Position numbers and translations under genes: made by a program. Below the pieces are notes generated by a model. The model saw nothing but the letters and a program-made list of their open reading frames with translations, did no database searches and was not told where the DNA came from. A DNA stretch of 64,000 nucleotides from a cyanobiont of Ornithocercus magnificus (lineage in GTDB: Bacteria > Cyanobacteriota > Cyanobacteriia > PCC-6307 > Cyanobiaceae): NCBI GenBank assembly GCA_007996965.1, contig BIMP01000001.1:186001-250000 (forward strand), read 5' to 3'. Shown piece by piece: positions 1 to 64,000 of this stretch (within the stretch, counting starts at the first letter, position 1; each line of letters starts with the position of its first letter).

Positions 1-260
1 CTAATATCAAGTTCTAAATCAGCCAGTTGCAACCAGGAGAATTCTAATATTACCGGACCTGACTGTAGGATAGAATTAAGAGCAATACTACCATGTACAA
101 AGGCAATGGTACTCAGCAGCAGGTTTAGATAAGCAGCGGGGCGATGCGCTTGACGGCGGAACAAGCCTAATGCCCATGGTAGGGATACGAGCATTCCGGC
201 AAATCCGTAAAGCGGTATTAGCCAAGATGTTGCAATGGGCAGCGTTAGGGCCGAGGTCAA
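1..260 (-). CDS. ndhF4: NAD(P)H-quinone oxidoreductase subunit 5-like (NdhF family), 5' part only
   Basis: Partial gene running off the left edge; about 86 N-terminal residues are visible. Read on the minus strand from 260, it opens with WLIPLYGFAGMLVSLPWALG, then FRRQAHRPAAYLNLLLSTIA and a segment ending WLQLADLELDI. This is the typical start of picocyanobacterial NdhF-type antiporter subunits: two membrane helices, then the extracytoplasmic WLxxADLxL stretch. An in-frame stop lies a few codons upstream, so the start must be close to the TTG at 260; no ATG or strong ribosome site is visible. By family knowledge, NdhF4 with NdhD4 and ChpX forms a constitutive CO2-hydrating NDH-1 complex in thylakoids, and these genes often sit beside alpha-carboxysome operons. 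The F4 subtype is inferred from that context. The gene probably follows csoS4B in the same direction. Confidence 0.75.
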   Translation of the reverse strand, partial: MTSALTLPIATSWLIPLYGFAGMLVSLPWALGLFRRQAHRPAAYLNLLLSTIAFVHGSIALNSILQSGPVILEFSWLQLADLELDI

Positions 261-637
261 GACTTTAAGAGGGTTTGGAGTCTATTTAAGGGGTTTGGGT
301 AGTGAGGTCCAGGTGTACTATCTAAAGGGCTCTGGATTTCCGTGCATCTAGCAAGGTAGACTACCCAAGCTTCATTAATTCTATAGGAAAGCTTCTTCAC
401 TGAAGTGGTACTAGAGCGTGACATATGGTTTACTCGCTTTGTTAGTTTGGTGGATAGTGGCGGCAAAGGGATAAATGAATGAAGATAGATTGATCACTAC
501 AACAAATTTGACAGCAGGATCACTAGCAGAAGTCAAGATCATTCATTGTGTAGACGTAGTTGTGGTGGGAGAAGGAAAAGCTAGCCATGACTGCAAAGCA
601 AATAGATAGAACTGACTAGGTAGAGCTTGTCACCTAT
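261..637. other. Gene-free spacer between csoS4B and ndhF
   Basis: I see no convincing gene in these roughly 375 bases. Open frames on either strand give low-complexity or unrelated peptides. In relatives I expect a small pterin-dehydratase-like Rubisco assembly factor (acRAF), and sometimes csoS1E, near this point; neither is recognisable in any frame, including as fragments. Confidence 0.5.
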
Positions 638-892
638 TCATTCTTCATCAGTTGCCCAGTAGTCAATAATGCCGCCGATAGTCAAGTCGGTTTGTACTTT
701 GGGATCTGGACATGCAAAACGGGCAGCAGATCCACTAGCTGTGAAAACCCAGTTACCCTCACGCGCACCCACTGGGTCAACTGCTACAAGCTTCTTACCT
801 TTGCTATCACACAGGATGCGTAAGCGTATGTGGTCAAGGCCGCTTGCCCGGCAGGTGCAAACGAGCGTTCCTAAAACCTTCATAATTTCCAT
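638..892 (-). CDS. csoS4B: Carboxysome shell vertex protein CsoS4B
   Basis: 84-residue pentameric shell protein of the bacterial microcompartment vertex (BMV, EutN/CcmL) family, which caps the twelve vertices of the alpha-carboxysome. The fold signature is clear: MKVLGTLVCTCR at the N terminus, VAVDPVGAREGNWVF in the middle and DLTIGGIIDYW at the C terminus. Length is normal. Its ATG overlaps the csoS4A stop as TAATG, so the two are probably translationally coupled. An ATG three codons in (MKVL) is an alternative start. It is the last gene of the cso operon before a 375-base spacer. The A/B assignment follows operon order and the TASGSAAR loop. Confidence 0.93.
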   Translation of the reverse strand: MEIMKVLGTLVCTCRASGLDHIRLRILCDSKGKKLVAVDPVGAREGNWVFTASGSAARFACPDPKVQTDLTIGGIIDYWATDEE

Positions 893-1215
893 TAACTGCT
901 GCCGCCTTCAGAGGGAGATGCTATTTTCACAGCTGGTGCATTTACTACAGTGCTTGAACTTGACTTCTGTGGGTCTGGTTCCCAGTGATCGATAATACCA
1001 ACGATAGTAAGATCACTAGGATATGACTTGCTACCAGCTGCTTCACGGGCGGCAGAGCTACCGACACAAATCACCCAGTCACCAGGTTTGGCACCGACTG
1101 CATCAACAGCGACTTTCTTGGAGCTCCCATCCTGAACTACCTGAAGATGCTTGTGCTCAAAGTCAGGAATTCTGTTTGTAGATACGAGAGGCTTTACTAC
1201 TTTAACAATAATCAT
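892..1215 (-). CDS. csoS4A: Carboxysome shell vertex protein CsoS4A
   Basis: 107-residue BMV-family pentamer subunit, paralogue of the neighbouring CsoS4B. The start MIIVKVVKPLVSTNRI is preceded about 12 bases upstream by a full AGGAGG (complement of 1228-1233) lying inside the end of csoSCA, which decides this start over the longer frame opening at 1248. Recognisable parts are VAVDAVGAKPGDWVICVGSSAAR and DLTIVGIIDHW. The C-terminal 25 residues are Ser/Pro-rich and probably disordered. Its role is to close the icosahedral vertices and hold down CO2 leakage from the shell. It begins only four bases after the csoSCA stop and overlaps csoS4B by one base. Confidence 0.93.
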   Translation of the reverse strand: MIIVKVVKPLVSTNRIPDFEHKHLQVVQDGSSKKVAVDAVGAKPGDWVICVGSSAAREAAGSKSYPSDLTIVGIIDHWEPDPQKSSSSTVVNAPAVKIASPSEGGSS

Positions 1216-1219
1216 CTTT

Positions 1220-2779
1220 TTAGTGTGCCTCCTGAACAATGGGATCAAGCGTAGAACCTACTATCTCAGATGAAGAGGCACAATCGCGGTCTCGAATTGT
1301 CAGAAGAGTATAAAGTAAACCTTCAGCATGCAAGGAGGCATAGCGATTGTTAATTGATTGATTGATGCGGTGGCAATCTGCGATGGCTCGCTCGCGCGCT
1401 CCAGGAACTCTACCAGAGTAGTCAAAGCGAATTACAATAGGAATTGGTAGGTCACGGCTGATATTAAGGCCATGGAAAATCTTTATCCCTACATCTAAAT
1501 CTGAGGCTCCTTCCTCAACTGTGCTGAGATGAGCAAAATAAGTAAGATTGCGTAGATGGATTTCCTTGAACCCAATACCTACCCCAATAAAACGCTCAGC
1601 ATGTCCTCCATCAGGGTAGGCACCGCGATGCTTAGTGCGCACATAGTCGATCTGCGAAATGTTGTTGATGAGAAGGTGCTGAATAAAGGTTGCCATACCA
1701 TTATCTGGTGCAGTCACAGCCGAGCTGTTGACTCGGTTTCGGATGTGAATTATTGCCTCATCACTACTAAGTCCAGCTGTCTCATCATAAAGATCGTTTG
1801 CGGAAAGCCACTGCTCTGAATCCATATATCCATCTGCAGAAGGCACGTGAACCCGGATCCCATCAGTATCTGTATCAATGCCTATTAGCAAAAGACTAAC
1901 AGAAGCACCACAGCAGAAGCTGTTCTGAATCACCTCACGAAAGTTAAGTAGGCGGCTATGACCAGCGGATGCAGCAAGCGCTTCATTGCTGTCATGAGCT
2001 GCGCAACCTTGATTCTTTGGGTCATAGGAGCTAAAATGATAAAGGACAACTTTTAGATAATGACTATCAACACTAACAGGAGAAGGTAGACCCTCTCTAT
2101 AACGACAATGTTCAGTTTTTACCCAACGGTTGACAGTTCTTTCAACGTCGAATAAAGCTCCAGCATGAGAACGTCGCCGAACAGAACCAAAGGGAATACG
2201 CAGAGCATATGCGATGACATGGGCTAGGCGGCCATCTGCGCAAGGTGTGATATCTAGTAGATGAAAACCACAATCGAGCAGAAACTCACCAAAGTTTCGG
2301 GATGCATTGGTTCCAGCAGCACCATTAAGCGGATCTTTCTTAAAGAAGTGGTCACTCACAAGTTGGTGTGTCTGGAACACACACCATGCAAATAGTGCGC
2401 GCATATCTAGAGGACGCACCCACGCTTTAGTGAGAATATGATTGGGGAGATCAAAACCAAGCTCACCGCGTGCGAGGCGCTGAGCTTCTTCAACGAAATT
2501 GGTACTGTGTTGCGTAGTTGAAAGACGCTGTAGCACAGGGATAATACGGTCGAAGCGCTCTTTGACGTCTCTTTCGTAGGCTTCAAGATGCTTATTAGCA
2601 TCTTGATTTACTAGGGGATGAGGTCTTCTACTGGAAGTAGAAGGTGTAGCTATGATTTGTTTCTGAGCTTGTGGGCTAGTTTCCCCATTGCTAACTGGAC
2701 CCCCCTCCGAGAGCTTACGACGTGTCGGAGCTCTCGGAGCTGTAACCCGTCGCGAGCTGGTAGGTCTGGAATGAAGCAT
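1220..2779 (-). CDS. csoSCA: Carboxysomal carbonic anhydrase CsoSCA (CsoS3)
   Basis: Epsilon/beta-like carbonic anhydrase that converts bicarbonate to CO2 inside the carboxysome. About 519 residues, normal for the family. The zinc site is readable: a CADGR stretch supplies the first Cys and the catalytic Asp-Arg pair, and a later YHFSSYDPKNQGC segment supplies the His and second Cys with the family's 11-residue spacing. The N-terminal ~80 residues (MLHSRPTSSRRVTAPRAP...) are basic and disordered; in characterised relatives this part tethers the enzyme to Rubisco. I chose the ATG at 2779, 19 bases after csoS2; a GTG at 2812 would overlap csoS2 and adds an unlikely peptide. The start is the least certain part. 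Confidence 0.93.
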   Translation of the reverse strand: MLHSRPTSSRRVTAPRAPTRRKLSEGGPVSNGETSPQAQKQIIATPSTSSRRPHPLVNQDANKHLEAYERDVKERFDRIIPVLQRLSTTQHSTNFVEEAQRLARGELGFDLPNHILTKAWVRPLDMRALFAWCVFQTHQLVSDHFFKKDPLNGAAGTNASRNFGEFLLDCGFHLLDITPCADGRLAHVIAYALRIPFGSVRRRSHAGALFDVERTVNRWVKTEHCRYREGLPSPVSVDSHYLKVVLYHFSSYDPKNQGCAAHDSNEALAASAGHSRLLNFREVIQNSFCCGASVSLLLIGIDTDTDGIRVHVPSADGYMDSEQWLSANDLYDETAGLSSDEAIIHIRNRVNSSAVTAPDNGMATFIQHLLINNISQIDYVRTKHRGAYPDGGHAERFIGVGIGFKEIHLRNLTYFAHLSTVEEGASDLDVGIKIFHGLNISRDLPIPIVIRFDYSGRVPGARERAIADCHRINQSINNRYASLHAEGLLYTLLTIRDRDCASSSEIVGSTLDPIVQEAH

Positions 2780-2798
2780 TATTGTGCCTGCACTAAGT

Positions 2799-5408
2799 TT
2801 AGCCTCGGGCACCGCCAGAAACAGTGACTAGACAGCCCTTGTCAGTGTTGCCGCTTGAGCCGGTTACCTTGCTTACAGGCCAGGTCATTGCTTCATTACG
2901 TTGTTTCGGAGGTGACATAACACTGTTTGTACCAAGACGACTTGGGTTACGTCGTCGGGCAGATACTCCTTCTGTTCCAGTGACATGTTCGCCGCGGTCC
3001 CAGTCATCGCCGGTGATCCTTGCTGAGACGCCTTCTCCTGTGATTCTTGAGGCTGGATTTTGCGCTAGCTCTTCATTCTCTCCACTGAAAGCAGTCTGGA
3101 GCTTCTGAGCAGCGGGGTAGTCAAAGCGGAATTGTTCTGTGCCGGTCACTTTGCCACCAGCCATGTCAAAAGGGCCTGTTATACGGGCACCCTGCTCGTA
3201 GCGTGTGCCAGTAACACCAGAATGACTAGAGCGCTGTTGCTGGGCAGCGCGGGCAGGCGAAACTACACTGAATTGATTCCAGGCAACACTGTCATTAGCC
3301 TGCTTGTCATAGTTGTCAGTTCCAGGAGGTGCAGCGGAACCACAGACTTTCGCCAGCTGGTCAGCTCCTATATAAGGAGTGCCGGTGATGGTATTGCAAG
3401 CACCGCGCTCACTACCAGTCATCACTCCATCAATTCCGGGTTGTAGACCAGTCATTGGTGCTGCAGGAGTACCGAGATTAAGTGGGGTACGTTCTTGAAT
3501 TGCTCTGCTGGCACGACTGTTGCACCATTGGCCTGCTTGCTCAAGTCCAGCATAAGGAGTACCGGTAACTGTTTTACAAGTGCCAGGTTCGTCACCCGTC
3601 ACTAGAGAGGAACGGCCGGTGCGAGTTCCACTCACTACTTGATTGCGGTTTGTGATGCTGAAGCCAACTTTAGCGGCTTCAGCATCAGGCTGTCCACCAC
3701 AGAAAATTTGAACTTGTTCAGTGCTGACGTACTGATCTCCGGTGACACGGTGACACGAGCCGAACTCATTGCCCGTAACTTTGGCAGAGCGACCTACCAA
3801 GGTCCCAGTTATGCCAGAGCCAGAAAGAGTAGAAGATTGGCCAACTTTCATTACGGAGCGGCCCTGTGGCAAAGGATCTGAACCCAGATACTGATCTCCG
3901 GTCAGTTGCCGTGCATAGCCAGCCTCATTGCCTGTGACTCTAGTAGAACGACCTACCATCACTCCGCTTACAGGAAGACCCTGTTCAGTAAGGCTGTGGT
4001 CTACTTTCTGTGGTGAGGGGTTAGATTCTCTACACCAAGAGATATTCTGTTCAGCAGAAATATACTCAGTGCCAGTCACATTCTGACAAGTGCCAGGCTC
4101 GTTGCCGGTAACTTTGTTAGATCGTCCAACCTCATTACCAGTAACAAGATTGCCATGGCTAGTGGAGGTAAGGCGAACTTTGGCGGGCTGACTCATGCTA
4201 GGAGCTGTTTGACAGAAAGTTTGGAAGACCTCAGCACCTAGGTATTCAGTACCGGTAATACTACGACATGTACTGGCCTCATTACCTGTAGTTTTGACCG
4301 AACGGTTGGCTTGAGTACCAGTAACAACTTGACCACTCAACGTTTCACTAACACCAACCTTCCAATAGGCATCTACAGCTACCGCCTGCTGTCGAGCACC
4401 ATGACGGTTAGGACCGGTGGGGCGGTTGCTGCCGGAGCGCTGTCTATCAATAGCTCCCGATTTGTTACGCAGTTCACGTACCCGCTGTGCCAACTCGCGA
4501 CTGGTGAGATCAGGATTGGCCTGCCGAGCAACAGAGGCGGTGCTAGTTGGTTGCCTACTAGCAGATTTGCCGTACTTTGACATTGCCTCACGGCGGGCCA
4601 AAACAAGTGCGCGGCTGGGATTTTCGATGATGTGATGACGCTTAGGAGCGGTTGGCCAACGCTCACTAGAGCGTGTACTCAGAGCAAAAGGAACATTGAC
4701 AGCAGCAGTGGTTGCCTCACTGGCAACACCATGACTGTAGGTTTTTTCAGTAGTAGCAGCTGCCTGCGAGGAGTTGCCATGGCGAATCACGTCGGCACGG
4801 TTGCGATCCCGGCTTGTGTCAGCGGATTTGCCACGGCGAGAAAGTGCCTCACGGCGGGCCAAAACAAGTGCGCGGCTGGGATTTTCGATGATGTGATGAC
4901 GCTTAGGAGCGGTTGGCCAACGCTCACTAGAGCGTGTACTCAGAGCAAAAGGAACATTGACAGCAGCAGTGGTTGCCTCACTGGCAACACCATGACTGTA
5001 GGTTTTTTCAGTAGTAGCAGCTGCCTGCGAGGAGTTGCCATGGCGAATCACGTCGGCACGGTTGCGATCCCGGCTTGTGTCAGCGGATTTGCCACGGCGA
5101 GAAAGTGCCTCACGGCGGGCCAAAACAAGTGCGCGGCTGGGATGACATTGGGGAGAGATATGATGAAAGCGATGGTGCTTGTCGGAAGTCAGCTGGACAT
5201 GCAGTGAACCTGGCGACGTAGAGTCGGTAGGCGCATAGGCTGGTCCTCTAGAAGTAGCTGCATCGACTCGAGTACGCGTAGGGTGAATATCAGCCGCAGT
5301 ACGAACGCGGTTGACATTCAAGCCACCAGCTACTATTGCTCTCTTGCCCGTTGTGGCGAGAACCTTACGGCGCTCGAGTACGAGTTCTCGACTGGAGAGT
5401 CTTGCCAT
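2799..5408 (-). CDS. csoS2: Carboxysome scaffold protein CsoS2, with internally duplicated N-terminal repeat
   Basis: 869-residue disordered scaffold that links Rubisco to the shell during alpha-carboxysome assembly. Basic Rubisco-binding helices of the pattern SRxLVLxRRxxxxxxGK occur near residues 6, 91, 178 and 265, with a related element (SRELAQRVRELRNKSG) near 303. The middle region (about 345-700) holds repeated VTGNExGxC and ITGTxY motifs with paired cysteines. The C-terminal region carries further ITG/VTGT motifs and ends in the conserved shell-binding tail SGNTDKGCLVTVSGGARG. Residues around 91-177 and 178-264 are identical copies of an 87-residue unit, coded by a perfect DNA duplication. 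No second reading frame or slippery site was identified. It starts 109 bases after rbcS and ends just before csoSCA. Confidence 0.95.
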   Translation of the reverse strand: MARLSSRELVLERRKVLATTGKRAIVAGGLNVNRVRTAADIHPTRTRVDAATSRGPAYAPTDSTSPGSLHVQLTSDKHHRFHHISPQCHPSRALVLARREALSRRGKSADTSRDRNRADVIRHGNSSQAAATTEKTYSHGVASEATTAAVNVPFALSTRSSERWPTAPKRHHIIENPSRALVLARREALSRRGKSADTSRDRNRADVIRHGNSSQAAATTEKTYSHGVASEATTAAVNVPFALSTRSSERWPTAPKRHHIIENPSRALVLARREAMSKYGKSASRQPTSTASVARQANPDLTSRELAQRVRELRNKSGAIDRQRSGSNRPTGPNRHGARQQAVAVDAYWKVGVSETLSGQVVTGTQANRSVKTTGNEASTCRSITGTEYLGAEVFQTFCQTAPSMSQPAKVRLTSTSHGNLVTGNEVGRSNKVTGNEPGTCQNVTGTEYISAEQNISWCRESNPSPQKVDHSLTEQGLPVSGVMVGRSTRVTGNEAGYARQLTGDQYLGSDPLPQGRSVMKVGQSSTLSGSGITGTLVGRSAKVTGNEFGSCHRVTGDQYVSTEQVQIFCGGQPDAEAAKVGFSITNRNQVVSGTRTGRSSLVTGDEPGTCKTVTGTPYAGLEQAGQWCNSRASRAIQERTPLNLGTPAAPMTGLQPGIDGVMTGSERGACNTITGTPYIGADQLAKVCGSAAPPGTDNYDKQANDSVAWNQFSVVSPARAAQQQRSSHSGVTGTRYEQGARITGPFDMAGGKVTGTEQFRFDYPAAQKLQTAFSGENEELAQNPASRITGEGVSARITGDDWDRGEHVTGTEGVSARRRNPSRLGTNSVMSPPKQRNEAMTWPVSKVTGSSGNTDKGCLVTVSGGARG
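4585..5143 (-). repeat. Perfect 261-bp tandem duplication within csoS2
   Basis: By eye, 4585-4882 is identical base for base to 4846-5143, an offset of 261 bases (87 codons, in frame). This gives two full units (4585-4845 and 4846-5106) plus a 37-base third partial unit. The unit includes one Rubisco-binding helix and a long linker with AATTEKTYSHGV. The absence of even a synonymous difference implies a very recent duplication, recent gene conversion, or an assembly error. Confidence 0.92.
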
Positions 5409-5466
5409 GTCCGCCCAATGAAGTCGTCGTGAGTTGGAGAGGGTAAATTCTCCGGCTTAATAAATT

Positions 5467-5499
5467 GAGCCCGGAGGCCTGAGAGTAGCGTCAGGGCTT
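5467..5499 (-). promoter_or_regulatory. Possible stem-loop between rbcS and csoS2
   Basis: In the rbcS-csoS2 spacer, GCCC (5469-5472) can pair with GGGC (5494-5497), and CCTGA (5478-5482) alternatively with TCAGG (5491-5495). No T-run follows on the minus strand, so it is not a classic terminator. Such a hairpin could protect the rbcLS message or reduce read-through into csoS2; this is inference from position. Confidence 0.3.
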
Positions 5500-5517
5500 G
5501 GAGGCGTCCTGTGAGAT

Positions 5518-5859
5518 TCAACGGCCCTCAAACACTACAAAACAAGCACCCTGACTTTGAGTGTAGGCATCGTACCCAACTATACGGACGTGATGATTGG
5601 GGTAAGCCCGGTGACAAGCTTCAAGCTCGCTAACAATTACACCTAAATCTTTCTCCCCAAAGAAAGGCAACTTCCAGTAAGACCAGTAGTAACACATAGA
5701 GTTACTAGGGTGGACGTGTTCAATGAGTGGACTCCAGCCCTGATTGATAATGTAGGAAATCTGTTCATAGATTTCCTCTTGGGTCATCGGCGGCAAAAAG
5801 CCAAATGTTTCGAGGGTAGCGACTGTCTGGTAGTCGCCTACTGTGCTCTGGAAAGGCAT
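5518..5859 (-). CDS. rbcS: Ribulose bisphosphate carboxylase small subunit
   Basis: 113-residue Rubisco small subunit (also called cbbS). It shows ETFGFLPPMTQEEIYEQISY near the start, then WSPLIEHVHP, the YYWSYWKLPFFG strand and HHVRIVGYD near the end, all typical of carboxysomal form IA small subunits. Four pairs of small subunits cap the L8 core, and in alpha-carboxysomes the L-S interface is where CsoS2 and CsoSCA peptides bind. It lies 83 bases downstream of rbcL and upstream of csoS2 in the same operon. Confidence 0.97.
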   Translation of the reverse strand: MPFQSTVGDYQTVATLETFGFLPPMTQEEIYEQISYIINQGWSPLIEHVHPSNSMCYYWSYWKLPFFGEKDLGVIVSELEACHRAYPNHHVRIVGYDAYTQSQGACFVVFEGR

Positions 5860-5942
5860 AAGTTCTGGCTGGTAGTTTGACTAAGTAATTATTAAGTAGT
5901 GAGGGGAACTACTAAGTTGGTTCCCCCAGTCCCTATATTTGG

Positions 5943-7358
5943 TTACTGTTGAATATCGAGCTTGTCGACAGTGTCAAACTCAAATTTGATTTCTTTCCAA
6001 GTCTCCAGTGCAATAGCTAATTCAGGGCTGTGTTTTGCAGCATCCATAAGTATATCTCGGCTTTCTTGCTCTAGGTGGCGACCAGCGTTACGCGCTTTGA
6101 CACAAGCCTCAAGTGCGACACGGTTAGCCGCGGCGCCAGCAGCAGATCCCCAAGGGTGACCATGGGTACCACCACCAAATTGCAGCACTGAGTCATCACC
6201 GAATATAGTGACTAGAGCAGGCATATGCCACACGTGAATACCACCAGAGGCAACAGCAAACACACCAGGCATAGATGCCCAATCCTGATCGAAGAAGTTG
6301 CCACGTCTACGATCTTCAGGAATAAAGGACTCGCGCAGCTGGTCAATGAATCCTAGAGTAGTTTGACGGTCACCCTCCAGTTTTCCAACAACTGTTCCGG
6401 TATGCAGTTGATCACCACCGGATAGACGCAGACACTTAGCAAGAACACGGAAGTGGATGCCATGTTTGGGGTGGCGGTCAATCACTGCGTGCATAGCTCG
6501 GTGTATGTGAAGCAGCATGCCATTTCTGCGACACCAGCGCGCTAAACCAGTATTGGCTGTAAAACCGCCAGTGATAAAATCGTGCATGACAATGGGCATA
6601 TCGAGTTCCTTAGCGAACTCAGCACGCTCATACATCTCCTCAGGCGTGCTAGCAGTCACGTTGAGGTAGTGTCCCTTCCGCTCGCCTGTTTCCTGCTCAG
6701 CTAGCTTGATAGCTTCTGCTACAAACTCGAAGCGATTCTGCCAGCGTTGAAAAGGCTGTGAGTTAATATTCTCGTCATCTTTAGTGAAGTCAAGACCACC
6801 GCGGAGACATTCGTAGACAACGCGGCCGTAGTTTTTTCCTGAAAGGCCCAGCTTTGGCTTAATGGTGCAGCCCAGCAAGGGGCGGCCATACTTATTCATC
6901 CGGTCGCGCTCGACCTGGATGCCATTTGGTGGACCTCCACAGGTTTTTATGAAGGCTAGTGGGAAGCGGATGTCTTCAAGGCGCAGATGTCTTAAAGCCT
7001 TAAAACCAAAGACATTACCGACAAGGGAGGTTAGTACATTTGTGACTGAACCTTCCTCAAACAAGTCAAGAGGATAGGCAACAAAAGCATAGAAGGATTC
7101 CTTGTCGCCGGGGACATCCTCAATGCGATAGCAACGGCCTTTATAAAAGTCGAGATCGGTGAGGAGCTCAGACCACACAGTAGACCATGTGCCGGTAGAG
7201 GATTCAGCAGCTACAGCAGCAGCTACCTCTTCACGGGGTACACCTTCCTGGCCAGTGCATTTGAAGCAGGCCAGTAAGTCGGTGTCTAGAGGGACATAAT
7301 CGGGGGTCCAGTATGTATCTCTGTACTCCTTGACTCCTGCATCGTACTTCTTGCTCAT
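5943..7358 (-). CDS. rbcL: Ribulose bisphosphate carboxylase large subunit (form IA)
   Basis: 471-residue Rubisco large subunit (cbbL), the CO2-fixing catalyst. The N terminus [17 protein letters not shown] is typical of proteobacterial-type form IA enzymes acquired by alpha-cyanobacteria. Visible catalytic elements are [11 protein letters not shown], carrying the carbamylated lysine and Mg ligands; [12 protein letters not shown]; the loop 6 [17 protein letters not shown]; and [10 protein letters not shown]. No key residue seems missing and the length is standard. It is the second gene of the minus-strand cso operon, 93 bases after csoS1. Confidence 0.98.
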
Positions 7359-7451
7359 GGAAAAATTTGTTAGGTCAGTTGAATAGTGTTCTTATATAGA
7401 TGCAGCGACCCCTTTCACGTGCAATGTAGAATGAGGTACTACGTTAGGCCT

Positions 7452-7766
7452 TCAGTCCTTCTGACCACCTAAAAAGTTCCCATTGCCAAGAGCAGGCTCA
7501 ACTTCACGGTGGGGACGGGCAATGATGTGAGCAGCTACGAGACCGTCACCAACACGCTCGCATGCATCAGCGCCAGCACGAACAGCAGCGTTGACAGCAC
7601 CAGTCTCGCCGCGTACAAGGACGGTCACATAACCGCCGCCGACAAACTCGCGACCAATTAGGCGCACCTCGGCAGCCTTGGTCATGGCGTCAGCAGCCTC
7701 GATGGCAGGGACAAGACCGCGGGTCTCAATCATGCCGAGGGCGATGCCCATGGTTTCGTTAGCCAT
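7452..7766 (-). CDS. csoS1: Major carboxysome shell protein CsoS1
   Basis: 104-residue single-domain BMC hexamer subunit and the main facet protein of the alpha-carboxysome. MGIALGMIETRGLVPAIEAAD starts the BMC fold. KAAEVRLIGREFVGGGYVTV follows, with the pore-lining segment around VGGG, and AHIIARPHREVEPALG ends it. Only one small CsoS1 copy is present here, as in Prochlorococcus-type operons. It is the first gene of the operon; a modest purine-rich site (GGTAGGCA) precedes the ATG. Confidence 0.97.
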   Translation of the reverse strand: MANETMGIALGMIETRGLVPAIEAADAMTKAAEVRLIGREFVGGGYVTVLVRGETGAVNAAVRAGADACERVGDGLVAAHIIARPHREVEPALGNGNFLGGQKD

Positions 7767-8138
7767 TGCCTACCGGTAAGGAGTAAGAGTGAAATGTTGC
7801 AAGGGCGACAGTGCTACGCCCCGGTGCCCTTCGTCAAGCACTAGGGCATCTCAAAGTGATCACCGTAAGTAGTGGAAGCTATAAGCGGCTCTGATAACCC
7901 TGTCCTGGACTGTTTTGCAGCGTTTGAGTTTTAATGATCCAGTGTGAACACACACCAGCCATAACCATTTGCCAGAACTGGGCTGCTCATAGGTGCTATG
8001 AACACAATGGCCCCCACAGTTTTGCAAACGGCAATGGGCCTCGTCATTAAGCACACTTTATTGTCGGACCCAGTACAGACAAATCTCGGTTACTTCCACC
8101 TACTCTGCAGATCTACAAGTAGCAACAACCTCTACCAT
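7767..8138. promoter_or_regulatory. Divergent upstream region of csoS1 and rdgB
   Basis: This 372-base spacer must hold the promoter of the carboxysome operon (reading left) and that of rdgB (reading right). I could not assign -35/-10 boxes with confidence. An open frame from 7998 extends rdgB upstream by 47 residues, but that extension has no RdgB features. Confidence 0.45.
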
Positions 8139-8738
8139 ATGGACGTCTCACGTCCAAGACTCATCATTGCAAGCAACAATCCTTCTAAAATCCAGGAGAT
8201 GAGATCTATGCTTAAGCCACTGCCTATTGTGGTCTTACGGCAACCCGGTGGACTCAATGTCGAGGAAACAGGTAAGAGTTACGTTGAGAATGCCCTGTTG
8301 AAAGCAAAAGCTGCTGCCGAACTTACTGGGAACTGTGCCTTAGCAGATGACTCCGGCCTGGAAGTAGATATTCTAGAAGGTGCTCCAGGACTTTACTCAG
8401 CGCGCTACGCTTGTTCCGATGAGGAAAAAATCGCTCGCTTACTAAAAGCAGTAGGTGAATCGGCCTATCGCAGTGCATGCTTTAGGAGCACTATGGTCCT
8501 TTGTGCTGAGGATGGACACTGTGTGGCAGCAGCAGAAGGGATCTGTAGGGGTGAGATTTTGCTTTCACCAGCCTATGCTGATGCAGGTTTTGAGTCTTTA
8601 CTCTGGGTAAGAGAAGCAGGCTGCACCTACGGTGAGATGAATGAAGCCCAGCTCAATCGACTTGGCAGCCGCGCCAAAGCGGCGCGGCAACTCTCGGGGA
8701 AACTACTTATGCAGCTAGGTGTTGAGGCACTAACCTGA
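8139..8738 (+). CDS. rdgB: XTP/dITP diphosphatase (RdgB/HAM1 family)
   Basis: House-cleaning nucleotide pyrophosphatase that hydrolyses dITP and XTP to monophosphates, preventing their entry into DNA and RNA. The ATG at 8139 begins MDVSRPRLIIASNNPSKIQE, the canonical SNNxxKxxE start, so I rejected the upstream ATG at 7998. The protein is 199 residues. Other landmarks are TGNCALADDSGLEVDILEGAPG, SARYAC, and a late SRAKAARQL segment. In picocyanobacteria this gene (ham1) is a regular neighbour of the cso operon; no functional tie to carboxysomes is known, and here it is divergently transcribed. Confidence 0.93.
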   Translation: MDVSRPRLIIASNNPSKIQEMRSMLKPLPIVVLRQPGGLNVEETGKSYVENALLKAKAAAELTGNCALADDSGLEVDILEGAPGLYSARYACSDEEKIARLLKAVGESAYRSACFRSTMVLCAEDGHCVAAAEGICRGEILLSPAYADAGFESLLWVREAGCTYGEMNEAQLNRLGSRAKAARQLSGKLLMQLGVEALT

Positions 8739-8773
8739 ATCCCGTTAAGAACAGGTACTTAAATAACTGTAAA

Positions 8774-9553
8774 TCAGATACTAGAGTTGTTAATGTGATC
8801 GATAGCACGCATAGCTGCAGCTGCAGCAGTCTCAACATCACCCTCACGGCCAGCTAGTGTCAGGCGTCCAAAAGCACCAACTGCTTTCACATCAACTACG
8901 GCAATGTTAGAAGCTTTCTCAGCTTCGTTAGCGGCGATTAAGACATAGCCAGCTGGCTCAGTCTCAAGAATGAACATGCTCATACCAGCTTGGATCATCG
9001 AGCCTCGCCGGTTTTGGCGGTTGATCAATACTGTGTGGTCTGGCGTAACGGCACGGATCACCTCAGTCCAGCTCACCTCGGCAGAGCTACGCTGCGACAC
9101 AGAACTGCCAATTGCCTCCAGCACCACATCACCGGAATGGATCACAGTGCTCTGGTCATGGTGATAGAGCCCTATGGAGCCAAAGGCTCGCTCAACTACC
9201 ATTTGACCTAGACGAACATTGCTGGCTTTTAAAGCGATGTCTGTAACGCGATGCACAGCCATACCAGGGGAAACTTCCATCCAAAGACAAGCATCACCGG
9301 GAATAGGCAAAAAGCCCTGACTAACAGAACCCATGTAGGCTGCTAACTGCGGCTGTAAAGAATCGAGGAAGACATAAGTACGCAGCTCAATAGACTGCAC
9401 CAAGCTATTCTGCCGCCTCAGACGTGGCGATTCAGAATCTGTTGTGATCACGCAGCTGGCGCCTGAGGATGTTGAACGAACTTCAGTTCCTGTAACTAGG
9501 GCACTACCTCCGCGTCGCCGCTCCTGTGATTTGAAGCTGGCGGAATGGGTCAT
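8774..9553 (-). CDS. csoS1D: Tandem-BMC carboxysome shell protein CsoS1D
   Basis: 259-residue protein with two BMC domains in tandem, forming pseudohexameric trimers with a large gated pore. The first domain runs about 50-150 (IELRTYVFLDSLQPQLAAYM onward) and the second about 155-255 (MIQAGMSMFILETEPAGYVLIAANEAEKASNIAVVDVKAVGAFGRL). The N-terminal 45 residues are Ser/Arg-rich and look disordered. By family knowledge CsoS1D is a minor shell component that may pass larger metabolites such as RuBP. It is separated from csoS1 by rdgB on the other strand, as in Prochlorococcus, and so has its own promoter. Confidence 0.93.
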   Translation of the reverse strand: MTHSASFKSQERRRGGSALVTGTEVRSTSSGASCVITTDSESPRLRRQNSLVQSIELRTYVFLDSLQPQLAAYMGSVSQGFLPIPGDACLWMEVSPGMAVHRVTDIALKASNVRLGQMVVERAFGSIGLYHHDQSTVIHSGDVVLEAIGSSVSQRSSAEVSWTEVIRAVTPDHTVLINRQNRRGSMIQAGMSMFILETEPAGYVLIAANEAEKASNIAVVDVKAVGAFGRLTLAGREGDVETAAAAAMRAIDHINNSSI

Positions 9554-10025
9554 AAGCCGAAACCCTACTGTAAAGAGTAAGCATGGTGTAGCGCTTTGTG
9601 GCTCTTGGTTAGGTGCACACGAGCCGGTACGTTGGCTGTGTATTTGCTTGCTTTGTTATCTTATAAGGTCTGCTAGGCTCATAGTTGTTGCTAGCAAAGA
9701 CGGTGATTTTCCACCGTGTCTGGACCTTACCAGCCAGTGCCCTAGGTGTAGTTACTCAAGGAACGTGTTAGATTGGTGAGAAGAACTTTATGGGTCAGGT
9801 TCTGACTACCTGAGGTTAGCCACTTAATAGCAGGGTACAGGTGATAGTGACTCCAACGACTGGCTTAAGAGAACACTATGCAACCAAAGTCGCGACATTA
9901 GACTTCAACAGAACCCAATCTAATCTCAATAGACTTAACTAAGGCTCTGTTGAGTAGGCTAGTGTAGAAGAATCAAGAAGCCCAGTCTCTAGTTAACATC
10001 ACTAGATATTAGCTAGAGACATTTT
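9554..10025. other. Gene-free region between csoS1D and por
   Basis: About 470 bases with no recognisable gene on either strand. It contains the upstream region of csoS1D and the downstream region of por. The only structure seen is an 8-bp inverted repeat at 9985-9992/10013-10020. Confidence 0.5.
9985..10020 (-). terminator. Inverted repeat just downstream of por
   Basis: GTCTCTAG (9985-9992) pairs perfectly with CTAGAGAC (10013-10020) across a 20-base loop, ending five bases beyond the por stop. There is no clean T-run on the minus strand, so termination is only a possibility. Confidence 0.3.
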
Positions 10026-11015
<990 letters not shown>

Positions 11016-11070
11016 TCAGCCACATCAGGGAGAAGACACTAGTTTAGTCAGACTGCCCTTTAGCAGAAAT

Positions 11071-11478
11071 TCAGCGCCAAATTATGCGTAGTCGATTGGG
11101 CGCAATCAGATGGCCTTGCTCGTCAAGCAAACGAAGATTGCCTCCTACAGTGAACAGTTTGTCGAAACGATGTTGAAGACGGTAGAGTTTAGCGGACTCG
11201 AGACTGAGAATTGAAGAAACCTCATCGTACTGCTCAAGGCGCTCTTGATATGCTATAAATAATTTGATTAGGCTAGCTATTACAAGAACAATCAACCCTA
11301 ACTTAACTGCTAATGCTGTTAAACTACAGCTGACTACACGGTGACCGTTACACCGCTGTGACCTAATATCTTGCTGGTCTAGAATGGCAGAAGGGTAATT
11401 TCTCCTCTGTCTGATACCACCAAACTGGAAACGATCATGGGCCTGTTGCAAGGAGGAAGTTGTAATTTTGACAGACAC
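11071..11478 (-). CDS. Single-pass membrane protein of unknown function
   Basis: 135-residue reading frame that I do not recognise by function. It has a basic N-terminal half, one strong membrane helix near residues 52-72 (LTALAVKLGLIVLVIASLIK) and a C-terminal segment (YRLQHRFDKLFTVGGNLRLLD, then PNRLRIIW) that looks like a real folded or coiled tail. It lies between por and psaM on the same strand. The N-terminal ~45 residues are the least convincing, and the true start may be internal. Picocyanobacteria carry similar small unknowns beside por, but that link is memory, not a search. Confidence 0.6.
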   Translation of the reverse strand: MSVKITTSSLQQAHDRFQFGGIRQRRNYPSAILDQQDIRSQRCNGHRVVSCSLTALAVKLGLIVLVIASLIKLFIAYQERLEQYDEVSSILSLESAKLYRLQHRFDKLFTVGGNLRLLDEQGHLIAPNRLRIIWR

Positions 11479-11543
11479 GAATGCCGCTGCAGTGTGAGCT
11501 AACCACGACTGAGATCACAAGGAGCGGCAGTCGTCATGGAGCT

Positions 11544-11648
11544 TCAAGCATTGTAGAGACTGACACAGAGGCGCACAGCTAGAACGGCTGCATGAGCAGC
11601 AACAATTAAGGCAATGAAAACTTGAACCTGGGTAAGGGCAGAGTCCAT
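11544..11648 (-). CDS. psaM: Photosystem I reaction centre subunit XII (PsaM)
   Basis: 34-residue single-helix subunit of photosystem I that helps hold the trimer together and sits near PsaB and PsaI. The peptide starts MDSALTQVQVFIALIVAA and ends AVRLCVSLYNA, matching the TQVFxALxxA...RLxxxLY pattern of PsaM. A longer 60-residue frame opens at 11726, but the family length and the ATG at 11648 show the real gene is the last 34 codons. No clear ribosome site was seen. It lies on the same strand as por and could share a transcript with it. Confidence 0.85.
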   Translation of the reverse strand: MDSALTQVQVFIALIVAAHAAVLAVRLCVSLYNA

Positions 11649-11714
11649 GAATGAGACCACACGGCCATAGGTATACAAGCCATTTTCCATGACAATGGCC
11701 ATAGAGGCCATCAT

Positions 11715-12227
11715 TTGCAAAGGCATGTCACAACATCACGTATGACACTATTCGCAAGTGCACAACCAATCATTGTCGATGCTGACTCGATCCGCCGTCT
11801 TGATTTAGGACCCCTCAGTTATTGGAGTAAACGACCACTTGCTCAGATTCTTTCTGAGTGCCCTGCATTGCTTCTGGAATACAAATGGCCCCTAGAAGAA
11901 GATGATCCTAGAGAACTGGCTGAGTGTCCGGAACCTCGACTCTGGACACTCAGAGCTGACGGACGATTTCCCTGGCTTCCTCTATTGCTTGAACGCAAGC
12001 AAGGAAGCCTTATACGTTACGCAGCAATGGTAATCCCTCACTATTTTAGCCACACTGAGGGACTGCGATTTAATTCCCAGGCTCTCGAGCTTTGGATCAC
12101 GCATAGGCTGATGCTCCTCGATGGACTAGCAAAAGATCAAGACCTCTCTTTAAGGGGAAATCTTGGACAGATGGCCATAGCTTTGGGCTTTGACCTTGAG
12201 CCCAGCTTTTGGAGGCTTCTCGACTAG
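11715..12227 (+). CDS. CRR6-like NDH-1 assembly factor (DUF1817 family)
   Basis: 170-residue cyanobacterial protein with RFPWLPLLLERKQGSLIRYAAMVIPHYF and an ALELWITHRLMLLDGLA helix, which I recognise as the DUF1817 family shared with plant CRR6. CRR6 and its Synechocystis homologue are needed for maturation of the NdhI subunit of the photosynthetic NDH-1 complex. The first ten residues may not be translated; an ATG at codon 10 (MTLFASAQPIIVDADSI) fits the family better. It is followed at two bases by the lipoate-ligase-type gene, suggesting one transcript. The family assignment is from memory of conserved segments. Confidence 0.65.
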   Translation: MQRHVTTSRMTLFASAQPIIVDADSIRRLDLGPLSYWSKRPLAQILSECPALLLEYKWPLEEDDPRELAECPEPRLWTLRADGRFPWLPLLLERKQGSLIRYAAMVIPHYFSHTEGLRFNSQALELWITHRLMLLDGLAKDQDLSLRGNLGQMAIALGFDLEPSFWRLLD

Positions 12228-12228
12228 G

Positions 12229-13092
12229 ATGTTGACTGGTAGCAGACCTACTGTGTTGAGCTGGTTAGCACCGCCACGTCTGGTTCCACTTCAACATCTG
12301 ACTGGTCCTCAGCAGATGGCGCTAGATGTATTGCTACTCGAAGAGTCAATGTGTGCGGCTGAGCCAGTTCCAGCTTTACGCTTTTGCCAGAGTAAACACC
12401 CCTGGATCTCGCTTGGCTGGAACCAGCGCATCTGGCCCCAGCACTGGAACCACCTCGTAGATCAAGGACGGCTAGACCTTGTGCGTCGCCCGAGTGGTGG
12501 TGCAGCCGTTCTCCATGTAGGTGGCCTTACTTACGGCCTAATCTGGCCAGCAGGGCCGCAATCTAGGCGCAAAGCATATCAAGTCACATGCGCTGCCCTT
12601 GTCCGCGCTTGCCGGTGTAACAACATAACGCTTAAGACCGGCTCCGAACCCGTAAATCCACTAGCTCCGCACTGCTTTGCTTCTGCAACAGCAGCCGACC
12701 TACTAGATGAGACTGGAATTAAGAGAATAGGAAATGCCCAGTTCTGGCGGCGAGGAAAACTTCTGCAGCACGGTGAGTTGTTATTAGATCCGGATCGTGC
12801 CCTCTGGCAAGATGTCTTTGAAGAGCCTGCTCCTAAGGTAGGCTATTCTAAAATTCGGGCTGAGAATCTTGCTGAAGAGATTGCGCTCGAGCTTGCACGT
12901 GTAGTCGATAAAGATGGTCGCCGAGCACATGATGAGCCCTTGACAACTGCCGAGCGCTATCACATCTCCAAGCAAGCTGTACTTTACGATTTACGCGACG
13001 AGTGTATCGAAAAAGCTCATACAGAATCCTCAGTGAGATCAGTGGCTGTCATTGAGTCTACTACTTGCGATAAGGCTAGACCAAATGGATAA
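12229..13092 (+). CDS. Lipoate-protein ligase A family protein
   Basis: About 287 residues, from the ATG two bases after the upstream stop. Biotin/lipoate ligase-fold signatures are present: LGWNQR (family xGxxQ/R), then VRRPSGGAAVLHVGGLTYGLIWP, the RRxxGGxAVxH substrate-loop motif, and later IGNAQFWRRGKLLQHGELLLD. The role would be attaching lipoyl or octanoyl groups to carrier domains such as pyruvate dehydrogenase E2. Exact substrate (LplA versus LipM type) cannot be told. Its last 76 bases overlap the convergent site-2 protease gene. Confidence 0.85.
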   Translation: MLTGSRPTVLSWLAPPRLVPLQHLTGPQQMALDVLLLEESMCAAEPVPALRFCQSKHPWISLGWNQRIWPQHWNHLVDQGRLDLVRRPSGGAAVLHVGGLTYGLIWPAGPQSRRKAYQVTCAALVRACRCNNITLKTGSEPVNPLAPHCFASATAADLLDETGIKRIGNAQFWRRGKLLQHGELLLDPDRALWQDVFEEPAPKVGYSKIRAENLAEEIALELARVVDKDGRRAHDEPLTTAERYHISKQAVLYDLRDECIEKAHTESSVRSVAVIESTTCDKARPNG

Positions 13093-14261
13093 GCGTTTTG
13101 GCGCCGTGATGCAGCCAGAAAGGTCTCTGGAAGAGCAACGCCCAGCTTGTGCAGTACCGCTTCACCTAGATCGCAACGATCTAGGGTTCCACAGGGTATT
13201 CCTGCTGCATTCTTTACCAACAGACGACCATCGTGAGCATGCTCTAGCGCGCGCACTGCTTGCCATAAGGGTGCGCGATCACTGATACAGGACAGTTCGT
13301 CAAGAGAACGAACATGATTAGCCACTACCTGACAATCCCACTGTTGTACTGGAAGATCTCGCAGGGGCTGATCGTCAAGATAACCAATCCAGCGACCAGC
13401 ACGGCAAACTAACACCCAGTTTGCGGGGCGCTGGTCTGCTGTACTAGATAGCCTTATCTGACTCAATCGCCTCAGCGGTTGATCATCTTCTAGGACGCGA
13501 AAGCGACGATTTACCGCATCAGCCACTTGCAAATCGCGCAGTACTTGCTGAAGAGCTAGGATCTGTGATTGGTTGCGAGTAGCTCCCAAGCCGAAGCAAC
13601 CCAGCATAACAAGCCAGAGACTACTTAGACCACCACCACGAAGGAAAAGCCATATGCCTGCAAAGATAGATGTAAGCGAGAGGATTCGACCAGTAGTGTT
13701 AGCTACCTGAATTCCTCGGCGTTGGCTACCAGTAATCTTCCAGACAAGAGCTTTGATGATCAGACCACCATCTAGCGGTAACCCAGGCAGCAAATTGAAT
13801 AGAGCCAGCACCAAGTTGAGAGCCCCTAGCTGACCAAAGAGATTGCCCAACAGTGGATGTATGCTCTTGGTGGTTGGAAAAAACCCAAGCAAAAGTCCGG
13901 ACAATATCAGGCTTACCAAGGGTCCTGCTGCTGCCACTCGTAAGGAAGCCATAGCTGTGGGACAATCTCTCTCTGTCTGGGCAATGCCACCGAATAGGCA
14001 AAGAGTGATACTGCGGACCTTCACTCCTTCGTGCAAAGCGACGAGAGAATGGCCAAGTTCATGCAGCAATACCGACAAGAACAGCAAGAGGGCAGTCACT
14101 AGGCCTAGTCCCCAAATTATCCAAACTGGTAGAGGCGCTGTAGCTATACGGGCGATCTGAAGCTGGAACATCATGGTGGCCAGCGCCATGACTACAAACC
14201 AGCTGGGATGGACTCGGAGGGAAATTCCCCAGATCTTTGCTAATTGCCAGCCTTCCCGCAC
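13017..14261 (-). CDS. Site-2 protease family zinc metalloprotease (M50) with CBS-like tail
   Basis: 414-residue membrane protease. The zinc-binding HELGH lies in LHELGHSLVALHEG (near residue 66) and the second ligand motif in NLLPGLPLDGG (near 160), both in membrane helices, as in family M50B. Other helices lie at about 20-60, 100-125 and 185-230. The C-terminal half (about 240-390) looks like a degenerate pair of CBS-type domains, often seen in cyanobacterial S2P homologues and thought to sense adenylates. Substrates are unknown; relatives cleave membrane anti-sigma factors or other single-pass proteins. The 3' end overlaps the lipoate-ligase gene on the other strand. Confidence 0.9.
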   Translation of the reverse strand: MREGWQLAKIWGISLRVHPSWFVVMALATMMFQLQIARIATAPLPVWIIWGLGLVTALLLFLSVLLHELGHSLVALHEGVKVRSITLCLFGGIAQTERDCPTAMASLRVAAAGPLVSLILSGLLLGFFPTTKSIHPLLGNLFGQLGALNLVLALFNLLPGLPLDGGLIIKALVWKITGSQRRGIQVANTTGRILSLTSIFAGIWLFLRGGGLSSLWLVMLGCFGLGATRNQSQILALQQVLRDLQVADAVNRRFRVLEDDQPLRRLSQIRLSSTADQRPANWVLVCRAGRWIGYLDDQPLRDLPVQQWDCQVVANHVRSLDELSCISDRAPLWQAVRALEHAHDGRLLVKNAAGIPCGTLDRCDLGEAVLHKLGVALPETFLAASRRQNAYPFGLALSQVVDSMTATDLTEDSV

Positions 14262-14340
14262 TCTTTGCCCCTCCTGATAGGCACGGTCTGTCCGAGCCCA
14301 AAAAACCGATTCTAGAAAAGGCCAGCTCTAAAGAACTGCC

Positions 14341-14997
14341 GTGGCCCGCATCAATCTAAAAATCTGTGGCCTTACGGACACTGACCAGTCCCTAGCAATT
14401 GCTGCAATGGGCGTAGATGCTATAGGAGTGATTGGTGTGCCAGGGTCGCCACGGTACCTAAATGAGCAACGTCGTCGGGATATTTTCCTAAATCTAGAGC
14501 ACAAGGCTCCAAGCCTAGAGAGGGTATGGGTAGTTGCTAATCCGGCTGACGCAGAACTAGAGCAAGCTCTAAATGGTAAAGGTCAACCCACCGTAGTTCA
14601 ATTGCATGGTGGAGAGACAGTTGAGCGCTCATCAGAGCTCCGGTGGAGATATGGTGGGGTGCGCTGGTGGAAAGCGCTTAGGATAAAGCAGAAAATAGAT
14701 GTAGGCTACATACAGCAGTTTCGTAGCAGAGTTGATGCACTCTTGCTTGATGCCTGGAGTCCTAGACATTTAGGTGGAACTGGTTATAGCTTACCAGTTG
14801 ATTGGCTTGAAGACATGCCGCTAGACTTCAGCTGGTGGCTGGCTGGCGGTGTCAGTGCTGAGCGGGTTTCTGATATCCTAACACACGTGCGTCCTGAGGG
14901 TCTCGACGCCTCGAGTCGTTTGGAGATCAGACCAGGTTGGAAGGACCTTGCCAAGGTGCGTAGGCTTGTTGATGCTGTGCGAACTCATCAATATTAG
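14341..14997 (+). CDS. trpF: Phosphoribosylanthranilate isomerase
   Basis: 218-residue TIM-barrel enzyme of tryptophan synthesis, converting phosphoribosylanthranilate to CdRP. It opens with a GTG codon giving MARINLKICGLTDTDQ; the KICGLT motif contains the catalytic Cys. VVQLHGGE, the LLLDAW catalytic Asp strand and LAGGVSAERV (phosphate site) follow, with GLDASSRLE near the end, all standard. It diverges from the M50 protease gene by about 80 bases. Confidence 0.95.
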   Translation: MARINLKICGLTDTDQSLAIAAMGVDAIGVIGVPGSPRYLNEQRRRDIFLNLEHKAPSLERVWVVANPADAELEQALNGKGQPTVVQLHGGETVERSSELRWRYGGVRWWKALRIKQKIDVGYIQQFRSRVDALLLDAWSPRHLGGTGYSLPVDWLEDMPLDFSWWLAGGVSAERVSDILTHVRPEGLDASSRLEIRPGWKDLAKVRRLVDAVRTHQY

Positions 14998-15067
14998 GTA
15001 GAGGAACAATATGAACGGACTGTCTTAAAGATTATAGTGGTTTCATGCCTAAGCAATAGGTATTTAG

Positions 15068-15847
15068 TTAGTGAAGCAAGGACTCTTGCTGACTAACAAG
15101 CTCAAAGAATTCTTGCTTAAGACTAGGATCATGCCGGAAGTCACCGCGAACAACTGAATTTACCATGCTTGTCTGAGGTTCTTTTACTCCACGAAGCTTC
15201 ATACAGTAATGTTGTGCCTTAATAACAATGCCAAGACCCTGTGGTTCGCAGAGACGCTCAATCTCATCGGCCAAGATCATCACAGCTTCCTCCTGAATAT
15301 GAGGACGTGAAAATACCCAGTCTGCAACACGAGCAAACTTAGACAGTCCGATTACCCGTGATCCTGGCCTTATGCCAATCCAGCAATTTCCCATGATCGG
15401 AACGAGATGGTGCGAACAGGCAGAACGCACTGTGATTGGACCTACGGTGTATATTTCATCAAGCCGCCTTGCATTTGGAAAGCTTGTCACTTTAGGCTGC
15501 TGATGATATCGGCCCTTGAATACTTCATTAATGTACATTCTCGAGACACGTTCGGCTGTCTCCTGGGTGTTGTGATCATTTTCAATATCAATCACGAGAG
15601 CCTTCAACAAATCCCGGACGCGGTCAGAGACCTCAATTTCGAGCTGCTCTAGTTCACCGGCTTCAATATAAGCAGAGATGTTGTCATTTGCTAAGAAGGA
15701 GACCCCAGCATCTAGCAGCCGCTGACGAATTTGAGCGGATACTGACTGCTGGCCCTGTCTACCAGCACTACCGCTGCCATGGCTATTGGTCGACCTACGG
15801 CTGTTTGGGACTGTGCCGTTGGCGAAAGCGGAGACAGTTGTTGTCAT
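15068..15847 (-). CDS. folE: GTP cyclohydrolase I
   Basis: 259-residue enzyme making 7,8-dihydroneopterin triphosphate from GTP, the first step of folate and pterin synthesis. Zinc and catalytic motifs are intact: RSACSHHLVPIMGNCWIG, VIGLSKFAR and QHYCMKLRGVK. The first ~45 residues are Ser/Gly-rich and variable. It is last in a minus-strand series aar-accA-SDR-folE with 11 bases to the SDR gene, likely one transcript. Confidence 0.96.
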   Translation of the reverse strand: MTTTVSAFANGTVPNSRRSTNSHGSGSAGRQGQQSVSAQIRQRLLDAGVSFLANDNISAYIEAGELEQLEIEVSDRVRDLLKALVIDIENDHNTQETAERVSRMYINEVFKGRYHQQPKVTSFPNARRLDEIYTVGPITVRSACSHHLVPIMGNCWIGIRPGSRVIGLSKFARVADWVFSRPHIQEEAVMILADEIERLCEPQGLGIVIKAQHYCMKLRGVKEPQTSMVNSVVRGDFRHDPSLKQEFFELVSQQESLLH

Positions 15848-15858
15848 GGACCTTGAAG

Positions 15859-16566
15859 TTAGAAAGTGCCGATCGACGGCATCAGGGTTAGATCTTCGAT
15901 TACCTGGCTTGATGGTTGTTCAGCCAGATGGAGAAGTGCAGCAGCTACTTGTTCAACACTCAGCATGGCACGCCGATCGAAACTGCTTTGGACGTTCTTG
16001 CTATCCCAGAGCGATGTATCAACTGCTCCAAGTGTGAGGGTGCAAGCTCGTATGCCGTGGTCCCGCTCCTCCTCTGCTAAGCAACGAGTAAAGCTGGCAA
16101 GTGCAGCCTTACTGACACAATAGGCTCCCCATTGTGGGAAGGCATTGCGGGCAGCATGACTGCTAACGTTAATAATGAGACCACCATGTTCTCGCATTAA
16201 TGGGACTGTAGAGGCGCAAACTTGAAATACACTTGTTAGGTTTAGCTGCAACAACCACTGCCAATCTTCAAGAGACATAGTCAGCAGTTCACTAGTCCAA
16301 CCTGCACCAGCATTATTGATCAGGACTGAGGGTATATCACCCTGCAGCAGCAGTCGGTCAAAAGCTGGCTCAATAACTTTGGAATCAGCTAAGTCAACAG
16401 ACTCAAAGCCGACTTCCCGACCTCTGCTTCGAAGGTCGGCCGCAACATCGGCTAGTGCAGCAACATCCCGTGCCACAAGCAGGAGATCCCAGCCGTTTTT
16501 CGAGAAGAGATCAGCAGCGGCCCGGCCGATGCCCCGTGTGGCTCCTGTGATCAGAGCAGTGGGCAA
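15859..16566 (-). CDS. Short-chain dehydrogenase/reductase family protein
   Basis: 235-residue classical SDR. The cofactor loop is TGATRGIGRAAADLF, the NNAG-type motif is LINNAGAGWTSELL, and the catalytic Ser-Tyr-Lys set is NVSSHAAR then YCVSKAAL. An Arg after the first strand suggests NADPH use (inference). Substrate is unknown. Its placement between accA and folE and downstream of the alkane genes is shared with marine Synechococcus as I remember it, and might point to lipid or pterin reduction, but nothing in the protein decides this. Confidence 0.88.
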   Translation of the reverse strand: MPTALITGATRGIGRAAADLFSKNGWDLLLVARDVAALADVAADLRSRGREVGFESVDLADSKVIEPAFDRLLLQGDIPSVLINNAGAGWTSELLTMSLEDWQWLLQLNLTSVFQVCASTVPLMREHGGLIINVSSHAARNAFPQWGAYCVSKAALASFTRCLAEEERDHGIRACTLTLGAVDTSLWDSKNVQSSFDRRAMLSVEQVAAALLHLAEQPSSQVIEDLTLMPSIGTF

Positions 16567-16593
16567 GAGAGACTCTCCGCGGTCTCAAGCAGC

Positions 16594-17583
16594 TTAGGCA
16601 GCAAGCGTCTGATCTGGTGTGGATGCGTCGAGAAAACGTCCTAGTGTGCGGAATTTGCGATAACGCCGCTCAAGAAGATCGTTGGCCTCTAGTGAAGATA
16701 GCTCAGCAAGATTGCGGTCTAGCGCTTGCTGTAAGATCTTGCCAGCATCTAGTGGTGCCCAGTGGTTGCCGCCACATGGTTCCGGAAGTACTTCATCCAC
16801 CACGCCAAATGATAATAGGTCGGAGCCAGTGATCTTGAGAGCGGCTGCCGCCTCAGGGGCTTTTGCGGCATCACGCCACAGAATTGAGGCGCAGGCCTCC
16901 GGACTTGCTACTGTATAAACACTGTGTTCAAACATCAACAGCCGATCAGCCACCCCTATACCAAGAGCACCTCCGGAGCCGCCTTCCCCGATCACAGTTG
17001 CAATGATAGGGACCCTGAAACGAAACATCTCACGTAAGTTGACAGCGATAGCTTCGCCTTGTCCCTGTTCCTCTGCGAGGAGACCAGCATAGGCACCTGG
17101 TGTATCAATGAAGGCCAAGATTGGAAGACCAAATCTGTCTGCGTGCTCCATCAATCGAAGAGCCTTACGGTAACCTCCAGGCGTTGCCATGCCAAAGTTG
17201 CGAGCTACATTCTCTTTCGTATCTCGACCTTTCTGGTGACCGATTACCAGGATTGGGTTAGTACCAAGCCGGGCTAGACCGCCAACAAGAGCTTGATCAT
17301 CACTACCACAACGGTCACCATGCAATTCGATCCAGTCATCGCAGAACATTTGCACATAGTCCAGTGTGCTGGGCCGGTGAGGATGACGAGCAACCTGTAT
17401 TTTTTGCGCAGGAGTAAGGGTCAGGAAGATTTCCTCACGCCGTCGGGCTGCTAGCGACTCCAGTTGATGTAGCTGCTGACTTACGTCAACTTCCGAGTCG
17501 CGCGCTAACTGCCGAATCTGCTCAATCTGCTGCTCAAGCTCAACGAGAGGTTTCTCGAACTCGAGCAGTGGGCGACGGGCCAT
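16594..17583 (-). CDS. accA: Acetyl-CoA carboxylase carboxyltransferase subunit alpha
   Basis: 329-residue subunit that, with AccD, transfers CO2 from carboxybiotin to acetyl-CoA, the committed step of fatty acid synthesis. Features: N-terminal coiled region with [73 protein letters not shown], and the oxyanion-hole [12 protein letters not shown]. Length is normal. It starts 21 bases after aar, so fatty-acid supply and acyl-ACP reduction are probably co-transcribed. Confidence 0.97.
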
Positions 17584-17604
17584 GGCGGAATTAAACTCCT
17601 GGAT

Positions 17605-18645
17605 TCAGGCGATAGCAGCCTGGACGGTTGGGGCGAGATCAAGACAAGAGAAGCCATGGCGCAGGGAGGCGGCACCAATGAAATCCATCTTCTCGAGGGA
17701 GATGTTGTTGCGGCCCCAGCTAAAGTTGGTATAGCACTGCTCAAACTCGAGCAGCATCGCTTCAGCAAAGCAAGCAAACATCTGGCGTTGTGGTTTCTCC
17801 ATATCAGCTAGCTCCATCATGTTCCAGCTAACGTCTCGGTGGAACTCGACGATGCCCCCTTTAAGAACATGCACACCCTCGCCAGCAACACGGACACTCA
17901 GATTTTTAGGGTAGCCACCGTCAATCATTAGGCATGGTTTGAGTAAGCACGATCCATCGATCGTTAGACCACTAGGCATGCTGGCAACCCAAACCACGAC
18001 ATCAGCTTTGGGTAAAGCATCCTTCAAGCCAATAATCCGTCCGCTGCCTAGATCGCTGCGTAGAACCTCAAGAGGCTGCTGTTGTCGTGCTACAAGTAAC
18101 AACTCCCGGATACCAGTGCGTCGAGATAGCCAGCGGCAAACAGCACTGCCGATGTCGCCTGTAGCGCCAACTACTGCTACAACTGCTTGCCTGAGGTCAA
18201 TTCCTAGAGCAGGAGCGTTACGTTCTACCTGACGACAAATTACCCAGGCGGTGTGGGTATTACCAGTAGTGAAGCGCTTCCAGTCAAGTTTTGTGCGGCG
18301 AACCTGCTGCTGCTGCTTGAGATTTTCATTCTCAAAAATGATAGACGTGAATCCGCCGAGTGCCGTGATGCTGATGCCTCTCTTCTGGGCCATCTCCATG
18401 GCATTAAGCACCTTTCGACTAGCCGTCTTAATTCGCCTGAGCATCTCTGGCACAAAGCAGGAGTCAATGTAGGCTCCTTCAATGGTGCGGCCGGCAGGGC
18501 TAGTGACCTTTACATGCTCGACGAGCTGAGGCGGAGCACTGCACCATACCTCTAGGTCTCCCTCGGCAATGTGATCAAATCCGAGTTCCGTCGCCTTGCG
18601 CCTTGCGACGTCGAAGCTGGTGGAGTGTCCGATCAGACCAAACAT
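17605..18645 (-). CDS. aar: Long-chain acyl-[acyl-carrier-protein] reductase
   Basis: About 346 residues; reduces fatty acyl-ACP to fatty aldehyde using NADPH, the first step of cyanobacterial alkane synthesis. The N terminus [20 protein letters not shown] is conserved and sets the start at 18645 rather than the frame start at 18663. ESCFVPEML-like and [17 protein letters not shown] blocks, the NADPH loop [17 protein letters not shown] and a GGYPKNLS segment are all present. It lies between the aldehyde oxygenase gene and accA on the same strand. Confidence 0.95.
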
Positions 18646-18776
18646 GTCATGTCGTGCCGACAAATTTGTGTATGCAGTGCGGCAGCGTCACCTAAAGGTG
18701 GCTTGCGGGGAGCCTATTGTCCCATGATTGAAGAGTGCTGGACAGCAATAATGCCCTATCATGGTTTTCAGAGATT

Positions 18777-19505
18777 TTAGACAGCGAGAGCAGCTGCAGC
18801 CATCCTGGTAATCTCCCGGGTGCTGAAGCCAATGTCACTGAGAGCCTCTTGGTAAGCAATCAAGAAGTCTTCGATTAGATCCTCCTTCTCCATTTGGAGG
18901 GCAGCAGCGTCGGAAGCAACTTCCTCGAGCATAGAACGTATTAGGGGAAGATTCTGTCGGTTTGCCGCAATTAGCTCATCCTTGCTGGCCTCGAAGTTTT
19001 GCTTCAGCCATTCCTGACCATAGTTAAGATGACTGTACTCGTCTTTGACGACGCCTTCAGTGATCCTGCGTGCGAAGGGATCAGCTACAGGAATATAGAT
19101 CTGATAAGCGGAGATGGCAAATGCCTCGATCAGCAGGGCCTGGATCAAAAGGCAGGTGACGATTTGACCTTTTTTTAGAGCGGACTGGAAATTGCTATGT
19201 AATGGGCTGAAGAAGTGATTAGCGAATTCCATATCAGCTTTGACCCCCAAGTTTCTACCACAGGAGATAAAGCCCTTCATATGCTTCATCTCCATCTTTG
19301 CGAGCTGGGTCAGTTCTTCCGACTGCTCAGGGATCAGGGTTCCGATCGCAAGATAGTTCTCGTAGGCCTCATGCTCACCCTCAATTACGATCGCGTTGAC
19401 TCGGCTGTAGGCATCTTTGTAAGAGTCGGAGGCAAAATCAGGCACTCTTTCAGAACCATGCTGGCCGCCTGTGACGGCTGCCTCAGGAGCATTGAGGATC
19501 GGCAT
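18777..19505 (-). CDS. ado: Aldehyde-deformylating oxygenase (alkane synthase)
   Basis: 242-residue ferritin-like di-iron enzyme that turns Cn fatty aldehydes into Cn-1 alkanes plus formate, the second step of alkane synthesis. Iron ligands are seen in [34 protein letters not shown] and [11 protein letters not shown]. Length and the C-terminal [11 protein letters not shown]-type tail are typical of marine picocyanobacteria, where the product is mainly pentadecane or heptadecane. Adjacent to aar with a 130-base gap, so possibly separately transcribed. Confidence 0.96.
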
Positions 19506-19581
19506 GGGAAGCGTTCAAACACAGGCAGTAATTACGATTGTAACCAGTATTCGCCGGATTAAAGCCCTCAGAGTTGGCAGA

Positions 19582-20394
19582 TCAGGATCTTGCCGAGATG
19601 TTTCGGGGCGGCCAATCACTGGCCAGCAGTGCGCTAAAGCGCTCAAGCCACTGGTTTTCAAGAGCATTACTCAATGCGGTGCCAAGCTTTGGATTGGCGC
19701 CGCGACTATCGCCAATGACACCATTCTCTGACACCTCAGCCATAAGCCAGGCCCACGGAGCATCACCCTCAAGACTCCAGCCATTTGGAGGTTTAGCAGC
19801 AGGGCTACACGGGTTCTTACCACCTGTAGGTCGTTCTGCTGCTACCAGATTCGGCTCTAGGTGAAGCATAAGACTGGTTTCCATAAGCCCCGCGTGTAAC
19901 CCTTGTACAAGCTCGTCTGATGGAATCAAGTCTTCAAGAGCTTCTATACCACTCCATAAAAAACAGGGATGGACTGCCATACCTGCTGCCCGTTGCCGTA
20001 GTTGGCGGGCTGCTGCTTGCAGCAGCCCAATCTGACCACCATGGGCATTGAGTATTATTAGCCGTTGAGCCCCTTGGGCCGCAAGCTGGGAGCCTACTTC
20101 ACTAACCAAATCGATTAAAAGAGAGGCCGGCAATGTCAAAGTACCGGGAAACCCACTGTGTTCAGGTGAGAAGCCGATAGCCTGTGCAGGCAAGCTCCAG
20201 ATTGGCGCATCTCCAGGCAGCCGTGCCAGCACGCGCTCTGTCAGGCGCTGCGCGAAAATAGCATCGGTAGCAAGTGGTAGGTGAGGTCCATGCTGCTCGC
20301 AAGCGCCGAAGGGCCAGACTAATGTTGCTCTAGGGCGTTTCAGATTGTTAGCAGCCTGATGTGAGCTCAGGTGATGGAAGTAGCGAGTTGCCAT
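19582..20394 (-). CDS. Creatininase family protein
   Basis: 270-residue hydrolase-fold protein of the creatininase superfamily. Metal-binding signatures are FGACEQHGPHLPLATD near residue 30, then GFSPEHSGFPGTL and LNAHGGQIGLL around 115; ETSLMLHL follows near 170. Family members include creatinine amidohydrolase and mycofactocin- or F420-related amidases; cyanobacterial members are uncharacterised and I cannot name a substrate. It is the first gene of the minus-strand series with ado, 76 bases ahead of it. Confidence 0.85.
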   Translation of the reverse strand: MATRYFHHLSSHQAANNLKRPRATLVWPFGACEQHGPHLPLATDAIFAQRLTERVLARLPGDAPIWSLPAQAIGFSPEHSGFPGTLTLPASLLIDLVSEVGSQLAAQGAQRLIILNAHGGQIGLLQAAARQLRQRAAGMAVHPCFLWSGIEALEDLIPSDELVQGLHAGLMETSLMLHLEPNLVAAERPTGGKNPCSPAAKPPNGWSLEGDAPWAWLMAEVSENGVIGDSRGANPKLGTALSNALENQWLERFSALLASDWPPRNISARS

Positions 20395-20719
20395 GCTGTG
20401 TCACTGTTCTTCCGGCTAGAGGCATGCTGATTCCTTGTAATGTTACTGTCAGACTGGTCTGTATTGAGACTACGAACAAGCAAACATCATGATCGGTGCA
20501 GACAGCCCGAAATCCAGCAAGCCGGGGCCAAGGAAGCCTCTCCAGGTAATACGTATCAGCCGCCGAGAGCAGAAACAGCAAAACGGCACCGAAGAACAAG
20601 TAACAGCAGACACAAAGTTCATTCGACCTAGCGATGCGATGAGGACCCCTCTGCGCTTGCAAGGCGAGGCTGGAGATGCACAACTCTCTAACGTTGGAAA
20701 GCCTGAAGGAGGTATGTCA

Positions 20720-21703
20720 ATGACGGATCAGTCCGCCTCAGGCATTCTACCACTCGCTGATCCGTTGCAGGCAACATTGGCTGGAACTCAGCACCATAGT
20801 CGCACTCTCGATGACTTTGACTTTGATGAACAGGCGTTCTTAGCAGCCCTAAATGACAGAGCACCAGTAGGCGGTGCTGGAGATGTGATTACAGGAACAG
20901 TGATTGCCATGGAGACTGATGGCGTATATGTTGATATTGGCGGCAAAGCTGCTGGCTTCATGCCAAAGCGTGAATGTGGCTTTAGCACAATAAGTAACCT
21001 GCGCGAACGCTTCCTAAAAGGGCAGTCTGTAGAGGTCTTAGTTACCCGTGAGCAAGATGCTGATGGTGTGGTGATAGTAAGCTGCCGAGCCCTGTTTCTT
21101 CGTAAGAGTTGGGACCGTGTCAGTCAATTAGCCAAAGGTGGGCAAACACTACAAGTCAAGGTAAGTGGTTGCAATCGCGGTGGTGTCATTTGCGATGCAG
21201 AGGGCCTGCGCGGGTTTATTCCCCGATCTCAACTACGGCAAAGAGAAGATTATGAGACGCTTGTCGGCAGAACTATGGAAGTAGCCTTCCTTGAGGTGAA
21301 TCCTGAAACTCGTAAACTAGTTCTGTCTGAGAGGAAAGCTGTTAACGCAGCGCGCCTCTCAGAACTGAAGGTAGGACAGCTTGTCGAAGGTCGCGTAGTT
21401 TCTCTCAAACCTTATGGGATGTTTATTGATCTGGATAGAGTTATTGGCCTATTACATCAATCGGCAATCACAGGTGGCAGACTACGTTCCCCGCGGGAAG
21501 TATTTGATGTAGGCGATATGCTTAAAGCTGTGGTCACAGAAGTAGATCATGGGCGTAGTCGCATTAGTCTCAGCACAGCCTTGCTAGAAAATCAGCCCGG
21601 TGAATTACTTGTCAACCGCGATAAGGTGATGTTAGAGGCAATAGATCGTATAGATAGAGCTCATGACATTCTTATGCAGCAAAGGCAAAGCGTAGCAGGA
21701 TGA
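20720..21703 (+). CDS. S1 RNA-binding domain protein (ribosomal protein S1 homologue)
   Basis: 327 residues with three S1 domains: GDVITGTVIAMETDGVYVDIGGKAAGFMP (about 55-125), LQVKVSGCNRGGVICDAEGLRGFIPRS (about 140-205) and GQLVEGRVVSLKPYGMFIDLDRVIGLLH (about 225-295). The frame is open from 20489, but AAGGAGGT at 20707-20713 sits six bases before the ATG at 20720 and fixes that start. Cyanobacteria carry short S1 homologues: one is the ribosomal S1, another (nbp1/rps1b) binds RNA. Which of these this is cannot be settled here. Its stop overlaps the next start (ATGA). Confidence 0.88.
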   Translation: MTDQSASGILPLADPLQATLAGTQHHSRTLDDFDFDEQAFLAALNDRAPVGGAGDVITGTVIAMETDGVYVDIGGKAAGFMPKRECGFSTISNLRERFLKGQSVEVLVTREQDADGVVIVSCRALFLRKSWDRVSQLAKGGQTLQVKVSGCNRGGVICDAEGLRGFIPRSQLRQREDYETLVGRTMEVAFLEVNPETRKLVLSERKAVNAARLSELKVGQLVEGRVVSLKPYGMFIDLDRVIGLLHQSAITGGRLRSPREVFDVGDMLKAVVTEVDHGRSRISLSTALLENQPGELLVNRDKVMLEAIDRIDRAHDILMQQRQSVAG

Positions 21704-22563
21704 ACTCTGTTGACTGGGAAATAGACTTTTACTCACGCCCAGTGATCGAAGAAGATGGTAAGAAGAGGTGGGAGTTGCTACTTTGTGCTACACCTGGTAA
21801 TAACGGAGGTGAAATCTTTCGTTGGCAGACGATCTGCCCTGCCACCAGTGTCAATTCAGCTTGGCTGGGCAAGGCTCTTCACGAAGCTATTAGAGCAGCT
21901 GAGATTAGCGGCCATCCAATGCCACGCCGACTGCGCTGTTGGCGTGGCTCGATGAGGACAATGATTCAGCGTGCAGCAGCCCAACTCGACCTTGAGGTAG
22001 TGCTAAGCCGCCGTGCCTATGCACTACGGGAATGGCTTGCCCAAAGAGAACGAGAAGTTTACCCTCTCGAGCCTGGTTTCATACAAAGCCCTCTGTCCTC
22101 TTCTGGGACAGCTACATACCCTCCATCTGTGCCTTTACCAGAAGCAGTACGTGGCGATGCTTGGAGTTGGGCATCTCTGCAGGTGTCAGCACTCATTGAA
22201 GCTGTTGACTGGGACTTCGGATTTGGCAGTCTTGTACCTGTGCCACCAGATCTTGACCGCACCGCCTTAGTACCGGGGCTACGGCTATTTAGCCGTAGCC
22301 GGTCACTTGCCCTAGCCGCGTGGCTAGGTAGCTTAGAGCCGGTAAGCCTAGTAGTTGAAGGAATACAGCTGATACTAGAAGCTGGTTTTGACGACCGCTG
22401 GTTGGTGACTGATCTCGATCCTGACAAGGTAGAAGCCGCCCAACATGCTCTGGCTGCGTCACGGACACAGGCTGCAGGACTTCAGTTTATCGCCGTGCAG
22501 TCTGATGCCAATGCTATTGAACTAGCTGGTTTCTGGATGCTTCGCGATCTGCCCAGCTCATAA
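21700..22563 (+). CDS. Tab2/Atab2-family RNA-binding protein (DUF1092)
   Basis: 287-residue protein opening MNSVDWEIDFYSRPVIEEDGKKRWELLLC, the hallmark of the Tab2 family found in oxygenic phototrophs. Further conserved blocks are PRRLRCWRGSM with an RAAAQLD stretch, and near the C terminus the family's GxFWMLRDLP ending (here AGFWMLRDLPSS). In Chlamydomonas and Arabidopsis, Tab2/Atab2 binds A/U-rich RNA and activates psaB translation. A role in photosystem protein synthesis is thus inferred. It overlaps the S1-domain gene by four bases, which pairs two RNA-binding proteins in one transcript. Confidence 0.9.
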   Translation: MNSVDWEIDFYSRPVIEEDGKKRWELLLCATPGNNGGEIFRWQTICPATSVNSAWLGKALHEAIRAAEISGHPMPRRLRCWRGSMRTMIQRAAAQLDLEVVLSRRAYALREWLAQREREVYPLEPGFIQSPLSSSGTATYPPSVPLPEAVRGDAWSWASLQVSALIEAVDWDFGFGSLVPVPPDLDRTALVPGLRLFSRSRSLALAAWLGSLEPVSLVVEGIQLILEAGFDDRWLVTDLDPDKVEAAQHALAASRTQAAGLQFIAVQSDANAIELAGFWMLRDLPSS

Positions 22564-22862
22564 CAAATCCCTAAATTTATACATTGCACTACATACTCTT
22601 AATAAACTAATGTTAATAAGCGCATCAACAGCACCCACAGACATAGAGCTAAATTAATAATAAGCAAAGTATTATCATGGGTTTATGATAATGACCTTTA
22701 GCAAGGCTAAGTTTAACTTGCTAGCTAGACGCAAACTGGAATCACAGCTCTTAGAGCAAGCTTAAACAAGAAGCTCAGAAATTCAAGGAAGCTGTCCACA
22801 GGGAGCTTTCTAGCTGGAGACATATTGTCTAGATGCTTGGCATTGACGAGAATCAAGCCTAC
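22564..22862. other. Gene-free convergent spacer
   Basis: About 300 A/T-rich bases between two converging transcripts. An inverted repeat ATTATCAT (22671-22678)/ATGATAAT (22685-22692) with a six-base loop is the only structure seen. It could act as a weak bidirectional terminator. No peptide gene is recognisable. Confidence 0.45.
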
Positions 22863-23087
22863 CTATGAGCCAAGATCACTCTCATTGGCTTTAGCTGTTA
22901 CACTACTCTGTGAAGGTAGAAGCTGTGCAAGTATACCAGCACTGAGCAGTAGCAAACCAAGACCAATGGCAAGGGGTCGATTTACCTCTACTGAGCTGGA
23001 ATTCCACACAGCGCTGCTAAGGAAAGCTCCCCCGAGCAGTAAGCAGGGAACAAGTACAATACCCCGTGCCACCTTGTTATTTGTCAT
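22863..23087 (-). CDS. Small two-helix membrane protein of unknown function
   Basis: 74 residues with two strong hydrophobic helices (about 8-27, IVLVPCLLLGGAFLSSAV; and 37-58, PLAIGLGLLLLSAGILAQLL) and a short polar tail. I do not recognise a function. It overlaps the SNase-like gene by 11 bases and is third in the ilvB transcript. Composition and helix layout look like a genuine picocyanobacterial hypothetical protein. Confidence 0.6.
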   Translation of the reverse strand: MTNNKVARGIVLVPCLLLGGAFLSSAVWNSSSVEVNRPLAIGLGLLLLSAGILAQLLPSQSSVTAKANESDLGS

Positions 23088-23472
23088 TGCCTAGGTACAT
23101 TTCTGCTGTGGAACACCCTGATTTGCCGAGACCAGCAGCGATTAATCCTTGGCTCAGATCAATAGGTTCCCCAAGAGGTGTAACCTCTGCTACTAGAAGT
23201 CCCTTGTCGGAGCCCTGTGGCCGGAGATTCACACGACGTCGGCGCGGGAGTTCGTGACGGAGCCAGTTCACGGCGTCATCTTCATGGGCAGGGTCTACAG
23301 AAAGGCAGGACAGCTTCACAGTGTAAGTACGGTTACGGTCGCCGATTTGCAGTAGAGACGAGCTGCGTACCTGAAGGACTTCAGCTGCGTATACAGTTGG
23401 AGAGACTACAAATAGTAACACGGATATGCAAGCTATCCGCACTAAAAAATCACCACACCAACTGCCACTCAT
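23077..23472 (-). CDS. Secreted SNase-like small protein
   Basis: 131 residues with an N-terminal signal peptide or anchor (IACISVLLFVVSPTVYAAE, probable cleavage after AYA-type sequence near residue 29). The mature part resembles a cut-down staphylococcal-nuclease (OB) fold: VLQVRSSSLLQIGDRNRTYTV, LSCLSVDPAHEDDAVNWLR, RRRRVNLRP and DLSQGLIAAGLGKSGC. The full catalytic Arg/Glu set of thermonuclease is not evident, so nuclease activity is doubtful. Its start overlaps the ilvB stop by four bases (ATGA), indicating translational coupling. Confidence 0.65.
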   Translation of the reverse strand: MSGSWCGDFLVRIACISVLLFVVSPTVYAAEVLQVRSSSLLQIGDRNRTYTVKLSCLSVDPAHEDDAVNWLRHELPRRRRVNLRPQGSDKGLLVAEVTPLGEPIDLSQGLIAAGLGKSGCSTAEMYLGNDK

Positions 23473-25322
23473 AAAGATGCTCCGCAGTCAGGACAGAATC
23501 GGTGATCATGGGCTGTTGTGGAGAAGCATGCTGAGCAAGTACGAATGGAGTCCATAGCTAGCTCAGGATGACAAGGCAAACCAACCATCTGGGCATTGCT
23601 TTTGCCTGGTGGAACCATTGGATAGCAATTTTCGCCTCGGCGCACATGTACATCTACTAGGACTGGGGCAGACATCGAGAATGCATCCTGGAGACGGGGG
23701 CGTAACTCGTGGCGCTCAGTAATCAGGAGACCCTCAACACCAAAAGCCTTGGCAAGAGCAGGAAAATCAGGCATGCCAGGCAGCATATCTGAGGCGGAGT
23801 AGCGCTGGCCATAGAAACGTTCTTGCCACTGGCGTACCATTCCCTGCCAACGATTATTGATAATAACAATTTTTACAGGCAGTTGGTACTGGGCCAATGT
23901 GGCAAGCTCCTGAATATTCATCAAGATGCTTGCATCACCGGCAATGCAAACAACAGATTGTGCAGGAAAGTTGGCCTGGACTCCAAGAGCAGCAGGCACG
24001 CCAAAACCCATGGTGCCAAGACCAGCACTGCTAATCCAATGACGCGGACTAGAACGTAGATACTGTGCTGCCCACATTTGATGTTGTCCGACGTCGGTCG
24101 TAACGAAAGCACCATCTGCTAGGTCACGGATCGCGAGAAGTACCTCTTGAGGATATATGGCGCCCTCTGCAGGCGGGATAGCAAGAGGATAGTTCTGTTT
24201 CCAGAAATCAATACGCCGAAGCCAAGAAGATGTACAAGGATTGGCTGGATGCTCTCTTGCCAGCTTCAACATCAGCTCTAAACTTTTGTGCACATCACCG
24301 AGAACAGCTATATCAGCCCGTCGGTTCTTGCCTATCTCAGCAGGATCAATTTCAAAGTGAACTACGCGAGCACGCGGCGCGAAAGTATCAAGCTTACCAG
24401 TGACCCGATCATCAAACCGAGCTCCGATAGCAATAAGAAGATCACACTCGGTGACAGCAAAGTTAGCATATGCTGTACCGTGCATTCCTAACATGCCAAC
24501 AGAAAGAGGGTCACGCTCATCAAAGGCGCCTTTACCCATTAGCGTAGTTGTGACAGGCAGACGGAAGCGACTGGCAAGTTCGGATATGGCCTTATGAGCA
24601 CCTGCTGAGACAGCACCACCACCTACGTAGAGCAGCGGACGCTGAGCAGATGTGATGAGTCCGAGCGCAGCCTCTATTGCTTGGTGGTCTGGTGATGAAG
24701 GCATAGTAAAACCGCTAGGGCGGCAACTACCTGGTTCTACCGGTACATAGTCAAACTCCTCTTGTCCCACATCTTTTGGGATATCGATTAACACAGGACC
24801 AGGTCGACCAGATGCGGCGATTAGGAAGGCTTCAGCAACAACAACTGCGAGATTGGCAGGATCGCGCACTACCCAGGAGTGTTTCACGATCGGTAAGGTG
24901 ATCCCGAAAATATCAGTCTCCTGGAAGGCATCTGTGCCAATTGCGTCACGTGGTACCTGACCAGTGATAATAACTATTGGTACTGAGTCCATCTGGGCTG
25001 TTGCTATGCCTGTTACAAGGTTTGTGGCACCAGGTCCTGAGGTTCCGAAGCAGACTCCAACACGGCCAGTAGCTCGAGAATATGCATCAGCAGCATGCGC
25101 CCCACCTTGCTCATGGCGTACCAGGATGTGTTGCAGCCAGCCTTCAGACTCAGCTCTATGCACAGCATCGTAAATTGGTAGAATCGCACCGCCGGGGTAA
25201 CCAAAGATGATATTGACGCCGTGGCGGCGCAGAGCGTCCATGAGTGCATCTGCTCCAGTAAGGCGCTGTGATCTTATGTTACAGGCTTTATTAGATGTTG
25301 TTCTGGGGGAACTGACAATCAC
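23469..25322 (-). CDS. ilvB: Acetolactate synthase large subunit with C-terminal zinc-ribbon
   Basis: 617-residue thiamine-diphosphate enzyme that condenses pyruvate into acetolactate (or acetohydroxybutyrate) for Val, Leu and Ile. Features: GADALMDALRRHGVNIIFGYPGGAILPIYDA with the catalytic Glu later in VRHEQGGAHAADAY, GTSGPGATNLVTG, and the ThDP motif GDASILMNIQELATLAQY through NNRWQGMVRQWQ. After the normal end (about 590) comes a 25-residue tail with CSAC and CPDC separated by ten residues, a short zinc-ribbon pattern absent from enteric IlvB. I recall similar tails in picocyanobacterial IlvB but cannot confirm it here. Confidence 0.96.
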   Translation of the reverse strand: MIVSSPRTTSNKACNIRSQRLTGADALMDALRRHGVNIIFGYPGGAILPIYDAVHRAESEGWLQHILVRHEQGGAHAADAYSRATGRVGVCFGTSGPGATNLVTGIATAQMDSVPIVIITGQVPRDAIGTDAFQETDIFGITLPIVKHSWVVRDPANLAVVVAEAFLIAASGRPGPVLIDIPKDVGQEEFDYVPVEPGSCRPSGFTMPSSPDHQAIEAALGLITSAQRPLLYVGGGAVSAGAHKAISELASRFRLPVTTTLMGKGAFDERDPLSVGMLGMHGTAYANFAVTECDLLIAIGARFDDRVTGKLDTFAPRARVVHFEIDPAEIGKNRRADIAVLGDVHKSLELMLKLAREHPANPCTSSWLRRIDFWKQNYPLAIPPAEGAIYPQEVLLAIRDLADGAFVTTDVGQHQMWAAQYLRSSPRHWISSAGLGTMGFGVPAALGVQANFPAQSVVCIAGDASILMNIQELATLAQYQLPVKIVIINNRWQGMVRQWQERFYGQRYSASDMLPGMPDFPALAKAFGVEGLLITERHELRPRLQDAFSMSAPVLVDVHVRRGENCYPMVPPGKSNAQMVGLPCHPELAMDSIRTCSACFSTTAHDHRFCPDCGASL

Positions 25323-25408
25323 GCCAACAGACCGATTGGATTAACCTTAGAGGCTTAGCGGTCTGCTGAGCACAAAATAACTTAAAGATATCACCGCATC
25401 ATCGCATG

Positions 25409-26587
25409 CTAGAGCAGTCCAAGGGCGTGAAGTGGACCATGACCGCTGATCACCTCGAGCAGGAAGGCGGAGAAGCCGATCATGGCTAACCGGCCGTTCC
25501 AGACCTCAGAGCTGTTGCTCCAGCCCCACTCCCATTTCTCCTGGGGGTAAAGCCTCACCATTGTTGGAAGCTCTGCCGCCTCTTCAAGACCGACCTCAGG
25601 GCCATTCAAGCTTGCAATGACGAGATCAGCTAATCCTTCGATGAATGGTGGATGAATGTCGAGAGCAGGAACGCGACGAAAATGAGAGATTCCAGCTTCC
25701 TTTGCAATCTCACGGTATTCAATATCTATTTCCTCAAGGGTTTCTATGTGCTCACTGACAAAGCTAATAGGCACCACCACGAGATCCTTGGTACCAGAGC
25801 GACCTAGTTTCTCAAGGGCCTCGTCTGTGTAAGGCTTTAACCACTCGACTGGACCAACTCTACTTTGGTAGGCCAGGGTGTGAGGATTGCCATGACCCAA
25901 CTGTCTTTCGAGTTCCTCCATGATCAGCATGCTGCATGCCTCAATCTCCTTCTGATATGGATCACCCGCTTCTTCAACATAGCTTTTGGGAACTCCATGA
26001 GCACTGAAGAAGATATGAGCAGTCTGAGGTTCAGAACAAGCTTTGACCTGCGATGTAATGAGCTCGACCATTGCACTGATATAGCCAGGGTGGTCAAACC
26101 AGCTCCGGATACAGCGGAGGGGTATGCTGTTAAATGCTGGGTCAAGCTGGCGTAGGCGCTGCAGCTCACGAAAGCTTGAACCACTAGTGCTAATTGAAAA
26201 GTGTGGGTAGAGTGGCAGTACCACAACTTCATCAACTCCATCCGCCGTCAGGTCAGCAACTGCCGACTTAGTGAAAGGATGCCAGTACCGCATTGCTACG
26301 TAGGTAGTAGCTTCGACGCCGCGCTGCCGCAGTATGTTTTGAAGCTCATGCGCTTGTTGCTCAGTAATCCTTCGCAACGGAGAGCCACCACCGATAGACC
26401 TATAGGCTTCCTGGGACTTACGACTGCGCAGAGTGCTGATCAGCCAAGCCAGAGGCTTCTGGAACGCAGGAATCGGCAGCCTGATGATCTCTGGGTCGGC
26501 AAACAGGTTGTATAGGAAGGGGCCAACGTCCTGGATTTGCTCCGGACCGCCAAGATTTAGCAGCAGTACCCCGACCGTTGACATCAA
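25409..26587 (-). CDS. hemH: Ferrochelatase with C-terminal chlorophyll a/b-binding-type helix
   Basis: 392-residue enzyme inserting Fe2+ into protoporphyrin IX. The catalytic domain (about 1-320) shows [52 protein letters not shown] with the catalytic His, and [17 protein letters not shown]. After a proline-containing linker, the last 40 residues ([20 protein letters not shown]) form a CAB/HLIP-like helix with the ExxNxRxxM-type pattern. In Synechocystis this tail helps ferrochelatase dimerise and links heme to chlorophyll synthesis. An ATG at codon 2 is an alternative start. Confidence 0.97.
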
Positions 26588-27545
26588 ATCCAGTGCTCGA
26601 GGGGTTGAGCGTAACTCGCGTGAAGGCTCGATTGATCCTTGTCAAGTCTAGTTGCGAGTCCAGGGCCTGCCCTCGATACCTGCAGAGCTTGTCCCAGACA
26701 GCAGCACCGTAACCTACGAGAATTAACAGTGAGGATGAAAAACGGAATATTTCTGTTACTATAGTCTAAGTTGTGGTTGCAAGCGCAAACTCAATAAAGC
26801 CTATTGTAAATGAACCAATCTAGAGCTAGTTGTGTGTATAGATATTATATAGGGCATAACTGGTTAAGCTCAGACTACTGGTTATCTGGGCATACCTAGA
26901 TTCCGTCAACTGTGCTCAGGCGAGCATCAAGCAGCTTCTACTGGCAGTAGTTACTGCAGCGAGGTCAGCCCAGGAGCAAAAACCATTCACAATGTCTCGA
27001 GAATGCAATGTCTGCTAAGAATACGCTCCCCGTAGTTGTCTACTACATTAGCATTTACAATTCAGATTGTGAATTGTCTAATCTTGGTTAGTAGCAAGCC
27101 TATAGCCTGCTATACAAGTCAGAGCAGCACGGCTGCTAAACTAAAACTTGGTCTCCTAAAGTCTTAGCTGTCACGAATAATGCGAGTGCTAATCTGCTTA
27201 GCGCAAGATGTTCCAGACCAGGCGAGCTACCATCTTAGGAGCGCCACAATAGCTCAGTAAGTGCCTGAGCTAGCTACTGTCGTCTACAGTCGCTTGGTGA
27301 GATGCTAATATTATGAGATGTAGTAGAGTAACTGAATAGACTCATACGCTCGTACAGGGTATACTGTCCACAGTATCATTATGTATTTCTGTAAAGCCTG
27401 CTAAGAGTGCTACAGTCAATTATGTGCCATATTAGCAATAGATCTTACAGGCTTAGCTCATAGCTACCACTGTGAGCTGCAATGCTCAACTTGCGCAATT
27501 AGCACAGTGTAGTGAACTCAACTACTAAAGCAAGCAGGGCACATC
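26588..27545. other. Gene-free kilobase between hemH and a methyltransferase gene
   Basis: About 960 bases with no open frame that resembles a protein on either strand, and no tRNA-like cloverleaf or TTCGA loop seen. Two tidy inverted repeats stand out: ACAATTCA (27057-27064)/TGAATTGT (27070-27077), and ATACTGT/ACAGTAT spanning 27361-27376. It holds the divergent promoters of hemH and the methyltransferase, but is far longer than promoters need. Confidence 0.55.
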
Positions 27546-28175
27546 ATGGCATCCTTTTTTAGAACTCTTGCCTACCGCTATAGGTGGATCTATGATTCTT
27601 TGACAATGCTCTCTTCTCTAAGTGTTGGCGGTGTACATCGCCTGCGACATCTAGGTCTAGAAGCTCTACAGCCTAGTCTATGTCCGGGTGCCAAGATATT
27701 GGATCTCTGTTGCGGCAGTGGTGAAGCAGCTGCGCCTTGGCTTGCTGCTGGCTTTGAGGTTACCGGACTCGATATTGCCCCAAATGCTCTTGATCTAGCT
27801 AGACGGCGATACCCTAGGCTGTGCACAGTAGAGGGACTGGCTGAAGATCCGCCTCTGCCAGACAAAACTTTTGACGTAGTCCAGTTAAGCGTAGCTCTAC
27901 ATGAGTTTTCTCGGCCAGAACGTAAACTGGTACTGCAAAGCTGCAAGCGACTTCTACGCTCTGGCGGATGGTTAATAGTTGTTGATCTACACCCTGCAGG
28001 CGCATTGATGTATTTGCCGCAGCGCCTCTTCTGCATGCTGTTTGAAACTGATACAGCAACAGACATGTTGAAAGATGATTTACCGGCCCAGCTCCAGCAT
28101 CTGGGCTTCACGCAAGTGGAGCAACGCTTGCTAGCGGGCAAAGCACTACAACTCATAACTAGTTATCAGCCATGA
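27546..28175 (+). CDS. SAM-dependent methyltransferase (class I, UbiE-like)
   Basis: 209 residues. SAM-binding motif I is ILDLCCGSGEAAAPWLAAGFEVTGLDIAPNAL (about residues 45-75); motif II lies around FDVVQLSVALHEF and motif III around LLRSGGWLIVVDLHPAG. The YRWIYDSLTMLSSLSVGG opening resembles quinone or chlorophyll-pathway methyltransferases that begin with YDxxxxxxS. Substrate cannot be decided. Its stop overlaps the cobO start by four bases. Confidence 0.82.
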   Translation: MASFFRTLAYRYRWIYDSLTMLSSLSVGGVHRLRHLGLEALQPSLCPGAKILDLCCGSGEAAAPWLAAGFEVTGLDIAPNALDLARRRYPRLCTVEGLAEDPPLPDKTFDVVQLSVALHEFSRPERKLVLQSCKRLLRSGGWLIVVDLHPAGALMYLPQRLFCMLFETDTATDMLKDDLPAQLQHLGFTQVEQRLLAGKALQLITSYQP

Positions 28176-28864
28176 TTTCCTCCGGAAAACCTATACTCCC
28201 CTGCGGGGACAGCCTTGATGTAGCAGCAGCTAGCTTAGGGATGGGAGGACATTTGGCACCAGAGCGCGACGCTGCAGAATATCGGCACCGCATGGAGCGT
28301 CGGCGACAGGTACAGCGTCGTCGTGTCGAAGAGCGAAGTCACCAGAAGGGACTGATCATAGTTTTTACTGGTCAAGGCAAGGGCAAAACTACAGCAGCTC
28401 TGGGTCTCATATTACGTACTCTCGGGCATGGCGAGTGTGTGGCCGTAGTACAGTTCATTAAGGGTGGCTGGGAGTCTGGGGAGGCTCGGGCTTTGCAAGC
28501 TTACGGCAACGCCGTACGTTGGCATACTCTTGGTGAAGGCTTTACCTGGGAGACACAGAATCGCCAGAGAGACCAGCAGCTTGTCCATCAAGCCTGGCAA
28601 GTCTCCCTCGGCTATTTACGGGATGCTGGAATCCAACTCGTTATACTCGATGAGGTGAATGTAGCCCTAAAATTGGGGTATCTAGACCTTGATACTGTAC
28701 TGGCAGGCCTGTCAGAAAGACCACCTCTGACCCATGTTGCTTTAACAGGCCGTGCTGCACCTTCGGGTCTGATCGAGCGTGCTGATCTTGTCTCGGAGAT
28801 GAGGCTGGTGCGCCATCCTTTCCTAGAGCAGGGAATTCGGGCACAACCGGGTATTGAATACTGA
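28172..28864 (+). CDS. cobO: Cob(I)alamin adenosyltransferase (CobO/BtuR family)
   Basis: 230-residue ATP:corrinoid adenosyltransferase that makes adenosylcobalamin-type cofactors, probably acting on pseudocobalamin in this lineage. The P-loop GQGKGKTTAALGLILRTLGHG lies near residue 68, followed by VAVVQFIKGGWESGEARAL and VILDEVNVALKLGYLD. The N-terminal helix-rich extension (RHRMERRRQVQRRRVEER) is the family's usual basic leader. ATGA overlap with the methyltransferase implies coupling. Precorrin-6A reductase is encoded elsewhere in the window, consistent with de novo corrin synthesis. Confidence 0.93.
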   Translation: MISSGKPILPCGDSLDVAAASLGMGGHLAPERDAAEYRHRMERRRQVQRRRVEERSHQKGLIIVFTGQGKGKTTAALGLILRTLGHGECVAVVQFIKGGWESGEARALQAYGNAVRWHTLGEGFTWETQNRQRDQQLVHQAWQVSLGYLRDAGIQLVILDEVNVALKLGYLDLDTVLAGLSERPPLTHVALTGRAAPSGLIERADLVSEMRLVRHPFLEQGIRAQPGIEY

Positions 28865-29027
28865 ATTGTGCTCAGACCGTGGATTCCCGAAATTCTCTAT
28901 TGTCCTTCTCTCATCGCACCTCATCGAGACTACAGGTTTATAGACAGCAACTCTGGCAAGCATTATCAGTCTAGCGAGATGGCTAGTGAAATTCTCCCTC
29001 TACATGTCAGCAGAACCTGACGACCTG

Positions 29028-29741
29028 ATGACCTACAAGCGTGCTCTCCTGAAACTCAGTGGCGAAGCATTGATGGGGAATCAGAAATACGGTATAGATC
29101 CAGCGATAGTACGTTCTATTGCTGATGATGTTGCCAGTGTTGTTTCAGGAGGCACAGAGTTAGCTATCGTCGTTGGAGGCGGTAACATTTTTCGCGGCCT
29201 GAAAGGTTCAGCAGCTGGTATGGAGCGTGCTACTGCTGACTACGTTGGTATGCTTGCCACAGTGATGAACGCCATCACTCTCCAGGATAGTCTCGAAAGA
29301 GCTGGGGTCCCGACAAGGGTACAGACCGCTATTGCTATGCAAGAGGTGGCAGAGCCATACATACGCCGCAAGGCAATCCGGCATCTTGAGAAGGGTCGAG
29401 TAGTTGTGTTTGGAGCTGGCTGTGGTAACCCATTTTTCACCACAGACACTACCGCTGCGCTGCGTGCAGCTGAGATAAACGCTGATGTTGTTCTCAAGGC
29501 TACCAAAGTTGATGGTGTTTATGACCGCGATCCAGCAAAATATCCTGATGCGGTGAGGCTGGACAGTCTGACTTTTCAGCAGGTGCTCAGCAGCGAAATC
29601 GCTGTAATGGACAGTACCGCTATTGCTCTTTGCAAGGATAACAGTATCCCGATCATTGTCTTTGACATCTTTGGGCCTGGCAACATCAGCCGAGCCATGG
29701 CTGGTGAGCCAATCGGCTCGCGCATTAGCAATTCTGGTTAA
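29028..29741 (+). CDS. pyrH: Uridylate kinase
   Basis: 237-residue UMP kinase of the amino-acid-kinase fold, phosphorylating UMP to UDP. The usual start [24 protein letters not shown] fixes 29028; the frame is open from 28986 but the added peptide is not family-like. Landmarks are [11 protein letters not shown], a GMLATVMNA segment, [24 protein letters not shown] and [13 protein letters not shown]. It lies 46 bases upstream of frr, the common bacterial pyrH-frr pair. Confidence 0.96.
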
Positions 29742-29787
29742 ATCTGCCGGACCGCGCAGTCTTTAATTTACCCTCCACATACCTCCA

Positions 29788-30336
29788 ATGTCGACCTACA
29801 ACCTTGAAGCCAGCATGCGCAAGTCAGTAGAGGCCACTCAGCGAAGTTTCAACACCATCCGAACAGGGCGCGCTAACCCTTCATTGCTTGACCGGATTAA
29901 TGTCGAATATTATGGTGCTGAGATGCCACTTAAGTCGCTGGCTAGCCTTTCAACTCCTGATTCCCAGACAATCCAGATACAGCCCTTTGACACTAGTGCA
30001 CTAGCCTTGATTGAGAGAGCAATTGCTGCTAGTGATCTTGGATTTACACCCAATAATAATGGTAAGCTGATTCGCATTAACATACCGCCACTTACCGAGG
30101 AGAGAAGAAAGGAGTTTTGCAAGTTAGCTGCCCGTTATGCTGAAGAGGGTAAGGTTGCTTTGCGGAACCTTCGACGAGAAGCTATTGATAAAGTGAAAAA
30201 GCAAGAAAAGGATGGTGAGTTATCTGAGGACCAAAGCCGTGATCAACAGGGTGCTGTACAAAAGAAACTGGACCGATTCATCGCTGAAATCGAAAGACAC
30301 TTAGCAGATAAGGAAGATGACATTCTCAAGGTATGA
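29788..30336 (+). CDS. frr: Ribosome recycling factor
   Basis: 182-residue factor that splits post-termination ribosomes with EF-G. Typical blocks are [28 protein letters not shown] near the N terminus, then [22 protein letters not shown], and [31 protein letters not shown]. Normal length. Its stop overlaps the following flavoprotein start (ATGA), so the two are coupled. Confidence 0.97.
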
Positions 30337-31472
30337 ACAATGCTAGGTTCACTATCCGAGACGTATTGATCGTCGGCTCTGGTGCTGCCGGAGGTGCGGC
30401 TGCTTTCCATCTGGCAGCAGCTGGTCACCAAGTGACGCTGTTGGAACGTGCTTCCCAACCTTGGGTCAAACCCTGTGGTGGCGGCATGGCAGCCTCCGTG
30501 CAGCAGTGGTTTCCGTTTCCACTGCAGCCGGCTGTAGAGGAAGTGATTCACCGGGTTGAGTTCAGCTGGTACCTGAAGGACCCAGTAATTGCAGATTTGC
30601 CGGGTAATGCCCCTTTTTGGATTGTTCGCCGCGAATTGTTGGATCAACTTCTCGCTGAACGTGCAGTGGAAGCTGGTGCCGAGCTACTTAGTGGAGTTGA
30701 AGTAATCGATATTAAGCGAAGCCACAACCTCTGGCAAGTATCTACACAAAATGGCCGACAACTAGAAGGAAGGGCGCTAGTATTAGCTGATGGTTCAGCA
30801 TCTCCTTGGCCTAAGCGCTTCGGATTAGGGCCAAAAACTGCACACTACGCTAGTACTACGTCGATCCGGTTAGAAGGGCGAGGGCGACTATCGAGCGGCA
30901 GTGCCCGTTTCGAGTTCGGCTTGGTACGTCACGGATTTGCTTGGGCTTTCCCTCTTGCTGGGAATACAAATGTAGGTGTAGGTACGTTTATTGGGCAGCG
31001 TAATGCTACTGCTGATGCAGCGTTAGAGCTACTAGTAGCGGAACTAGGATTTTCTCCTAATACCGGTAACCGTCAAGAGGCAAGTCTGCGGGTGTGGAAT
31101 GGCCACCATGCCTTACATGGCGATGGGGTTGTGGTAGTAGGTGATGCAGCATCACTTTGTGACCCTTTCCTAGCAGAGGGTCTGCGCCCGGCGTTAATGA
31201 GTGGCTGTAATGCGGCAGATCATCTCAGCTCTTGGTTATGTGGCGAACAAAAGAGCCTTAACAATTATAGCCAAGTAATGCGCAAAAGCTGGGCAAATTC
31301 CATGGCTTGGGGCAGGCGAATTTCTCAAGTATTCTACCGATTTCCTAGACTGGGTTACAAGCTAGGTATCAAAAGGCCTACTGCCCCTCAGAGAATTGCT
31401 CAAATATTATCAGGTGAGATGGACTATGAAGATATTGCTGAACGGGCAATCCGCCGACTTCTAGTAAAATGA
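30333..31472 (+). CDS. Geranylgeranyl-reductase family flavoprotein
   Basis: 379-residue FAD-dependent oxidoreductase. The dinucleotide site is [30 protein letters not shown], the family PCGGG motif occurs in [12 protein letters not shown], and the second FAD motif is [26 protein letters not shown]. This is the geranylgeranyl reductase (ChlP-like) superfamily, which saturates isoprenoid chains of chlorophyll, tocopherol or lipids. Bona fide ChlP is usually longer and differs in the N terminus, so this may be a paralogue with another substrate. It follows frr directly, an arrangement I recall in other picocyanobacteria. Confidence 0.85.
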
Positions 31473-31675
31473 GACCAGTGTAACGAACAATTGTTTAAAG
31501 CTAAGCAGCTAGAGACTTTTGCATACCTGAAACCACATCCTACCTGTATTTTTATCTAGGTTGATAGCTAACACCTAATCGTGTCAGTATATAGCTTGTC
31601 TAGCTTGAGCTATTAAGTATCTAATACCTACGTGAGTTCTTTAGACACCATTAGGCACTTAGAAACAAGACTATC

Positions 31676-32071
31676 TCACAAGAGACTATACCTAGCACCC
31701 AGTTTGATATCACGAAGGCGCTCATCTACAGAAGCCAACAGTTCAATAGCAAACATAGGAGTTTCCTGAACTGCGAATAGGAATTTTTCCCTGTTCATTT
31801 CAATCAAATTGCAGTCACTAAGTGCCTTTGCTGTGCCAAGGCGACGGTGACCTGCCATCACAAGCGCACCGGCGCCGAACACATGGCCGGCAGCAATATC
31901 CTCAAAACCCCCGACACCATCGGCCCTGCTCCAACTCAGGCGAACAATTCCTTCAAGGACCCCAAACATTGAGGCACCAAGCTGATTAGCCTGGAAGATG
32001 AGATCTCCTGCCCTTAACTGATGGATTTCAGCCTCACCTGCCAGGGCACGCATGGTGTCGAGTGCATTCAC
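31676..32071 (-). CDS. Cyclic-nucleotide-binding-domain protein without a DNA-binding domain
   Basis: 131 residues, almost exactly one CRP/FNR-type effector beta-barrel: LRAGDLIFQANQLGASMFGVLEGIVRL, then FEDIAAGHVFGAGALVMAGHRR and ALSDCNLIEMNREKFLFAVQETP, ending in the dimerisation-helix start. There is no helix-turn-helix. The classical cAMP-binding GEL...RAA motif is poorly kept, so ligand binding is uncertain. It could be a free-standing sensor or protein-protein module. It lies 78 bases downstream of the transaldolase gene on the same strand. Confidence 0.82.
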   Translation of the reverse strand: MNALDTMRALAGEAEIHQLRAGDLIFQANQLGASMFGVLEGIVRLSWSRADGVGGFEDIAAGHVFGAGALVMAGHRRLGTAKALSDCNLIEMNREKFLFAVQETPMFAIELLASVDERLRDIKLGARYSLL

Positions 32072-32149
32072 GTGATTAGTGCAACAAGTTCATACTGATC
32101 TAGTACAGGGTGAAGATGTTCCAACCAAACTGATGTTTGTCATTGCTGT

Positions 32150-33322
32150 TCATGCTGTAGTTAGTGCTAGAGCAGCCCCAAGACCTGAACGAACATCATC
32201 TTGTGCTAAGCAGCCGTCATGATCATGATCAAGAGCATCGAATACCGCATCACTGCCTAGCCACTCCTCACGTGTGATGCAGCCATCACCATCTAAGTCA
32301 TTTAGCATAAAGATCTCATGGACAGCATGATTGAACGCAGAACCTCCTTCAAGAACTGCTAGACGATGAGCAAGTTGTGCTTCGAGAGTTTCAATTGCTT
32401 TACTAAACCCTCGTATTCCTTCCTTAAGTTTCTCGCGAGCCATGCGATCACCAGCCATCATCTCTTCAAAACAGGCTTGATCTAGATGAACTCTGGGCTC
32501 GGCAGTTACTGGTTGATTGGCATCCAGACGGCGGGTTAATGAACCTTCGATTGAGCCAAGCTGATCCAATAGTTTTGGCGAGATAGTTAACAGGTCACAG
32601 CCGGCAAGCTCAATAATCTCATCAGTGTTGCGGAAGCTAGCTCCCATGATTTCTGTTTTGTAGCCATAGGCTTTGAAATAATTGAAGATTTTCGTGACGG
32701 AGATCACTCCTGGATCTTCTGGACCGAGATAGGTAACATGGCTATTTTCAGCCTTATACCAATCGAGAATTCTCCCTACAAAAGGTGAGATCAGAGTGAC
32801 ACCAGCCTCAGCACAGGCTACAGCCTGAGCAAAGCCGAATAATAAGGTAAGATTGCAGTGAATACCTTCTTTCTCAAGAACCTCGGCAGCCTTAATACCT
32901 TCCCAAGTAGAAGCAATCTTAATCAGTACGCGGTCTTTGCTGATTCCAGCCTGATTGTAAAGAGAAATCAGTTTTCGAGCCTTGACGATAGTAGCTTCGG
33001 TGTCAAAGCTAAGGCGAGCATCTACTTCTGTAGAGACTCTTTGGGAGACGATCTTGAGAATCTCCTTACCGAAGATTACGCTTATTTCATCGAGTGCTTC
33101 ATGCACTACTTCTTCAACCGCAGCAGATGCACCCAGCAGCTTGCGGGAACAATGTAGTGCCTCATCTATTAGACTTTGATAGGCAGGAATTTGAGCAGCA
33201 CTCAGGATTAAAGAAGGGTTAGTAGTGGCATCGCGAGGGGTGAGTCTTCGGATTGCCTCCAAGTCACCAGTATCAACAACAATGATAGTCATTGAAGACA
33301 GCTGATCAAGAAGATTAGCCAT
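32150..33322 (-). CDS. tal: Transaldolase with C-terminal EF-hand pair
   Basis: 390-residue TIM-barrel aldolase of the pentose phosphate pathway, moving a three-carbon unit between sedoheptulose 7-P and glyceraldehyde 3-P. Schiff-base Lys135 lies in [17 protein letters not shown]; the early [10 protein letters not shown] and [15 protein letters not shown] stretches are typical. After the enzyme domain (about 330) come two EF-hand loops, [13 protein letters not shown] and [13 protein letters not shown]. The first has a full Ca-ligand set; the second ends in Asp instead of Glu. Cyanobacterial transaldolases of about 390 residues are known to carry this tail. Calcium control is inferred. Confidence 0.95.
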
Positions 33323-33415
33323 AGTGGGATTTTAGATGTTTGTCTGTAAAGCTAGCCTCGTTTTTGGAGTGGCATCACAGCTGGAATATCTGCTTATCCA
33401 AGTCCTTGTTATCCA

Positions 33416-35221
33416 TTAGCTCTCAACGGGGTTGATCTCATTGACAGCAATGGCTACAGAAGGCTGAATGCGCTCTATCACGAGTAGAGTGTCAATGATT
33501 CTCTTTGCTACTGGTACAGCGACAGTAGCACCATAAGCATCATCTCCCTTAGGTTCATCTACCACAACAAGGACAACGTAGCGTGGATCCTCAGTGGGAA
33601 GTGTAGCGACGAAACTGCAGATTTTTACCCCATCACTATAGGCGCCACCGTGTGCTTTTTGTGCGGTCCCTGTCTTACCACTAATTCGATACCCAGGAGT
33701 TTGGACCCCGTATCCGCTTCCATTCTCAACAACAGTCTCCATCCACTTGAGGATTGTTCGCGTAACTTCAGGTCGCAGTAGCTGGGGCCCAGATGTTTTC
33801 TCGGGTGAAGCCATGGCCTTACCAGCAGCGCTGAGCCCTCGAGTTATATGAGGGCTTACAAGTCGGCCACCGTTAGCAATTAGGGCGTGGAGCTGTGCCA
33901 ACTTTAGAGGAGTGATGGAGAATCCCTGACCAAATGCTGCTGTGGCAGCTTCTATAGACCGTCGAGTGAACTCCTCTCTTGTCTTTAGCTGACCTGCAAC
34001 AGCTCCAGGCAAATCTGTGTTTAGGCGAGTCGCGATGCCAAGTCGGTCAAGCCAGCTCCAGTAGAGTTCAGGGCTAAGCTTTCTCATTGTCCGCACCATA
34101 GCGACGTTGCTGGACACTTGCAGTATAGTTGGGAAACTAATTGGACCATTGCCCCGGCGGTCATGGTTGCGAATAGACCAACCACCAATACTAAGCTCGC
34201 CACTATCATATACATATTCACCAGGCTTTATCACACCCTCTTGCAAGGCAATAGCAAGATTGATTGGTTTAAATGTTGAGCCTGGCTCGTAGAGGTCTTG
34301 AACTGACCACTCTCGAAAATAGGCTGGTGAGGAATTCCAATAGCGGTTGGGATCATATGTAGGTGTTGAGGTAAGGGCCAAGAGTTCGCCATTCCTTACA
34401 TCCATGACCAATGCCATGCCGCGATTAGCTTTCCACCTGATAACTTGCCGGCTTAGTGCCTTTCTAGCAAGACGCTGGAGCCTAGAATCAAGAGTGAGAT
34501 GTAGTTGCAGACCATCGCCATAAAAAACACCGGGAATTAGATCATTAGGCAATGGGGTACCATCAGCTCCGCGTCTTAAGGTCCAGATCTGCTCATAACG
34601 CCGTAAATCTGAATGCCGACTTTGTTCTAGCCCTGCTTGAGGAATCCGTTCCTGGTTGAGGAAGCCGATCACACTAGCAAAAAGCGAGCCCTGAGGGTAA
34701 ATACGCTCAGGATATGCCTCTAGGTCAAGGCCACTGATGTTGAGTCGTTGTAGCTGTATTGCTATCTCAGGACTAATTCCATCTGCGAGACGAACCCCAG
34801 AATCATAATTGCCCAGGCGTCTGACTAACTCTGATGTCGGAGTGGCTAATAAGGTAGATAGGCGCCCTGCCACCTCAAGTGGTTTGCGAGTTATTCCAGG
34901 ATTGTCACCAAGAAAATGGAAGTAGCGTGGATGGGCCCAGATTCTAAAGCGGATCTCGTCTAGAGCCACAAGTTGCCCGTTGCGATCCACAATCGGGCGT
35001 CGAGTGCCTAGGGGCTTATTTTTATAGGATTGTAAGTTTCGAGCATATGATTCAAGAATAGGTGCTTGTACCAGCTGTAACCATGACATTCGCCCGACCA
35101 GCCCTACTAGTCCAGAGCAGAGAACAGCTACAACAAGCTTCATCCGATGTATGGGGACTGCTTGAAGCGCTATAGGCTTGCTCCGGTTTTTGTAGGCTCG
35201 ACCCGACTTGAGCACAGACAT
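33416..35221 (-). CDS. ftsI: Penicillin-binding protein FtsI (septal peptidoglycan transpeptidase)
   Basis: 601-residue class B PBP that crosslinks septal peptidoglycan during division. One N-terminal membrane helix (about 28-46, VVAVLCSGLVGLVGRMSWLQL) precedes the PBP dimerisation domain. The transpeptidase domain has the active-site GSTFKP (SxxK), SSN (SxN, in LQVSSNVAMV) and SGKTGTAQK (KTG). All catalytic residues are present. The upstream neighbour, seven bases away, encodes an FtsL-like protein, giving a normal division gene pair. Confidence 0.96.
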   Translation of the reverse strand: MSVLKSGRAYKNRSKPIALQAVPIHRMKLVVAVLCSGLVGLVGRMSWLQLVQAPILESYARNLQSYKNKPLGTRRPIVDRNGQLVALDEIRFRIWAHPRYFHFLGDNPGITRKPLEVAGRLSTLLATPTSELVRRLGNYDSGVRLADGISPEIAIQLQRLNISGLDLEAYPERIYPQGSLFASVIGFLNQERIPQAGLEQSRHSDLRRYEQIWTLRRGADGTPLPNDLIPGVFYGDGLQLHLTLDSRLQRLARKALSRQVIRWKANRGMALVMDVRNGELLALTSTPTYDPNRYWNSSPAYFREWSVQDLYEPGSTFKPINLAIALQEGVIKPGEYVYDSGELSIGGWSIRNHDRRGNGPISFPTILQVSSNVAMVRTMRKLSPELYWSWLDRLGIATRLNTDLPGAVAGQLKTREEFTRRSIEAATAAFGQGFSITPLKLAQLHALIANGGRLVSPHITRGLSAAGKAMASPEKTSGPQLLRPEVTRTILKWMETVVENGSGYGVQTPGYRISGKTGTAQKAHGGAYSDGVKICSFVATLPTEDPRYVVLVVVDEPKGDDAYGATVAVPVAKRIIDTLLVIERIQPSVAIAVNEINPVES

Positions 35222-35227
35222 CTATAA

Positions 35228-35689
35228 TTAATAGCCAGATCGGATAGGCTGCTGCAGAAGAAAGCGGATCCATTTACTCACTAGCAGTGGCTTTTTTGTC
35301 TGGGTGTGGGAGGGTCGATCAAGGTAAATTAGATCATCGGCACGAGCCAGGAGCATCTGCTGTGGCAGCTGACCATGCTCAAGTAAGTGCTGCTCGAGCA
35401 TTGCTGTAGTCTCAGTGAGGCGGTGAGTGAGAAGCCTAGTACGATCGAGATTAGTGAATTTCAAAGTCCAGCGCTCTTGCCAATGCAGAGTGAGACATAC
35501 CATCACAAGTAGAGCAAGTGATGCACCTACAAGGGTGACATCTGCTACACGATGAAGTTTGGTTAACGATGGGACATGTAAATCTTCTGGCTTGCGTGTC
35601 GGCAGTGCCCCCTGAAGCAGAGCCAGAGGAAGAATAGGTCCTGCTGCAAGATCAGACGAAGTTGGGCGAGGATGAGGGGCAGCCACCAC
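35228..35689 (-). CDS. FtsL-like bitopic membrane protein
   Basis: 153 residues: a disordered proline-rich cytoplasmic N terminus (about 1-45), one membrane helix at about 51-68 (VTLVGASLALLVMVCLTL), then a charged helical segment with heptad-like spacing (LTHRLTETTAMLEQHLLEHG). Sequence identity to FtsL is low for the whole family, so the call rests on topology and its place directly before ftsI. FtsL with FtsB activates FtsWI at the septum. Confidence 0.62.
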   Translation of the reverse strand: MVAAPHPRPTSSDLAAGPILPLALLQGALPTRKPEDLHVPSLTKLHRVADVTLVGASLALLVMVCLTLHWQERWTLKFTNLDRTRLLTHRLTETTAMLEQHLLEHGQLPQQMLLARADDLIYLDRPSHTQTKKPLLVSKWIRFLLQQPIRSGY

Positions 35690-35765
35690 TAGCTCGAGTA
35701 CAACATGGTGATTAGTCGCTTCAGGATAACTTTGGCAAGCTTGATACTCATAATGACCAAATTAC

Positions 35766-37145
35766 TCAACCTCCCAAAAGTAATAGATTAGTGAAGGTAA
35801 TGCCGTTCCAGAGCGCGTGCATTAACACGCTGGGGAAGAGGCGACCACTGCTAAGTCTAAGTAGACTTAAGCCAAGCCCAAGCACAAGTAGCGGCACTAA
35901 CTCTCCGATACTAAGGTGTGCGACAGCAAACACTAGTGCGCTAACAAATACTCCCCAGATCTGGCCCAGCCGGCAACATAATACTGGTAACAATACACCA
36001 CGGAAGATCATTTCCTCGAAGAGTGGAGCCAGTACTACAGCTGTGGTTGCTAGCAGCAGCAGAGACAAAAAATCATGGCTACGCAACACAAGTTCCAATA
36101 AAGGGTTGCTGCCACCTTGGTCGCCTGCCAGCCTTGTTGCTAACCAGCCCGTAAGTAAAACCGGAGGCATTACCATAAACCATCCGCGAATGCTTTGAGC
36201 TATAGCTCGACCAGCTGGGCGTATTTGCCATTGAAGCCAGCCATTAGGGGGACATAGATCTTGTTTTAGTCCTCTTAACTGCAATAACAGTATAGCAAGA
36301 GGAGGAAATGCAAGCACCCCATAGCCAATCAGCACACCGACAGCATCATGCTGGGGACTGTCACTGAGCCAGTTTATGCTTCCAAGCAATGGAGCTACAA
36401 CAAGTGGGGCAATCACCTCGCTGAGGATCACGAACCCGCCTGCTATAAGAAGCGACATATCAGCAAGTGTGAGTGGCAGAGCACCACGTAGTGGAGGCCA
36501 AGCGGGCTGAGTGCCGCGTAGTAGCTGCCAAAAATGACGTAAGAGCAGTAGGGATCCAAATAGCAGGGCTAAAGAGGGAACTGCCGCGCTAAGTACTAAC
36601 CGGCTGAGGGCAAGTCGGGCAGGATCATCTAAGTAACACTGAGATGACAAACCGCCAAGTGCAGTACAGCTAATGCTCCTTAGCAGCGGATCATCGGAGA
36701 GTTTGCTGAGAAGATCCTGAAGTGATGTAGTGGAGTTGATGTGCGCTGTTGACCCAACTAGAGCATCGCTTAGAGAACTCAATACAGGGTCAACGACTGG
36801 TGTAGCCAGTACTGCACGTCGGCTGGCGATATTGGAGGTTAGTCCTGCTAGTAGGAGGCGTTGTCTATCGTCCAAGCGATTCAAGGGTGTTTCTGAGAGG
36901 ATCACCCGTAGTGCTTCGCGTGGGTCCCTCCCTACTAACAGCGGGCGCAATGGAGTAGGAACCATAGGCTCAGCTAGCAGAGCAATTTCTTGCTGCTGCA
37001 GCGAGAGAACGGGCATAACTGATGGCCGTTTGAGGCTATCTAGCAATCCGAGTAACCAGATCGTAAGAGCAAGAACAAAAGTCAGGACTGCGACCACGCT
37101 TTTCCATGCTGGTCTAATTTGGTGTGAAGAGGAAAAGATCAACAA
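35766..37145 (-). CDS. CPBP family intramembrane glutamic endopeptidase
   Basis: 459-residue polytopic membrane protein. The C-terminal third carries the CPBP (Abi) motifs: PLFEEMIFRGVLL (EExxxR), FAVAHLSIGE (second motif His) and VLMHALWNG (third motif). Around eight membrane helices are visible. An N-terminal helix (about 16-36) is followed by ~150 hydrophilic residues of unknown fold. Bacterial CPBP proteins include Rce1-like prenyl-protein proteases and bacteriocin-immunity proteins; plant BCM and SCO4 relatives act in thylakoids. Substrate is unknown here. Confidence 0.88.
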   Translation of the reverse strand: MLIFSSSHQIRPAWKSVVAVLTFVLALTIWLLGLLDSLKRPSVMPVLSLQQQEIALLAEPMVPTPLRPLLVGRDPREALRVILSETPLNRLDDRQRLLLAGLTSNIASRRAVLATPVVDPVLSSLSDALVGSTAHINSTTSLQDLLSKLSDDPLLRSISCTALGGLSSQCYLDDPARLALSRLVLSAAVPSLALLFGSLLLLRHFWQLLRGTQPAWPPLRGALPLTLADMSLLIAGGFVILSEVIAPLVVAPLLGSINWLSDSPQHDAVGVLIGYGVLAFPPLAILLLQLRGLKQDLCPPNGWLQWQIRPAGRAIAQSIRGWFMVMPPVLLTGWLATRLAGDQGGSNPLLELVLRSHDFLSLLLLATTAVVLAPLFEEMIFRGVLLPVLCCRLGQIWGVFVSALVFAVAHLSIGELVPLLVLGLGLSLLRLSSGRLFPSVLMHALWNGITFTNLLLLGG

Positions 37146-37217
37146 CCCGGGCGCGGATTATTCGATTCTCCCTGCCATGGCCCCATACGATGACCGCGCC
37201 CTGATCTCCCCGTAACG

Positions 37218-38561
37218 GTGACTCTGCGCCTCATCTTGGTCCGCCACGGACTGAGCAGTTACAACCTTGAGCGCCGGATTCAGGGGCGCAGCGACCACTC
37301 AAGTTTAACGCCCACTGGCGAGGAACAAGCCCGTCATACTGGTCTGGCACTAACTGAGGTCTTCCTCACGGCAGCCTACTGCTCGCCACTGCAGCGGGCC
37401 AGCCGCACTGCTACTTTACTATTAGAAGCACAAGGAAGCATTACTACAGCTGAGCACAGTGACGAACTAGTAGAAGTTGACTTGGAGGCATGGAGCGGAC
37501 GGACAAGCGCGGAGCTGGCTGCGCAAGAGTCATTAAACTATAGCATTTGGCAGGAAAAACCAGAGGAACTTGTCCTTCAACGAGCAGACGGTAGCTACTA
37601 TTCTCCGCTTCCTGATCTTATGAATCAGGCTAATCGCTTCTTACAAAAACTTCTGCAGGAGCACCCTCCAGACATTAACGCAACTGTGCTAGTAGTGGCG
37701 CATAACGCTATTTTGCGTTGTCTAGTTTTGACGCTGCTCAGCAGACCGATAAGTAGATTTCAGTGCCTGCGTCTGGATAATGCTTCACTGTCAATCTTTA
37801 ATCTTAGTCTAAGTATAAGTGGCAGTAGGCCGCGCGTGCAGATTGAGTGTCTGAATAACACAGTTCACCTAGCACCTATACAGGGTCCTCTGGCGCCGAA
37901 GAGAGCTGGAGCACGCTTAGTGCTTGTCCGCCATGGTGAAACTGACTGGAACCGGCAGAGACGCTTTCAGGGACAGATTAATATTCCTCTAAATGATAGT
38001 GGCCGAAGTCAGGCTGAAGCTACTGGCATATTTCTAGCTGATATCCGGTTTGACCATGCCTTCAGCAGTGCTATGACCCGATCAAGACAGACAGCAGAGA
38101 TAATTCTGAAATCCCAACCTGGTGTCAAACTGACGCTGATGCAAGAACTTATCGAGATTAATCATGGTTTATGGGAAGGTAGGCTAGAGCAAGAGGTTGC
38201 AGAAAACTGGCCAGATTTGCTACTAGCTTGGAAGACTACACCTGAGCACACTCAGATGCCTAGAGGAGAAACAATCCAGGATCTTTGGAAACGCTCAGTG
38301 TCTTGCTGGCGGGAGATTGTGACTAGTCTCTCTTCCTCTGAAACAGCCCTTGTCGTGGCACATGATGCTGTCAATAAGACAATACTCTGCGAACTGCTTG
38401 GCCTTAGTCCTGCTGACATCTGGGCAATAAAGCAGGGTAACGGGGGGATCACAGTAATTGATATACCTACGGCGCTAAAGCAGACGACAGTGGTAAGCTC
38501 TCTCAACCTTACTTCGCATCTTGGCAGCATACTTGACTGTACAACTAAAGGTGCTCTTTAG
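37218..38561 (+). CDS. Tandem histidine-phosphatase domain protein
   Basis: 447 residues with two phosphoglycerate-mutase-like domains, each with its catalytic RHG: LILVRHGLSSYNLERRIQGRSD at the N terminus (to about 210) and LVLVRHGETDWNRQRRFQGQ near residue 236 (to about 430). Both keep the later His (VVAHNAI and VVAHDAV), so both may be active. Double-domain proteins of this type occur across cyanobacteria and in plants, where a relative is annotated as 2-carboxyarabinitol-1-phosphate phosphatase, an enzyme clearing a Rubisco inhibitor. The actual substrate is unknown. The next gene starts five bases later. Confidence 0.88.
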   Translation: MTLRLILVRHGLSSYNLERRIQGRSDHSSLTPTGEEQARHTGLALTEVFLTAAYCSPLQRASRTATLLLEAQGSITTAEHSDELVEVDLEAWSGRTSAELAAQESLNYSIWQEKPEELVLQRADGSYYSPLPDLMNQANRFLQKLLQEHPPDINATVLVVAHNAILRCLVLTLLSRPISRFQCLRLDNASLSIFNLSLSISGSRPRVQIECLNNTVHLAPIQGPLAPKRAGARLVLVRHGETDWNRQRRFQGQINIPLNDSGRSQAEATGIFLADIRFDHAFSSAMTRSRQTAEIILKSQPGVKLTLMQELIEINHGLWEGRLEQEVAENWPDLLLAWKTTPEHTQMPRGETIQDLWKRSVSCWREIVTSLSSSETALVVAHDAVNKTILCELLGLSPADIWAIKQGNGGITVIDIPTALKQTTVVSSLNLTSHLGSILDCTTKGAL

Positions 38562-38566
38562 AACAT

Positions 38567-39823
38567 ATGGCTTTGACTCAACTGCTAGATCCAGTCCGTA
38601 TTTTACAAGGGCCAGAGGAAAGCGCAAGAGATGGTGCAGCACTACTCTCATCTGGTCGTCTTCAGGCATTTGACCAAGAGGCACGGAGACAAGCATCGGC
38701 ACAAGGTCTTACAGCGCAGGTCATGCCGAACGCACTGCTTGCTCCTTGCTTGGTCGACCCGCATTCTATTCTGGACAGACCCGTTGGCGGGCAGATCGAA
38801 ACTCTAGAGAGCTTGAGGCAAGTTGCGGCAACTGCTGGCTTTGGCCAAGTAGCTCTGCTACCCCGCGGCAAGTCTTGGCGAGATCAGCCGGAACGCCTGC
38901 AAGGATTTAACGCCTCGGATAGCGATGTCATAATCCACTTGTGGGGCAGCTTTAGTCGCGGTGGAAAAGGCCTTGAGCTAGCGGCCCACGCTGATCAGCT
39001 AGAAGCAGGAGCCATTGGTCTTGCAGAAGATGATCATCTTCCACCAATTCTGTTGGTCCAGCGCGGCCTACTCCTAGGTGAGCTTGGTAGAGCTCCCCTA
39101 CTACTTGCCCCACGTGATAGAGAGATTCAGGGTGACGGCCTAGCTCGCGAGGGAGTAGAAACCCTAAGAGCTGGCTGGCAATTAGACCCTAAGACTAGCG
39201 AGACACTTCCGCTCAGTCAACTATTGGAGCTGCAGCGAAACTATCCCTCGTGTGCACTATGTCTAATGAATCTGTCAACTGCCGAGGGCGTGAGTCGTTT
39301 ACGAGATGCTAGGGTTCGACCGATGGCGACAGTTAGCTGGTGGCATCTTGTAGGTGACTCTAGCCATTTATGCCTAACAGACAATGGTTGGACCGTTACC
39401 CCTTCTCTTGGCTGTGCTCAGGATCGTAGGGCTTTGATCCAAGCACTTGAAGAGGGATTGCTAACAGCCATAGCGGTAAATTCTATCCCTCTTAGCGAAG
39501 AGGATACATTGCTACCACCTGGTCAGCGGCCATCTGGTCTTGCTGGTCATCACCTAGTCCTTGCTTACCTTTGGGGAGCCTTGGTCCGTGGCAAGGGCTG
39601 GCCTGTGGAACAGCTGTGGCAAGTACTCAGTTTTGGCCCTTCTAGGTTGCTTGGCTGCCGGGAAGAGCGTCTCGAGACCAACAGCCGACGTTGGCTATTG
39701 TTTGATCCAGACGTCGTCTGGAGACCAAAGCGAGGCTGTGAAGGTGTTAGCCTTGCCGCAAACCAGCCTTTGGTAAATCGTAAGCTGACGGGCCGAGTCG
39801 TGGCGTGTGGTTTAAGGAGCTGA
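38567..39823 (+). CDS. Dihydroorotase-like protein, probably catalytically dead
   Basis: 418-residue amidohydrolase-fold protein resembling cyanobacterial PyrC-type dihydroorotases. LLDPVRILQGPEESARDGAALL and NALLAPCLVDPHSILDRP stand where an active enzyme has DxHxHxR; the HxH pair is reduced to a single His in VDPHS, and I see no carboxylated-Lys motif. By comparison with known inactive DHOase-like proteins (such as those that scaffold aspartate transcarbamoylase), it probably has a structural role, but no partner is visible here. It follows the histidine phosphatase closely, and its last 77 bases overlap lepB on the other strand. Confidence 0.75.
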   Translation: MALTQLLDPVRILQGPEESARDGAALLSSGRLQAFDQEARRQASAQGLTAQVMPNALLAPCLVDPHSILDRPVGGQIETLESLRQVAATAGFGQVALLPRGKSWRDQPERLQGFNASDSDVIIHLWGSFSRGGKGLELAAHADQLEAGAIGLAEDDHLPPILLVQRGLLLGELGRAPLLLAPRDREIQGDGLAREGVETLRAGWQLDPKTSETLPLSQLLELQRNYPSCALCLMNLSTAEGVSRLRDARVRPMATVSWWHLVGDSSHLCLTDNGWTVTPSLGCAQDRRALIQALEEGLLTAIAVNSIPLSEEDTLLPPGQRPSGLAGHHLVLAYLWGALVRGKGWPVEQLWQVLSFGPSRLLGCREERLETNSRRWLLFDPDVVWRPKRGCEGVSLAANQPLVNRKLTGRVVACGLRS

Positions 39824-40529
39824 GTGGTCCGATCCGGTTAGGAGGCCAAAATCGAAACACGGCACGCCCAAATATCTCTTTCTTTGGCAAGAAAGGCCCG
39901 CCAGGCCAGGATCGACTGTCCCAACTGTTGGCTCGGTTGTCACCAAGAACCAACACGTAACCTTTAGGTACGGTTGCATTAAGTGTGCGACAAGGAGTTA
40001 TGCTCTGTTGTATATCTAAGTAGCAATAACGTGCCACATATGGTTCATTTACTGGCCTGCCATTAACATTTACCTCACCACGTGGACTGACTGTCACATG
40101 ATCGCCATCGACAGCGACTACTCGTTTGATATAGGCATCACAGGCAGCATCATTAAGGCCTGGAACTAAATTGAGGAGTGGGAAGTTGACGATAGTGCAA
40201 CGAAGTGGTGATGCACCCGCGGGAGAGCGTAGAACCGGGTCGAAGGCATAGGGAGAATTAAAAACTACGATCTCCCCACGTCGTGGAGACCGATTGCGGA
40301 AGCTGAGTTTCTCAATTACTAGTCGATCATGTATTTGGAGACCAGGCAGCATAGATCCCGAAGGGATATAGCGAGCTTCCGCTACTAGCTCCCGTATGCC
40401 TAGATAGAGGCCCATGGTAAAGATCATTGGTCCCCAGAAATCCCAAAATGGGTGTAGGCGGTACTGCCTCAAGCGGGATGGGGAATTTGGATCCTGCTGC
40501 GCTTCAGCCAACTGGGCCTGACAAATCAA
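39747..40529 (-). CDS. lepB: Signal peptidase I
   Basis: 260-residue membrane-bound leader peptidase. One membrane helix near 31-50 (FWGPMIFTMGLYLGIRELVA) is followed by the catalytic Ser in IPSGSMLPGLQIHDRLVIEK, the catalytic Lys in YIKRVVAVDGDHVTV and the GDNRANSWDSR box. It releases exported proteins from their signal peptides, including those going to the thylakoid lumen. The last ~25 residues extend past the family's usual end and overlap the convergent dihydroorotase-like gene. An ATG at codon 35 is possible but would cut the membrane helix. Confidence 0.95.
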   Translation of the reverse strand: MICQAQLAEAQQDPNSPSRLRQYRLHPFWDFWGPMIFTMGLYLGIRELVAEARYIPSGSMLPGLQIHDRLVIEKLSFRNRSPRRGEIVVFNSPYAFDPVLRSPAGASPLRCTIVNFPLLNLVPGLNDAACDAYIKRVVAVDGDHVTVSPRGEVNVNGRPVNEPYVARYCYLDIQQSITPCRTLNATVPKGYVLVLGDNRANSWDSRSWPGGPFLPKKEIFGRAVFRFWPPNRIGPLSSLNHTPRLGPSAYDLPKAGLRQG

Positions 40530-41122
40530 ACATTAACCTAGACGCTAACTGTGACAGTCCCTAGAAGTCACCAGTTTAACCTATATGACTTACCCTAGCA
40601 TTCAAGAGTTTTTCTCAAGTCCAGATAAAACTTAACGACGGTGGAGCTTGGTAGTTCCTCTTAAGTGTTCTTGAAGAACCAGGGAATCTTCCATATTAAA
40701 AGCAGGTCTGAATGTATGCTAACTTGATTCAATCTACGGTCCGCCTGGTTCGGAAGACGAGTGCCTAGAGAGCTGCTCGCAAAGTTAAAAGTGTAAATTC
40801 AAGAGATTGCTCGCAATTCAGATTAGCTTTGTAACTGATACGCTTTAGCAAGGTGCAGTCAGGTTTCACATATTTAGAGCAGGAGTCTGTTTTGGGAGCT
40901 GATGCCTATAACTTTGGATTACCTTAGATAAAGTTGCATAAGTGTATGAAGGTAGTAGGAGAGTGTACAAGATTGTAACACTCCCCCTGTTTCCAGGTAG
41001 GCAACCAGGCTTATATTATAATATAGTTTTGCCTCAGGTATTGATCTCCCACAACTTAATTAAACTTGCTGAGTCTGAACTGAGGCAGGTCCGGTTTTGG
41101 ACTTGGTCTGTATCCGTGATGC
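40530..41122. other. Gene-free region between lepB and the ferredoxin gene
   Basis: About 590 bases with no convincing gene. The longest frame (74 residues from 40942, plus strand) has no protein character. A/T-rich tracts at 41010-41030 could be promoter-like in either direction. I see no tRNA or hairpin terminator. Confidence 0.5.
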
Positions 41123-41482
41123 TTAGCGGCGCAATAGTGAGCGGATTGCACCAACTGTGCCATTAGATCCCTTGCCAACACCGCCCTCTGGTCGAGTCCG
41201 GATAGTAACGTTTCCGTTAACGCTAGTGCGACAGGCTAGCCGGTAGTTAGCCTTGCGATCAGCTAAGTAAACTGCTTCCATCTCTGATCGAGGAGACAAG
41301 TTAGCCTCGCCGTCGATAACCTCAACAACGCAAGAACCACATTGACCGACGCCACCACAGTTGTTGACATTGCTGAGACCCTTATAGGGATTAACTCCTG
41401 AATAGAGACAGGTGCTGCGGAGGTTAGCGCCCTCGGCGCAAGCGACCTGCCGCTCTTCCCGCTCAAATTGGATAGTGGGCAC
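41123..41482 (-). CDS. 2Fe-2S ferredoxin-like protein
   Basis: 119 residues. The cluster ligands are in NNCGGVGQCGSCVVEV (CX5CX2C) with the fourth Cys in YRLACRT, so the spacing differs by one residue from the plant-type photosynthetic ferredoxin (CX4CX2C). An extra Cys near residue 25 (STCLYSG) precedes them. It is one of the minor ferredoxins of cyanobacteria, an electron carrier of unknown partner, not PetF. The last ~20 residues are Gly/Arg-rich. It lies 38 bases downstream of a pyrophosphatase gene on the same strand. Confidence 0.88.
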   Translation of the reverse strand: MPTIQFEREERQVACAEGANLRSTCLYSGVNPYKGLSNVNNCGGVGQCGSCVVEVIDGEANLSPRSEMEAVYLADRKANYRLACRTSVNGNVTIRTRPEGGVGKGSNGTVGAIRSLLRR

Positions 41483-41520
41483 AGCAGAATACGGTTAAAC
41501 TCAGCTTACAGTTTAGTAGC

Positions 41521-42042
41521 TCAAAGGTCTACCTCTGTGGCTGCATTGATGCAGCGTTCCAGCAGGGGCTGCACAGCGTCAGAGTCACGCCAACCATCAA
41601 TTACGGTGACTCTACCTTCAAGACTCTTGTAGGTACGGAAAAACTCAGCAACATCTTCTAGCTGTCCTGAAGCAATCTGCCTGATGCTGAGAACCGAGTG
41701 CTGATGTTGATCGGCAACCGGAACACAGAGAAGCTTGCCATCGTAGAAACCGCTGTCATGCATATCCAGTACTCCGATTGGTCGTGCCAGGATCAAGCAT
41801 CCAGCGAAGGTCGGCTCACCCATAATCACCATGGCGTCCAGGGGAGAACCATCGTCAGCCAGTGTGTTTGGCACAAATCCGTAATCGAATGGGTAGCGGA
41901 CGGAAGAGTGCAAGACCCTATCAAGGGCCATAATCCCAGCTTTGGCAGAGTATTCATACTTATTGCGACTGCCGGCGGGAATCTCTACGACCAGATTCAC
42001 GAGCCCTGGTGATGGAGATGGTGGAAGCGGTCTGAGATCCAT
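41521..42042 (-). CDS. ppa: Inorganic pyrophosphatase, family I (copy 1)
   Basis: 173-residue soluble pyrophosphatase, which pulls biosynthetic reactions forward by hydrolysing PPi. The start [20 protein letters not shown] matches cyanobacterial Ppa and sets 42042, not the frame start at 42081. Active-site blocks are intact: [36 protein letters not shown] and the FFRTYKSLE segment. This copy is the usual cyanobacterial form; a second, different copy lies at 57964-58551. Confidence 0.95.
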
Positions 42043-42259
42043 CGGATGGCCGAAGGTTGGGAGACTGCATGATCGAAGCAACTTCTCTGTCGGTCAGAAC
42101 CGCTATGAGTGGAACTGCCAAGGTGAGAATTGCCAGCAAAAAACCGAGAACACTACTGGATACTGTGCCCGGACTGTAAGGGTCGCCTGGTTCGGAGAGC
42201 GGAGGCTCGGCGGCGTCACCTGTGGAAGTGGTTGGCCTCGAAGCCTGTTCGGATTCCAT
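41960..42259 (-). CDS. Small membrane protein of unknown function overlapping ppa
   Basis: 99 residues: an acidic, proline-rich N terminus (about 1-32, ending [12 protein letters not shown]), one strong helix ([20 protein letters not shown]) and a polar Arg/Ser-rich tail. The first 60 residues look like a real single-pass protein. The last ~27 codons overlap the 5' end of ppa in another frame on the same strand, an unusually long overlap. The tail may be an extension after loss of an earlier stop. No function can be given. Confidence 0.5.
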
Positions 42260-43040
42260 GCAGTGAAAATCTTGGAGACTCCCTCAGTGAAACAAGATTT
42301 CTCTAAGGGTAGAATCGGCGATAGCGGCACAAGCTAGCATTAATCGGGTCGTCATGTCATTCTGACACTGATCAGCATCTTAAGCAGCAAAGCAATTTTG
42401 GCAGTTATTGAGGGGAGTGAAGTCAGATGGCTACCTAGACACACCAAGGTATCTGGGGATTGTGCAAGCTCCTCAAGAATTGCAGCAGGCGTCTGCTGTA
42501 AGCTGTTGAAGGTGAGTTGAGAATCGCAACAGTGGCCTCTTGATGTAAAAGGCTTTCTTGGTGAGATCTGCAAACTCCGTTTGAGCGGAATAGTTAGGGT
42601 GTCTTCCCAGTCACTACGGTATTCAGAGTTAAACCTGTGCAGTTTGGAAGATAAGTTCAGGCCGTGCAAATCATTATTTTTTTAGCAGTAGATCAGGGTG
42701 CAAGAGCAATTGTGGTAATTTCTAGACTTTCTTGATGCCAAATTGCGTCAAGGTACACGTTGCTGACCCCAACTGTGGGTACTTTGGTAGATACTGATAC
42801 AGCTATGAGGTTACCGCTAAAGCATCAATAGATCGAGTGAGAGCGAAGCTTGCCTGGCAAAAATCTATGATGTGCGGATTCTAGTGAGCAGAAGCTTTGG
42901 AAATTCCTTGTTAGGGTATTCGCCTAGGCCTGTTACTCTTGAAGGTACTCTCAAAGGTCCTAAATTCCTAAGTGGACTTACAACCACCACTCTATAAATA
43001 GTCGAATGGCGATTTTTGCTACCCACTATGCTGCAGCATC
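42260..43040. other. Region without a clear gene upstream of proS
   Basis: About 780 bases. A 105-residue minus-strand frame (42352-42669) is the longest; it has no signature I recognise and no good start context, so I do not call it. A degraded gene (such as an ArsC-like protein) is possible but not demonstrable. The proS promoter must lie in the right-hand part. Confidence 0.45.
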
Positions 43041-44849
43041 ATGCGTGCCTCTCGCCTGATGCTGGTCACGCTTCGGAATGTTCCAGCCGAAGCAGAAATC
43101 ATATCCCACCAACTACTAGTCCGTGGCGGTTTCATACGGCGAATCTCTGGTGGGATTCATGCATATCTGCCATTGATGTGGCGGGTACTACGGCGTATAA
43201 CATCCATTATCCGTGATGAGCTTAATACTGCTGGTGCTCTTGAAACCTTACTGCCGCAGCTACAGCCAGCTGATCTCTGGCGGCAAAGCCAGCGCTGGCA
43301 ACCTTACACTGCTGGAGAGGGCATCATGTTCCATTTGCAAGATCGGCAGGGACGTGATTTAGGCCTCGGCCCAACTCACGAAGAAGTTGTCACTAGCCTG
43401 GCGGGAGAGCTACTATTTTCTTACAGACAATTGCCAGTTACACTATACCAGATCCAGACCAAGTTTCGAGATGAGATGCGGCCACGATTTGGTTTAATGC
43501 GCAGCCGAGAATTTATTATGAAAGATGCATACTCTTTTCATGCAACCAAGAGTGATTTATGCCAAACTTATGAGGCTATGAGTTGTACCTACAAACGGAT
43601 ATTTGAGCGCTGTGGTTTAAAATCTGTGACAGTTGAAGCAGATAGTGGCGCAATTGGTGGTGCTGCCTCACAGGAATTTATGGTGACGGCAAACTCTGGC
43701 GAAGACGTAGTACTGACTAGCTCTGACGGCTGCTATGCAGCCAACCAAGAAAAAGCTGTCTCGCTACCTGATGATTCAATACCTCTATTTGTGGAGTCCC
43801 CGGTTACAATCAACACATCCGGCTGTCAGAGTATCGAGGACCTTTGCAAGGCACATGGCTTCGAGGCAGGGCAGCTTGTCAAAGTGCTTTTTTTGTTAGC
43901 GCGTCTTTACGATGGCTCACAACAGCCAGTACTCGTGAGCTTGAGAGGAGATCAAGAGCTGAATAAGGTAAAATTGCTAAATGCTTTGCAGCTCAGCTGC
44001 GGTACTAGTGTATTAGATATAATATATCCTACGAGGGAATATCTGTCTTCTAACGGATTAGAATCTTTATCTACTTGTTTTCTGGCTCCAGATCTACCTG
44101 ACACACTGCTAGAGGTTGTCTCTGGTTGGGTGCCTAGATTTCTACGTCTTGCGGATATGACAGCATCTTCACTAACATGCTTTGTCTGCAGTGCTAGCAC
44201 ATCAGGATTCCATCGTGTTGGGGTTAGCTGGGAAGAATTAGGTGGTGTACAAGATGCATTTGACCTGCGCATGGCTCGCGAAGGTGAACGTTGCTGCCAT
44301 AATCCTAGTCAAAGACTTAAGGCTTACCGCGGGATTGAGGTTGGTCATATTTTTCAGCTTGGGCAGAAGTATTCCTCGGCTCTAGAAGCAACTTTTACCA
44401 CTAAATTAGGTCGTCAAGAACCATATTGGATGGGCTGTTACGGCATTGGAGTATCCCGCCTTGCCCAGTCAGCTGTAGAGCAGCATCATGATGAAGATGG
44501 TATTATTTGGCCTATAGCAATCGCTCCTTTTGAGGTACTTATAGTTATTGCGAGCATACAGGATGAACTACAACGGAGTCTAGCGGAGCGTTTATACAAC
44601 CAGCTTTGCTCCGCTGATGTAGACACCCTCCTTGACGACCGTTCTGAACGTGCAGGTGTAAAGCTCAAGGATGCTGACCTAATAGGTATTCCCTGGCGAT
44701 TAGTAGTTGGCCGAGATGCAGCAAAGGGATATGTCGAATTGGTTAGGCGCGCATCACGTGATAGTCTCTTGATTCCAGAGAGAGAAGCGGTGCACAAACT
44801 ATGTGATGCACTTAGAAGGCAGACAAGGACTTCCCTTAGTCCCCTTTAA
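43041..44849 (+). CDS. proS: Prolyl-tRNA synthetase
   Basis: 602-residue class II synthetase of the bacterial type, with an inserted editing domain. Motif 1 is around GGIHAYLPLMWRVLRRITSIIR; GLGPTHEEVVTSL and RDEMRPRFGLMRSREFIMKDAYSFH form motif 2; PYWMGCYGIGVSRL is motif 3. The editing domain spans about 225-400 (VKVLFLLARLYDGSQQPVLVSLRGDQELNKVKL). The C-terminal anticodon domain follows, with DRSERAGVKLKDADLIGIPWRLVVG. It starts with an ATG giving MRASRLMLVTLRNVPAEAE. Confidence 0.97.
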   Translation: MRASRLMLVTLRNVPAEAEIISHQLLVRGGFIRRISGGIHAYLPLMWRVLRRITSIIRDELNTAGALETLLPQLQPADLWRQSQRWQPYTAGEGIMFHLQDRQGRDLGLGPTHEEVVTSLAGELLFSYRQLPVTLYQIQTKFRDEMRPRFGLMRSREFIMKDAYSFHATKSDLCQTYEAMSCTYKRIFERCGLKSVTVEADSGAIGGAASQEFMVTANSGEDVVLTSSDGCYAANQEKAVSLPDDSIPLFVESPVTINTSGCQSIEDLCKAHGFEAGQLVKVLFLLARLYDGSQQPVLVSLRGDQELNKVKLLNALQLSCGTSVLDIIYPTREYLSSNGLESLSTCFLAPDLPDTLLEVVSGWVPRFLRLADMTASSLTCFVCSASTSGFHRVGVSWEELGGVQDAFDLRMAREGERCCHNPSQRLKAYRGIEVGHIFQLGQKYSSALEATFTTKLGRQEPYWMGCYGIGVSRLAQSAVEQHHDEDGIIWPIAIAPFEVLIVIASIQDELQRSLAERLYNQLCSADVDTLLDDRSERAGVKLKDADLIGIPWRLVVGRDAAKGYVELVRRASRDSLLIPEREAVHKLCDALRRQTRTSLSPL

Positions 44850-44877
44850 AGTCCTGCACAACAGCAGATTCGGACCT

Positions 44878-45315
44878 ATGCTCATTGTGTTCCAACAGCT
44901 GTTCCGGCTTTTAACCCGGGCGGGACTAATCTTTGCTATGTCAATTTCCTTGCTGCTCACTGCTTGTGGTGGGACACAAGGTACATCTAGTGATGCTCGC
45001 CTCAGTGGCAACTATGTCGAGGACACAGTCCAAGTAACAAAGCTTCTCCAGGCTACGATCTCGATGCCACAAGAGGCCGAAGGTCATGTTGAGGCCGAGA
45101 TAGAAGCGCGGGCACTGATTAATGACTATATGTCTCGCTACCGGCCCCGGCGTGAAGTGAACGGTCTAGCTTCGTTTACTACTATGCAGACTGCACTAAA
45201 CTCACTTGCGGGGCACTACGCCACATACACTAATCGACCGTTGCCTGATGCTTTGCAAGAACGCATTTCTAAGGAACTCGCGAAAGCCGAACGTTCAGTA
45301 ATGAGAGGTGGCTAG
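44878..45315 (+). CDS. psb27: Photosystem II lipoprotein Psb27
   Basis: 145-residue lumenal lipoprotein that binds CP43 in PSII assembly and repair intermediates and keeps the Mn cluster from loading too early. The start MLIVFQQLFRLLTRAGLIFAM is followed by a lipobox LLTACGG (Cys about residue 30). The mature four-helix domain contains YVEDTVQVTKLLQATISMP, EARALINDYMSRYRP and FTTMQTALNSLAGHY. I placed the start at 44878 because the longer frame from 44803 overlaps proS. Confidence 0.92.
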   Translation: MLIVFQQLFRLLTRAGLIFAMSISLLLTACGGTQGTSSDARLSGNYVEDTVQVTKLLQATISMPQEAEGHVEAEIEARALINDYMSRYRPRREVNGLASFTTMQTALNSLAGHYATYTNRPLPDALQERISKELAKAERSVMRGG

Positions 45316-45393
45316 CCCAGTTCTATATTTGACGCAGGGAAGCTTGATCTGCAAGGCTATTGGATTGTCCAGAATCGCGGCTCCGGGCCCGTA

Positions 45394-46713
45394 GTGTCTT
45401 TGGCCAACGTTGTCGTCATCGGAGCGCAGTGGGGTGACGAAGGTAAAGGAAAAATCACTGACCTCTTAAGCCGCTCTGCCGATGTCGTGGTCCGCTATCA
45501 AGGTGGTGTTAACGCTGGGCATACCATTGTCGTCGACGAACGTGTTCTTAAACTGCACCTTATCCCTTCTGGAATTCTCTATCCCGACAAAGTCTGCTTA
45601 ATTGGGTCTGGAACTGTGGTTGATCCCCGAGTAATGCTTGGTGAGCTAAATATGCTCGTTGAGAATGGTATTGATATCAAGGGCTTACAACTAGCTTCGA
45701 CCGCTCATGTGACGATGCCATACCATCGATTGCTTGACCAGGCGATGGAGCAGCAACGAGGAGACTGGCGCATCGGCACCACTGGTCGTGGTATTGGGCC
45801 AACCTATGCTGACAAAGCGCAACGTAGCGGAATAAGAGTAATCGACCTTCTTGAGCCTCAGCGACTGCGCAATTGTTTACAAGGTCCCCTAGAGGAAAAG
45901 AACCGTCTTCTGAAGCAGATATATGATGTTGATCCACTTGATCCTGAACAAGTATTTCAAGAATATCTCCGCTATGGTGAACTCCTCGAACCTCACATAG
46001 TCGACTGCACTCGCTCAATCCATGAAGCAGCTCGCAACCGCCAAAACATCTTATTTGAGGGAGCCCAGGGAACTCTACTAGATCTTGACCACGGCACCTA
46101 CCCCTATGTAACGTCTTCTAATCCAGTCTCTGGAGGAGCATGCATTGGTGCTGGGGTTGGTCCAACACTAATCGATCGGGTAATTGGCGTAGCCAAAGCC
46201 TACACCACACGCGTTGGCGAAGGACCTTTTCCAACTGAGCTCTCTGGAAACTTAAATGATCAGCTTTGTGATCGTGGCGGCGAATTCGGCACTACCACTG
46301 GACGCCGCCGCCGATGTGGTTGGTTCGATGGAGTAATAGGGCGCTATGCTGTCCAAGTGAATGGCCTCGACTGTTTAGCCATCACCAAATTGGATGTTCT
46401 CGACGAACTCGATGAGATTTGCATCTGCGTAGCATATGATTTAGATGGAAAACGAATAGAGCATTTCCCAAATAGTGCTGAGAGTTTTGCCCGCTGCCAA
46501 CCAGTGTTCAAGACTTTGCCAGGGTGGCGCTGCTCAACAGCAGATTGTCGCAGGCTCGAGGACCTACCAGAGACTGCCATGGACTATCTATGCTTTCTGG
46601 CAGATTTGATGGAAGTCCCAATCGCTATAGTCTCTCTGGGTGCTCACCGTGAGCAAACCATTGTTGTTGAAGATCCGATTCATGGTCCCAAACGTGCTTT
46701 ACTAAGCTCTTAA
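45394..46713 (+). CDS. purA: Adenylosuccinate synthetase
   Basis: 439-residue GTP-dependent enzyme joining Asp to IMP, the first step from IMP to AMP. GTG start. The P-loop-like [16 protein letters not shown] is at residue 10, then [57 protein letters not shown] and [15 protein letters not shown]. All signatures are intact and length is normal. It lies 78 bases downstream of psb27. Confidence 0.97.
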
Positions 46714-46768
46714 TATTAATTATCTTAGCTGCAGAAAGATCAATAAGTTTCTCCCAGCAGGGATTCAG

Positions 46769-47797
46769 ATGGCCATCCAGACTCAACTCAGTAGTTCTCC
46801 TGTTGATGTTGTCGGCATTGGCAACGCCATTGTTGACATCTTGGTCCAGGTGCAAGACTACTTTCTCGAACGCCATGGGTTAGTAAAGGGAACTATGACT
46901 CTGGTTGATCAAGAAAGAGTCGAGGCCATTCAAAATGATTGTGATGGAACGGGTATTAGGACTTCAGGTGGTTCAGCAGCCAATACCCTGGCCGGACTAG
47001 CCCAACTAGGTAGTCAAGTTGAGTTTGTTGGTCGTGTGCGGGACGACCAACTTGGTATGAGCTTCACTCACGATATTCATGCTGTTGGAGCTCACTTCAA
47101 TACTCCACCCATAAGAGGGGGGGCTCCAACAGCCTGCTGCCTAATCCTAGTAACGCCAGATGCCCAACGCACTATGTGCACCTTCCTCGGTGCCTCAGTC
47201 CAGCTAGGACTGGAGGATTTGGATTTCTCGATAATACGGCAGACAAAAGTATTGTACTTAGAGGGTTATTTATGGGATAGTCTAACAGCTAGGTGCGCTT
47301 TTTTAGAAGCTGCACGAACTTGTCAGGAATCTGGCGGTCAGGTAGCACTATCACTCTCTGATACCTTATGTGTTAGCCGACACAGAGAAGAATTCCAGGA
47401 CTTTATTAGTAGATCTGTTGATGTCCTCTTCGCTAATGAAAGCGAGATTACTACCCTTTATTCTTGTAAAGACTTTGAATCTGCGCTCCTCCAATTAAAA
47501 AGAGAAAAGTGCTACGCTGTTGCAGCACTAACTCGCGGCAACAAAGGTTCAGTAGTATTATCTAAAGAGCAGCACTGGGATATTTGTCCCTATATCTTAG
47601 GCAGCTTAGTAGACACTACGGGCGCAGGAGATCTCTATGCAGGTGGCTTCCTACATGGGTATACTAATGGCCTACCATTTGAACAATGCGGCCACCTTGG
47701 CTCACTTTGCGCCGGGCAAATTGTCACTCATTTAGGCTCTCGTTCCAAAACCTCGCTCCAGGGTTTAGTACGGCACCACCTCAAGTGGGAGAGTTAA
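46769..47797 (+). CDS. PfkB-family carbohydrate or nucleoside kinase
   Basis: 342-residue ribokinase-fold kinase. The N-terminal substrate site is GIGNAIVDILVQVQD and the GG motif is TSGGSAANTLAGLAQLG; the catalytic DTTGAGDLYAGGFLHGYTNGL (anion hole plus Asp base) is near residue 280. Overall layout resembles adenosine-kinase-like proteins. With purA just upstream, a purine nucleoside substrate is plausible but not shown. It is separated from purA by 55 bases. Confidence 0.88.
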   Translation: MAIQTQLSSSPVDVVGIGNAIVDILVQVQDYFLERHGLVKGTMTLVDQERVEAIQNDCDGTGIRTSGGSAANTLAGLAQLGSQVEFVGRVRDDQLGMSFTHDIHAVGAHFNTPPIRGGAPTACCLILVTPDAQRTMCTFLGASVQLGLEDLDFSIIRQTKVLYLEGYLWDSLTARCAFLEAARTCQESGGQVALSLSDTLCVSRHREEFQDFISRSVDVLFANESEITTLYSCKDFESALLQLKREKCYAVAALTRGNKGSVVLSKEQHWDICPYILGSLVDTTGAGDLYAGGFLHGYTNGLPFEQCGHLGSLCAGQIVTHLGSRSKTSLQGLVRHHLKWES

Positions 47798-47813
47798 GAG
47801 TCAACTAAGAATG

Positions 47814-48635
47814 TTAGACATGGCTAGATAAACAGGTAAGATGGTCAAGTAACTCCTGAGCATTGTGGAAAATGACAGTTCCTTTAGAAGCCGACAATGG
47901 TCTCTGAAGCAAAAGCAACTGGATATTTTGCTCCTGACAAATTTTATGCCAAAGATGTTCAATTACCCCACCGGACTGTCGGCAGATTACATGTGTAATT
48001 TGCCAGCGGCGGCATAAAGCTCTCTCTAATGTACCAGGAGGTAATGATTTTTGTATTGGATGGACTATAGCTGTACAGCTCGGCGACAGGCCTGATAGGT
48101 TGGCAAGACGAAGTGCGGCAACATTAGGGAAAATTCTCGCATGTACATGAGCATTAACTTGTTGGCAGAGGGGAATGGTCTCAGCTAGCTGCCGAGCTCC
48201 TAAAGCTAACAAGGTTCGTGCTCCCTTAGGAATTTTGGATTTCACCTCTACCAAAGAGCGCAACAGGATGCAGTTTCCTAGGAACTCATTAGGACGCTCA
48301 AATCGTGCTATGTTTTGCCCTACTTTATTGCAAGCCTGTTGTAGGGTCTGGCTGATGATAACAGCGAAGGGGTGGGTGGCGTCCACAACACAACAATAGC
48401 CACCATGATTACAGACAGCTCTAGCTAAAATTCTGTTAACTGCCTTTACACCAGCGAGGGCTCCGGTCATGAGATGCTCGGGAGCCAAGTGAGCATAGGA
48501 GCGTGCTGCTGACTCTGTAACAACGGAGACATGAACCCGCCACCCATGACGCTGCATTGCTTCGGTCAGCATGGGCCCTTCACCAGTGCCAGCGAGTAGC
48601 CAAACCGGTCGTTGGTCAATTGCTGAAATTTGCAT
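47814..48635 (-). CDS. Precorrin-6A reductase-like protein (CobK/CbiJ)
   Basis: About 273 residues from MQISAIDQRPVWLLAGTGEG. Nucleotide-binding opening VWLLAGTGEGPMLTEAMQRHGW, then VDATHPFAVIISQTLQQACN, the CbiJ/CobK hallmark, and ALGARQLAETIPL. It reduces precorrin-6A during corrin ring synthesis. The frame is open from 48665, where it would overlap the divergent ssb start by two bases, so I prefer the internal ATG at 48635. CobO is also encoded in the window, fitting a full B12-type pathway. Confidence 0.87.
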   Translation of the reverse strand: MQISAIDQRPVWLLAGTGEGPMLTEAMQRHGWRVHVSVVTESAARSYAHLAPEHLMTGALAGVKAVNRILARAVCNHGGYCCVVDATHPFAVIISQTLQQACNKVGQNIARFERPNEFLGNCILLRSLVEVKSKIPKGARTLLALGARQLAETIPLCQQVNAHVHARIFPNVAALRLANLSGLSPSCTAIVHPIQKSLPPGTLERALCRRWQITHVICRQSGGVIEHLWHKICQEQNIQLLLLQRPLSASKGTVIFHNAQELLDHLTCLSSHV

Positions 48636-48663
48636 CAAGATGAAGCTGTGCTCCTGATAAAAC

Positions 48664-49122
48664 ATGAATCACTGCATTCTGGAGGTGGAGGTTGTTCAAG
48701 CTCCCACCGTGCGTTACACCCAGGAAAATCAAATGCCGGTTGCAGAGATGGAGGTGCGCTTCGATGCTCTTCGAGCTAACGATTTGCCAGGAGAAATTAA
48801 AGTGGTTGGCTGGGGTAACCTTGCTCATGATCTTCAGAGCCAGGTTCAAGTTGGTCAGCATCTAGTACTTGAGGGTAGGCTACGCATGAATACAGTGGCT
48901 CGCCGAGATGGGACCAAAGGAAAGAGTGGTGAGCTAGTCCTATCACGCTTTCACTCGATCAGTACAGAATCTGCTGTAGGATCTACTGGGTCCATGACAG
49001 ACAACCCCGACGACGGTATAAAAGCCAGAATGATGGCTCGTCGTAAGTCGCTACGAACTGAAACAGCTGTAGAGTGGAATAGTGCTCCACTAGTCCCTGA
49101 TACAGACAACATTCCCTTTTGA
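48664..49122 (+). CDS. Single-stranded DNA-binding / primosomal replication protein (SSB family)
   Basis: 152 residues with an OB fold: MNHCILEVEVVQAPTVRYT, then VAEMEVRFDAL, IKVVGWGNLAHDLQSQVQVGQHLVLEGRLRM and LVLSRFHSIS. The C-terminal part is polar and ends DTDNIPF, like the acidic DxxxPF tail by which SSB recruits partner proteins. Cyanobacteria have a main SSB and SSB-like proteins; the divergent OB sequence suggests this is the accessory type, but the conserved tail leaves either possible. Confidence 0.82.
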   Translation: MNHCILEVEVVQAPTVRYTQENQMPVAEMEVRFDALRANDLPGEIKVVGWGNLAHDLQSQVQVGQHLVLEGRLRMNTVARRDGTKGKSGELVLSRFHSISTESAVGSTGSMTDNPDDGIKARMMARRKSLRTETAVEWNSAPLVPDTDNIPF

Positions 49123-49158
49123 AAACCAGGACTCTGAAATGGGCTCGCGCTAGCTACT

Positions 49159-49359
49159 CTAACTTACTGACTTGCCGTCTCCGCATTGCTTCAGTACCTG
49201 CCTGAGCAGCTGTTCGAGCTCTCGCTCAAGGGCAGCTAGATCTAGACGAAGATTCGACCAGCGACCGCGGTCGATTTGTTCAAGAAGCCAGGCCCGGTCT
49301 TGGTCGAGTTGGGTGATTATCCGAATCACATCCTGGTCAGAACAGGTTTCGGGATGCAT
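49159..49359 (-). CDS. Small conserved-looking helical protein
   Basis: 66 residues, almost all predicted helix: QDVIRIITQLDQDRAWLLEQIDRGRWSNLRLDLAALERELEQLLRQVLKQ. Heptad-like Leu spacing suggests a coiled coil. I do not know its function. It fits neatly between ssb and the convergent/divergent neighbours and has a normal composition, so it is probably a real gene. Confidence 0.6.
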   Translation of the reverse strand: MHPETCSDQDVIRIITQLDQDRAWLLEQIDRGRWSNLRLDLAALERELEQLLRQVLKQCGDGKSVS

Positions 49360-49410
49360 GGCAAACGCGGGTATTCCCTATCTTGATGCCCTAAGCGTCA
49401 CAATGGCTAG

Positions 49411-49995
49411 ATGCAGGAACTTTTCTCACCCGGTAGCTTGGTAACCATCGCTGGCGGTATTCTTACAGTCATAGGCGCTATAGCTTATGCTACCGGAGCT
49501 GCCAACCTTAGCCTGCCCACTATTTTCTACGGCATCCCAATCTTTCTTGGAGGTTTGGCATTGAAGTCTTCGGAGTTGCCGCCTGCAATAGATGTGACAC
49601 CCTGGGAAAACCGGTCTCGAGCTAGGCAGTCAGAGGCACCTGAGTTACTGAAGCTTGTAAGAGATGTAACCCGCTGGCGCTACGGCCAGAAAGCACATTT
49701 AGAATCATCACTTGAAGCTCTCAAGCTCTGGGACGAAGATGAGCCACCGCAACTCATTGAAGTTGAGCAACTTGGGACAAGCTCAGACTTCGGCATCAGG
49801 ATGCACTTTCGTTACGGAGGAGTACCACTCGAGCGCTGGGAAGCAAAACGGGAGCGTCTCGGGCGATTCTTCGCCCCAGGTCATCGTGCTGTGATCAATC
49901 CATGCGGAGACAAAGAATTTGATCTTGTCCTTCTACCAACAGCCTCAGACTCCCCAAAGCTTACCGCAGGCCAATCTAGCCAGCCGGATAACTAA
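49411..49995 (+). CDS. DUF2854 family membrane protein
   Basis: 194 residues; two N-terminal helices (about 8-28, SLVTIAGGILTVIGAIAYATG; and 32-52, LSLPTIFYGIPIFLGGLAL), then a soluble domain containing EAPELLKLVRDVTRWRYGQKAHLESSLEALKLW. I recognise this as the DUF2854 family of cyanobacteria and chloroplasts; its molecular role is not known to me. It ends 27 bases before argB. Confidence 0.85.
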   Translation: MQELFSPGSLVTIAGGILTVIGAIAYATGAANLSLPTIFYGIPIFLGGLALKSSELPPAIDVTPWENRSRARQSEAPELLKLVRDVTRWRYGQKAHLESSLEALKLWDEDEPPQLIEVEQLGTSSDFGIRMHFRYGGVPLERWEAKRERLGRFFAPGHRAVINPCGDKEFDLVLLPTASDSPKLTAGQSSQPDN

Positions 49996-50022
49996 GCCCC
50001 TTACTTAATAAAGAAACCACGG

Positions 50023-50916
50023 GTGCCCACCATTCATTCATACAGCTGTCCTGAAGTCACTGAAAATACTCTGAGAGTTTCAGTACTTAGCGAAGCGCTC
50101 CCCTACATCCAGCGCTTCAGCGGATGTCGGATCGTAATCAAGTACGGTGGCGCAGCTATGGCTTGTACTGAACTCCGGAACGCTGTCTTCCGAGATATTG
50201 CCCTAATGAGCACCGTAGGTATGCGACCTATCGTGGTTCATGGTGGTGGACCCGAGATTAACCAGTGGCTACGTCGTCTCAAAATCCCGGCCAAGTTTCG
50301 TGATGGCCTCCGAGTGACCGACGCGGACACAATGGATGTGGTAGAGATGGTACTTGTCGGTCGCATCAACAAACAGATCGTCAATGGTCTGAATCGTCTT
50401 GGAGCTCTTTCCGTCGGCTTCAGTGGCAGTGATGGATCTCTGATCGAAGCAAGAACATGGGGCAACGGTAGCTATGGCTTAGTTGGTGAGGTAGCCAAGG
50501 TAAATCCTGATGTTCTCGAACCTCTGCTAAGGCGCGGATACGTGCCGGTAATCTCTAGCGTGGCAGCTGCTCAAGACGGTCGCTCTCACAACATCAATGC
50601 AGACACTGTAGCTGGAGAGCTAGCGGCAGCCCTAGATGCCGAGAAGCTAATCTTGCTAACCGATACAGCGGGTATCTTGAGAAACCAGGATGACCCTGGC
50701 TCTCTGATCCGTGAACTGCGGCTGGCAGAGGCGCGAAGCCTTATTCATCAAGGAGTTGTCGCTGGTGGTATGACTCCCAAGACTGAATGCTGTATTCGGG
50801 CTTTGGCACAAGGTGTGACAGCTGCACATATTATCGACGGTCGTATTCCGCATGCCTTGTTGCTAGAGGTGTTCACCGATGATGGTCTTGGCACAATGGT
50901 CATCGGACGTGGTTGA
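50023..50916 (+). CDS. argB: Acetylglutamate kinase
   Basis: 297-residue enzyme of arginine synthesis, the controlled step inhibited by arginine and relieved by PII in cyanobacteria. Start is a GTG giving [19 protein letters not shown]. Key blocks: [56 protein letters not shown] and [14 protein letters not shown]. The N-terminal helix that carries the arginine site is present. It lies three bases before the DUF3153 gene. Confidence 0.96.
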
Positions 50917-50919
50917 GAT

Positions 50920-52014
50920 ATGACTCTAGATCTCCAACAGGCTGAGATTGCTCTAGCTAGAGGAGAATACGGACAATGTCTAGCCTTGCTTGAGCCCTTA
51001 GCGGAGATCCACCTTTTGCCAGGAGCTAAAGGTGGACAAATTAGGTTGCTCATGGTTACTGCCTGGATAGGACAAGGGCAATACGAAAATGCTCTCGCAA
51101 CTTGCCGACTCCTTAGACTGTGTAACGATTCAGAATTGCGTAAAACCGCCCGTCAATTTCAGCTGATATTAGAAGCTCCCAAACTAGAGCGACCTGCTGA
51201 CTGGTCACTGCAACTCCCTCTCTTGGAGATGGATAGTTTGCCAGGACTTTCGCCCCGTTCTCCACGTTCTCCACAGTGGTCTTACCATCAAGTCCGTGGT
51301 CAAAACTTTAAGCACCCGTCAACCGGCCCTACCCAAGGAACTGTCCCAGGTTTTGCACTGTTAACCGCAATCATATTACTAGCTCTCACATTTCTTCTGA
51401 GCGGCTGCGTGCAGCTAACTACAGATGTGTCACTACGGGGACCTGACCGAGTTGAGTTGAACTGGACAGTCATAGGTAATCCTCCGCTTCCTTGGGTTGA
51501 TCGCTTCATCACCTCATTGATGCAGTGCGACCAATCATTGCAATTTCAGGAGATAAGAGAAGGAACTATAAATATCAGCAGTCCTGTCCGCCGCAGTCGT
51601 GATGCAGCTGTACTGCTGTCTCAAGCCGGCGAGGCTGCCATAACTGCAGCAGGATTAACACTGGCCCCGCCGCTTCTGGAATTGCAGGAGCATAATTGGC
51701 TAGTCGGCGTTAGTCAGAAGCTGATATTATCTGCTGATCTTCGGGGGCTCCCTGAGATGCCTGGACTATCTCTGAGAGTGCGTATACGGCAAGCCGGTTC
51801 ACTTCACAGCAAACCAGTAATTGCTACACGAGAGACAGATAGCCGTCTCTGGATCCTAAGACCAGGCGAAATCAATTATATGGAGTTGCATTGCTGGCGT
51901 TGGAGCCTACTAGGCCTGGGTTTAGTCGCTGTAGGAGTTTTATTAACTCTAGCCCTGGTTCTGCAACAGCTGCGCCTCCATCTTGGCTTTGGCTACCCGG
52001 AACTGCCCTCTTAA
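50920..52014 (+). CDS. TPR-like plus DUF3153 membrane protein
   Basis: 364 residues in two parts. Residues 1-90 are TPR-like (ALARGEYGQCLALLEPLAEI, then AWIGQGQYENALATCRLLRL). A linker leads to a helix near 146-165 (FALLTAIILLALTFLLSGCV), then the DUF3153 domain (about 165-320: LTTDVSLRGPDRVELNWTVIG...) and a final helix (about 330-350). LLSGCV resembles a lipobox but is internal. Function unknown; DUF3153 is cyanobacterial and plastid-related. Its close coupling to argB looks incidental. Confidence 0.8.
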   Translation: MTLDLQQAEIALARGEYGQCLALLEPLAEIHLLPGAKGGQIRLLMVTAWIGQGQYENALATCRLLRLCNDSELRKTARQFQLILEAPKLERPADWSLQLPLLEMDSLPGLSPRSPRSPQWSYHQVRGQNFKHPSTGPTQGTVPGFALLTAIILLALTFLLSGCVQLTTDVSLRGPDRVELNWTVIGNPPLPWVDRFITSLMQCDQSLQFQEIREGTINISSPVRRSRDAAVLLSQAGEAAITAAGLTLAPPLLELQEHNWLVGVSQKLILSADLRGLPEMPGLSLRVRIRQAGSLHSKPVIATRETDSRLWILRPGEINYMELHCWRWSLLGLGLVAVGVLLTLALVLQQLRLHLGFGYPELPS

Positions 52015-52029
52015 AATTGTACTGTGGTG

Positions 52030-54246
52030 TCAGAGCTGTAGTGGATTAGGATCAATTGTCAAACTGACACCCCGACGGAGATAACGCCACAGATCAAGCT
52101 CCGGTGTTAATGGTAGTTGACTGTTTACAGGCCCATGCAGCAAAATTTGCCAGCGACTACGACCAGCGACCCTAGCTATTGGCGCGGGGGCTGGGCCAAT
52201 CAGTACCCAGCCAGTCCTATTGCATAATGGTCGAAGATAGGCGGCAAGTGAGCCTGCTGCATCAGCTGTGCTGGCAGATGACTCCCCAGCGAGGCGGAGT
52301 AGGCAAGCTTTACTAAATGGGACTAGGCCCGCATCGCGGCGTAAACATGCTTCTTCTTCAAGGAAGGAATCATACTGCCCATCAACAAAATGACGGATCA
52401 CAGGGTGATCAGGACAGCAGGTTTGAACCAGAACGCTGCCAGGGCGTTCAGCACGGCCTGCACGACCAGCAAGCTGCATTAATAACTGCAGACATTGCTC
52501 ACCAGCACGTAGATCTGGGCGATATAATAAATTATCAGCAGCTAAGACAACTGCCAAGGTAACGCGAGGCAGATCTATACCTTTGGCCAACATCTGAGTT
52601 CCTACCAGCACATCAGCCTCACCGGCAGCGAATTGCTCTAGCAGTTGTCGGTGACCGTGACGACCACCAGTTGTGTCACGATCGAAACGTAGTAATCGCA
52701 AACCCTTTAGTTCTCTGTTAAGAAACTCCATTACCTTCTGTGTGCCAGAACCGAAGGGCTTGAATATGGATGATCCGCAGTGTCTGCAATATTGACCTAT
52801 CTCCTCACAATGGTTACACCAGTGGCAGCGTAGTTGTAGCTGCCCTTCGCTTAAGCGATGCACCTTTAGCGTAACATCACAGTGTGGGCACTGGATTGCT
52901 TCCCCACAACTACGGCAAATCAAAAAGTTACTGTACCCCCGCCGAGGGACTAATACTATAGCTTGATCCCCTCTGCCTTGGAGTGCAGCAAGTCGATCAA
53001 TTAGTAGCCGACTAAGCAAGCGTTGACGGCCTGCCACTAGTTCCTGGCGCATGTCCACTACACAAACTGGTGGCGGTGGCCTGCAAGAGATGCGCTGGCT
53101 AAGCCGCTCTAAGTAAATGCTCCCGTATGGCTGCCGCTGTACCCAGGTCTCCAGTGATGGTGTAGCGCTACCTAGTAAAACTCGAGCATTGCAGCGTTGC
53201 GCTCGATCAAGAGCAAGCTCGCGTGCATGGTAGCAAGGCATCGGTGACTCTTGCTTATAGGAACTGTCATGTTCTTCATCCAACACAATTAGCCCCAGCG
53301 GATTGAGTGGCAAGAATACTGCGGAGCGAGTGCCCACTACCAATTGAGGAGAGACTGCCGTGCGAGATCTCCTCCAGGTGTCGATTCTCTCCTTATCAGA
53401 GCAAGCGCTATGGTACTCGAGGACCTGCTGACCAAAGCGGCGTCTGCAACGGTCCACTAGCTGCGGGACTAAGCCAATCTCCGGTGTGAGTAACAGCACA
53501 TGGCGGCCCCTATCAAGCTCTTGCTGTGCAAGCTGCAGATAGACTTCAGTTTTTCCTGACCCTGTAACACCCCATAGCAGCATAGTCTCTCCAGGCTTAA
53601 GTTGGTTAAAGTTATCAACAGCCTTGCGCTGATCAACATTGAGGGAAAGAGGACTTTCTAACGGGATTGATCCGACGATAATTTGCTTTGGGGATGGTCG
53701 CTGCTCTCGTGAGATTAATCCGTGGCTTAAAAGGCCTTGAATTGAGTTGCTGCTGAAACCTAACTTCTGTACATCGCGTTGCCAAGCGCCTTTACTCGGA
53801 TGCAACAACAAATGTTCAAGGAGATCTATCTGGCGCTGTGGCAGTGAGATCCCTAGGCTATCTGCTGTTATTATTGTTGGTGAGAGCCACCACAGGAGAC
53901 GATCTGCTGGCAGTGGTTTCTGCCTACGACCAAGCCATCCAGGAGGCAGTGCTGCCTTTAACATCTGGAAGTTGGCAGTGTGACAGTGACGGGCCATAGC
54001 CTCAAGCCACCTATGCCAGTCAGATGTAACAGCAACGGTTTCGACCACCTCCTCAACAGGCTGCAATCCAGGCCTACTCGGTATCTTCCCTGCAAAGGGC
54101 CTGATAGCAACGACTAATCCTTGGCGTAGCCGCCCACGTAGCTTCACGCGCACTATGTCGCCAATTTGTGGTTGTAGGGCACGATGGTCAGCATATGTGA
54201 GTGTTATGCCCTCACGCCCTGCCTCTAGCCAGACCTCAATCTCCAT
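52030..54246 (-). CDS. priA: Primosomal protein N' (PriA helicase)
   Basis: 738-residue replication-restart helicase. N-terminal DNA-binding domain, then Walker A GVTGSGKTEVYLQLA (near 260), VGTRSAVFLPL, DEEHDSS and GSATPS. The zinc module has paired Cys motifs (CRSC, CPHC, CHWC, CRHC), and the helicase C-terminal domain carries VGTQMLAKGIDLPRVTLAVVLAAD and QLAGRAGRAERPG. Start at 54246 (MEIEVWLEAGREG) is chosen over the frame start at 54303. It diverges from the sigma factor gene across a structure-rich spacer. Confidence 0.96.
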   Translation of the reverse strand: MEIEVWLEAGREGITLTYADHRALQPQIGDIVRVKLRGRLRQGLVVAIRPFAGKIPSRPGLQPVEEVVETVAVTSDWHRWLEAMARHCHTANFQMLKAALPPGWLGRRQKPLPADRLLWWLSPTIITADSLGISLPQRQIDLLEHLLLHPSKGAWQRDVQKLGFSSNSIQGLLSHGLISREQRPSPKQIIVGSIPLESPLSLNVDQRKAVDNFNQLKPGETMLLWGVTGSGKTEVYLQLAQQELDRGRHVLLLTPEIGLVPQLVDRCRRRFGQQVLEYHSACSDKERIDTWRRSRTAVSPQLVVGTRSAVFLPLNPLGLIVLDEEHDSSYKQESPMPCYHARELALDRAQRCNARVLLGSATPSLETWVQRQPYGSIYLERLSQRISCRPPPPVCVVDMRQELVAGRQRLLSRLLIDRLAALQGRGDQAIVLVPRRGYSNFLICRSCGEAIQCPHCDVTLKVHRLSEGQLQLRCHWCNHCEEIGQYCRHCGSSIFKPFGSGTQKVMEFLNRELKGLRLLRFDRDTTGGRHGHRQLLEQFAAGEADVLVGTQMLAKGIDLPRVTLAVVLAADNLLYRPDLRAGEQCLQLLMQLAGRAGRAERPGSVLVQTCCPDHPVIRHFVDGQYDSFLEEEACLRRDAGLVPFSKACLLRLAGESSASTADAAGSLAAYLRPLCNRTGWVLIGPAPAPIARVAGRSRWQILLHGPVNSQLPLTPELDLWRYLRRGVSLTIDPNPLQL

Positions 54247-54634
54247 TTTTAGTATTGGCCAATGGAAGATATTCCCGCTTGCAGGGAGCAGGCAGGGTTG
54301 CACTCTTCACATGGTGTTTTTAGGATAGGTTTGTTAAGCGGCCAAAGGTTGTTGTCGGAGCTCCGCAAAGTTCTGTCCAGTGGCAAGATACAAAGCTCGC
54401 GCCCGAGGGGCTTGGCCCCAAACCAGGGCTGGCTGGTCTGAGAAAACCCCTGACAAAACCCGCACTGGTCCGAGCATCTCTTGAATCTTCGACACAGACT
54501 TTTATCAATCTCCCGGATCCTGGAGAAACCTGATAAATCAGGTACTTCTACATAAGCTCCCAATCTGGTGCGATTCCTCCCCATGCGTGCTGGATTCTCT
54601 GGCATGTTGTTCACTCCCTCATAGCATTGTTCCC
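54247..54634. other. Structure-rich spacer between priA and rpoD
   Basis: About 390 bases with unusual density of inverted repeats: CCAGTG (54377-54382)/CACTGG (54463-54468) enclosing GGGGC/GCCCC (54407-54419) and ACCAG/CTGGT (54422-54437); then a nested hairpin at 54501-54537 (TTTATCA/TGATAAA enclosing TCTCC/GGAGA). A 121-residue frame on the minus strand shows no protein family. It may be the rpoD leader or an unannotated small RNA; it must also hold the priA promoter. Confidence 0.5.
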
Positions 54635-55969
54635 ATGAGCCCTGTCGCCACCAAAGCAGCTAATAATGCCGCCGAGGTCAAGCCTGCAGTTCTGAAGATA
54701 GCTGGCGACGACAGCCAGTCCAGATCACAGACGAGTAGAGGTGAACTGACAGCTGCGAGGACAGCACGTCCCCGCACATGCGGCCTGAAGAAGACTGTAG
54801 GCAGTCAAGATCTTAATGCTGCAGCTGACGAGCTGCTTGCCGCGGCTGATGCTGTGCCAAGTGAGCAGAGTAGATCCAAGTCAAAAACAAAAACTGGACG
54901 CCGGTCATCTACGACCAAAAGCACTACGACAGTGGAGAAAAAGACGGCATCAACAAAGGCCACCACCATATTAGAATCCCGTACAAGAAGCATAGCTAGT
55001 ATCAAGATTGGTCCCAAAGGTGTGTATACCGAGGACTCAATCCGTGTTTATCTTCAAGAGATTGGCCGCATTCGACTGCTACGACCTGATGAGGAGATCG
55101 AGCTTGCCCGCAAGATTGCTGATCTGCTGCATCTTGAGGAGATAGCTACACAGTTTGAAAGTGATCACGGCAAGCTCCCTGATACTAAAGAGTGGGCAGT
55201 ACTAGTCGGAATGCCGGTCATACGATTTCGCCGCAGGCTGATGCTCGGCCGGCGGGCCAAGGAAAAGATGGTTCAGTCGAACTTGCGCCTAGTCGTCTCG
55301 ATTGCTAAGAAGTATATGAATCGGGGTCTCTCATTTCAAGACCTGATTCAGGAAGGTAGCCTAGGATTAATTCGCGCCGCCGAGAAATTCGACCACGAAA
55401 AAGGCTACAAATTTTCCACCTATGCGACCTGGTGGATCCGTCAGGCAATTACCCGAGCCATTGCTGACCAGAGTCGAACAATTCGCTTACCAGTTCACCT
55501 TTACGAGACCATTTCTCGTATTAAGAAGACTACCAAAGTGCTCAGTCAGGAATTTGGACGTAAACCGACTGAAGAAGAGATTGCTGAATCGATGGAAATG
55601 ACCATTGAAAAACTACGTTTTATTGCTAAGAGTGCTCAGTTACCAATCTCTCTTGAGACACCGATTGGCAAGGAGGAAGATTCACGTCTCGGAGATTTTA
55701 TTGAGGCTGATATAGAAAACCCTGAACAAGATGTGGCTAAAAACTTGTTACGCGAGGACTTAGAAGGTGTGCTAGCCACCCTAAGTCCACGAGAGCGTGA
55801 TGTGCTCCGCTTGCGCTACGGACTCGATGATGGGCGAATGAAAACCCTTGAGGAGATCGGTCAAATCTTCGATGTCACCCGCGAACGGATCCGCCAGATT
55901 GAGGCCAAAGCACTAAGAAAACTACGTCACCCTAACCGTAATGGCGTGCTCAAGGAATATATCAAATAA
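54635..55969 (+). CDS. rpoD: Principal RNA polymerase sigma factor (SigA/RpoD)
   Basis: 444-residue group 1 sigma-70. The first ~135 residues are a basic, Ser/Thr/Ala-rich low-complexity leader. Region 1.2 begins [29 protein letters not shown]; region 2 has [41 protein letters not shown] and [22 protein letters not shown] (-10 recognition); region 4 has the -35 helix [22 protein letters not shown]. Residue order and a GDFIE motif place it with the housekeeping sigma rather than group 2. Start at 54635 ([11 protein letters not shown]) is preferred; an earlier in-frame start at 54587 is possible. Confidence 0.95.
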
Positions 55970-55998
55970 CTGATTTAAGTCATCGAATCTAGTTCAGG

Positions 55999-56535
55999 TT
56001 AGCCGCGGCCCTCGCTCTCACATTCAATACTGTCCGTAAACTCCTGAAAGGCTTGTTTAAGGCGTTCCACAGGGGTCAATGGTGGAGGGCATTCCTGGCA
56101 AGTGAGGGTTGCGTAATTACGGAGCAGATCAGGTTGAGGATCCATGATTGATGCAACAGCTGACTTGGATACGACAAGATTTTGCTGAGGAGTTACGTCT
56201 AGCAGAAACGGCTCAAGTCTCCACAAATACTCTGGGATACCATTGTTATCTTGACGCCGACCTTGATGACGGCGAATCACACACTGTGGCCTAATCAGTT
56301 GATAGGCAGGATCACCATCCCAGTCCGTTGTAGTGCGGAGGCGAGAAAGCAGCAAAATGCCACTATTTAGCAGCAGCAACTTGATTCTACCCTCTGCCAA
56401 CAGAGGTAGGAATGGCTGCTGGGATTCCCCCAACTGGTCCCGAGGAGGAGACGCTGGAATGTCAGAACCACCAACACCGCGAACTACCGGACCGGGCATG
56501 AGAAAATCGTGACTGTTGAGAATCGTATCGGTCAA
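55999..56535 (-). CDS. Conserved-looking protein of unknown function
   Basis: 178 residues, soluble, no membrane helix. Segments that look folded are LAEGRIKLLLLNSGILLLSRLRTTTDWDGDPAYQLIRPQCV and WRLEPFLLDVTPQQNLVVSKSAVASIMDPQPDLLRNYA, with a TCQECPP-type Cys pair. I do not recognise the family. It converges on rpoD with 29 bases between the stops. The long folded region and normal composition argue it is a real gene. Confidence 0.68.
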   Translation of the reverse strand: MTDTILNSHDFLMPGPVVRGVGGSDIPASPPRDQLGESQQPFLPLLAEGRIKLLLLNSGILLLSRLRTTTDWDGDPAYQLIRPQCVIRRHQGRRQDNNGIPEYLWRLEPFLLDVTPQQNLVVSKSAVASIMDPQPDLLRNYATLTCQECPPPLTPVERLKQAFQEFTDSIECESEGRG

Positions 56536-56886
56536 GCAGGCTTTGAGACGAGATCGTCATTAAGGCCTGCGGAGAGGCAAAGTACTTCCATAGATTTAGA
56601 GTCTAAGGTTAATGATCGGTGTCTAGCTAACGTGAAAAAACGTGTGCATTAGTATAGTTAGTAGTAAAGAGGATTGCAAAGATTATGGGTAGACGTGTAC
56701 CCCTACATACACTATAGGAGAGCAGGAAAAATGTAAATAGACGCTGCAGGTACTTATCGTAAGAAGCACCAGAAAGCATTTTCTCATGGCAAGGTCATAA
56801 CTGCAAGTCTCTCAACTGGTAAGCAGACCAACCACAAACAATTACTGGCTGGCTGCTTAATGTAAGCAAGCTAATTCCCTTTCACT
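56536..56886. other. Gene-free upstream region of hemC
   Basis: About 350 bases between diverging genes. It holds promoters for hemC and the unknown gene on the left. I see no small gene, tRNA or strong hairpin. Confidence 0.45.
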
Positions 56887-57831
56887 ATGCTGTCTACTAC
56901 TTTGCGCATTGCCTCCCGGCGGAGTCAGCTAGCTATGGTGCAAACAAACTGGGTCAAAACCAGACTGGAAAAGGCATATCCCGGTCTTTCAGTCACAGTT
57001 GAGGCTATGGCTACCCAAGGAGACAAGATTCTTGATGTAGCGCTAGCTACGATTGGAGATAAGGGACTATTTACTAAGGAGCTAGAAACTCAGATGCTAC
57101 TAGGCCAGGCTGAGATCGCGGTACATTCACTCAAGGATTTGCCCACCAATTTGCCTGCAGGCCTGGTACTTGGTTGTATTACGGAGCGGGAAGATCCTGC
57201 CGATGCCTTGGTAGTGAGTGAGAGTTTGCATGACTATCGCTTAGAGACACTACCTGAGGGAACAGTGATTGGCACTAGCTCACTACGAAGGCTAGCGCAA
57301 CTGCGTCACCACTACCCCCACTTGTCATTTAAGGATGTGCGCGGCAATGTGCTAACTCGTCTCGAGAAATTGGATTCTGGTTACTATGACTGCTTAGTCT
57401 TAGCAGCAGCAGGACTAAGTCGACTCGGATTTGGAGACCGAATTCATCAGCTTATTCCTGCAGAGATCTCTCTACATGCAGTAGGTCAAGGCGCACTCGG
57501 AATTGAATGTGTTGCTGATAAACCAGAGATATTGCAGCTGATTCAGACACTTGAGCATACTCCCACAGCACAATGCTGTTTAGCAGAGCGTGCTTTGTTA
57601 CGTGAATTAGAGGGAGGTTGCCAAGTACCAATTGGTGTAAACAGCCGCCTTGATGGAGAACAGATGACTCTTATTGGCATGGTTTCTACCCTAGACGGCA
57701 GCAGGCTGGTTCGCGATCAAGACAGTGCACCTGCCGCTCAAGCCGAGGAGCTTGGTCGGAGTCTAGCAGCTTGTCTCAAATCTCAGGGTGCTGGCGAGAT
57801 TCTTAGGGAGATTTCCTCATTACAGCTATAA
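56887..57831 (+). CDS. hemC: Hydroxymethylbilane synthase (porphobilinogen deaminase)
   Basis: 314-residue enzyme that polymerises four porphobilinogens in tetrapyrrole synthesis for heme, chlorophyll and corrins. [18 protein letters not shown] opens it; [43 protein letters not shown] and the dipyrromethane-cofactor Cys in [11 protein letters not shown] are all present. Normal length. Near rpoD and priA, an order I recall in Prochlorococcus. Confidence 0.97.
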
Positions 57832-57963
57832 AATCTATACATGGTTAGCGATAGTAAGGGCTAAAGCTAGTACACATCCCAAGCTTTGTGAGTAGTCTTA
57901 GTTAGCTGAGAGAATTTAGCCGGGGTTCGTTACCTAACACCACATGACTATGGGTTCAGATCT

Positions 57964-58551
57964 TTAGTCCACTAGTTTTGGGTCAATCTCCTTTATGTAA
58001 CGGGCTTCACAAGCTTTGATGACTTTCACTGCTGCATCTACGCCAAAGAAGCCAGCTACACGACAAGTACCAGGCTTCTTTAGATCTTTGTAATGTTCCC
58101 AATAGTACTGGGTTGCCTGTGTCCAGTGGTTTCCTAATTGCTCATAACTAGTGATATGATCCACACGTTTATCATCAGCAAGTACAGATATGATCTTGTC
58201 ATCCACTTCGCCACCATCTTCAAAATTCATGATGCCGATAATGCGTACTTCAGCAACAGAGCCAGGGATCAGAGGTTCCGTGACACCAACAATTTCAATG
58301 TCTAGAGGATCATTATCCTCATCCCAAGTACGAGGTATGCAACCATAGGCGAAAGGGTAGGCCAGTGAAGAGTAGCCAACTCGGTCTAGCTTCAGGTGAC
58401 CGGTCTCGATAATGAGCTCGTACTTATTGATTGTGCTTGAATTTAGCTCCACAATTGTGTTTAGCCGTCGCTTCTGCTCATCTGCAAACGCGGGAAGAAT
58501 ATGCACTAGATTGGGCATACTCCGGCTAGGGGCTTGATCCAGGTTAGCCAT
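57964..58551 (-). CDS. Inorganic pyrophosphatase, family I (copy 2, divergent)
   Basis: 195 residues. Family I active-site blocks are kept: NKYELIIETGHLKLDRV, YPFAYGCIPRTWDEDNDPLDIEIVG (three Asp), and GGEVDDKIISVLADD, followed by a YWEHYKDLKKPG stretch. It is longer than copy 1, has a distinct N terminus (residues 1-30) and a C terminus ending AVKVIKACEARYIKEI. It resembles the larger eukaryote-like subgroup, so the two copies are probably ancient paralogues, not a recent duplication. Presumed PPi hydrolysis; division of labour is unknown. Confidence 0.92.
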   Translation of the reverse strand: MANLDQAPSRSMPNLVHILPAFADEQKRRLNTIVELNSSTINKYELIIETGHLKLDRVGYSSLAYPFAYGCIPRTWDEDNDPLDIEIVGVTEPLIPGSVAEVRIIGIMNFEDGGEVDDKIISVLADDKRVDHITSYEQLGNHWTQATQYYWEHYKDLKKPGTCRVAGFFGVDAAVKVIKACEARYIKEIDPKLVD

Positions 58552-58709
58552 TTAGAAACATAGCAGTACAATCATCCTACGGGTCTGGCTTCATTCCGTT
58601 AGCCTCAAGTCAACTAGTTAAGACTTGGCTTAAGGAGCGGTCTCATAACTCAACTATCAGGGAAAATTTATCTAAATATGCTGATGATTCCTAAACTCCA
58701 CTAACCTAT

Positions 58710-59135
58710 TTAGTTGTAGACTTCGCCGTTAGGGCTTGTCTGTCGGCAAGCGCAAAGTTCTTCAAGGTTAGCCCGGCCAGTAACACGCAAGCGTTGCCCA
58801 GCCCAAAGTGCATAAATCTGGTTAGCAATGGTGCTGATTATAGGCCACTTTGTCGGCGCATAAAGCCACCCTAAACCAACCAGGCGGTATGCCTCGCGAA
58901 ACACAGCAATATCACGTAGCAAGCGGCCATCATGCCGGATAGCGTGTATCCTAGTCATAGCTTCTCGATAAGTAATTCCTCCGCTAGAACTAGGGTCATA
59001 ATTAGGCTCATTGATATCGGTAAAAGCAAGGTGGCCAGCATGATTGCGCTGTTGTAAGAAGTGGATCTCACGTAGACAAAGTGGGCAGCCACCATCGTAA
59101 AGAATGGTCAGTTCCGGAGTAGTTGAGGGCATCAT
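58710..59135 (-). CDS. DCC family thiol-disulfide oxidoreductase-like protein (DUF393)
   Basis: 141 residues with the family's DxxCxxC start: LTILYDGGCPLCLREIHFLQQRN. The rest (FTDINEPNYDP, then IHAIRHDGRLLRDIAVFREAYRLVGLGWLY) follows the DUF393 pattern. A redox role is inferred from the thioredoxin-like CPLC; no partner is evident. The last ~15 residues, with a Cys pair, are less conserved. Confidence 0.88.
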   Translation of the reverse strand: MMPSTTPELTILYDGGCPLCLREIHFLQQRNHAGHLAFTDINEPNYDPSSSGGITYREAMTRIHAIRHDGRLLRDIAVFREAYRLVGLGWLYAPTKWPIISTIANQIYALWAGQRLRVTGRANLEELCACRQTSPNGEVYN

Positions 59136-59272
59136 GTAGATGTAGACACTGTGTTAAGACTTACTTGGCTATTGGCTATAGTACTACAAGTGTAATTATA
59201 GCTAGAAATAATGCAAGCCTACCTCAAATACCAACATCAGCTTCAAACTCTAAAATATGCCCGCAGATACTT

Positions 59273-59746
59273 CTAATGACTCAACTTGCCAATTGCATGC
59301 ATTGCAATCTGGCGTCTGCGCGGCTGCGATCGATGCTCCCAAAGATAAACAGACTGCCAAGCGCCTAGAAGAAGTCGCCCTTCATGTAGGCTGAGGCTAA
59401 GAGCCGCAGTTGTTAAAGCAGTCTTGATATGAGCCGGCATATCATCAGGCCCTTCTTCATTGTGCTGGTAGGTTAAACATGCTCCCTTATTGTTTGGCAA
59501 GGCAAAGCCATTTTCTGGAACGAGTGCACTAAAAAACGCGGAAAGGTCTTGTAAGACACGGGGGTCTGCATTTTCATTGACTGTGAGACTGGCACTTGTA
59601 TGTAAACAGGTGAGATGGAGTATCCCAAGATCTATACCAGTTGATCTAAGCCAGTCGTCGATGTTAGGGGTGATATCAGTAAGCCCCTTACCGCTAGTCT
59701 GGATTTCCAGTATCTTAAGCTGTTGATACGAAGTAGATATGGGCAT
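59273..59746 (-). CDS. YjbQ/UPF0047 family protein
   Basis: 157 residues. Family marks: LGILHLTCLHTSASLTVNENADPRVLQDLSAFF (His-rich core), YQHNEEGPDDMPAHIKTAL with conserved His, and the C-terminal LLLGAWQSVYLWEHRSQPRRRQIAMHAIG. Members are metal-binding; some act as secondary thiamine-phosphate synthase in E. coli screens, so the true substrate is unsettled. It diverges from the pterin dehydratase gene by about 110 bases. Confidence 0.9.
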   Translation of the reverse strand: MPISTSYQQLKILEIQTSGKGLTDITPNIDDWLRSTGIDLGILHLTCLHTSASLTVNENADPRVLQDLSAFFSALVPENGFALPNNKGACLTYQHNEEGPDDMPAHIKTALTTAALSLSLHEGRLLLGAWQSVYLWEHRSQPRRRQIAMHAIGKLSH

Positions 59747-59856
59747 AATTGCCCGGCGACTAGTGTATGGTCTAGCAAAGGTGGTTGTACTAGGTCGCTA
59801 AGGCCGGTGAGATTGCCGATTGTAATGAAAGCACACCCTGAAACTTAGATCACACT

Positions 59857-60135
59857 ATGCCACGTTTGCTGAACGAATCTGAACTCCGGCAACTTACGGC
59901 TATGCTCCCAGCGTGGACAATTGAGGACAATCGGCTAAAACGTGAGTGGTGCTTTAAAGACTTCAGCGAGGCTTTTGCTTTTATGACGCGGGTCGCGATG
60001 CTAGCAGAAACGATGCAGCATCATCCTGATTGGTGTAATGTCTACAACCGCGTGATGATCGAGCTAACTAACCATGATCTAGGTGGCCTAAGTGACCGTG
60101 ATCGCGACCTTGCCTGCAGCATTGACGTCTTGTAA
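59857..60135 (+). CDS. Pterin-4a-carbinolamine dehydratase
   Basis: 92-residue PCD/PhhB-fold protein. The catalytic motif is complete: E-T-M-Q-H-H-P (E-x3-HHP), a Tyr five residues on and a His after nine more ([20 protein letters not shown]). Because the active-site histidines are kept, it looks like a true dehydratase and not the Rubisco assembly factor acRAF, which lacks them. It recycles 4a-hydroxytetrahydropterin; whether it serves an aromatic hydroxylase or another pterin enzyme here is unknown. The CobW-type gene follows 41 bases later. Confidence 0.88.
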
Positions 60136-60176
60136 ATCTCAGGCACGACGCTAAGCTAAATGTCTTCCCGCAGATA

Positions 60177-61205
60177 ATGACCGCCACCCAACAATTTGCT
60201 ACCACTATTCCCGTCACAATCTTGGCAGGTTTTCTTGGTGCTGGGAAGACCACACTGCTCAATTACATTCTCAGTTGTCAGAAAGACATGAGAACAGCAG
60301 TAGTAGTAAATGAGTTCGGCGAAATCGGTATTGACAACGAGCTAGTTATCAGTGCTAGCGAGGATATGGTTGAACTTAGTAACGGCTGCATCTGCTGCTC
60401 AATCAATGGTGAACTACTTAACGTAATAGAGCGCATTCTCAATCGCCCTGATCGTATCAATTACCTTATAGTAGAGACAACTGGACTAGCTGACCCTCTG
60501 CCTGTAGCAATGACATTTCTTGGTAGTAGGCTACGAGATCTTACACGACTCGATTCAATTGTCACGGTTGTAGATGCTGAGAATTTTGGCCCTAGGGTTC
60601 TTGATAGCGAAGTAGGTCGTGCACAAATCATTTATAGCGACTTGCTGCTGCTTAACAAGTGTGACCTGGTATCAAAAGAGCGTCTACAGATAGTAGAAAA
60701 GCATTTGCATGAGTTGAAGACTAATGCCCGAATTCTTTATAGTATACGTGGCAAAGTACCAATGCCGCTATTGCTTAGCGTTGGCTTATTTGAAAGCGAC
60801 CGAGTGATCAAAGATGACCATGACATATATAGACAGCGCCATGTTCACCAAGACCATGATCATAAACATATAACTATCACCAAACCTAAACATGAGGAAA
60901 TTGATGGCTACACCTCTCTATCTTTCCAGAGTAGTCGCCCCTTTGCACTGCGTAAGTTTCAGAATTTTCTCGACAATCAGCTACCATCTGATGTCTTCCG
61001 CGCCAAGGGTATTCTTTGGTTCTATGAGAGCGAGCGTCGCCACATCTTTCATTTAGCGGGAAAGCGTTTCTCAATTGAAGATAGTGATTGGAGAAGTATA
61101 CGCAAGAATGAGATCGTGCTAATAGGCTGTCACCTAGACCACATAACTCTGCAGCATCAGCTACAAGCATGCGTTGCTAGTGATGTAGGAGAACGTCCTA
61201 ATTGA
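60177..61205 (+). CDS. CobW/COG0523 family metal-chaperone GTPase
   Basis: 342-residue G3E GTPase. Walker A is GFLGAGKTTLLNYILS, Walker B-like VNEFGEIGIDNELV, the metal-site NGCICCSI (GCxCC) and guanine site LLLNKCDLV. A His-rich insertion near residues 205-235 (RQRHVHQDHDHKH, then KPKHEE) precedes the C-terminal CobW_C domain (YTSLSFQSSRPF to RHIFHLAGKRFS). Relatives hand Zn or Co to target enzymes; Zn is a common guess for His-rich members. It follows the pterin dehydratase closely. Zinc-regulated (Zur) control is possible but no Zur box was identified. Confidence 0.92.
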   Translation: MTATQQFATTIPVTILAGFLGAGKTTLLNYILSCQKDMRTAVVVNEFGEIGIDNELVISASEDMVELSNGCICCSINGELLNVIERILNRPDRINYLIVETTGLADPLPVAMTFLGSRLRDLTRLDSIVTVVDAENFGPRVLDSEVGRAQIIYSDLLLLNKCDLVSKERLQIVEKHLHELKTNARILYSIRGKVPMPLLLSVGLFESDRVIKDDHDIYRQRHVHQDHDHKHITITKPKHEEIDGYTSLSFQSSRPFALRKFQNFLDNQLPSDVFRAKGILWFYESERRHIFHLAGKRFSIEDSDWRSIRKNEIVLIGCHLDHITLQHQLQACVASDVGERPN

Positions 61206-61610
61206 AGAAATGCACCATCTAAGCTGGTTAAGTATATACTATGTTTAATGTTTAATGTGGATCCACATGCAGAGTTACTTAGGCATGTCGAGAGATGTTT
61301 GGAGTCTTCACGTTATCACCCTGCCAGATTCTAAAGTCTGTTTGCCTTGATTGACTCCAATGATAAACTATGATGACAGTCCTGCTTAGGTTACTTACGT
61401 TAAACTCTGTAACTGCATCACCATGATAACCATGGCTAATCCTTCAAACTTGTAAATTGGCCGACTTTAAGCCCTACAGCTGTTCCCTAATTGGACTACC
61501 AGTCTTACGCAAGATAATCACCAGTCTTGACTCTGTGTGGCACGGTATATCTAACCAGTAAGTAAGCCTGTCTAATGGTGTCTTCCAGAAGAGCCTGTTT
61601 GGGATAGCTA
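61206..61610. other. Gene-free upstream region of the iron-type permease
   Basis: About 400 bases; no gene seen. A perfect 14-base palindrome ATGTGGATCCACAT lies at 61255-61268, preceded by a direct repeat ATGTTTAATGTTTAATG. It could be a regulator site for either flank, but I cannot match it to a known Fur or Zur consensus. Confidence 0.45.
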
Positions 61611-63215
61611 ATGCAGCAAATCCAATTTCCCCTACTTCGGCTTCTAAGCAATCTGTGCTGTAGAGGCAAACAACCTCAAACCTCTACAAGTAGAGTATAC
61701 CTCAGCATTCTGGCTGCCCTACTGGCACTGCTGGCAATCTGGCCACTAGCAAGCCTTTTGCAGAGCGGAATTAGGGGAGTCCGAGATGGCTTAGGCAGCT
61801 TCGGATTAGATGGAGGTCGTCAGATCTGTGGGACGTTGGTATTGCTTTTAGAAACTGCCGTTACTGCGGCTCTATTAGGTACTGCTAATGGCTGGCTTTT
61901 GGTCAACTGCCACTTTCCACTTTGCAAGTTGCTGCGGGTAGCTCAGCTGATTCCCCTGGCCACGCCAGCTTATCTACTGGCTGCCACTCTTGTAGATCTG
62001 GGCAGCCAATTTGGCTTGATCATCTCTGGTATGGGCTGGAGCGTGGCAGTAATGGTGGTAGCAACCTATCCTTACGTCTTTCTTCTCAGCACAGAAAGCT
62101 TTGCAAAGTGTAGTCAAGTTCAGTTAGAGGCTTGCCGTACTCTCGGGGTAGGTCCGTGGAGTTCTTTCCGCCGCGTAGCTTTGCCAATATCACTACCAGC
62201 AATTGGAGCAGGAGTTGCTCTAATGGGAATGGAGGTAGTGAACGAACTAGGTGCTGTTGAACTCTTAGGAATCCCGACACTGTCCGCTGGCATCCTCCAA
62301 GCCTGGCAAGCCGACAGTAATCCAGAGGGGGCAATAGCCCTGGCCTTCGTAGCGCTTGTGATCATGGCTTCGTTATTACTGAGTGAACGCCGCCTAAGAC
62401 AGCACAGTCGACGATGGACCGACAGCATGAGGGTATCACGTGGCAGTGCCAGCATGTGGGTATTGAGAGACTGGCGAGCTGCAACTGCTTTGTTCTCTTG
62501 CGCACTGCCGCCCTTACTAAGTCTTGGTCTTCCTCTAGTTTGGGCCACCTTTAATATAGGCCTTGTCAGGCAAAACTTGCGCCTCGACACATTGAACCTA
62601 ACTGTTCAAACATTAGGATTAGGTCTAACTACCACAGCATTAGCAGTTGGTAGTGCACTGATACTTTCCATTGCTAAGCGCTGGGACAAAGCCCCCTGGC
62701 TACAATCACTGACATTTCTAGCTGGGCTAGGATATGCGATTCCAGGAACAGTACTAGCTCTAGCTCTTCTCATTGCTGCAGCTCCGCTGCAGCTACCAGC
62801 CCTACTACTGCTAGTTTGGGGCTATGCTGACCGTTTTTTGGCAATCTCCAAGGGGGCTCTAGATGCGGCACTTGAGCGTCTGCCACCCAGTCTTGACGAG
62901 GCTGCTACTAGTCTCAATTGTCCCTGGCCAGAGGTGCTAAGGCGTATCCACTTACCCCTGCTGCGTGGTCCACTTGCTGTTGGAGGTTTGCTTGTTTTTG
63001 TCGATACTATTAAGGAATTGCCACTGACTTTTGCACTGCGACCTTTTGATTTTGATACTCTTGCTGTGCGCGTTTTTCAATATGCCGGTGATGAGAGGCT
63101 TGGCGAAGCTTTGATCCCAGCACTAATGATCCTTGTGCTTGGATTACTTGCTTCAGCAAGCCTAGTACCAGAGTTAGAAAGAACTATAAGTGATCAATCT
63201 GAGAGGAGTGGCTAA
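61611..63215 (+). CDS. Iron(III)-type ABC transporter permease, two-domain
   Basis: 534-residue permease with two fused BPD_transp domains, about 12 membrane helices. The EAA loops are LEACRTLGVGPWSSFRRVALPISLPAIGAG (about 170-200) and LDEAATSLNCPWPEVLRRIHLPLLRGPLAVGG (about 420-455). Fused permeases of this kind are typical of ferric-iron uptake (FutB/SfuB), working with a periplasmic FutA protein and ATPase FutC, neither of which is in the window. Substrate is inferred. Iron limitation would be expected to induce it; no Fur box was identified. Confidence 0.9.
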   Translation: MQQIQFPLLRLLSNLCCRGKQPQTSTSRVYLSILAALLALLAIWPLASLLQSGIRGVRDGLGSFGLDGGRQICGTLVLLLETAVTAALLGTANGWLLVNCHFPLCKLLRVAQLIPLATPAYLLAATLVDLGSQFGLIISGMGWSVAVMVVATYPYVFLLSTESFAKCSQVQLEACRTLGVGPWSSFRRVALPISLPAIGAGVALMGMEVVNELGAVELLGIPTLSAGILQAWQADSNPEGAIALAFVALVIMASLLLSERRLRQHSRRWTDSMRVSRGSASMWVLRDWRAATALFSCALPPLLSLGLPLVWATFNIGLVRQNLRLDTLNLTVQTLGLGLTTTALAVGSALILSIAKRWDKAPWLQSLTFLAGLGYAIPGTVLALALLIAAAPLQLPALLLLVWGYADRFLAISKGALDAALERLPPSLDEAATSLNCPWPEVLRRIHLPLLRGPLAVGGLLVFVDTIKELPLTFALRPFDFDTLAVRVFQYAGDERLGEALIPALMILVLGLLASASLVPELERTISDQSERSG

Positions 63216-63465
63216 TCACCTTTTGCGTAGTACCATAATCCTATGGCTAAAGTCTAATTAGACCCCGGTGACACTTCGCGAGATTATGTTAACAACTTGC
63301 CATCAAGCTCACATAGCTGGTTACGCTTCAACAGCCTGCGTTCAAAAGTGCATACCCGAGTATATAATAATTATAGGTTCTCGCAGTTGGATTCTAGAAG
63401 CAGGTTGCACCTAGGGCTTTACAGGATAGGCATCGCATTTGTCTTCAGTGCTTAAGGCTATATGG

Positions 63466-64000
63466 TCAAGGTAAACTTAGCGATACATGTTTTGTAGAAG
63501 CAGATATGGCTGCAAGCAGATCAGCAAAAACAACAACAAGACGATAACCTAAAGCAACCACTAACACGAAACTTTTAGGTACCTGATCTTCAAGTAATAT
63601 TAGTAATGCAGTCTCGAATACACCTAGGCCGCCAGGAGCCCCTGGAATAACTAGGCCAGCAGTCCAAGCTATAACAAAAGCAACTAACCACTTGCCAGTT
63701 GGAAGGTTCGCCTCAATTGTGAAGGCTTGAACACAGCACCAAAAACCGGAGAAGCGGCAAGCCACAAAGATAAACTCTGACAGCAGTGGCTGCCAGGGAT
63801 ACCCAACACGACTACAGTATGGTATGTTAATGGCAAGATCAATGCACTGATTAAATTTAAGACCGCGAGACTGAGAGATATAAGAGCACTGAAGATAATG
63901 CAGTAGGGGCTCGCGGATTGGGGCAATTAGAGCCAAACTAGGTATAACTCCGACAAGGGCGAGGCCAGATTGCCATCCACCTAAAGGTACCCAAAGTGCT
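63466..64000 (-). CDS. YbhN/UPF0104-type membrane protein, C-terminal part
   Basis: Gene running off the right edge; its start lies beyond the window. The frame stays open through 64000 (the visible part begins ALWVPLGGWQSGLALVGVI). A conserved block is FVIAWTAGLVIPGAPGGLGVFETALLILL, the signature of lysylphosphatidylglycerol-synthase-like transmembrane proteins; LVVVFADLLAAISAS ends the domain. A TTG at 63936 begins a shorter frame but is internal. Function is unknown; relatives may be membrane flippases or lipid-modifying proteins. Confidence 0.8.
   Translation of the reverse strand, partial: ALWVPLGGWQSGLALVGVIPSLALIAPIREPLLHYLQCSYISQSRGLKFNQCIDLAINIPYCSRVGYPWQPLLSEFIFVACRFSGFWCCVQAFTIEANLPTGKWLVAFVIAWTAGLVIPGAPGGLGVFETALLILLEDQVPKSFVLVVALGYRLVVVFADLLAAISASTKHVSLSLP

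Follow-up and report, generated by a model that had tools for sequence, protein, structure and literature searches.

The window analysed here, by which we mean the whole stretch of 64,000 nucleotides, comes from OmCyn, the cyanobiont of Ornithocercus magnificus, and lies on a 1.58-Mb contig of a 1.88-Mb draft genome in 16 contigs. CsoS2 is the carboxysome scaffold whose N-repeats act as a multivalent link in the packing of Rubisco into alpha-carboxysomes, and the window contains a cso operon with all genes on the same strand, namely, in order of transcription, csoS1 (BMC shell), rbcL, rbcS, csoS2, csoSCA and two EutN_CcmL vertex-protein genes. The csoS2 gene (2799..5408, minus strand) is an open frame encoding an 869-aa scaffold protein with an expanded N-terminal domain. 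Its CsoS2_M middle region (PF12288) scores 707.7 bits, where the cut-off is 22; together with the repeats and the operon this bears out the gene's identification as csoS2 in the first-pass annotation. Conservation of the C-terminal region reaches the last residue, relatives aligning through residue 869. Nothing is unusual about the M and C regions, whose 22 VTG-type motifs equal the number in most relatives. The expected binding partners of the scaffold are encoded nearby on the minus strand: rbcS, the Rubisco small subunit (5518..5859, Pfam RuBisCO_small), and rbcL, a form IA-type large subunit (5943..7358), which was identified by PDB matches. The best PDB match of RbcL is the sequence of 7yyo/7zc1, where 7zc1 is the Cyanobium carboxysomal Rubisco, and the top matches include 6UEW, a CsoS2 N-peptide fusion.

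Tandem Repeats Finder, applied to the 64-kb window, reports a single array, at 4584-5143, with a period of 261 bp, 2.1 copies, 100% matches and 0% indels, which is far beyond chance. Base-by-base comparison by script agrees, so that the perfect in-frame 261-bp duplication proposed from the letters alone holds; its extent was also given correctly, apart from a start at 4585 instead of 4584 and a third copy of 37 instead of 38 bp. The first unit in coding order (4883..5143, minus strand) comprises the N2 helix and the N2-N3 linker, 87 codons in all, and matches the second at 261 of 261 bases. The second unit (4622..4882, minus strand) comprises a helix that we call N2', with an N3-type head and an N2-type tail, and again the linker. 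The third, partial copy (4584..4621, minus strand) covers the 38 bp with which the N3 helix begins and is the same as the head of either unit. Both units start two bases ahead of the PSR codons of one N helix and stop short of the following one; at the duplication junction the linker runs into an N2 tail (PKRHHIIENPSRALVLARREALSRRGK). The array is in frame within the 869 codons of csoS2 and occurs once in the genome. About 358 kb of that genome was sampled for exact direct repeats of more than 55 bp lying within 3 kb, and the array was the only one. An antisense frame of 191 aa (4632-5207, plus strand) is created by the duplicated unit, and we take it to be a by-product of the repeat.

At the protein level the order of N-repeats is N1-N2-N2'-N3-N4. 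A motif scan matches R-x5-RR-x6-GK four times, at N1 (RELVLERRKVLATTGK, 5343..5390), N2 (RALVLARREALSRRGK, 5088..5135), the extra copy N2' (RALVLARREALSRRGK, 4827..4874) and N3 (RALVLARREAMSKYGK, 4566..4613), each a predicted helix on the minus strand, with the N2 helix predicted at aa 90-104. The related element N4 (RELAQRVRELRNKSGA, 4452..4499, minus strand) is likewise a predicted helix and is conserved in relatives. The scan thus confirms two earlier statements, that each unit adds one Rubisco-binding-type helix with its linker and that the protein has four such helices plus a related element. N2' is a hybrid that takes its upstream context and head from N3 and its tail from N2, and it has the consensus N-repeat residues and natural spacing. 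When the extra copy is aligned to the N2 of relatives, AlphaFold places a helix at N2' with local pLDDT of about 81, and the extra helix is accordingly predicted by the model to fold like N2; when the relatives are gapped at the extra copy, helices appear at N1, N2, N3 and N4 and none at N2', which we attribute to those gaps. A PDB search with the 24-residue extra helix matched CsoS2 chains and did not match the N-peptide of 6UEW.

For comparison with relatives we used 220 loci from the same family with a readable N-terminal domain (NTD), which reduce to 193 distinct NTDs and include one genome of the source genus. Exactly three N1-N3-type repeats are found in 192 of the 193, and four only in the csoS2 of the window, whose five repeats depart from the standard cyanobacterial set of N1, N2, N3 and N4. 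The module spacing of 87 aa falls within the 75-109 aa that naturally separate N2 from N3, whereas the NTD (4323-5408, minus strand) is 362 aa long as opposed to 258-312 aa in 146 relatives. The comparison of repeat counts and spacing that the first-pass annotation had suggested therefore favours its view of a newly expanded array, and one that is lineage-specific, as none of the 192 other distinct NTDs has the same expansion. A tree was built by a quick method from the non-duplicated part of the protein, that is, the final portion of the N domain and the M and C regions. In this tree the window sequence is the sister of the whole set of 38 marine Synechococcus sequences of subcluster 5.1 type that were sampled, including WH7803 (SH-aLRT 99), on a long branch of 0.39 and with other cyanobacterial lineages outside; OmCyn was previously placed at the base of subcluster 5.1 (PMC11150560). 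Among the cyanobacteria, neighbours and outgroups alike have a single unit, and consequently the duplication, as far as the sampled sequences tell, is derived in the window lineage. The NTD of another dinoflagellate symbiont, CregCyn, which shares the lifestyle, is of standard form with no expansion, and no relative was found in viral contigs. The tree also contains a csoS2 from a metagenome-assembled genome labelled Bifidobacterium breve (CALPNT020000202.1), nested among Cyanobium-type sequences, which is probably due to contamination or a wrong label.

The origin of the array can be approached through the helix heads. The N2 and N3 heads are alike at 38 of 38 bases in the window and at 21-34 of 38 in 101 relatives, where codons for the same residue in N2 and N3 are identical in about half of the cases (mean synonymous-codon identity 0.50). 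The N2 head of the window carries alanine, as N3 does, at a position occupied by D or E in most relatives, and 12 of its 12 codons are identical to those of N3. Each unit is bounded by the heads of the N2 and N3 helices and the middle copy is a hybrid, the arrangement that marks exchange between short direct repeats; since the edges are the N2 and N3 helices, a likely mechanism can be named, unequal exchange between N2 and N3. The identical heads and the N3-type alanine together suggest two exchanges, which could have occurred in either order, and the most likely history on this reading is one exchange that equalised the heads and one, unequal, that duplicated the module. The paralogous N2 and N3 helices would have come to share an identical 38-bp head by conversion or homogenisation, and unequal recombination or replication slippage between the N2 of one copy and the N3 of another would have doubled the stretch between them, yielding N1, N2, N2' (N3 head and N2 tail), N3 and N4. 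A separate conversion is the probable cause of the likeness of the heads, with chance substitution a possible one. Another Synechococcus csoS2 (loci L044 and L077) also has an N3-type alanine in the N2 head and no duplication, perhaps by independent substitution or conversion; in L044 the N2 head is identical to N3 at 34 of 38 bp.

There are no differences between the units over about 67 synonymous sites, giving Ks < ~0.045 unless the units were homogenised. Of the three causes offered earlier for the lack of synonymous change, recency agrees with this estimate, conversion enters as the suggested second event, and artefact loses ground for the reasons given below. Sequence comparison shows the duplication together with its polarity and its hybrid junction, and we infer the exact recombination route. 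We consider it likely that the array is genuine and that one N-repeat module of csoS2, consisting of a helix and a disordered linker (87 codons), was recently duplicated in frame.

What the additional module does is a separate question. Binding of Rubisco through the N-repeats is known for H. neapolitanus and Cyanobium; the binding is multivalent, and eight sites per Rubisco have been seen (PMC12918739, PMC9314367). The notion that N-repeat number sets Rubisco loading, which the first-pass annotation had taken up, is not established, as the published effect on carboxysome size is tied to the number of M-repeats (PMC13370225, PMC12918739) and the N-repeats figure as multivalent binders. A literature search for functional data on a five-repeat cyanobacterial CsoS2 found none. 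Given the normal spacing and the consensus N-repeat residues, the protein should act normally, with five Rubisco-binding segments instead of four; the five-segment product would then work as a normal CsoS2 with higher avidity for Rubisco, a longer reach, or both, and a change in Rubisco packing is plausible.

It is about as likely as not that the duplication, although real, is neutral or slightly harmful and went to fixation by drift in a symbiont population of small size, leaving carboxysome behaviour unchanged; this would concern the function of the array and not its origin. The lineage is long-branched and its genome is small, as in host-restricted symbionts. Four repeats suffice everywhere else sampled in the family, and we know of no explanation for why cyanobacteria keep four. 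Frame, spacing and consensus basic residues have nevertheless all been kept, although recency alone could explain the intact frame. The net charge of the NTD is +33, which is also the median among relatives. Removal of one unit would lower it to +26, slightly less than in any of 146 relatives (27-39); this also speaks against drift but is suggestive only.

An alternative that overlaps with recent duplication but differs in the age of the array is that the expansion is old and has been held identical by continuing gene conversion or by gain and loss of units, in which case copy number would vary between cells and the two assembled units would be one state of a dynamic array. The N3-like head of the first N2 (A for D/E, all codons as in N3) suggests at least one extra exchange, and a perfect direct repeat of 299 bp is prone to recombination; yet no expanded relative exists among the 192 other distinct NTDs to show such an age, and we regard an old expansion as unlikely.

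Finally, the true gene could have one unit, the false one having been added by graph traversal or by a template switch during amplification between the 38-bp heads of N2 and N3. The edges of the array are exactly the repeat that such an error would use, the two units are perfectly identical, and the genome is a draft. Presumably it was obtained by whole-genome amplification, which can create template-switch chimeras. However, the longest exact repeat is 38 bp in the one-unit form and 299 bp in the two-unit form, so that an assembler with k > 38 would not be misled into an extra unit, and an exact 77-bp terminal overlap on one small contig is a hint, though not proof, of k=77. Graph assemblers collapse true tandem copies more often than they add false ones. 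In addition, the array lies within the 1.58-Mb contig, the 358 kb sampled contained no second long-period tandem array, and the perfect 38-bp head is abnormal for N2 and N3 and suggests real recombination. The k-mer argument makes assembly error the less likely source of the array, while the homologous breakpoints leave some room for an amplification chimera; taken as a whole, an artefact seems improbable.

A separate observation concerns the small contigs. Two identical CregCyn plasmid proteins have been reported to match several OmCyn proteins (PMC11150560), and the CregCyn genome examined here (G289) has such an identical pair. This 267-aa plasmid protein, with weak HTH/GntR similarity, matches 26 stretches in the genome of the window, all on small contigs (C2-C13 of G000; loci L189-L198 and L203-L221) and none on the 1.58-Mb contig. 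Terminal overlaps are present on C9, C11 and C13, the last of which would be 4,517 bp as a circle, and the small contigs may represent a plasmid family in the symbiont.

N-repeat numbers of 2, 4 and 5 have been recorded across bacteria by Cai 2015 (PMC4499774, Table 1), so that there is precedent for five N-repeats; the novelty lies in a cyanobacterial CsoS2 with five repeats that is caught as a perfect duplication. The CsoS2 of marine Synechococcus, Prochlorococcus and Cyanobium (PMC4499774) shares with that of the window the operon, the N/M/C architecture, the N-repeat motif and the count of M-region motifs, but has four N-repeats (N1-N4) instead of five. Thioalkalivibrio sp. ALR17-21 (PMC4499774, Table 1) likewise has five N-repeats; its CsoS2 differs in being proteobacterial, 1014 aa long and expanded in the M region too, with 8 M-repeats. 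The Halothiobacillus neapolitanus N-peptide bound to Rubisco (PDB 6UEW) belongs to the same helix class, and the RbcL of the window matches 6UEW strongly; binding of Rubisco by the CsoS2 of the window is deduced from the consensus.

One could go further and propose that this obligate dinoflagellate cyanobiont raised the Rubisco-binding valency of its scaffold from four to five, as an adaptation altering or restoring Rubisco condensation in the host chamber, by a module duplication that is very recent and possibly still variable in copy number; we hold this joint reading to be rather improbable. Returning to the recent duplication itself, a naturally occurring CsoS2 with five repeats, whose modules are identical and normally spaced, would provide a clean test of valency, as exactly one unit separates the four-repeat from the five-repeat form. 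It also suggests that such arrays may expand when neighbouring helices become identical and then exchange with one another.
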